The notes under the pieces: model-generated | Database searches by the model: none | What the model saw: only the letters and a program-made list of their open reading frames with translations | What the model was told of the DNA's origin: nothing | Program-made: the position numbers and the translations under genes | Shown: piece by piece, positions 1 through 35,874 of the stretch | How positions within the stretch are numbered: position 1 is the stretch's first letter | How the letters are laid out: every line of letters begins with the position of its first letter | Assembly (NCBI GenBank): GCA_947178175.1 | Contig: CAMWXI010000006.1 | Span: forward strand, 1 to 35,874 | Length of the DNA: 35,874 bases | Origin: an uncultured Porphyromonadaceae bacterium | Lineage (GTDB): Bacteria; Bacteroidota; Bacteroidia; Bacteroidales; Muribaculaceae | Direction: 5' to 3'

Positions 1-30
1 CCCCGGAATTACAGTCCCGCAATTTCGCAG

Positions 31-1155
31 TTATACCGGAACTTCGATTATTATCATGTCATCATCTGTAATGTAACAATTATATGTTGTCTCTCCGGAA
101 GCCTCAATGTTTTTGTAGAGCGGGGGAGTAACCGGCTTCCCGTCCTTTACAAGCCCGTAATGTCCATTACACCCGTATGCATCCGCAGATGCACGATAAT
201 ACGATGTCTCACCTTCGGTATTTGTATATCCGGAAGGATAGCTTAGATTTATATACCGGTCAAACACAAACGGATTAAGAACATTTCCCTCATAGTCCAA
301 TTGAATTTTTGAATTATTGTCAAGTGTGGCGACTAACCCATTCTCTTCACTAACTGCCAAGTCATTATATCTTGCCGGTATCAGCTCTTCACCTTTTGAA
401 TCGAGAATGCCGAAAAGTCCATTCTGCTCCATCACCCAATATCCTGACACCCCGTCTTTTATATTATCATAGAGAAAATCCGTGACGTTTTCCCCTTTTT
501 TATCTACAAGTGCATATTTCCCATCTTTACTCTCTGCAAACAATCCGTCAACATAGAAGTATTCCCTACCTTTCTCCCGCAAATAACGACGTGAATTAAT
601 TGGATGCCCTTTATGGTCTATGAAAAAAACGGAGTCTCCGATACAGACTGCCGCAACACTATCGCGAAAACACCAGGCTGCATCATACTTCGGTTCTATG
701 GCCACATTTCCGGTCTCTGTATTGAAATATCCTCTCTTCCCTTTTTGCGAATAGACTATCATATTCCTATCCCACTTTGATTTGGCAATCCAGTCTATAC
801 CTTTGAGAATCTTTTTATTACCATGACGTTCATAAATATACCCGTTACCATTGCTCCCCGGCATATAATAGTAATCCTCACCTACCTCTATGCGGTTGTA
901 ATATTCCGAACGATCACGATCCCGTTTGATTTCCCTATATGCCAGAACACTCATCGTTCCGAAAAAACACACTATACTCAACGACACCAGACATACCGTC
1001 CATCGCCAGAAAAGTGATTTAGGCCCACTACTAAAAAAACGACCCGTCGCTTTTCTAAATCTTCTCATTCTTCCCAAGCCTCTTTTCTCAACGTTTTCTC
1101 TCCCGTCAACTTTTTCTATTTCTTTCATTTCTCCAATTTTTGATTTGTTTGACAA
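31..1155 (-). CDS. Membrane-anchored WG (KWG)-repeat protein
   Basis: ORF 374 aa; one TM segment (WTVCLVSLSIVCFFGTMSVLAY); repeats such as GYFNTETGNVAIEPKYDAA, YALVDKKGENVTDFLYDNI, FGILDSKGEELIPARYNDL typical of WG repeats. Confidence 0.8.
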   Translation of the reverse strand: MSNKSKIGEMKEIEKVDGRENVEKRGLGRMRRFRKATGRFFSSGPKSLFWRWTVCLVSLSIVCFFGTMSVLAYREIKRDRDRSEYYNRIEVGEDYYYMPGSNGNGYIYERHGNKKILKGIDWIAKSKWDRNMIVYSQKGKRGYFNTETGNVAIEPKYDAAWCFRDSVAAVCIGDSVFFIDHKGHPINSRRYLREKGREYFYVDGLFAESKDGKYALVDKKGENVTDFLYDNIKDGVSGYWVMEQNGLFGILDSKGEELIPARYNDLAVSEENGLVATLDNNSKIQLDYEGNVLNPFVFDRYINLSYPSGYTNTEGETSYYRASADAYGCNGHYGLVKDGKPVTPPLYKNIEASGETTYNCYITDDDMIIIEVPV

Positions 1156-1357
1156 TCCTTTTTTGAAAAGACAGAGTCAATCCGCAATTCAAATCTATCA
1201 CCCGTTGAAAAAATTTTTTGCACAAAACTCACATAACTCCCCGGAATCTCTTCACCGGGATATCATCATTATGGAATAATTTGATAATTCCCTCTTCTTC
1301 CATATATTGATGTCAATGAATCATAAACGCTATATTGTTTAAGTCAATTTATTATTC

Positions 1358-1365
1358 TATATTTG
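1358..1365 (+). promoter_or_regulatory. Putative Bacteroidales -7 box TATATTTG with TTG-containing -33 region (about 1334-1340)
   Basis: TATATTTG matches TAnnTTTG; about 20 nt spacing to TTGTTT; just upstream of in-frame Met codons at 1383/1389/1401. Confidence 0.5.
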
Positions 1366-1382
1366 TGGATAAAAGCTACTGC

Positions 1383-3923
1383 ATGATCATGAATATACCA
1401 ATGATTCTTAATGTTATTACAAATACCTCCTCCGGACACGAGAGCGCTCATGATTCTCTTCCTGACTATTTCCATAACTTCAACGGGATTGTGGGTGACC
1501 TTTACAATAGCTATGATAATGTTATCAACAACAACGTTTTCTCTACCCGTTTTTTTGAATTCTTCCTCTTTTTCCTTAGTACCCTTGGAATCATTGCATT
1601 GCTTATTCTGGCCATAAAAATCATAAGATCATTCAAGAATTTCAGGAAACTGAAACTTGGAAGTATTTTCTGGCTTACTTTCGTGTATGGAGTATTGGTC
1701 TATGACATCGGTATGTATACGAATGATAACGTATCCTTGCTGACTAACCTCCCGATGGCTATACTATACGGTTTTAAAATCTTCATTCTTGATAGCGACG
1801 TAAGCGAAATTCATGAGGCGTTCCACCAAAGTTGGCTTTATTCAGGGAATTTTGCTTTAGTTCATGTCTTGGCAGCTGTAGTCTCTACTGCTTTTGTTAT
1901 CAAGCACTTCGGATTCAATCTCATTTCCAGATTGAATTTATACCGGAAAGCTTCATTCTGGGGTAGAAAAGTATCCGATACTTATATCTTCTGGGGAATA
2001 AACGAAAATTCTCTCGAACTGATTGAAAGTATTCACTCTCATTATAAAGGTCTTGGGAGTAAGGACTATAGAATTGTAGTTGTGCGTACACCCAACAGCC
2101 ATGAGGAAGCAGAAGAGGGTGAATATCTCACTCTTTATAAAGTGCTGAATTTCCTCTCTATTTCCAACCCGGAAATGGATTCACTTTTAAGATTCAAATG
2201 TCTCACCACTACCTGCACTGAGTCCGTCTTATCCACTGAACACTCGTCATATACTCCTTCTGATATTCTTGGAAAAAAACTCAATCTTCATCAACTTAAG
2301 AAACTTATTGAGAAAAAAACCAAACAGACGGTTCATCTATTCTTCCTCTCCGAGAACACTGAAGAGAATCTATATATCACCAACCTGATTCAGTCTGACA
2401 CCACAATTCTGAAATTCGCCGAGTCTGAAGAAAAAACAACTGACCCGGATAAATGGAACTGTCACGAAGTCAAACTATATTGCCGTTCCAGAAAGAACAG
2501 TGCCCATAGCATAATAGAGGAAACCAACCGTAGCGAGAATATTAAAATCAGAATTATAGACCCGTCATATATCAGTGTAGAGTTGCTGAAACTTGATGAG
2601 AAAAGAGAAATCCAACCGGTCTACTATGTGGATATAGAAGCGGACGCAACTGTCTCCTCCGGATTTAATTCCCTGATTGTAGGGTTTGGAGAGGTTGGGC
2701 AGGACGCTCTCAAATATCTATATGAGTTCGGAGCTTTCGTTAAGAGTGGAAGCACCGACATATGCGTCTCCCGCTCTGATTTCCACCTTGAGGCAATTGA
2801 TAAAAACATGAAAGATCTTGCCGGCCCGTTTATCAACTCCTCTCCTTCCCTCCCGTATTCTCTCCCCTTCCTTCCCGAATATGAAAAAAGAAAAGATGAG
2901 AAAGGAAATGATGAGAAAGGAAATGATGAGAAAGGAAATGAAAAGGAGAATAACAAGAATGTAATTGTCACACTGAATGATGAAGATTGCCGGAGTGTCA
3001 GCTTTTATCTATCTCTTGAAGAAAAAGTCAAATATCTTAATTATATCATAATTGCCACTGATAACGATGAACTTAACATATCATTGGGTGTCAGGATTTT
3101 TAAAGCTGCAATCAGATATAGAAAGGACATGGAAAATTTCTGTATACTCATCCGCGTGTATCGTGATGAAACCGGACAATTCCAAAATATTATCAATCAC
3201 TATAATAAACTTTGGGAAGCAGAAAATGTGGAGCGCGGTAGTAAAAATCAGACAAAAATACGCAGAGATGCTATTGTCGACGGACCTATGATGATATTCG
3301 GAAGAACTCACGATGTCTTTACTTATTCCAATATTGTTTCCAATAAGTTGGAAGAAATGGCTATAGATTATCATGAGCTCTATAAGAGCGCTTCTACACC
3401 CGGCTATAAATATCAAAAGAATCAGCGTGATAAAGACTGGCACAGAGAACGCCGAAATTTGCTCCAGTTTGACCCGGAACATATTGACTTCTATCCTACC
3501 TACACAGGGGTGATGTGTCTCAAACGTCAGTATACCCAGAATCTCTCCAACGCCCTACACAACAAAACTAAAACCCACTTGCAGGAAGAGGCATTCTCCA
3601 AGGCCGGAATCTCCTCTTTCCAGTGGAGTCAACTGACAAGAAAAGCAGAAACAGTTGTCTATAAACTTTCCGGCTCCAACGAGCTTACACCTGAAATTGT
3701 GAGAATTCTCAATGTTCTGGCACAAACAGAACATCTCCGCTGGAATGCCTCACACGAAATTTTAGGATTCAAGCCTTCAGACTCATCCTCGAAAGATGAG
3801 GCAAGACTGCTTCATAACTGCCTCACCCTTTGGCAGAACTTAAGCAACAAATATCAGAGCTACGACTTCAATGTCGTTGACCTCACCCTGAATATTATTA
3901 ATTCCCATCGCCCTCAGAAATGA
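1383..3923 (+). CDS. Membrane protein with two Rossmann (TrkA-N/RCK-like) segments and C-terminal RyR domain
   Basis: ORF track start 1335; start at 1383 preferred from promoter position. Hydrophobic N-terminal half, then DTYIFWGINENSLELI and a second Rossmann FNSLIVGFGEVGQDALKYL; C-terminus LAQTEHLRWNASHEILGFKP...LLHNCLTLWQNL resembles RyR repeat. Confidence 0.75.
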   Translation: MIMNIPMILNVITNTSSGHESAHDSLPDYFHNFNGIVGDLYNSYDNVINNNVFSTRFFEFFLFFLSTLGIIALLILAIKIIRSFKNFRKLKLGSIFWLTFVYGVLVYDIGMYTNDNVSLLTNLPMAILYGFKIFILDSDVSEIHEAFHQSWLYSGNFALVHVLAAVVSTAFVIKHFGFNLISRLNLYRKASFWGRKVSDTYIFWGINENSLELIESIHSHYKGLGSKDYRIVVVRTPNSHEEAEEGEYLTLYKVLNFLSISNPEMDSLLRFKCLTTTCTESVLSTEHSSYTPSDILGKKLNLHQLKKLIEKKTKQTVHLFFLSENTEENLYITNLIQSDTTILKFAESEEKTTDPDKWNCHEVKLYCRSRKNSAHSIIEETNRSENIKIRIIDPSYISVELLKLDEKREIQPVYYVDIEADATVSSGFNSLIVGFGEVGQDALKYLYEFGAFVKSGSTDICVSRSDFHLEAIDKNMKDLAGPFINSSPSLPYSLPFLPEYEKRKDEKGNDEKGNDEKGNEKENNKNVIVTLNDEDCRSVSFYLSLEEKVKYLNYIIIATDNDELNISLGVRIFKAAIRYRKDMENFCILIRVYRDETGQFQNIINHYNKLWEAENVERGSKNQTKIRRDAIVDGPMMIFGRTHDVFTYSNIVSNKLEEMAIDYHELYKSASTPGYKYQKNQRDKDWHRERRNLLQFDPEHIDFYPTYTGVMCLKRQYTQNLSNALHNKTKTHLQEEAFSKAGISSFQWSQLTRKAETVVYKLSGSNELTPEIVRILNVLAQTEHLRWNASHEILGFKPSDSSSKDEARLLHNCLTLWQNLSNKYQSYDFNVVDLTLNIINSHRPQK
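2895..2939 (+). repeat. 15-bp in-frame tandem repeat GATGAGAAAGGAAAT x3 encoding (DEKGN)3
   Basis: Direct reading of the sequence: three identical consecutive 15-bp units. Confidence 0.95.
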
Positions 3924-4474
3924 CCGACCAAGAAATAGTTCAGGAACTCCTCAGTCACGATAATGCCGTGACCCACAGGTTCTTTTTCAAGGACTGCCGT
4001 CCGCTCTTGCTCTCTATTTTAAGAAATGTTTTCCCTTACCCTGTGAATTATGAAGAGTGTGTCAATGCTCTTTACGAATATCTGATGGAAAACAACGCCG
4101 CTAAATTGCGTAGCTTCAGTTTCCGATGTTCTTTGTTTCAATGGATGAAAGTCGTTGCCACACGTTTTTTTATAGCACATCGAAATGCTATGATTCAGGA
4201 GTTTTCCAATGAACCTGAAACTCCCGTGAAGGAAGATATCTCCTCCGACGCCGGAAGAATCATGTCCGACCGTATGGATGCTCTCATGCTTCTGAATATG
4301 CTCCCCAACAAAAGATATGCCGATGCTCTCAGGCATCTCATTCTTAACGATGAAGACCCTGAGTCATACGCTAAAAGTATTGGAACATCAGTCGACAATA
4401 TCTATAACATTAAAAAACGCGCTATCTCCGCTTTGGCAAAGATAGCCTATAAATATTACAGCTATGGCTACTGA
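3920..4474 (+). CDS. ECF-like RNA polymerase sigma factor
   Basis: 184 aa; region-2-like CVNALYEYLMENNAAKLRSFSFRCSLFQWMKVVATRFFIAHRN and C-terminal HTH-like region DPESYAKSIGTSVDNIYNIKKRAISALAKIA; ATGA overlap with upstream gene. Confidence 0.75.
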   Translation: MTDQEIVQELLSHDNAVTHRFFFKDCRPLLLSILRNVFPYPVNYEECVNALYEYLMENNAAKLRSFSFRCSLFQWMKVVATRFFIAHRNAMIQEFSNEPETPVKEDISSDAGRIMSDRMDALMLLNMLPNKRYADALRHLILNDEDPESYAKSIGTSVDNIYNIKKRAISALAKIAYKYYSYGY

Positions 4475-5450
4475 CCGTGACCTATCAAAAATCTCTCCCG
4501 ATATCTCCGATAATATTTCAGATGAGGATCTGGCAGTTTTCCTCGAAGGAAATGCTTCTCCGGAAGAATCTGAAATGATTTTGCAAGAGATTGTCAGAGA
4601 CCCTGTCATTGCAGAAACAGTTGCCTTGTCTCCCCTTATTGACCTGGACATTGAACCGATTGGATCAGACGGGTTTATTCTCCCCATGATGTCTTTGGCA
4701 GCTGCTAATCCTGAAAATCTCTGTTCATTTGATTGTGAATTATTCATTCTTCATCACCTTGACTATGATGTGGACAGCTGGACTCTGCTTGAAACTGCAA
4801 AAGCCAATAATTGGATAAAAGAATCCGGAACACCTCTTCATCATGTCGGCAGACTGCTTGAACTTAAAGGTCTGGCAGTCAAACGACAATACGATTCCAC
4901 ATTCTCCGATCTCTCGGAAGCGCTCTCTGACAATAAATATGTAATAGCAATAGTCACCGCTGACAAAGCTTTGCCGGACTGTAAAGAAGAGGTGTCACCT
5001 CTTCATGCTCTTTTCATTACAACAGTTGAATCAGACGGCTTTGTTTCCTATCTGAATATGGACACTTTGACAGAGGAATACATTCCCGAAGATAAGTTTA
5101 AGGAGTTATGGAAAGGGAGCGGCAACTATATGGTTACTGCATGCGAAACCTTGGACAACTACAATCCATTACCGATTAACGTGGAGGATATAGAGCTTGA
5201 TGAAGACTTAGAGGAGCTGACTGAAGCTATTGCGGAGAACGCCCACGACACATGGGCCCGCGCAAGAATGGACGAAGGGTGGCGCTTCGGCCCGGTCAGG
5301 GATGATAAAAAGAAAGAACATCCGGATCTTGTGCCATACTCTCATCTCCCGGAAAGTGAAAAAGAATATGACCGCATTATGGCGATGAACACTCTTCGAC
5401 TCGTCCGCCGTCTCGGTTTCAATATCACAAAATGCAATCCTCATGCCTGA
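4464..5450 (+). CDS. C39-like cysteine peptidase domain + C-terminal RyR domain, with anti-sigma-like N-terminus
   Basis: N-term DEDLAVFLEGNASPEESEMI; C39-like NLCSFDCELFILHHL...GTPLHHVGRLLELKG...SPLHALFITTVESDGFVSYLNMD; RyR LEELTEAIAENAHDTWARARMDEGWRFGPVRDDKKKEHPDLVPYSHLPESEKEYDR; no signal peptide. Confidence 0.7.
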   Translation: MATDRDLSKISPDISDNISDEDLAVFLEGNASPEESEMILQEIVRDPVIAETVALSPLIDLDIEPIGSDGFILPMMSLAAANPENLCSFDCELFILHHLDYDVDSWTLLETAKANNWIKESGTPLHHVGRLLELKGLAVKRQYDSTFSDLSEALSDNKYVIAIVTADKALPDCKEEVSPLHALFITTVESDGFVSYLNMDTLTEEYIPEDKFKELWKGSGNYMVTACETLDNYNPLPINVEDIELDEDLEELTEAIAENAHDTWARARMDEGWRFGPVRDDKKKEHPDLVPYSHLPESEKEYDRIMAMNTLRLVRRLGFNITKCNPHA

Positions 5451-6750
5451 TTACGACGTTTTCATAAGCTACCGTCATGATGGAGGAGCACAATACGCCC
5501 GAATCCTGCAACTTATGCTGGATCAAAGGGGTTATAAGGTTTTTCTTGATTATGACGAAGTAAGAGATGGTAATTTCACCGAGAAAATACGCAAGGCCAT
5601 TGCTTCCTCAGCCGTCTTTATGATTATCCTTTCTGAAAATGCTCTGGATAAATGCAACGATAAGGAAGATTGGGTGAGAAAAGAAATTTCTACCGCGTTA
5701 AAGCTCAAGAAAAAGATAATTCCCGTTAATCCGGATAAAACATTTAACGGTATACACGCTGAATTACCTAAAAATATCTACGATACTTTTAATACAATTC
5801 ACCATTCCGAAATATATTTTGGTCAGGCTTTAGGTGCAACAGTCGATAGCTTAATAAAACAACGTATTGAACCGATAACAGGTAAGCGGAATTCAAAACA
5901 AAATGTCGACACGACTTTCGATGAAGCAAAAATAAGCCTTGAGAAACAAGAGAGACTACACAGGTTTATTAAGAAATTACTTGTTTCAGTTTCAATAATC
6001 ATTACAATCGGAGTAGGAATCAGCATATATTTTTTAGTTGATTATTTCAATGAAAGACGTAGACATGAAGATGAAATTGAAAGATTAGAAAAACTTCAAA
6101 ACGGAATCATCAGGAAATACGCACAATTTAATCCAATTCTATCTGATTCATTACCCGAGTCCAAACTTCTTGCAATTGATACCATTTTATCAAAAATGGT
6201 TACCCTGTATCCTGATTCAATCTGGATTTCCAAGACAGAATTCAGCAAAGGTGAATGGGCAGATATTATGGGATTAAAATGTGCTGATAACGAAAGGCAT
6301 TATCCTGTTTCTGATAAATCTTTTGTTGAAATCATGGAAGTCATAAAAGATAGTCTTTCAGAAATGACATCAATAAATTTTGACTTGCCGTCTGCTGAGG
6401 AATGGGAATATGCCGCTAATGGAGGCCGTTATAAATTGGGATTAAGATTCTCAGGAAGCAACACTGCCGACTCCGTTGCTTGGTTCAGGGGAAACTCCAA
6501 AAGAGCTGTCCATAAATGCGGACGTACCGGGAAACTTCCCAATTATCTGGATTTATATGATATGAGCGGAAATATTGGAGAACTGTGCAATTCCCCTTAT
6601 ACCGATGGAAATGGAACCGAGTTTTTTACGGTATGCGGTGGTAATTATGATTCCGCCGAAAAAGATATTGAAATTTCATCAAAGGATTTCCTCCCGATTA
6701 ATGATAAAAATAACAAAGTAGGATTTAGACTGATTATAAGAAAAAAATGA
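5443..6750 (+). CDS. TIR domain - TM - FGE/SUMF1-like domain protein (module 1)
   Basis: YDVFISYRHDGGAQYARILQLMLDQRGYKVFLDYDE...DWVRKEISTAL (TIR, conserved Glu81); TM LLVSVSIIITIGVGISIYFLV; C-term FDLPSAEEWEYAANGG...YDMSGNIGELCNS...VCGGNYDSA...VGFRL (FGE-sulfatase fold signature). Confidence 0.88.
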   Translation: MPDYDVFISYRHDGGAQYARILQLMLDQRGYKVFLDYDEVRDGNFTEKIRKAIASSAVFMIILSENALDKCNDKEDWVRKEISTALKLKKKIIPVNPDKTFNGIHAELPKNIYDTFNTIHHSEIYFGQALGATVDSLIKQRIEPITGKRNSKQNVDTTFDEAKISLEKQERLHRFIKKLLVSVSIIITIGVGISIYFLVDYFNERRRHEDEIERLEKLQNGIIRKYAQFNPILSDSLPESKLLAIDTILSKMVTLYPDSIWISKTEFSKGEWADIMGLKCADNERHYPVSDKSFVEIMEVIKDSLSEMTSINFDLPSAEEWEYAANGGRYKLGLRFSGSNTADSVAWFRGNSKRAVHKCGRTGKLPNYLDLYDMSGNIGELCNSPYTDGNGTEFFTVCGGNYDSAEKDIEISSKDFLPINDKNNKVGFRLIIRKK

Positions 6751-7397
6751 GAGTGATGAAAATAATGAAAAACAAATCTGCAATATCCGTTATCTTCCTT
6801 TTCCTATTACTGATATTCGGTAATTCAGCTATGGCCAAAGATGAATCAGACTTTGACAAACTCGTTAATGTTGTGCTGGAAATCAGAGAGCTGAGCGGGA
6901 ATAAAAAAGGGGATGTAAATCCTGAAATTCTAGAAGATAAAATAGACGTACTGGAGGGAATGTCTATTTATGATGATAAAGATATTTCAATTCCAGACAA
7001 TTCCAAATCAGACAGCAGATTCATCGAATTATGGGATAATGTCTTACAGGCATCACGAGATTCATTATCCGACAGTCAAGTAAGAGTCGAAAGAGGAGAT
7101 CCCCTTTTATCCGAACGATTTCATATTAAAAAGGGGAAATCTCTGAAAAAATCATTTCAGGCAAGCAAAAATTTTTCTATTTCTGCAATTCCGCAGGCCG
7201 GCGGGTTAGTAAGCATGACAATACATGCTTATAATCAAAAGGGTTATGATGAACATTTCAATGACATGGACAATTTCCGTAAAGGGGAAAGCTATAGAAA
7301 GAAAAAAATTAAACTACCCTCTAAGCCGACAACGGTTGATATTGAAATATTCAACCGAAGTTCTAAGGACACTACTCTGATACTAATCCATAATTAA
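6747..7397 (+). CDS. Small exported protein with C-terminal beta (PPC-like?) domain (module 1)
   Basis: Signal peptide MKNKSAISVIFLFLLLIFGNSAMA; C-terminal FQASKNFSISAIPQAGGLVSMTIHAYNQKGY...VDIEIFNRSSKDTTLILIHN similar to product of 13133-13777; 4-bp overlap with upstream gene. Confidence 0.7.
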   Translation: MRVMKIMKNKSAISVIFLFLLLIFGNSAMAKDESDFDKLVNVVLEIRELSGNKKGDVNPEILEDKIDVLEGMSIYDDKDISIPDNSKSDSRFIELWDNVLQASRDSLSDSQVRVERGDPLLSERFHIKKGKSLKKSFQASKNFSISAIPQAGGLVSMTIHAYNQKGYDEHFNDMDNFRKGESYRKKKIKLPSKPTTVDIEIFNRSSKDTTLILIHN

Positions 7398-7409
7398 CTT
7401 GGAATACAA

Positions 7410-8201
7410 ATGGTTAAACACATTTTGATATTCTTAACAATCCTCATTCTGAGCTTTACAAAAGTAAAAGCTCAAAATGAGGGTGATATTTATTTAAAAG
7501 AGTTTGTAGCTGAAGTTAACGCTCAATGTCCTATCAGTTTAAATGCATCCCTTACTATGAGTCATCTTGAATATTTGCAAAGATGTCTTTATTTCTTCTA
7601 TGATATTAATGAAACTTACTCTGATTTTAATTTTGTTGACATTGATAAAGATGAACTGAAAAAAATCGTTGACAGTCTTTTTAATAATCCTTTATCTAAA
7701 ACATTAATTGATGAACTGATTAAATATCGAATTGATCTAAAGTTAGTTTATAAGTTTAATGACGGGAAGAACCATGAGGTCTATATACCTTATAACGACC
7801 TTTGGGAATACGACTCAAATAAAATAACGAGCCGTCAAATAGCGCTTGACGAGTTGAAGAAAAATAATAACCTTCTACCTGTTACTATCGGACCCGAAAC
7901 ATTAAATTACATTACTTTAAAAGATGACAATATAATTTATTATTACACAATAAATGAGACTATTATTAATTTAAATTCATTCAGCCCTGAAGAATTAAAG
8001 AATATTAAACTTTACTCCATAGAAAATCATACTGATTACGAACTGTTTAATAGCGCGTTTCTTTACGCAAATGCCGGATTTCCAATAGAATTCATTTATG
8101 AAGGTAACACATCCGGGGAAAAAATCATTTTTTATCTTTCGCCGGAGGAAATATTGACAGCCTGCAAAAGCGCATTCGTTAAATATGAAATTGAGAACTG
8201 A
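7410..8201 (+). CDS. Exported protein of unknown function, internally duplicated, paralogue of 8236-9045
   Basis: Signal peptide MVKHILIFLTILILSFTKVKAQ; repeat halves NAQCPISLNAS...YDINE / LLPVTIGPE...YTINE and ...YRIDLKLVYKFNDG / ANAGFPIEFIYEGN. Confidence 0.7.
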   Translation: MVKHILIFLTILILSFTKVKAQNEGDIYLKEFVAEVNAQCPISLNASLTMSHLEYLQRCLYFFYDINETYSDFNFVDIDKDELKKIVDSLFNNPLSKTLIDELIKYRIDLKLVYKFNDGKNHEVYIPYNDLWEYDSNKITSRQIALDELKKNNNLLPVTIGPETLNYITLKDDNIIYYYTINETIINLNSFSPEELKNIKLYSIENHTDYELFNSAFLYANAGFPIEFIYEGNTSGEKIIFYLSPEEILTACKSAFVKYEIEN

Positions 8202-8235
8202 TAGAAAAAACATATAATCTCTTAAACACAAAAAA

Positions 8236-9045
8236 ATGACTAAACGAAAACTCTACATCCTTTTACTCCTAATCCTCACTGTTTTCAGTTTTTCTCTTAA
8301 TGCACAAAGCGAAAATGATTGGAAAAAAATTGTTGCAGACTTGAATGCACAAACGCCCATACCTATGGGAATAGTGGGAAATATAACAATGATAACTTTT
8401 AATAATAACTGTATTGAATATTACGTTGATTTAGACCCCCAGACGGCTACGATGCTTAAACTCGGGGATAATCAGAATTCGGTCTTTACAGAACAAATTC
8501 AATCTCAGTATTTCATGAATCCTTTCACAAAGGTTTTCTTTGACATTCTTATACAGCATAGGATTAATCTTAAATATAACTTAATCCTGAATAACAAACC
8601 GATAACAGAGTTTTCCATCCCATATAGTGAATTAAAAAAGATAACATTAAAGAAACCTGATTATAAAGAACTTGCAATCATGCAGGCTGAGAAAACTAAG
8701 CAGACTCTCCCGATCAAGATGGGCCCGATGGTGATATATTCAGTTGCAATTGACAACGACACTGTTTCTTTCTTCATTGAAATTGATGAACAACAGTCCG
8801 ACATGGGGGTTATGATGGAGCTGGGAGGCGATGTAATGAAAGAAAATATTCTGGAATCCCTCAGGAATTATACAGAACCTGTTATGACACAAGAATTACT
8901 TCTTTATGCAAATGCCGGGTTTAATATAAAATATATCTATATCGGAAATATAACAAAGAGAAGCGTTGAATTTTCACTTTCTCCAAAAGAAATTTTAGAA
9001 AGTATTGACTTTGCTAATAAAAGATTAAAGAAATCCTATGAATAA
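8236..9045 (+). CDS. Exported protein of unknown function, internally duplicated, paralogue of 7410-8201
   Basis: Signal peptide ending LNAQ; shared ELLLYANAGFNIKYIYIGN...EFSLSPKEIL with FLYANAGFPIEFIYEGN...FYLSPEEIL. Confidence 0.7.
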   Translation: MTKRKLYILLLLILTVFSFSLNAQSENDWKKIVADLNAQTPIPMGIVGNITMITFNNNCIEYYVDLDPQTATMLKLGDNQNSVFTEQIQSQYFMNPFTKVFFDILIQHRINLKYNLILNNKPITEFSIPYSELKKITLKKPDYKELAIMQAEKTKQTLPIKMGPMVIYSVAIDNDTVSFFIEIDEQQSDMGVMMELGGDVMKENILESLRNYTEPVMTQELLLYANAGFNIKYIYIGNITKRSVEFSLSPKEILESIDFANKRLKKSYE

Positions 9046-11794
9046 AGTATATCTTATAACGACACTGTTGCTGTGTGTTGCCTTTTCACTTCTCGGCGAA
9101 GAGAAAAGCAATGGCGTGTTATCCCTCTCTGCTGAAACAAAGTCTAAAATTTCAAAAGCATATCAATTATTAAATTCAGGCAACTATGATGATGCGCTGG
9201 TAATATTTAAGAGACTGACTTCCTCCGAAGATAAAGCAAAATCGTTAGGTCTATCTTCCATGAATTATGAAAATATCATTGAACATATCGGGAGCTGTTA
9301 TAAGGGGAAACAACAATATTCAGAGGCAATAAGATATTATCTCAAGGCTGATTCATTAAACAAGGCTTTATCATTAGGTTCCTGGGATAGAGAGCATTTA
9401 AACACCTATAAGAATCTGGCGGATTGTTATCTATACACCTCACAGCCGGATACAGCATTAGACTGGGGAGGGAAATATATTGAAGCGACAAAACGTTTTA
9501 AGGGGCAATTTTCAAAAGAACTTTTCAATGCCTATAAAAACGTATATAATATTGCAATAAGAATAGGAAAACAATCAATTGCCATGGATATGCTGGATAA
9601 GCATATCCAGATAGGTATTCAAAATGACTATTTCGATAGAGAGGAAGACTTTGAAAATTTCTTAGCCTTATGTTTACTTAAATATAACCTTAACCAATGT
9701 GATGAAGCAATTGAATTAGGAGAAAACATCGAAGGTGTCATATCTGAATATTACCCGGCTTCCCTCATTCATCTGCAATTCTGTAATGTCCTCTTCAAAC
9801 AAGCTTATACTACTCAAAAATATGACAAAGCTGAGAACTATCTCAACCGGGCGATGGAGATAGTTGATATTTTGGAAGAAAAAGGGATAAAGGATGATAA
9901 TATATATACTGCATATAATAATTATGCTTTTTATAATATGAATTCCGACCCGGAAAAATCCTTAACCATTTTCTTATCCTTAAAAGAGGAACTGGAAAAC
10001 GATGGAAAGACTGATTCCGGCTCCTACCCGATGGTTCTTAATAACCTCTCGCTTTTTAAAGGTTTGGACAATCAAGAATCCGCACACCTATTAGAAGAAG
10101 CATTTTCAAGAATTACATCATTTAAGTCAGTTGATATCACGGACATTCTATTGATTGGATATAACAGAATACTTTGCTATCACCAACTGAATGATACTGT
10201 CAACTCGATAAGGTCTATTAAAGAACTTCATAAAATTATTTCAGAAGAATCAATATCCGCTCTTGCGAATCTTTCTGAAGAGAAACGTGAAGTTTATTGG
10301 AACCAGGTAAAAAATTGGTATTATTTATATATGCCGGTTTTTGCATTTTCATATAACAAACCGGAATTATGGGAACTATTATATGACGGCATTCTCGAGA
10401 GTCGTGGTATTCTCCTTTCTTCTACAATCTCCTTATCCAGACTAATCCGCGAATCTAACGATTCTGTGCTTAATATCCTTCACAATCAAGCTCAAGAGAT
10501 AAACAATGAGGAACTTCAAAAGAAAATAATCAGGGAGTCCAAGAAGTACGGGAATTTCATGGATGCCTTCAGAGTTAACCACAAAGATGTCCGCTCTGTT
10601 TTGAAAAAGAATGAAATCGCTGTTGAATTCTTTAAATACGATACTAAAAAATTTGCCGGATTCTTAGAGACTCAAGATTCAGATTCTATTTATTCCGAAC
10701 CTTTGGATGCGAGATATTTCGCTTTCATTATCAAGCCGGATTCCGACTCCCCTTCCATTGTGGAATTATGTGATGAAGCTGAAATATCAAATGACCTTTA
10801 TTCTTGCTATCAAAAAATATGGAAGCACATCTTGCAGGATGATGAAAATATTGACACTGTATACTTCTCACCCGACGGTATCCTTCATTTAATCCCCATT
10901 GAATGCGCTATTGAGGAGAACAATAATCTTCTCTCAGACCGTGTTAAATTATATCGTCTCTCCTCTACAAGAGAACTTCTTCTTAATCAACCGCGAGAAC
11001 TTTCATCTGCCGCATTATTCGGAGGCATGAAATTTAATCTTTCGGTTGATGAAATGATAGCAGACCATAACAGAAACAAAACACCGGATTTCAGAGCAAG
11101 GGGAACATTGCGCGCAAGCGAACCTCTCCCTGCAACTAAGGTTGAAGTGGAATCAATTTATAAGTTACTGAAAACTATTCCATCATTCTCGGAGTCGTCC
11201 AAAATTTTCACAGATGACACTGCTACAGAAAGTGCATTTAAATCTTTCTCCGGGAGAAGTACAGGAGTCATTCATATTGCCACGCATGGATTTTATGAGT
11301 CTCAGGATGATACATATAATGATGATGACACTCTGAACAATAATAGAAATGAGACTAACGAATTATTCCAAAGTGGACTCCTGTTTTCAGGTTCTGATAA
11401 TACTCGTCTTCATGACTCTGTGCCAGAAGGAATAGAAGACGGTGTACTTTATGCCGGGGAATTAGTCAACCTGGATTTCAAAAATACCGACCTTGTCATC
11501 ATGTCAGCCTGTCGAACAGGATTAGGTAGAGTAACGGAAGATGGTGTTTTTGGTCTTCAAAGAGGTTTTAAAAAAGCCGGAGTAAATAGTCTGATTATGT
11601 CATTGAGAAAAGTAGACGATAACGCCACCTGCTATTTTATGACAGAATTTTATAGGAATCTTTTCCAAAATCAACATACAAAAGGTAATAAATACTTATC
11701 TTTTGAAAATGCAAGGAAATCTGTAAGAGCTGTTGAGAAATGGAATAAACCTGAATATTGGGCATATTTCATACTTCTTGATTCTCTTAACTAA
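9038..11794 (+). CDS. Exported TPR-repeat CHAT-domain (caspase-like) protease (module 1)
   Basis: Signal-like N-term MNKVYLITTLLLCVAFSLLG; TPR-like repeats; CHAT domain with IHIATHGFYE (His 11285-11287) and LVIMSACRTGLG (Cys 11510-11512), GVFGLQRGFKKAGVNSLIMSL. Confidence 0.88.
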   Translation: MNKVYLITTLLLCVAFSLLGEEKSNGVLSLSAETKSKISKAYQLLNSGNYDDALVIFKRLTSSEDKAKSLGLSSMNYENIIEHIGSCYKGKQQYSEAIRYYLKADSLNKALSLGSWDREHLNTYKNLADCYLYTSQPDTALDWGGKYIEATKRFKGQFSKELFNAYKNVYNIAIRIGKQSIAMDMLDKHIQIGIQNDYFDREEDFENFLALCLLKYNLNQCDEAIELGENIEGVISEYYPASLIHLQFCNVLFKQAYTTQKYDKAENYLNRAMEIVDILEEKGIKDDNIYTAYNNYAFYNMNSDPEKSLTIFLSLKEELENDGKTDSGSYPMVLNNLSLFKGLDNQESAHLLEEAFSRITSFKSVDITDILLIGYNRILCYHQLNDTVNSIRSIKELHKIISEESISALANLSEEKREVYWNQVKNWYYLYMPVFAFSYNKPELWELLYDGILESRGILLSSTISLSRLIRESNDSVLNILHNQAQEINNEELQKKIIRESKKYGNFMDAFRVNHKDVRSVLKKNEIAVEFFKYDTKKFAGFLETQDSDSIYSEPLDARYFAFIIKPDSDSPSIVELCDEAEISNDLYSCYQKIWKHILQDDENIDTVYFSPDGILHLIPIECAIEENNNLLSDRVKLYRLSSTRELLLNQPRELSSAALFGGMKFNLSVDEMIADHNRNKTPDFRARGTLRASEPLPATKVEVESIYKLLKTIPSFSESSKIFTDDTATESAFKSFSGRSTGVIHIATHGFYESQDDTYNDDDTLNNNRNETNELFQSGLLFSGSDNTRLHDSVPEGIEDGVLYAGELVNLDFKNTDLVIMSACRTGLGRVTEDGVFGLQRGFKKAGVNSLIMSLRKVDDNATCYFMTEFYRNLFQNQHTKGNKYLSFENARKSVRAVEKWNKPEYWAYFILLDSLN

Positions 11795-11813
11795 AAAACA
11801 ACCATGGAATTAT

Positions 11814-13121
11814 ATGAATCATATGAAATATGATATTTTCATAAGCTACCGGCGCGAGGGAGGCGCTCAGTATGCCCGTGCATTGCAGCTGTTTCTTGAA
11901 AACAAGAGGTATCGCGTTTTTTTGGATTATGATGAACTGACGGATTCCGTCTTTTCAGATAAAATTAAAGATGCGATTAAAAATTCCTCTGTCTTTATTA
12001 TTATTCTTTCTAAAAATTCACTTGACAGATGCATCAATGACGATGATTGGGTTCGTCAGGAAATCGAATGTGCCATTAATAATAATATTAAGATTGTTCC
12101 GGTAAATCCTGATAATACCTTCACAGGTATCCCTCAAGACGTTCCAAAACATATCAGAAATACCATTTCAAGCATCCATTACTCCGAAATCAATTTCGGT
12201 CAGGCTCTGAAGCCAACTGCAGAGATGATGATACGCAATCGTCTCCCACGCAAGATTTCCACAAAACTTATGATAACATACTGTTGTGTCGGAATTTTTC
12301 TGACAATCGGTCTTCTTTGCGCTTTCCTTTTTTATAGACTTCAACAAAACTCTGAACTTGAAGAGCTTAAGCAATCCGTTACTTTTCAAGGTGAGTCTCC
12401 TGATTGGAACGAAGACATTACCAAAGAACAGCTTCTCGCTTTCCAAAGGATTTTCAATTCCATGCGCGAAATTAAAGGAGGAGAATTTATGCAGGGAGCA
12501 ATCCCTCTCCCGGATGGTTCATATCATGAATTTGTGGAAGAGGGACTTGAGACTCCTGCCCGGCACGTTGTTGTCAGGCCATTCTATATTTCCCAGTTTG
12601 AGACAACAATCGGAGACTGGAACGCCATTATGAATGATAAAAGGGAGGGGAATCCGGAAATGCCTGTCGGTGACGTTTCCTATGATGAGGCCACTGAATT
12701 TACCAACAGACTCTATGAACTCTCCGGTCTGGAATTTCGTCTTCCCACCGAATCCGAATGGGAATATGCCGCCCGTGGCGGAGAATCACCGGAAAATTTC
12801 ATTTTTGCCGGTGATGATAACCCCGGAAAAGTGGCATGGTTCTCTAAAAATTCAAATGGGAAACCTCACTCAAACGATGCTTCTGACCTCCCGGAAACAT
12901 GCACATCTCATGACCTTTTCAACATGAGCGGGAACCTGAGCGAATGGGTTGATACTGAATTTAAACCTTATAATCCTGAGTTTCCTGTCTCCGAAATTAA
13001 AACCATGACCATCAGAGGTGGCAATTATAATTCTGAGCCTTACGAACTCACTGTAACTCATCGTCAACCCTCAACACCATATACTAAACTTCCTACATTG
13101 GGCTTCCGGATTGCACTCTAA
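11814..13121 (+). CDS. TIR domain - TM - FGE/SUMF1-like domain protein (module 2)
   Basis: ORF track start 11733 lies inside the upstream CHAT gene; Met at 11814 or 11823 preferred. MKYDIFISYRREGGAQYARALQLFLENKRYRVFLDYDE...DWVRQEIECAI (Glu codon 12060-12062); TM LMITYCCVGIFLTIGLLCAFLFY; FRLPTESEWEYAARGG...LFNMSGNLSEWV...IRGGNYNSE...GFRIAL. Confidence 0.9.
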   Translation: MNHMKYDIFISYRREGGAQYARALQLFLENKRYRVFLDYDELTDSVFSDKIKDAIKNSSVFIIILSKNSLDRCINDDDWVRQEIECAINNNIKIVPVNPDNTFTGIPQDVPKHIRNTISSIHYSEINFGQALKPTAEMMIRNRLPRKISTKLMITYCCVGIFLTIGLLCAFLFYRLQQNSELEELKQSVTFQGESPDWNEDITKEQLLAFQRIFNSMREIKGGEFMQGAIPLPDGSYHEFVEEGLETPARHVVVRPFYISQFETTIGDWNAIMNDKREGNPEMPVGDVSYDEATEFTNRLYELSGLEFRLPTESEWEYAARGGESPENFIFAGDDNPGKVAWFSKNSNGKPHSNDASDLPETCTSHDLFNMSGNLSEWVDTEFKPYNPEFPVSEIKTMTIRGGNYNSEPYELTVTHRQPSTPYTKLPTLGFRIAL

Positions 13122-13132
13122 AAATAATAAAA

Positions 13133-13777
13133 ATGAAAATCGTCCGTCTTCTGATTCTCTCCATCTTTATATCATTATCCGCTTCACTTTTCGCTGTCAC
13201 CCTTTCAAAAGAGATGGAGGAAGCTGTTGACATATGCAAATCCATCTCTGATGGATTTTTGACATACGACCTCGCCAAAATCAAAAATGGGAATGAACGG
13301 CTGAAGAAAATTGGTATAAACGATTGGTCTACCCTTCATCTTTCAAAGGGAAAAGAACTGAATATCAACGGACACTTACTCTTTGACGAGGTTTTTCTTG
13401 ACAGCATTATAAAAAATCACAAACATATTGTGTTTGCTCAGAAATATTTAAAACAACGTGGAGTCAGGGGGGTATCTTCAGGCAGGAAGTCAAAAATTAA
13501 AATGACCACAAAGGGGTTGCCGGCCGGAGGTGCCGCCTCTTGGAAAGCTTCCGGCTCCAATTCTGCTGAAATTGCTCTCGTGGCCGAACCACGCGGCCTT
13601 CTCACCATGACTATACGCGATGAGAAAGGTAAATCTCTTTTCACAGAAACCGTCAAAAACAAAAAAGGTGATTCCGTCCGCAAAATCAAAGTCACACTTC
13701 CTAAAACACGCACCCGCTTCTTTATAGAAGTAAAAAACTATGGGGATGCCACAAGCTTTGCCCTAATTTCCAGATAA
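13133..13777 (+). CDS. Small exported protein with C-terminal beta (PPC-like?) domain (module 2)
   Basis: Signal peptide MKIVRLLILSIFISLSASLFA; ASWKASGSNSAEIALVAEPRGLLTMTIRDEKGKSLF...RFFIEVKNYGDATSFALISR; same position and architecture as 6747-7397. Confidence 0.7.
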   Translation: MKIVRLLILSIFISLSASLFAVTLSKEMEEAVDICKSISDGFLTYDLAKIKNGNERLKKIGINDWSTLHLSKGKELNINGHLLFDEVFLDSIIKNHKHIVFAQKYLKQRGVRGVSSGRKSKIKMTTKGLPAGGAASWKASGSNSAEIALVAEPRGLLTMTIRDEKGKSLFTETVKNKKGDSVRKIKVTLPKTRTRFFIEVKNYGDATSFALISR

Positions 13778-13817
13778 TCGACATTTCCTTATTAACAATC
13801 TCCTTCTTACTCATTCT

Positions 13818-16571
13818 ATGAACCGAAACTTAAAATCATTATTAATCTTTTCAGCATTTGCAGTTGCGTCTTTTTGCAGCTTCATGACATACTCCGACTC
13901 TAAAAGGGGGATGAACACTGAGGAAATCAACCGTATTTTAAAAGAAGGATTAACTCTCTATCATGAGAATCAGTTAGCCAAAAGTGCTGAAAAATTTGAA
14001 ATCATACTTCCTGAAGTAGAGAAGTTCAGCGAACAATATGAAAAAATACTGGAACATCTCGGAATGATTTATCTCGACCTGGAAGATGAAGTAAACACAA
14101 ATCGTATCCTTAATCTGATTGAAGAACACAACCAACAAGAAATGAGCAAGGAGTGTGTCACTCCCAAGTGCCATCTTGAAAAGGCAACCCTCTTCTACAA
14201 CAAAGGAAATTCCGCTGAAGCCCGTCTGGAATTTAATAAGGCTTTGGAATACGCCACCACCGAAGCCGAGGAGACCGATATTTACTTAAGTATGGCTTCC
14301 TTTCTCTTCACACAAAACGACTTTCTACATTCTGCAGAATATTACTCTCTGGCTGCCGAAAATCTTAGGAGAAATATGGCCGGACCCGACCAGTATGCCG
14401 ATGTGTTGATTAAATCAGCCGTATCTTTCTATTTAGCCCGGGAGTATGATAAAAGCAATGCCATTTATCGCCAACTATCGGAATCTGCATCATCACTTAA
14501 TTCAAAACATAAAAGAGACGTTCTTAACGGCCTCGGAAGAAATTATCATGCACTGAAGAACTATCCGGAAGCAATCTCCAGCTATAAGCAACTAATATCT
14601 CAACTTGAATCAGATGGCATGACTTCTGATATTGAATATGCAAAGGGTATTCAGGCGCTCGCTTCAGCAGAAAAATTAAATGGAAACTTTGAGGAAAGTA
14701 TTTCGGATTATCAACGATGCATCTCATTATTTGAAAATCTTGAAAAATATGATGAAGCCCGGAATGCCCGTAATTCCATGAAGCTTATTAATGCCCATGC
14801 CAAAAAAGAGTTGGTACCATACAGCGATGATGAAGGAGAAGATGAAAAAGCAAAGAAGATAAACGACGATAAACTCCGGGATATTATTAAATCGGAACTA
14901 TTCATTCTTAATAGTTCAAAAGGAATAATGGGTAAAGTGTCCGATGCCAGGTCGCTCGCTACCATTGCCGGTTGCTATGCGGAACTCGAAGAATACGAGC
15001 CTGCCCTTAATTACTACGCAGACTATATTCGTGAAATACGCCCTGCACTTAGTGAGGATTTCATTCTTAAGTCTCCACGTGACCGTGAGTTGTCCTGGCA
15101 AAGAGATTTGGAGAATATCCAAAATCTTAAGGAATTGATTACTCTTATCCCACAGTCACCGACTCTATATGGTGCTATATCTAATTTGATTTTTGAGGGT
15201 GAGCTGATTTCAAAGGGTATTCTTCTTTCCTCCAACACAGAGTTTGAAAAGATTATTAAAAATTCCGGCTCTGATAAACTAAAAAAGGAATATGCTGATA
15301 TCAAGAAAAATCTTGCAAAAATTGAAGACCTGAGGAATAGTGAAGTTGATATTTCTGATATCCTGAGACTTACAAGGGAGACCGATGCAATGCAAATCTC
15401 TTTGGCAGAAAAAAGTAAGCAGTATGCAGATTTCATGAACTTTCTCAAAATATCTGCATCCGATGTTCTCAACGCTCTTCAGGATGATGAGGCCGCAATC
15501 GAATTTGCTACCGTCAGAACATATGATATCTTAACAGGTGATATTCTCTTAGCAGTCTTGCTAAACAAAACTTTTCCAAACGGGATCGCTATCCCTATTG
15601 CCCCTGTAAAAATGATTACGGAACTCTCGGAAAAAGAAGATTTGTTTTCAAATGACAACTATGGGAAACTCATCTGGGAAACAATCTTGAACAATCTTCC
15701 CCATATCAGAAAAATATTCTTTGCCCCAACCGGTATTTTAAATAATATCGGTATTGAATACTTGTCTGTTGCAGGAAAACCGATTTCTGACCAAATGGAT
15801 TTGGTACGTCTCTCCTCTACACGCGAATTAGCCAGGAAACATGACCCTGTTACATTAAAGGAGGCAACCCTCGTGGGAAACATTGACTACTATGGTGACA
15901 AAGAGTTGATAGATGTTTCTTCCAACCCGGTCATAGCATCTCTTCCGGAGGATAATATGGATTATGAATTCCCCGATCTTCCAAATTCCGCAGAAGAGAT
16001 TTCTAAAATTGGGGAATTAATCACACGTCAGTCAAAACATTCTCCTTGTATTTTAAGTGAATGCCTTGCGACTAAAGAAAATTTCCTGAAAATCCAAAAT
16101 TCTCCCGTAAACATACTACACGTTGCCACACATGGGAAGTATCTGGACAGCAATGGAACAGATTCTGATGCAATGCAACGCAGTTTCCTCGCAATGTCAG
16201 GAGCAAATATGTATCCTAAACTCTCTAAGAATCCATGTATCGTTTCTGCGGATGAGATTGCAGAGATGAATCTAAACAATTGTGGGTTAGTTGTTCTTTC
16301 CGCCTGCGAAAGTGGGCTTGGAAAATTAGGAAGTGATGGAGTATTCGGTCTTCAACGAGGTTTTAAAAATGCCGGCGTAAAAACGTTGCTTGTCAGCCTT
16401 AAGGAAGTATCTGACTATATCACCTCGAATTTTATGATAAGATTCTATTCCCATCTCACGGAAAAAGAGAATACTCCAATAAGCGAAGCTTTCAAATTGG
16501 CACAGTCCGATATTCGGAAAGAATTTCCCTCAGATGATACCTGGGCCTATTTTATTCTTATTGACCCCTGA
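13818..16571 (+). CDS. Exported TPR-repeat CHAT-domain (caspase-like) protease (module 2)
   Basis: Hydrophobic N-term SLLIFSAFAVASFCS; multiple TPR-like repeats; CHAT HVATHGKYLD (His 16131-16133), LVVLSACESGLG (Cys 16305-16307), GVFGLQRGFKNAGVKTLLVSL. Confidence 0.88.
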   Translation: MNRNLKSLLIFSAFAVASFCSFMTYSDSKRGMNTEEINRILKEGLTLYHENQLAKSAEKFEIILPEVEKFSEQYEKILEHLGMIYLDLEDEVNTNRILNLIEEHNQQEMSKECVTPKCHLEKATLFYNKGNSAEARLEFNKALEYATTEAEETDIYLSMASFLFTQNDFLHSAEYYSLAAENLRRNMAGPDQYADVLIKSAVSFYLAREYDKSNAIYRQLSESASSLNSKHKRDVLNGLGRNYHALKNYPEAISSYKQLISQLESDGMTSDIEYAKGIQALASAEKLNGNFEESISDYQRCISLFENLEKYDEARNARNSMKLINAHAKKELVPYSDDEGEDEKAKKINDDKLRDIIKSELFILNSSKGIMGKVSDARSLATIAGCYAELEEYEPALNYYADYIREIRPALSEDFILKSPRDRELSWQRDLENIQNLKELITLIPQSPTLYGAISNLIFEGELISKGILLSSNTEFEKIIKNSGSDKLKKEYADIKKNLAKIEDLRNSEVDISDILRLTRETDAMQISLAEKSKQYADFMNFLKISASDVLNALQDDEAAIEFATVRTYDILTGDILLAVLLNKTFPNGIAIPIAPVKMITELSEKEDLFSNDNYGKLIWETILNNLPHIRKIFFAPTGILNNIGIEYLSVAGKPISDQMDLVRLSSTRELARKHDPVTLKEATLVGNIDYYGDKELIDVSSNPVIASLPEDNMDYEFPDLPNSAEEISKIGELITRQSKHSPCILSECLATKENFLKIQNSPVNILHVATHGKYLDSNGTDSDAMQRSFLAMSGANMYPKLSKNPCIVSADEIAEMNLNNCGLVVLSACESGLGKLGSDGVFGLQRGFKNAGVKTLLVSLKEVSDYITSNFMIRFYSHLTEKENTPISEAFKLAQSDIRKEFPSDDTWAYFILIDP

Positions 16572-16700
16572 TTAAAAAACTGCGGTATATGATTTAGTTA
16601 TTTCTTCCTTTTATCCGATTGATTCATAACATGCAACGCAAAAAAAGACCTAAGTGACAGATTTTGCATTTAAGTCTACTCTTTATCGTAAAAAAAGCTT

Positions 16701-17006
16701 ATGAGAAACAACGAAGAATATAAACCTGAGCCGATAGACACTACCGGTGTCACCCTGCCGGAATCTTTGGAAAAATTAGCCGAACTAATGGCTAAGAATG
16801 TACATGAGGTCTGGGCGCAAAACCGTATTAAGGAAGGTTGGTCCTTTGGAGAAACAAGAGATGACCGGAAGCGGAAACATCCATGTCTCGTAGAATATGA
16901 AAAACTCCCTGAAAGTGAAAAGGATTATGACCGTGCCACATCCATCGAGACTCTTAAATTGATACTCAGCAATGGATTTAAGATTATCCCTCCTGAACAA
17001 GAATAA
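16701..17006 (+). CDS. Stand-alone RyR-domain protein
   Basis: 101 aa; LEKLAELMAKNVHEVWAQNRIKEGWSFGETRDDRKRKHPCLVEYEKLPESEKDYDRATSIETLKLILSNGFKI, closely matching C-terminus of product of 4464-5450. Confidence 0.88.
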   Translation: MRNNEEYKPEPIDTTGVTLPESLEKLAELMAKNVHEVWAQNRIKEGWSFGETRDDRKRKHPCLVEYEKLPESEKDYDRATSIETLKLILSNGFKIIPPEQE

Positions 17007-17080
17007 GAAAATATCATCCAAATGCTCTCCTCAAACTATAATTTCCTGATTCCGGAGCTTTTAAAATTCAATATTTTTGC

Positions 17081-17088
17081 TATATTTG
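17081..17088 (+). promoter_or_regulatory. Putative -7 box TATATTTG immediately before repeat element A
   Basis: Exact TAnnTTTG match; no convincing -33 TTTG at standard spacing. Confidence 0.35.
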
Positions 17089-17100
17089 CAGAAATATAAT

Positions 17101-17202
17101 GAAGTGACTAAACTTATCTTTATGGCAAGATTAATGAAGATTGCCAAAAGACTTACATATCTTCATAAGATTTATTATACATAAATAAGTTTAGAAAACT
17201 TC
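17101..17202 (+). repeat. Short palindromic element, copy A (MITE/REP-like) with terminal inverted repeats
   Basis: GAAGTGACTAAACTTAT ... ATAAGTTTAGAAAACTTC: 10-bp perfect arms CTAAACTTAT (17108-17117) / ATAAGTTTAG (17185-17194); internal TAATGAAGAT/ATCTTCATAA arms; core repeated inverted at 19942-19988. Confidence 0.7.
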
Positions 17203-17355
17203 TATATTAAGCAGACACCTGATTTAAGAGCCAACGCTATATTTTTTGAGAGACGACAAATTTCTTCATTGATACTTCCTTGTCTCCCTAAGATATATAT
17301 AATTTGCTTAACATCATCCTATCTGAATTATTATCTAAAATACAAATATAACATC

Positions 17356-18228
17356 ATGAGGGCAACTGAGTTTATCCATCCTGAAGATGCCGCGGCACTC
17401 CGTCAGCTGGAGGGAATCCCCGGCTTTCCTACTCTTGTCAAGAAATTCTACTCCTTAGGTATAGAGAAATTTAGATATGGCCTGAATATGGCATCCAATA
17501 TCCGGCTCTCAGAAAATCAACTTCCGGAATTATACTCTCTTCTACCTCCTATTTGTGAGAAATTAGGTATTCCCGAACCGGAGTTCTACCTCGAAATGAA
17601 TCCGATGCCTAATGCCTATACATTCGGTGATACGAAAATATTCATCACTGTCACTTCCGGATTGGTGGAGATGATGGATACAGATGAGCTTACCGCGGTC
17701 ATAGGGCATGAATGTGGCCATATACTATGTCGCCATGTTCTCTATCACAACATGGCAATCATGCTCCTTAATGGCGCAGAGTCATTCGGACTGCCGGGAA
17801 TATTTTCCGCTCCTATAAAATATGCACTTCTATATTGGATGCGTAAGAGCGAACTCACATGCGACCGTGCGGGAGCAATCGTGACCTCCCCGGAGGTTGT
17901 AGCACGCACCATGCTCCGTCTTGCCGGCGGCCCCAAATCCATAACCAAAGATGTCAACATGGATGAATGGGTGAAACAGGCCGATGAATATGAAAAGATT
18001 CGCACAGACGGAATGTGGAACAAGACTCTCCAGACCTTAGCGGTTATGGAAACCGACCATCCATTCTCCGCGGTGCGTGTTTCCGAAATTCTGAAATGGG
18101 GAAAATCACAGCAATATAAAAATATTCTCAATCATGCTGATGCAAAAGACGGGAAAATATGCCCCAAATGCCATAGGACAGTAGATCCCTCCTGGAAATT
18201 CTGTCTTAACTGCGGTACTAAACTGTAA
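17356..18228 (+). CDS. M48-family zinc metallopeptidase with C-terminal zinc ribbon
   Basis: HECGH motif in DELTAVIGHECGHILCRHVLYHN; second ligand region KSELTCDRAGAI; C-term ICPKCHRTVDPSWKFCLNCGTKL; start revised from 17269 to MRATEF. Confidence 0.88.
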   Translation: MRATEFIHPEDAAALRQLEGIPGFPTLVKKFYSLGIEKFRYGLNMASNIRLSENQLPELYSLLPPICEKLGIPEPEFYLEMNPMPNAYTFGDTKIFITVTSGLVEMMDTDELTAVIGHECGHILCRHVLYHNMAIMLLNGAESFGLPGIFSAPIKYALLYWMRKSELTCDRAGAIVTSPEVVARTMLRLAGGPKSITKDVNMDEWVKQADEYEKIRTDGMWNKTLQTLAVMETDHPFSAVRVSEILKWGKSQQYKNILNHADAKDGKICPKCHRTVDPSWKFCLNCGTKL

Positions 18229-18246
18229 TTAATTAAAATCATAAAT

Positions 18247-18516
18247 ATGAACCGATTATTTGACGAAAACGGATATCTCAACATTTCTGAAATCGTAGAG
18301 AATCATCCATCTTATAAAACCATTATGGAAGATGGTATCGTAACAGACAGCGAACTCAAGGAGCAGTCAGAAAGAACCATCAAATCTCTCCGTCGTCTGC
18401 AGGATTTGTGCAATGAGGAACAGCAATCCGCAATTCTTGACGCGATCTCGGAAATGGGAGTACTCTTCACTACTTACAATACTTACCAGCTTCAGGAACT
18501 TACAAAAGATATCTAA
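18247..18516 (+). CDS. Small conserved-type hypothetical protein (89 aa)
   Basis: Tightly spaced in operon between M48 and zinc-ribbon genes. Confidence 0.6.
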   Translation: MNRLFDENGYLNISEIVENHPSYKTIMEDGIVTDSELKEQSERTIKSLRRLQDLCNEEQQSAILDAISEMGVLFTTYNTYQLQELTKDI

Positions 18517-18518
18517 TC

Positions 18519-19049
18519 ATGGGTGCATATAATACCAAAACTATTTTAGGGGCCGACCCTCAGCTAATACCTGCCATAGCCGAAAGAATTTCTCAGATAT
18601 TTGCCGCCGACGGATATGAAGTGAAGCAAGATAATCTGTTGAACGGCGGTATTGACATCTCTGTCACAAAAGGTGGTATTTTCAAAGCCGTACTTGGTCT
18701 TAAAACAGCCCTCAAGATTACTCTGTCACCGGAGGGTAACAGAATACTTTTTGATGCCGGAATAGGAATCTTCGGACGTCAGATTATACCAACTATCATT
18801 TCAATGTTTTTTGCATGGCCCGTGCTTATAACCCAGATTTGGGGAAGTGTGGAACAATCAAAACTTGATGACCGGGCTCTCGCCGCTGCCAATGATGTGA
18901 TTCGCGAGCATCAGATGGGAGGATATGGCACACCGACTCCTCCTCCATTCGGAACCCGACAGGGTAACAGCCGATTCTGCACTAACTGTGGCAACCCTAT
19001 ACCTGCAAATTCAAAATTCTGCCCCAATTGCGGCACTCCCCTTTCCTGA
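18519..19049 (+). CDS. Zinc-ribbon (double CxxC) membrane-associated protein
   Basis: C-term RFCTNCGNPIPANSKFCPNCGTPLS; hydrophobic stretch IIPTIISMFFAWPVLITQIW. Confidence 0.75.
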   Translation: MGAYNTKTILGADPQLIPAIAERISQIFAADGYEVKQDNLLNGGIDISVTKGGIFKAVLGLKTALKITLSPEGNRILFDAGIGIFGRQIIPTIISMFFAWPVLITQIWGSVEQSKLDDRALAAANDVIREHQMGGYGTPTPPPFGTRQGNSRFCTNCGNPIPANSKFCPNCGTPLS

Positions 19050-19900
19050 TGGCAGACAATTATCTTGAACGTAAAATGGAGGACTTGCGAAACGGAAAAC
19101 TTTCCGGCAGGTCCTCTGTCTTGCAACATACCGGTCAACGAAAAGGTGTCTGGCAATTATCCTTCCCCCCTCGCCGTGTACTTGTCACGGGAGGCTGTCA
19201 CGGAATAGGACTGGCTGCAGTGAGGGAATTCCTTCGTCTCGGTTGCAAAGTAGCCGTGTTTGATATTGACAATGATGCAGGCAAATTACTTGCCTCAGAA
19301 AATGGAGTAAGATTTTATCAGCTCGACCTGGCAGACACCGACTCTCTTGAAAACGCCATATATGACCTCTTCAAAGCCTGGAGAGATATTGATATTATTG
19401 TTAATAACGCAGGCATTGGCAGATTCCACCCTCTGACTGAGTCTTCAACCGAGGAGTTTGACTATGTACAGGCGGTTAATATGCGGCCGGCATATATCAT
19501 CTCCCGTCTTTGGGCTCTACATCGTCAGAAGTTTCCTATAATCTCTGACTACACCGGTAGAATGATAATTATATCTTCAACACGCCATTTGCAAAGTGAA
19601 GCCGGCACTGAAGCCTATTCTGCAAGTAAAGGTGCTCTGGCTTCCCTCACCCACTCGTTGATGATGTCACTCTCTGAATTTAAAATTACTGTCAATTGCA
19701 TTTCCCCGGGATGGATTAATACGACCGATGAAACGCTTTCGGAGTCAGACAACCTTCAGCATCCTTCACGAAGAGTGGGAACACCGGAAGATATTGCAAG
19801 ACTGGCAGTTTTTCTTGCCCTTCCCGATAATGACTTCATAAATGGTGCTGATATACCGGTAGATGGCGGCATGACCCGAAAAATGATTTATATGGAGTAA
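19049..19900 (+). CDS. Short-chain dehydrogenase/reductase (SDR)
   Basis: VLVTGGCHGIGLAAVREF, NNAG, YSASKGAL, INGADIPVDGGM; ATGA overlap with upstream gene supports start at 19049. Confidence 0.9.
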   Translation: MADNYLERKMEDLRNGKLSGRSSVLQHTGQRKGVWQLSFPPRRVLVTGGCHGIGLAAVREFLRLGCKVAVFDIDNDAGKLLASENGVRFYQLDLADTDSLENAIYDLFKAWRDIDIIVNNAGIGRFHPLTESSTEEFDYVQAVNMRPAYIISRLWALHRQKFPIISDYTGRMIIISSTRHLQSEAGTEAYSASKGALASLTHSLMMSLSEFKITVNCISPGWINTTDETLSESDNLQHPSRRVGTPEDIARLAVFLALPDNDFINGADIPVDGGMTRKMIYME

Positions 19901-19941
19901 TGAAATCGTCCTGACATATTTACTGACTAATAAAGCCTTCC

Positions 19942-19988
19942 AAGATATGTAAGTCTTTATTTCAATCTTCATTAATCTTACCATAAAA
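19942..19988 (-). repeat. Palindromic element copy B core (inverted relative to copy A)
   Basis: Reverse complement TTTTATGGTAAGATTAATGAAGATTGAAATAAAGACTTACATATCTT vs copy A TTTATGGCAAGATTAATGAAGATTGCCAAAAGACTTACATATCTT; similarity extends weakly on both sides (about 19925-20012). Confidence 0.8.
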
Positions 19989-20039
19989 TATGGTTAAGTC
20001 AACTTCAATACATCTTCTTGCTGATGCATGGTTCGATAC

Positions 20040-20441
20040 TCAACATTCTTTCCGGGGCAGTGACCTGATAATTTTTACAAATGATTCGGGAAGACGAACA
20101 TTGTAAAGATTCAGAGCCTCGGCAAACAGAGGAGCAATCTCCTCATCCTTAAATCCGGCTATCCCGCAACCTATGCGAGTCACATAAAAAGTATTCTGGT
20201 CACATTCTCTCGCTACCTCTATGAATTCATCAACATACGGCTTTATAGTCTCTATGCCCCCCTGCATCGTGGGAATTGCGTAAGACTGTCCCTGCAATCC
20301 TACTCCTTGCCCCATGACCGCTCCAAACTTACGATAAGCCGTGAGTGCCGCACCCCCGACATGATGTCCTGCCAAATTGCTTCCGAACACGAATATATCA
20401 TCCTGCTCAAGATGGTCTATGTTATCCGGTGTATATTTCAT
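20040..20441 (-). CDS. Macro-like / A1S_2505-type conserved protein
   Basis: DDIFVFGSNLAGHHVGGAALTAYRKFGAVMGQGVGLQGQSYAIPTMQGG; start at MKYTP (20441) preferred over 20471. Confidence 0.6.
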   Translation of the reverse strand: MKYTPDNIDHLEQDDIFVFGSNLAGHHVGGAALTAYRKFGAVMGQGVGLQGQSYAIPTMQGGIETIKPYVDEFIEVARECDQNTFYVTRIGCGIAGFKDEEIAPLFAEALNLYNVRLPESFVKIIRSLPRKEC

Positions 20442-20470
20442 TTCACTATATTTGCGTTCATTGTATATCA

Positions 20471-20478
20471 CAAATTTA
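20471..20478 (-). promoter_or_regulatory. Putative -7 box (minus-strand TAAATTTG) for 20040-20441
   Basis: CAAATTTA on + strand; located 30 nt upstream of Met at 20441. Confidence 0.35.
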
Positions 20479-20538
20479 GTGATTTTATTTATTTTTGTAA
20501 TTGATTACCCCTTAAATTTATTTTCAAACTCTGTAGAT

Positions 20539-21930
20539 ATGGCCGAACTTATTTGTCCGAAATGCGGAACTGCATTTAAGGTTAATGAAAGTGATTATGC
20601 AGCAATTGTGGCTCAGGTACGCTCCGCACTTTTCAATGAAGAGCTGGAGAATCGTGTCTCGGAGGTGAAACAACAGCTCAACGAACAATTCAAGGCTCGG
20701 GAAGAGAGCCTAAAGCTTAAAGCGGAAAACCGACAGGAAGCCCTCCTGAACCAAAAAGAGCATGATATTGCCGTCCTGCGTCAGGAACTGGTAAGACTAA
20801 ACTCTATTGTTGAAAATAATGAGACTCTGAAAAAATCGGAACTCGAAAGGCTTGAAGCTAAAAAACATGAGGAATTCCAGAAATCTCTTGCTGAAAAAGA
20901 TAAGGAAATCGCAGAGTTAAAATCAAATATCACCGGTCTGGAAAACACTCATAAATTAAAAATTCTTGAAGAACGAAATCAAGGGAATGTCGAACTTCAA
21001 AAGAAGGAACAGGAGATTATAAAACTTAGGGCCGACATAAATTCTGCCAGACTCATGGCGGAAAACAGGGAAAATCAACTCCGCGAACAACATCAGCTTC
21101 AACTTCGTGACAAAGAAGACGAAATAAACCGTCTCAAAGACTTCAAGCTACGTCTATCCACAAAAATGGTAGGAGAAACCTTGGAACAGCATTGTTCTAT
21201 CCTCTTTGCCCAGGCTCAGAGCATGGGACAATTTCCCGACGCATATTTCGACAAGGATAACAATGTTGTGGAACATTCAAAGGGTGACTTTATTTTCCGT
21301 GATTATGTGGATGGTGAGGAATATGTCTCCATAATGTTTGAAATGAAAAATGAGATGGAGACCACAGCAACCAAACATCGTAACGATGATTTTCTTGATA
21401 AACTTGATAAGGATCGCACCCGCAAAGGATGTGAATACGCTGTCCTTGTCTCTATGCTTGAACAGGGCAATGAACTCTATGATGCAGGGATTGTAGATAA
21501 GAGCTATCGCTATCCGAAGATGCTGGTGATCCGTCCTCAGTTTTTTATCCCTGTGCTACGTCTCATATCAGAAGCTGCAAAGAAAGGATATCATGACAGA
21601 TATGCACTGCAACAAGAACTTAATGCGGCAAGATCACAGTCGTTGGATTTCTCCAGATTTGAAGATAAACTCAACCGATTCCGCACATCTTTCAGCAACA
21701 ATGTTACTGCTGCTCATAAAAAGTTCTTAGCAGCAACAGAGGGAATTGATAAAACTATCGAAGCTCTCGAAAAACAGATAAAAGCCCTGCGCTCTATTAA
21801 AGCCAATTTTGAACTATCCGAACAGAAATTATTGAAAGCTAACGAATTGGCAGAAGAAGATCTAACCATCAAGAAACTGACCTACGGGAATCCCACAATC
21901 CGCAAAATGATAGAAGAAGCCGGGGAATAA
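20539..21930 (+). CDS. DUF2130-family protein: N-terminal zinc ribbon, long coiled coil, C-terminal conserved domain
   Basis: MAELICPKCGTAFKVNESDY; coiled coil; C-term KGDFIFRDYVDGEEYVSIMFEMKNEMETTATKHRNDDFLDKLDKDRTRKGCEYAVLVSMLEQ; start revised from 20377. Confidence 0.85.
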   Translation: MAELICPKCGTAFKVNESDYAAIVAQVRSALFNEELENRVSEVKQQLNEQFKAREESLKLKAENRQEALLNQKEHDIAVLRQELVRLNSIVENNETLKKSELERLEAKKHEEFQKSLAEKDKEIAELKSNITGLENTHKLKILEERNQGNVELQKKEQEIIKLRADINSARLMAENRENQLREQHQLQLRDKEDEINRLKDFKLRLSTKMVGETLEQHCSILFAQAQSMGQFPDAYFDKDNNVVEHSKGDFIFRDYVDGEEYVSIMFEMKNEMETTATKHRNDDFLDKLDKDRTRKGCEYAVLVSMLEQGNELYDAGIVDKSYRYPKMLVIRPQFFIPVLRLISEAAKKGYHDRYALQQELNAARSQSLDFSRFEDKLNRFRTSFSNNVTAAHKKFLAATEGIDKTIEALEKQIKALRSIKANFELSEQKLLKANELAEEDLTIKKLTYGNPTIRKMIEEAGE

Positions 21931-21979
21931 TCAATACCTGAATCCTTATAATCCTCACCTCTCCTTAACTGAAATTATG

Positions 21980-23122
21980 TCATACATGATGCATTATCAT
22001 GTATTGCCTTATCGTCTCTCTGATATTTTTTTCTGCCACCTCTTTTTTCATCCCCTCATCACGACTCGTTCCTGAAGGGAGAGTGGGAAGAATATCTTCA
22101 AAACCTACCTCTTTCATCTTTTCTATTATCCCCTCCTCCATCACTCCACAAATTCCCAACACAGGCACTCCTTCTCTTTTAGCTCTTTTCATCACACCCA
22201 TCGGTGCTTTGCCGCATAAAGTCTGGGCGTCAATCCTCCCCTCCCCGGTGATTACCAAATCCGCGTTCTCCATCATTTTTCCAAAATCTCCTATCTCCAG
22301 AATCTCTTCTATTCCCGGCATTATCCTTCCCCTCAGGAGTGTATGAATGGCGAATCCCAATCCTCCTGCAGCACCTGCTCCGGGAACATTACGCTCATCT
22401 CTCCCTATTGTGGCGGCTATTACATCAGCATAATTCTCCATCCCTTTGTCCAATTCCTCAAGCATCTCATCAGTACCCCCTTTTTGCTTACCATATACTT
22501 TACTTCCACCCTGCTCACCGGTGAGAGGATTATCTACGTCACACATCACAATTATTTCCACCTCCCTCAGTCTCACATCCAGACCAGATAAATCTATTTG
22601 TGACACTTTCCTCAAATCCATCCCACGTCCGGGTAACTCCACTCCGGCCGGCGTAAGAAATCTCACTCCAAGTGCCCTCAACATCCCCATGCCTCCATCA
22701 TTGGTCGCACTCCCTCCCAAACCTATATATATCCGTCTGCATCCCTGCCCCAAAGCATATCCAAGCAGCTCCCCCACACCGTAAGAAGTAGTAATCTCCG
22801 GATTCCTCTCGTTCTCCTCCAATAACGTTAATCCGCAAGCCTGAGCTGTCTCTATCAGCGCTTCCGAGTCTCTTATGCAAAAAACACCTTCCCGCGGACG
22901 CCCAAGGGAATCTGTAATTCTGACCCCCAATCTTTCCCAGCAACCACAGGCTGCCACAGCTGCCAATGTTCCTTCTCCCCCGTCGGCAACAGACAATTTA
23001 CATACCTCAACCTCAGGCAATACATCCCTTATCCCTTTCTCTACAGCTTCCGCAACCTCCAAAGATGTCAGAGAACCCTTGAAGGAATCTACAGCTAAAA
23101 CTATTTTCTTAACACCTCTCAT
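21980..23122 (-). CDS. Glycerate kinase (type 1 family)
   Basis: KKIVLAVDSFKGSLTSLEVAEAVEKGI, SVADGGEGTLAAV, GLGGSATNDGGMGMLRALG, GAGAAGGLGFA. Confidence 0.92.
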   Translation of the reverse strand: MRGVKKIVLAVDSFKGSLTSLEVAEAVEKGIRDVLPEVEVCKLSVADGGEGTLAAVAACGCWERLGVRITDSLGRPREGVFCIRDSEALIETAQACGLTLLEENERNPEITTSYGVGELLGYALGQGCRRIYIGLGGSATNDGGMGMLRALGVRFLTPAGVELPGRGMDLRKVSQIDLSGLDVRLREVEIIVMCDVDNPLTGEQGGSKVYGKQKGGTDEMLEELDKGMENYADVIAATIGRDERNVPGAGAAGGLGFAIHTLLRGRIMPGIEEILEIGDFGKMMENADLVITGEGRIDAQTLCGKAPMGVMKRAKREGVPVLGICGVMEEGIIEKMKEVGFEDILPTLPSGTSRDEGMKKEVAEKNIRETIRQYMIMHHV

Positions 23123-23141
23123 GCCTCAAAGATAATAAAAA

Positions 23142-23172
23142 ATGGGAAACAATGTCCTGACAATGTCTCCCA
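23142..23172 (-). terminator. Rho-independent terminator downstream of GH81 gene
   Basis: Minus strand ATGGGAGACATTGTCAGGACATTGTTTCCCAT followed by TTTTTATT; 15-bp stem with about 2 mismatches and a U-tract. Confidence 0.65.
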
Positions 23173-23194
23173 TCTTTGATTTGATTAAGCAAGA

Positions 23195-26100
23195 TTACAG
23201 ATGAACCTTACGTCCATTGATGATATATATTCCTTTCGGAAGTAATCGCAGATTAACATCTCTAAGGGTACCTATTCTTATTCCATGAAGATTGAATATC
23301 TCTTCCTCGGCATCCCGTTTACCGATTCCGGCACAATTCAAACCGCTCATGGAATGAGAGAAATCATTTTCGGCATATACCTCCAATTCCCGAATACTCG
23401 TACCATATTGTGTAGAACGCTTCTCTCCTGTGACTCTAACATATCTTGCATAGGTTTTGACCGGGATATCATAGAGATCAAGACGACAACCATCACCTGT
23501 TTTCTCTCCATTCCAAGCCTTGCGACTAAAGATAGATGACCATGTGTTGCCATCTTCCGATCCTTCCACACTGTAGTCTGTGGCATAAGCCGTTTCATCC
23601 CAGAATATGCGAATCTGTGTCAGACTGTAGCTATTGCCCAAATCTACCGTGATTTGTTCGTCATCGTTAAACTTACTTCCCCAGCGGGTAGACTTGTCGC
23701 CATCCAAGGCCTTGGGTCCATCAAGTGAGGCATTTTCATAAGAGGTCACGGTGACATCCTTTCCAAGTGCTATGTTCTTCCCTGTAATATCCAGATACGA
23801 GAGGAAATACTCACTTACTTCCGACATATTTCCATATACGTCAACAAACTCTGCCGCAACTTCATATCTTTGTTCGTGCATCAGATTGTCAAACTCAATT
23901 CTCACTTTCTCCCCCGATTTTGACACAGCGCTGCGACTGTCAACGTCTCTACCGCTCTCATTTCTGAGAATTATGTTGGTGAATACATATCCGCTACCAT
24001 CAGCCGGCGAACACTCCACCGTAACTTTTCCATTACCAGGGGAAACCAAAATCTCACCGCTCGCCGGTGGTTCATGGTCCACGTCAGAATCAAATCGCGC
24101 CTTACCATAGACCTCGATTTCATAAAGGCTGTTACCATACGCCGTAGCGCGCCTGTTGCAGTTTAGCCTTACCCAATTTGCGGGGGCAGCAGGAAGTGAC
24201 ACGGTTTCAGTTCCTCCCTTACCTTTCTCATTCCGGGCAACAGTCCACCATTTGTCACCTTCAATGGAGATTTGAACATCATAATCGGAAGCGTATGCAC
24301 CTTCCCAGTTCAGCACAATCCGGTCAAGAATATAGGTCTTCTGCAAGTCTATCTTTATCCACTGCTTATCCTTCTGAGGACTCTCCCAACGGGTCTGCAT
24401 ATTTCCATCATTTACTGCAGACGCCACATTGGCTCCATAGGAAGCTGAAGATACCGCCGGCTTTCCTAAGGCCAGATTTGCCTCTGTAAGGTCTACAACC
24501 TTGACTATCGCAAGTCCGATTCCATCATTGATGGAAATCTTAAAGGTTCCTTTACGGGTCGCCTTAAATCTTCCGCTTTGAACATCGTAGAACGCTACTT
24601 CGGTTCCTACTTCCTCATTAGCATAAATGTCCGATATCCTGACATTCAATTCCATATCCTCAATCGGGTAATTACCACCGAATTGATTCTGTCCGGAAAG
24701 CACCAGTTCAGCTTCCTCCCCTTCAATTGCCGTTAATGTTGACGGACTGAAGGCTAATGAATTCAAATGTATCCCTTCATTCACAAATACATTCATCACT
24801 CCCGAGAGCCCGGAGTGTGTGGTGGCTGTAATTTTCATAAGACCTTCCTCACGCGGTATAAAATCATTGCCACGAAATTCTGCAGTCTTATCCGCCTTCC
24901 ATTCAACCTGTACTTCCGAACCGACACCCTTTCGTGTATAAGCCATCGGACTCAGAGTTACTTTCTCTCCTTCATCCATAACTTCCGGGAGAGCAAAGTC
25001 TATTCCTATCGGGACATTGTCAGCAGTAGAAAGCGGCAGACCCCTGAGAGTCATTTCATAGATAGAATATCCATAAACGCTCCCTCGCTTAAGCCCCTTC
25101 ATCCTTACATACCTTCCCTTTGCATCCAAGGTGGTTTCTACGAGTCCGGCATGACTATTGCCACGAACTTCAGCCACTGTCTGCCATGATGATTCCAAAG
25201 GCACTCTGATACTCTTCTTAGCTCCTGCATACACCCCTTCGTATGTTGTCATCTCCACGCCATCTGGAGCAACCTGCAAATCATAATCTGATGCGTAAGC
25301 GGCCTCCCATAATATTGCAGCATTGCTGAGATAGGTATCTTCTCCCAGATCTATGAATATCCATTCATTCTCTGTGTGTGCGCTACCCCAACGGGTACTT
25401 GCAGAGCCATCATTCACACTCTCTGTCTTCGATCCTACATTCTCTTCACTTGAGGAATATGCCCGACCTTTCAATGAAACTTCCGGCAATAAAGGCAACA
25501 ATACAAGGTCGGTCTGTGTGCAGATCTCTTCTCCGCGCTCCTTCACCATTCCCTGCAGAATATAACGTCCGGGAATATCCGGCGTCAGCGATGTCTTGTC
25601 ACGGACTTCAAAGTCCGGACTTGTTAGACTCCATACAACATCGTTTCTTACAGCCGCATTTCCATAGTTATCAGCAATATGCAACTCCGGGGTGAAGGTC
25701 GAACCCTTCTCCAGATATTCCGGCACACCCTTAATCACAGCAGTATTGATTTTCGGAAAATCATTTACAAGTATCGTGAGGTCCGCGCTCAGTTTGCCTG
25801 CAGAAATATTGATTATCACCTCTTCTCCTTTGGGAGCATTCTTGCTTATCTTTATCGTGCCGTCCCCGTCAACTGTCAACAATGAAACATCTTTGACAAC
25901 AAAGTTAACCGGATCCGAACCTTCATACGAGGCTCCATACTGGTCCAAAACCTTAACATTCAGCTTCCCCTCAAAACCGGGAGGCAGGATTTTACCATCT
26001 TCGGATTCCACCAGAAGTTTTGCCGGAACAGCCTCATCGGTAAATGCCGTCAGTTTACGGGCGGGGGCCTTCACAGTCCTTACTATTGCACCGTGATTGT

Positions 26101-28462
26101 AGAAATTCACTGTCCTATCCTTATCCTCATGATTATAAACCATATAAGTATATGAACCGTTCTTATGGTATGCCGATGCAGTAGGAATGTCCGCATGAAT
26201 TGAGAAGTCAATATCTCCGTATGTCAGATGATGATGAATGAGATAATAGGAGATATGACCGGTAGACACCGCAGTCGCAATATGCCTGTTTTCTCTCAAG
26301 GCTCTTCCAAAAACCTCTGCCGCCTCCTGCGGACGGGAACGTTGCATATATGCAAGCGTCACATTCCCCCAGTCATTATCGGCGAGGGGCTGTATTTCTC
26401 CCCCATTGTCTGAATTAAATGTAGGATCAAACCACTTGTGTGAGAAGGTGCTGTTTGCTCCGTTCATCATGTCGGTGTAAGCCCAATCAACGAAATCACT
26501 ATCCCAGGAAAGATAGTCAAGAGCGGGAGATACAGGCATCCACTGAATACCATGCATATAAAGCGGGTCACCCCCAAACCATGTCCACCATCCTATCCCT
26601 TTACCGGTAATATTGGAATTATAGGCATACTTATATTGAGAAAAGTCATAATTTCCCTTTCTCTCACCTTTCCCGTTCCAGGCAAGGCGTCCTCCTTCAT
26701 TCGCCGGACGAGGCGAGTCTACGTCAAACCAGTATTCACGAGTAGCACGCGCCTCGGTGCACCATCCCCAGATACCCGCATCACGCATCTCTTTGTCGCC
26801 CAACGCTACACCTAAAAGATACATGCCGCCCCACGACTGCATTGCTTCCGAAGTCGATTCCTGTCCGTTGCCGTTATCATTCCCTGCATCGCCCAATCCG
26901 CCGGCCCATGAATGTCCACACCAAGGGTCGAGAGTCCTGAGGAATGGGAAACGGGTATCTCTCCTGTCATAGTTGGCATAATCCTTAGCTATCAGCTTCA
27001 GGAGTTCGCCATAGTTCCCGGCAAACTCAGGATCTTCCATACAGAGGAGAGCAGCGGCGTAAGTGAAATACCCGTAATGGAAATGGTGGTCGTTGAAAGC
27101 ATCCGAGTCGTAAGAGACATTAAAACCTAACATAGCTCCCCATCGGGGATAATAACTAAAAAACATTGAGTCCTCTCCGGGTGTATATGTCAGCCAGTTT
27201 ACAAGAGCGGCTCTCAATTTCTTTTTTGACAACTCATATAGCTCTGTATTAGAAGCCTCTTTTGCAAATGTCATATTTAAAGCCATCTGCACCAATCCTT
27301 TACCACCCCAATAAGTATCACCACCAAATCCGCCGCCATTGGCATACCTCTGCATGAGAGACGTCATAATCTCTGAACTGAACCCATCGGGTGTCTCCTT
27401 GGATTCCGCCGGGAAAGCGTATGACGGCATCATCCCGCTAAACTGATAATCAAAGCTGAATTTTCCGGAGTCTGCCGTGAACATCTTCATCTCTCCCCGC
27501 GGAGTCATATAAGAAATTCCATTTGAAAGTACTATAGGAGTCGAAGTGTATTTATAAGTATGAGGCAACATTCCAAGCATCACCGGAGATTTAAAGCCAT
27601 CGTTCCGGCGAAGACTACGAGAATCAATTGTCCATTCCGTATAGACCTTACCGCTCTTCTCATCATATCGCCATTCAACCTTGCTGTCTCTTACAACCCC
27701 CTCTGCATACGGAGCATATTCCTCAAGATCTGATTCCTTAGTCAGCAATGCAACTACCAACCAGTCAGCATCTTCAATGACATAATCTCTCTCTTTCTCT
27801 TTCAGGAATCGTCCTGATGGGAAATAAAGACCATACAAATCCTCTCCAATGGCAACTCCGCATCTGCCAAGGTAATCACTCTTTCCGAAAAAACGGGGTT
27901 CCTCTCCCCCCTGACTAATGAAAGAGAGCTGAGGAATTAACGAAGAAAATTCAAACCATGTAAAAGGGATTCCATGGGCGGCAGTGACTGTAAGCTCCCT
28001 ATCACCATCTCCTTTGTGGGGCATTCGAAATGACACATCCAGGTCGTGCCAATTCTTTGCAATAGTTGCAGATGGAGAAAATGATGGGGCAGATACCTTT
28101 ATCGAGCTTCTGCTCTTTATCTCTTTACCTTCATCAGCCCAATATGATGGATAGCAAACTTCAACACCATAATCACCGGTGCGCAGCATCGCAGGATAAC
28201 TCCATATCGAACCTGAGTAACGATTGTTGATAATGTCGGTCCACCAATCATTGGTGGGGATTGGGGTATTCTCTTTTTCATCAACGAAAATCTCACGCGA
28301 CATCATATAGCCGGCCTGATATCCTCCATGTTTATCCGTTTTGCTTTTATAGGCAGGAGGTGTGGAGGCATATGTGGCCTTTCCTAATTGCACCACACTC
28401 TGTGCTGATACCAAGGCAGGACTCCATAACATCAGAAGTCCTAATAAAAAATTCTTTCTCAT
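23195..28462 (-). CDS. Secreted GH81-like endo-1,3-beta-glucanase with three F5/8-type-C (discoidin) domains and Por-like C-terminal tail
   Basis: Signal peptide MRKNFLLGLLMLWSPALVSAQS; NTPIPTNDWWTDIINNRYS, NDHHFHYGYFTYAAALL, NGNGQESTSEAMQSW (GH81); three RWGS/RWES...IDLG-type F5/8C domains; tail IFNLHGIRIGTLRDVNLRLLPKGIYIINGRKVHL. Confidence 0.85.
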   Translation of the reverse strand: MRKNFLLGLLMLWSPALVSAQSVVQLGKATYASTPPAYKSKTDKHGGYQAGYMMSREIFVDEKENTPIPTNDWWTDIINNRYSGSIWSYPAMLRTGDYGVEVCYPSYWADEGKEIKSRSSIKVSAPSFSPSATIAKNWHDLDVSFRMPHKGDGDRELTVTAAHGIPFTWFEFSSLIPQLSFISQGGEEPRFFGKSDYLGRCGVAIGEDLYGLYFPSGRFLKEKERDYVIEDADWLVVALLTKESDLEEYAPYAEGVVRDSKVEWRYDEKSGKVYTEWTIDSRSLRRNDGFKSPVMLGMLPHTYKYTSTPIVLSNGISYMTPRGEMKMFTADSGKFSFDYQFSGMMPSYAFPAESKETPDGFSSEIMTSLMQRYANGGGFGGDTYWGGKGLVQMALNMTFAKEASNTELYELSKKKLRAALVNWLTYTPGEDSMFFSYYPRWGAMLGFNVSYDSDAFNDHHFHYGYFTYAAALLCMEDPEFAGNYGELLKLIAKDYANYDRRDTRFPFLRTLDPWCGHSWAGGLGDAGNDNGNGQESTSEAMQSWGGMYLLGVALGDKEMRDAGIWGWCTEARATREYWFDVDSPRPANEGGRLAWNGKGERKGNYDFSQYKYAYNSNITGKGIGWWTWFGGDPLYMHGIQWMPVSPALDYLSWDSDFVDWAYTDMMNGANSTFSHKWFDPTFNSDNGGEIQPLADNDWGNVTLAYMQRSRPQEAAEVFGRALRENRHIATAVSTGHISYYLIHHHLTYGDIDFSIHADIPTASAYHKNGSYTYMVYNHEDKDRTVNFYNHGAIVRTVKAPARKLTAFTDEAVPAKLLVESEDGKILPPGFEGKLNVKVLDQYGASYEGSDPVNFVVKDVSLLTVDGDGTIKISKNAPKGEEVIINISAGKLSADLTILVNDFPKINTAVIKGVPEYLEKGSTFTPELHIADNYGNAAVRNDVVWSLTSPDFEVRDKTSLTPDIPGRYILQGMVKERGEEICTQTDLVLLPLLPEVSLKGRAYSSSEENVGSKTESVNDGSASTRWGSAHTENEWIFIDLGEDTYLSNAAILWEAAYASDYDLQVAPDGVEMTTYEGVYAGAKKSIRVPLESSWQTVAEVRGNSHAGLVETTLDAKGRYVRMKGLKRGSVYGYSIYEMTLRGLPLSTADNVPIGIDFALPEVMDEGEKVTLSPMAYTRKGVGSEVQVEWKADKTAEFRGNDFIPREEGLMKITATTHSGLSGVMNVFVNEGIHLNSLAFSPSTLTAIEGEEAELVLSGQNQFGGNYPIEDMELNVRISDIYANEEVGTEVAFYDVQSGRFKATRKGTFKISINDGIGLAIVKVVDLTEANLALGKPAVSSASYGANVASAVNDGNMQTRWESPQKDKQWIKIDLQKTYILDRIVLNWEGAYASDYDVQISIEGDKWWTVARNEKGKGGTETVSLPAAPANWVRLNCNRRATAYGNSLYEIEVYGKARFDSDVDHEPPASGEILVSPGNGKVTVECSPADGSGYVFTNIILRNESGRDVDSRSAVSKSGEKVRIEFDNLMHEQRYEVAAEFVDVYGNMSEVSEYFLSYLDITGKNIALGKDVTVTSYENASLDGPKALDGDKSTRWGSKFNDDEQITVDLGNSYSLTQIRIFWDETAYATDYSVEGSEDGNTWSSIFSRKAWNGEKTGDGCRLDLYDIPVKTYARYVRVTGEKRSTQYGTSIRELEVYAENDFSHSMSGLNCAGIGKRDAEEEIFNLHGIRIGTLRDVNLRLLPKGIYIINGRKVHL

Positions 28463-28504
28463 ATATCTGATTCGCAAATAATGGGGGAGAGGATTATTTG
28501 GAGA

Positions 28505-28534
28505 AATGCCGCGACTTTTTGAGGCCGCGGCATT
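28505..28534. terminator. Intergenic hairpin (9-bp perfect stem AATGCCGCG/CGCGGCATT)
   Basis: Arms 28505-28513 and 28526-28534; between two minus-strand genes; lacks a strong U-tract. Confidence 0.5.
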
Positions 28535-28587
28535 CATATCATTATCATTCGGATTTATATCCGATGACTCAACAAGCTGCTACGCTA

Positions 28588-29829
28588 TTATTTCACGAGA
28601 ACTTTTGTAGCCTTGTTACCCTGAACACGGATATAAAGCCCATTCTGAGGATTAGCAACCTTCACACCCTGGAGATTGAAGTATTCAACATTTGTATCAG
28701 CAGTGACAATTTCAGTAACACTTACTGAATCAGTATTGATTGACAGACCCTGCCAGCCCTGTGCAGCTCCAGGATATTGAATCTGTTCAAGTTTAGTGCC
28801 ATCTGTGAGAGTCACATCCATCTTAACCCAGATATCGTTGACTACATCCGGCTTCAAACCTGTAAGAGCGATAGTGCCTTCGTTAGCAGTAACATTGTCA
28901 ATGCGACCGACTTCAACATCTCCATTTCCAAAGACGTTTGTCACAACAAACATGCTTACATTTGAAGTCTTTGACAGATCACCGGTGATGGTGTAATCAA
29001 CCGTTCCTGATGTCTTGGTAACAGGCTGAGGATTGCTGCAAGTCAGTGTGAAGGTAGGAACATCAGCGGGAAGAGGATTAGCCTTGAACACAACGCCTGT
29101 ATCGTTACCGGTAGCATTGAAAGCTGTTCCACTCGGGAGTGTAACGCGAGCCTTTACCCAGTATGTTACCTGACCACCTGCCGGAACGGGAACTGTGATT
29201 GTGCCTTCCTTTTCTGTTGATTCTCCCTGAGTCACATTACCCGGAGCATCAATCCAAACCCGGTAGGTTGCATCTTCGGGAACATTTTCTGTTGTGATCT
29301 TATACACGAAATTTGCTGAAGCATCCCCTGGCACCACTTCCCAGGTAAACACTGCCTGCGGTGTATCTTCCGGAACCACAACCTTAGTATAGTTGAATGT
29401 AAACGGAGCGTATTCTATCTCTGTAGCCTCGCCTCCTTCGGCAGGAGTAAGAGTAAGGGTGAGACGCACCTCTACATCTCCGTTCTTCGGAAGAACGCCC
29501 AAGCCGATATAAGTGTGGAAGGTCTTGTCGTTGCCGATTGTTCCATTGTTTGTGCCTTCTTTGATAATTGTCCCGTCGGTGTATTCGTAAGTCCAATTGA
29601 TAGAGCCCTTGGTACCTACACCGAAATTGTCATTGCCGGAAACATTTACACGCATGTTGGGATAAAGCTGGTTAAGATCGGCTGCGGTAATATTATCCTT
29701 AAAATCGTTCCAATAACTGATTGTAACACCATCTTTTTCCAATGTTGTCTGATCTTTGGTTACTGCGAATGCAGGAGAGGCAGCCATGACCATAAGACCA
29801 CATGCTACCAAAGAAGTAAAGTTCTTCAT
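28588..29829 (-). CDS. Exported beta-repeat protein with Por-like C-terminal tail
   Basis: Signal peptide MKNFTSLVACGLMVMAASPAFA; repeated FTWEVVPGDASANFVYKI / FTLTCSNPQPVTKTSGTVDYTI modules; tail VEYFNLQGVKVANPQNGLYIRVQGNKATKVLVK. Confidence 0.75.
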   Translation of the reverse strand: MKNFTSLVACGLMVMAASPAFAVTKDQTTLEKDGVTISYWNDFKDNITAADLNQLYPNMRVNVSGNDNFGVGTKGSINWTYEYTDGTIIKEGTNNGTIGNDKTFHTYIGLGVLPKNGDVEVRLTLTLTPAEGGEATEIEYAPFTFNYTKVVVPEDTPQAVFTWEVVPGDASANFVYKITTENVPEDATYRVWIDAPGNVTQGESTEKEGTITVPVPAGGQVTYWVKARVTLPSGTAFNATGNDTGVVFKANPLPADVPTFTLTCSNPQPVTKTSGTVDYTITGDLSKTSNVSMFVVTNVFGNGDVEVGRIDNVTANEGTIALTGLKPDVVNDIWVKMDVTLTDGTKLEQIQYPGAAQGWQGLSINTDSVSVTEIVTADTNVEYFNLQGVKVANPQNGLYIRVQGNKATKVLVK

Positions 29830-29920
29830 TTTGTTAAATTTTTAGTTAATAAAATCTGATTGCATTGCTGATAAAAAAAAGTTATTTTTCAGTTTCTTAT
29901 CACAAGCCATTTTCAGATGA

Positions 29921-29952
29921 CAAAAGTAAATATTATTTAATAAAATACCAAA
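29921..29952 (-). promoter_or_regulatory. Bacteroidales-type promoter for 28588-29829 (-33 TTTG, -7 TACTTTTG)
   Basis: + strand CAAAAGTA (29921-29928) and CAAA (29949-29952), 20-nt spacing. Confidence 0.6.
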
Positions 29953-30138
29953 AGAAATCTTAAATTATTTTAATAATTCATCTTATTTTTTTGCATTCTC
30001 CACTATTTCCTGATTTTGTAGCATTTTGTTGAGCTTGCCATATTCCGCTTAAATATCCCTCACATTTCTTTTATCCCTACCCCGCACTCAGATTCCCTTT
30101 GCAGCTTTTTTTCTATTGTCCGACTATTACGGTTTTTG

Positions 30139-30146
30139 TAATTTTG
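30139..30146 (+). promoter_or_regulatory. Putative -7 box TAATTTTG for LTA-synthase-like gene
   Basis: TAnnTTTG match with ATTG at 30115-30118; supports translational start at 30168. Confidence 0.4.
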
Positions 30147-30167
30147 TCATATTATTCTACCCGAACT

Positions 30168-32336
30168 ATGTTAAGCCTGCGAAATTTAAAGTCTATAATA
30201 TTCCCCCCGGGGAAAACTTTTTCTGTGGGAGCCGCTCTATTTTGGAATCTCCTGCTTTTATTTCTTATTTATACTCTGTGCAGAATCGAATTCCTGCTTG
30301 AAAACCGCCATCTGTTTTCTCAGGCATTTGCCGACAACAGAATCCTGCAACTTCTGTCAGCCGGGATTCGCTTTGACACTCCCGGGATATTTTATTCAAA
30401 CCTCCCATATATTTTTCTCCTTCTCCTTCCTCTCCTCCCTAAGGAACGACCAGGATTTTATTCTTTCTGCAAATGGCTGTTCTGCATTGTCAACTCCATT
30501 GCAGTAATTGCCAACATTGCCGACTCCATATACTTCCCCTTCACTCTCCGACGCACCACCTGTGACGTGGCGGCAGAATTCAGCAATGAAGGCAATATTC
30601 TTAAGATTATTCTTTCAGAGACTGTAACGCATTGGTATCTTGGAATCTTTGCCATCCTCCTTATAATTTGCCTAATCAAGGGCTACGTCTCTCCTTCCCC
30701 GGTAAAGCTGAACTCCGGATATCGTCATCCCCGACTCGCATATTATCTCTCTATGACCGGACAATTCATCATAGTTGCTCTCTTCTCCATCGGTGCTGTA
30801 CGTGGCGGATGGTTTCGCAATTGGCATCTTTATCTGATTGCCGTCATTCTTGCTTATTCAGCCTGGCTTCTCCGTTCCAATAAAAAATTATCAATCCCTC
30901 TCTACGTCCTCACCCTCTTCCTATTAATCATAGCACCTCTCAAAGGGGTATTCCATCGCGATATCCGACCCATAGCCCTTTCCAATGCGGCAAGCTTTAC
31001 CCGACATCCGGGTGAGATAGCACTCGTCCTTAACACTCCCTTCTCTATTATTCGCACGGTTAACGCCACTCCTTTTCATAATCCGGGATTCTTCTCTGAT
31101 AATGCTGAACTTGAGAAAGTCTATTCTCCGGTTCACACACCCTCTTCACTCACCCCTGTATCCAACAAAAACATTGTTGTCATTATTATTGAAAGTTTCG
31201 GACGGGAATATATTGGTTCGCTCAACAAGGATATGCTGGGAAGTGATTATGAAGGATTCACACCGTTCACCGACTCGCTGGTTAACAAAAGCGCCGTATG
31301 GGAACATTCTTTTTGCAACGGCCGTAAGAGTATTGACGGTATGCCCTCAATCCTCGCCGGCATACCGATGTTTGTCAAACCATTCATTCTTACACCCGCG
31401 GCATTTAATAAAATCGAGGGATTGCCGGCAATTCTCCGGAAACAGGGATACTCCACTGCATTTTTCCATGGTGCACGCACAGGGAGCATGGGGTTTGACG
31501 GATTTGCAAGATCGGTTGGTTTCAGCAATTATTATGGTAAAGAGGATTTCAATAATGATTCCCGTTTCAATGGCGACAAAGATTTTGACGGATACTGGGC
31601 AATTTGGGATGAACCATTCCTTCAATATTATGCTATGAAAATGAATGAAATGCCTCAACCCTTCATGACGGCAGTCTTCACAGCTTCAAGCCATCATCCG
31701 TTTAATATACCCGACAAATACAATAAGAGTTTCACGGAGGGTGAGCTTCCGATACATAAATGTATCCGCTATACTGACCACGCTCTGAAAAAATTCTTTG
31801 AGACTGCTTCTCAACAACCCTGGTTTGAGAACACTATCTTTGTCATCACCAGCGACCATACGAATCAAAGCAATCACCCTGAATATATGAGCGATATCGG
31901 GGGATTCCGCGCACCCGTGATTTTTTACGATCCCTCGGGTTCTATCCCTACCGGGATGCTGAAGGGGGTGGCTCAACAAACCGACATCATGCCAACGGTA
32001 CTCAATATTCTCGGGTCTAAGAAACCATTCGTAGCCTTCGGAAATGACCTTTTCTCCACTCCTGCCGAAGAGCGTTGGGCTGTGAATCAGACTAACGGAA
32101 TATATCAGTTTGTGGCCGATAAGCATGTCCTTCAGTTTGACGGTAAGAAAAGTGTCGGACTTTTCAGTATTGACGACTACACTATGCAGTGCAACATCTT
32201 TTCCCGAAACCCGGCACTTGCCGCCAAAATGGAACGAAAACTCAAAGGTATCATTCAGCAATATATGGTCCGGATGATTTCAGACCGCCTTACACCCTCC
32301 GGGTCTCAATCAAAAAATTCATCCAACCATCAATAA
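30168..32336 (+). CDS. LTA synthase/alkaline-phosphatase-superfamily sulfatase-like membrane protein
   Basis: N-terminal TM helices; NIVVIIIESFGREYIGSLN, CNGRKSIDGMPSILAGIP, SSHHPFNIPDKY, FVITSDHTNQSNHPEY; start revised from 30099. Confidence 0.9.
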   Translation: MLSLRNLKSIIFPPGKTFSVGAALFWNLLLLFLIYTLCRIEFLLENRHLFSQAFADNRILQLLSAGIRFDTPGIFYSNLPYIFLLLLPLLPKERPGFYSFCKWLFCIVNSIAVIANIADSIYFPFTLRRTTCDVAAEFSNEGNILKIILSETVTHWYLGIFAILLIICLIKGYVSPSPVKLNSGYRHPRLAYYLSMTGQFIIVALFSIGAVRGGWFRNWHLYLIAVILAYSAWLLRSNKKLSIPLYVLTLFLLIIAPLKGVFHRDIRPIALSNAASFTRHPGEIALVLNTPFSIIRTVNATPFHNPGFFSDNAELEKVYSPVHTPSSLTPVSNKNIVVIIIESFGREYIGSLNKDMLGSDYEGFTPFTDSLVNKSAVWEHSFCNGRKSIDGMPSILAGIPMFVKPFILTPAAFNKIEGLPAILRKQGYSTAFFHGARTGSMGFDGFARSVGFSNYYGKEDFNNDSRFNGDKDFDGYWAIWDEPFLQYYAMKMNEMPQPFMTAVFTASSHHPFNIPDKYNKSFTEGELPIHKCIRYTDHALKKFFETASQQPWFENTIFVITSDHTNQSNHPEYMSDIGGFRAPVIFYDPSGSIPTGMLKGVAQQTDIMPTVLNILGSKKPFVAFGNDLFSTPAEERWAVNQTNGIYQFVADKHVLQFDGKKSVGLFSIDDYTMQCNIFSRNPALAAKMERKLKGIIQQYMVRMISDRLTPSGSQSKNSSNHQ

Positions 32337-32456
32337 AATCCCTGCTAAATAAATTCAAGCTATAGACAATATCCCGGGATAGAAAAAGCAATAACCTAAA
32401 ATCAGAATAAGATACGACATCATCTAAACATATTAGTAAAAAATTTTTGACTATTG

Positions 32457-32494
32457 CATTTAAACTGCATATAAACATTTAAACTGCATATAAA
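32457..32494 (+). repeat. Perfect 19-bp tandem duplication CATTTAAACTGCATATAAA x2
   Basis: Units 32457-32475 and 32476-32494 identical by direct reading. Confidence 0.95.
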
Positions 32495-32495
32495 T

Positions 32496-32525
32496 AGGAG
32501 GATGTTCTTAAGCGAACACCCTCCT
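32496..32525. terminator. Strong hairpin, likely bidirectional terminator between convergent genes
   Basis: AGGAGGATGTTC (32496-32507) TTAAGC GAACACCCTCCT (32514-32525), 12-bp stem with one G-T position. Confidence 0.7.
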
Positions 32526-32569
32526 GGTTTATATCTGTTTACCTGTTACAGGTAATATCGACTGTCTGG

Positions 32570-33817
32570 TTAGTCCTCGAGCTTGTGGATTACGAGACCT
32601 GAGCGAAGCTTCGGCTCAAACCATGTAGTCTTGGGAGGCATGATATTGCCGGTATCGGCAATATTTATAAGCTGATCCATTGTCACAGGGTAGAGGGCGA
32701 GAGCCATCTTCATTTCTCCAGAATCTACACGACGCTTAAGTTCGCCAAGTCCACGGATACCGCCTACGAAATCAATACGTTTATCGCTTCGGAGGTCTGT
32801 AATGCCAAGGATGTCACGAAGAATCAGGTCACTTGATACAGTCACGTCAAGAACTCCGATGGGATCCTTGTCATCATAGGTTCCTTCCTTAGCTGTGAGA
32901 GAATACCATTTCCCTCCGAGGTAAAGAGCGAAGTTGTGGAGGGCGGCGGGAGTGTAGATTTCCTCACCCTTCTCTTCTACAATGAAGTTTTCAGCGAGCT
33001 TGGCGAGGAATTCCTCTTCTGTCAGACCGTTAAGGTCGCGCACCACACGGTTGTAGTCAATAATCTTAAGGTGAGACGCGGGGAAAGCAACTGCGAGGAA
33101 GTAGTTATATTCCTCATCGCCGCGATGGTTAGGATTATTTTTAGCCTTTTCAGCACCCACGAGAGCAGCTGCTGCAGAACGATGGTGGCCATCAGCGATA
33201 TAGAGGTTCGGAATCTTTTCAAATTCCTCAGTGATAGTCTTAATCATCTCAGGGTCCTCAATCACCCAGAGAGTATGGCCGAAACCGTCGGGAGCTACGA
33301 AATCATATTCAGGTTCGTTCTTGATAACGGTGCGAATCATGTTTTCAAGAGCCTCATTGTCGGGGAACGCGAAGAATACCGGTTCGATGTTGGCATTGTT
33401 GACACGCACATGCTTCATACGGTCTTCTTCCTTGTCACGACGAGTGAGCTCATGTTTCTTGATGCGACCTTCCATATAGTCGTCAACCCAGGCTGCAACT
33501 ACGAAGCCATACTGAGTGCGGCCGTCCATAGTCTGTGCATAGATGTAATATTTCTCTTCATCATCCTGCACGAGCCATCCCTCTTTCTGGAATTTTTTGA
33601 AATTCTCAACGGCCTTTTCATAGACCTTGGGGTCATGCTCGTCAAAACCGGGTTCGAAATCAATCTCAGGCTTGATGATATGATAAAGAGATTTTTCATT
33701 TCCCTCAGCCTCTTTACGAGCTTCTTCTGAGTTGAGCACGTCATAGGGACGTGACACTACTTCTTCAACTAATCCCTTTGGGGGACGCACACCTTTGAAG
33801 GGCTTAACTTTTGCCAT
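32570..33817 (-). CDS. DUF1015-family protein
   Basis: MAKVKPFKGVRPPKGLVEEVVSRPYDVLNSEEARKEA, YIADGHHRSAAAALVG, SGLVIHKLED. Confidence 0.9.
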   Translation of the reverse strand: MAKVKPFKGVRPPKGLVEEVVSRPYDVLNSEEARKEAEGNEKSLYHIIKPEIDFEPGFDEHDPKVYEKAVENFKKFQKEGWLVQDDEEKYYIYAQTMDGRTQYGFVVAAWVDDYMEGRIKKHELTRRDKEEDRMKHVRVNNANIEPVFFAFPDNEALENMIRTVIKNEPEYDFVAPDGFGHTLWVIEDPEMIKTITEEFEKIPNLYIADGHHRSAAAALVGAEKAKNNPNHRGDEEYNYFLAVAFPASHLKIIDYNRVVRDLNGLTEEEFLAKLAENFIVEEKGEEIYTPAALHNFALYLGGKWYSLTAKEGTYDDKDPIGVLDVTVSSDLILRDILGITDLRSDKRIDFVGGIRGLGELKRRVDSGEMKMALALYPVTMDQLINIADTGNIMPPKTTWFEPKLRSGLVIHKLED

Positions 33818-33833
33818 GGTAATTATATGATTA

Positions 33834-34316
33834 TTATAGGTTAGTATTATCAGTCTGCTCCGTCATCCCTTTTCTGCAATCTTTGCAGAGCCCGTAAATG
33901 CTCGCCGTGAAAAAAGATGGCCGGAAGTCATCCGGAATTATCTCTCTTGAAAGTGTCTCTAAAGCCGGAGCCTCTATCTCATCTACCCTGCCGCATTGCA
34001 TACAGACAAGATGAAGGTGTGAACTCAACACCATCTCATAGCACACGCTGCGCGTGCCTAAATTTAGCCTGTTGACCAATCCGCACTCACAGAGTATATC
34101 AAGAACATGATAGACTGTGGCACGGCTCACATGAAAGCCGTCTTCTTCCATCATGGCGTGAAGATCGTTGCCACTGAAATGTCCGCTGAAACTCATAGCC
34201 CGGCGCAATACGGCAAATCGCTCGGGAGTCTTCCGCATATTGCGGCTCTCGAGATAGCGGATAAACCGCTCCATTATCCTTTTGCCGACATCCTCGCCGG
34301 TGTGAGGGGTGTTCAC
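33834..34316 (-). CDS. Fur-family metalloregulator (GTG start or internal Met)
   Basis: MRKTPERFAVLRRAM, VSRATVYHVLDILCECGLVNRL, HLHLVCMQCGRVDEIE, YGLCKDCRKG; + strand CAC at 34314-34316 implies a GTG start. Confidence 0.9.
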   Translation of the reverse strand: MNTPHTGEDVGKRIMERFIRYLESRNMRKTPERFAVLRRAMSFSGHFSGNDLHAMMEEDGFHVSRATVYHVLDILCECGLVNRLNLGTRSVCYEMVLSSHLHLVCMQCGRVDEIEAPALETLSREIIPDDFRPSFFTASIYGLCKDCRKGMTEQTDNTNL

Positions 34317-34333
34317 TTCCTATGCTTTTTCGG

Positions 34334-34365
34334 CAAAATTAATCCTCTGCGATGAATATTCCAAA
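34334..34365 (-). promoter_or_regulatory. Bacteroidales-type promoter for Fur-family gene (-33 TTTG, -7 TAATTTTG)
   Basis: + strand CAAAATTA (34334-34341) and CAAA (34362-34365), 20-nt spacing. Confidence 0.55.
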
Positions 34366-34525
34366 TCTTTTTTAGCTTTCCTCTACACCTCGTCTCATTT
34401 ATCTACGAACCATTCCGTCGAAATTTGTGTTTTATTTACGAAACCCCGCTTATGATTAAAGGGGGATAGTTATTTTTTATTAATCCGGGGAACTCCGATG
34501 GAATCCCCAAAATACATTTAAGGCT

Positions 34526-34702
34526 ATGAAAAAATATCGTTGTGAAGTTTGTGATTGGATTTATGACCCTGCAGTTGGTGATCCTGATGGCGGAATCGCT
34601 CCCGGAACTGCATTTGAAGATATACCCGCAGATTGGGTTTGCCCCGTTTGCGGTGTAGGGAAAGAAGACTTTGTAGAAGAGCCTGAAACTCCCGAAGTAT
34701 AA
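34526..34702 (+). CDS. Rubredoxin (58 aa; missing from supplied ORF track)
   Basis: [58 protein letters not shown]; two CxxC(D/G) motifs. Confidence 0.97.
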
Positions 34703-34707
34703 GTCCC

Positions 34708-34739
34708 GGGGTTGGAAACCCCTACTTAGGCGTCCGCCT
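34708..34739 (+). terminator. Two small hairpins after rubredoxin
   Basis: GGGGTT-GGA-AACCCC (34708-34722) and AGGCG-TC-CGCCT (34728-34739). Confidence 0.35.
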
Positions 34740-34756
34740 CATACACACATTTTCAA

Positions 34757-34788
34757 TTTGTCGCTTAGCAAAAATTTCCGTATATTTG
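34757..34788 (+). promoter_or_regulatory. Bacteroidales-type promoter for DMT transporter (TTTG ... TATATTTG)
   Basis: TTTG 34757-34760 and TATATTTG 34781-34788, 20-nt spacing, upstream of ATG at 34863. Confidence 0.65.
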
Positions 34789-34862
34789 CGGAGTCTTGCC
34801 GGCGACTTTTTTTATCCCCCTCTCTTCCCCCGGCCTGACATCATTACCTTAGCACCCATACC

Positions 34863-35807
34863 ATGCAAACATCAAATATAACTTCCGGTAACGGAGGTAA
34901 AGAACGACTGAAAATTTTCGGACATCTCGGTGCATTCCTCACTGTCGCCGCCTGGGGCTCCTCCTTTATTGCTACCAAAGTGCTGATGGAGGATGGTGGA
35001 TTCACTCCTGTTGAAGTTTTTCTCTATCGCTTCACTTTGGCTTATCTTATCCTCCTTATCTTTACCTTCAAACATATACGCTCAAATAATTGGCGTGATG
35101 AATTCCAATTCCTCATCTGCGGCATCTGTTCCGGCTCTTTATATTTCATAACTGAAAACTATGCATTGCAATACACTACTGCCGGAAATGTCTCCCTTCT
35201 CTCTGCCCTCTCCCCTATTTTCACTACATTACTGATGGCATTAGTGTTTCGTGCAAGAATTCCCAATGGTGTTATCATAGGCTCAGTCGTGGCAGCAGTG
35301 GGTGCCGGATGCGTCGTCATGAGCCATGGGGAAGAGTTATCTTTCAACCCTCTGGGAGACCTTCTCGCACTATCCTCAGCTCTCAGCTGGGCTGTTTATG
35401 CCATACTCGTCAAAAGACTGACACCCCACTACTCCACTTTCTTTGTGACGCGGAAACTTTTCTTCTACGGGGTCATTACCGCTCTTCCTCTATTGCTGAT
35501 TCAGAAAGAGCCCTACCACCTGTACGAACTCTTTGACATCTCCAACCCCACATATCTTCTGAATTTCCTCTTCCTCGCGCTCATATGCTCGCTGACAGCT
35601 TATATCCTGTGGAACGAGTCAATGAAGATTCTGGGACCTGTCACCACCAACAACTATATCTACATGCAGCCATTGGCCACAATGGTCATCGCTTATTTCC
35701 TTCTCAGTGAGAAAATATACCTGCTTGGATATATCGGCTGTGCATTGGTAATCGGGGGGCTGATTATTGCTGACAAACTGGATTTCAACAAACTCCGGAA
35801 GAAGTAA
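34863..35807 (+). CDS. EamA/DMT-superfamily transporter
   Basis: About ten hydrophobic segments, two EamA-type halves: LTVAAWGSSFIATKVLMEDG, LGDLLALSSALSWAVYAILVKRL, LGPVTTNNYIYMQPLATMVIAYFLLSEK. Confidence 0.9.
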   Translation: MQTSNITSGNGGKERLKIFGHLGAFLTVAAWGSSFIATKVLMEDGGFTPVEVFLYRFTLAYLILLIFTFKHIRSNNWRDEFQFLICGICSGSLYFITENYALQYTTAGNVSLLSALSPIFTTLLMALVFRARIPNGVIIGSVVAAVGAGCVVMSHGEELSFNPLGDLLALSSALSWAVYAILVKRLTPHYSTFFVTRKLFFYGVITALPLLLIQKEPYHLYELFDISNPTYLLNFLFLALICSLTAYILWNESMKILGPVTTNNYIYMQPLATMVIAYFLLSEKIYLLGYIGCALVIGGLIIADKLDFNKLRKK

Positions 35808-35874
35808 AAACCCGAATATAGAATAACTTTCTAACAAAAGCGTTAAAGCTTGTATTTGTTGGAATATCTTGATG

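Follow-up and report, generated by a model that had tools for sequence, protein, structure and literature searches.

Two relic MITEs of probable IS5-type origin around four neighbouring genes in an uncultured Porphyromonadaceae bacterium, and a conserved hairpin in their full-length relatives

Several families of short, non-coding palindromic elements have been described in bacteria, and three sets of them bear on the locus analyzed here. The Porphyromonas gingivalis MITEs BrickBuilt, MITEPgRS/464, MITE239 and MITE700 have the same ends as complete IS5-family elements found in that species (PMC4596501). In Amoebophilus asiaticus, ISCaa2, ISCaa3 and ISCaa6 are ISL2-like IS5 elements of 914-991 bp encoding 275 aa and mostly lacking direct repeats (PMC3196728). 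Structured bacterial MITEs also include Correia/NEMIS and ERIC, with RNase III proposed to cleave NEMIS RNA (PMC2229807), and the QMITEs of Coxiella, which give rise to small RNAs (PMC5896051).

The stretch of DNA analyzed in this work (the window) comprises 35,874 nucleotides from an uncultured Porphyromonadaceae bacterium and contains two palindromic elements, A and B, in opposite orientation on either side of four genes (Table 1). The most probable reading (probability about 0.92) is that both A and B are old MITE copies of an IS5-type element, shortened internally and separately inserted among genes that are ordinary neighbours. Like the P. gingivalis MITEs, the family to which they belong occurs in the same order, is non-coding, has IS5-family ends and retains no transposase remnant; the ends of the P. 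gingivalis elements, however, differ in sequence (GAGACC..., ACGTCA...), their duplications vary in length where those of the A/B family measure 3 bp, BrickBuilt holds a 23-nt minisatellite, and the consulted portion of that account describes no covarying hairpin of the kind found in full-length A/B relatives (PMC4596501). The A/B family also resembles the Correia/NEMIS, ERIC and QMITE elements in being small, palindromic and mostly intergenic, and the known transcripts of those elements fold (PMC2229807, PMC5896051); no sequence relation to them is shown, and a hairpin common to elements with unrelated ends sets the present case apart.

Table 1. Location of elements A and B, their flanks and the surrounding genes in the window
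Feature	Position	Strand	Remarks
CHAT/TPR protein	13818-16571		
RyR-domain protein	16701-17006		
Left flank of A, AAT	17098-17100	none	
Element A, relic MITE, 102 bp	17101-17202	+	R1 match E=2.7e-18; ends and flanks read
Left terminal inverted repeat of A, GAAGTGACTAAACTTATC	17101-17118	+	
Right terminal inverted repeat of A, ...AAGTTTAGAAAACTTC	17185-17202	-	
Right flank of A, TAT	17203-17205		AAT on the left; imperfect duplication
M48 peptidase with C-terminal zinc ribbon	17356-18228	+	Pfam PF01435; not cargo
89-aa ORF	18247-18516	+	neighbour, not cargo
Zinc-ribbon protein	18519-19049	+	neighbour, not cargo
SDR	19049-19900	+	neighbour, not cargo; occurs elsewhere without the other three
Target duplication AAT left of B	19899-19901		overlaps SDR stop codon TAA (19898-19900)
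Element B, relic MITE, 105 bp	19902-20006	-	opposite to A; R1 match E=4.5e-15
Target duplication AAT right of B	20007-20009		exact match to left copy
143-aa ORF	after SDR	-	
DUF2130 protein	after 143-aa ORF		

A preliminary description of the window had reported this inverted pair and the four genes enclosed by it, and on both counts the locus is as described. Repeat search yields two inverted matches (17105-17143 with 19963-20001, 82%; 17147-17177 with 19928-19958, 84%); the window has exactly two occurrences of the 17-mer AAGATTAATGAAGATTG, with four matches against 0.51 expected by chance when up to three mismatches are allowed; and BLAST of A against its own genome returns B (E=9e-15) together with copies on other contigs. 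The limits given there, 17088-17202 and 19925-20012, are corrected in Table 1 by the terminal repeats, GAAG...CTTC, that bound both elements. A near-identical core of about 46 bp had also been proposed; the similarity is there, but it is merely part of an alignment that covers both elements from end to end (81% identity, 82 of 101 aligned positions). Each element is palindromic on its own.

For genome-wide searches, a model (R1) was built from ten own-genome copies (alignment A1), using sequence only because RNAalifold gave no pairs on the ten copies. R1 detects about 26 copies in the genome of origin at E<0.05, some of them entered for both strands owing to their palindromic nature, and the copies are dispersed; with simple ORF calling, 25 of 26 copies checked fall outside long ORFs. 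These copies measure approximately 47 to 105 bp, conform to the consensus GAAGTYGTCTAAACTTATTTTTATGGTAAGATT...TTTATTATTCGTAAATAAGTTTAGACRACTTC and share the family ends GAAGTYGTYTAAACTTAT, each copy having terminal inverted repeats of its own. Across the genus, the exact end pattern GAAGTYGTYTRAACTTAT is present in 48 of 111 genomes, against none for the reversed control pattern, and in copy-rich genomes the elements are mostly 190-205 bp long, often with 20 perfect terminal base pairs. Named records carrying the 20-base end belong mostly to Muribaculaceae, with further instances in Chryseobacterium, Elizabethkingia, Pedobacter, Niabella, Cloacibacterium and Rhodocytophaga. Five viral contigs bear the end pattern, and a 52-bp element with family ends lies in an IMG/VR viral contig (L234:14239-14290).

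Short, dispersed in multiple copies and devoid of an internal transposase gene, A and B belong among the MITEs. A literature search for the family's end sequence returned only unrelated subjects, and no description of the family was found in a literature coverage that leaves out most subscription journals; the family is apparently undescribed, although of a known kind. Identity with the REP/RAYT system, in which short palindromes tagged GTAG/CGTC are associated with a RAYT transposase, is unlikely given the 3-bp duplications and the IS5 partner.

Evidence of transposition comes from the flanks. Identical 3-bp flanks border 43 of 88 distinct elements of the genus, compared to 11.2 expected and a maximum of 21 in 500 shuffles, with no excess of identity at 1, 2 or 4 bp; the commonest duplications among the 43 are ATT (15) and AAT (11). 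At one locus (L103) an element interrupts another, with ATT on both sides of the insertion. Family ends are moreover found in pairs, about 900-960 bp apart, at four loci. Three of these are 959 bp long, each coding for an intact protein of 276 aa, and the two that were scanned score above the cut-off of the NCBIfam IS5 model NF033580; the fourth, in Chryseobacterium echinoideorum, spans 903 bp and has IS5-type domains too. The protein contains the Pfam domains DUF4096 and DDE_Tnp_1, identifying it as an IS5-type DDE transposase. Protein search with this transposase yields matches in 35 of the 111 genus genomes at E<1e-5, many of them weak or in pieces, and none in the genome of origin, which is 84% complete; an autonomous element with the same ends exists in the genus. 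In all six intact genus copies examined the ends lie 957-959 bp apart, and in two interrupted copies 957 and 961 bp apart.

Insertion sequences of the ISL2 group generate 3-bp, ANT-like duplications. The partner IS, with its length of 957-959 bp, single 276-aa IS5-family transposase and ends of about 20 bp, resembles the ISL2-like elements; its length and the ANT-like 3-bp duplications make the ISL2 group the candidate subgroup. The mostly absent direct repeats of the A. asiaticus elements differ from the A/B family in this respect (PMC3196728). The interiors of the MITEs share only chance-level stretches with the IS, and the link between the two is therefore drawn from ends and duplication length. 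Taken per palindrome, the earlier suggestion of a MITE-like nature holds: the family's copies are dispersed and have terminal inverted repeats, insertion is accompanied by 3-bp duplications, and the genus has a matching autonomous IS.

The mechanism we propose is that an IS5-family transposase would recognize the ends GAAGTYGTYTAAACTTAT and move the non-autonomous element, duplicating 3 bp at the target, mostly ATT or AAT. A would have inserted in the intergenic gap between the RyR and M48 genes and B, separately, just behind the SDR stop codon, both decaying thereafter. We infer that it was this IS5 group that mobilised A and B, that the two insertions were independent and that both copies are now immobile; the family, its ends, duplications, nested insertion and matching genus IS are all observed, together with a relative's RyR-M48 gap without A.

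That relative (G084) is central to the alternative raised in the preliminary description, whereby A and B would be the ends of one composite, mobilised cassette that brought the four genes to this site. The two inverted elements enclose exactly four genes, and the outer flanks of the pair, left of A and right of B, both read AAT, so that the duplications alone are compatible with one composite insertion. AAT is, however, a preferred target (11 of 43), which makes the outer match weak evidence, and B has a complete duplication of its own. Beyond the genome of origin, the M48 gene is detected at E<1e-20 in just three genomes of the genus. In G084, the nearest relative that has it (M48 76% and RyR 65% identity), it follows RyR in the same orientation as here across a gap of about 55 bp with no element; the other three genes of the block are absent after it. 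Empty-site comparison thus argues against the cassette, RyR and M48 being already adjacent where A is lacking. Because the gap in G084 has diverged, it counts as a site lacking A and not as a precise empty site; A may also have been lost from it. SDR homologues occur in 18 of 111 genomes, including the genome of origin, and in the 11 other genomes read their surroundings to 1.5 kb hold no further gene of the block. The enclosed genes do not move together as a unit in G084 or at the SDR loci, and the cassette, largely refuted by G084, is now very improbable. To judge from these comparisons, the block is no travelling unit, because G084 lacks the other three genes and SDR homologues occur without them, and A interrupts a gene adjacency that is found in its absence as well.

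Two copies can be expected to fall within 3 kb of each other by chance. By our estimate, about 26 copies in 1.9 Mb should give approximately one neighbouring pair less than 2.7 kb apart at random; three are seen, namely A-B and one pair each on contigs C24 and C42. On this reading, A and B flank the four genes by chance. As for the genes themselves, the CHAT/TPR and RyR-domain proteins (13818-17006) both have relatives beside M48 in G084, and the group may constitute a functional neighbourhood. PADLOC gave no credible defence match for the block genes; the DUF2130 protein, which is not part of the block, matched LmuB weakly.

It had also been suggested that the segment is invertible, in which case A and B would be its recombination sites, a reading to which their inverted orientation and identity of about 81% lend themselves. 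The relative orientation of RyR and M48 is, however, the same in G084, the sole relative compared, and the two sequences are members of a dispersed repeat family instead of a pair peculiar to the locus: A and B match a third copy, on contig C18, as well as they match each other (identity A-B 0.81, A-C18 0.79, B-C18 0.80). Identity of 81% with short exact stretches is, in addition, poor for homologous recombination. We regard inversion as the least credible of the explanations considered.

A third possibility, improbable if less so, is that A is a co-opted MITE that forms a structured leader on the M48 transcript and has stayed in place for this regulatory role. On the + strand A folds better than all of 200 shuffles (z=-4.0). 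It starts about 12 bp downstream of TATATTTG (17081-17088), which we take to be a candidate Bacteroidales-type -7 box, and, on this reading of the sequence, A may be transcribed in the M48 leader; fuller relatives, moreover, carry an RNA-like hairpin. Against this, the palindrome by itself accounts for the fold of A, B folds barely better than its shuffles (z=-2.1 and -1.4), and the conserved internal hairpin is missing from both elements. Rfam searches of the window and of the MITE loci returned nothing meaningful. If A and B do share RNA regulatory structures, as had been suggested, these would lack the conserved hairpin, although fuller family members carry an RNA-like structure.

The hairpin of the full-length (190-205 bp) members spans about 90 nt and consists of a long imperfect stem with a conserved asymmetric internal loop, GAAGARGG / GACYGAUGA; examples of such full-length members are L078:288-491, L105:227-419, L085:120-311 and L052:1501-1703. 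In two MITE copies, L077:251-523 and L053:1501-1771, the hairpin tip holds an extra insert (...GGAGACAA...CTGAAAGGAATGCGGGCATCG...). In an alignment of 28 distinct copies, pairing holds in 95.7% of cells, and both partners vary at 23 of the 29 pairs; cells with both-side changes number 162 versus 44 in shuffles, and covariation is 0.577 versus 0.215 (slid controls at most 0.173). For 56 distinct matches, many in elements with other ends and aligned by fitting to the structure, the corresponding values are 92.0%, 26 of 29 pairs and 0.671 versus 0.210. On the motif strand, G-U outnumber A-C cells by 53:7, 103:22 and 122:14 in three overlapping sets, compared to 6:3 in the terminal arms, counts that are biased by the inference of the structure with G-U allowed. 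By a crude gene caller, the motif shares the direction of both flanking genes 44 times and opposes both 21 times (p=0.006).

A model of the hairpin matches 36 of 41 genus genomes, with up to 82 copies each and five in the genome of origin, and three more genomes, one of them in the same family, in a 149-genome sample of the order. The hairpin lies inside elements whose ends, read by eye, are quite different, such as AAGTAACTGTTCAAAATTATTTT, AGAGGGTGTTTAATAACAG and AGGYATGTTCTATAAATT; in the genome of origin it is carried by a second element family with ends CTCCTTTCCACAAAAAATG, also read by eye (L293:1501-1592, L296:1501-1592 and 1733-1824, L306:1501-1592), the two copies in L296 standing in opposite orientation about 140 bp apart. 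Instances with different ends from other genera and families are seen, at about 1501-1591, in L286, L287, L289, L292, L294, L297, L299, L305 and L307.

The hairpin has no match in Rfam and looks new; a hammerhead, considered for the GAAGA / CYGAUGA loop, does not fit in strand order, and a kink-turn is a further candidate reading of this loop. Covariation in the hairpin is strong and strand-asymmetric. At roughly even odds, full-length members carry a structured RNA, conserved and about 90 nt long; it may further be that this structure and not the ends would be the conserved cargo across Bacteroidales MITEs, and that it may act in the transcripts of neighbouring genes or in mobilisation. Covariation could alternatively reflect a single-stranded DNA hairpin that is under selection while the element transposes, or correction of palindromes as DNA is replicated; the conserved asymmetric loop speaks against the second of these.

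For the window, these results remove a false lead: a cassette is very improbable, as is a phase-variable switch. At the level of the genus, they bring to light a MITE family, apparently undescribed, and the IS that partners it, as well as a covarying hairpin without an Rfam match, present in as many as about 80 copies per genome within elements whose ends differ. If this hairpin acts as RNA, it would constitute a widespread structural layer in the transcripts of common gut bacteria.
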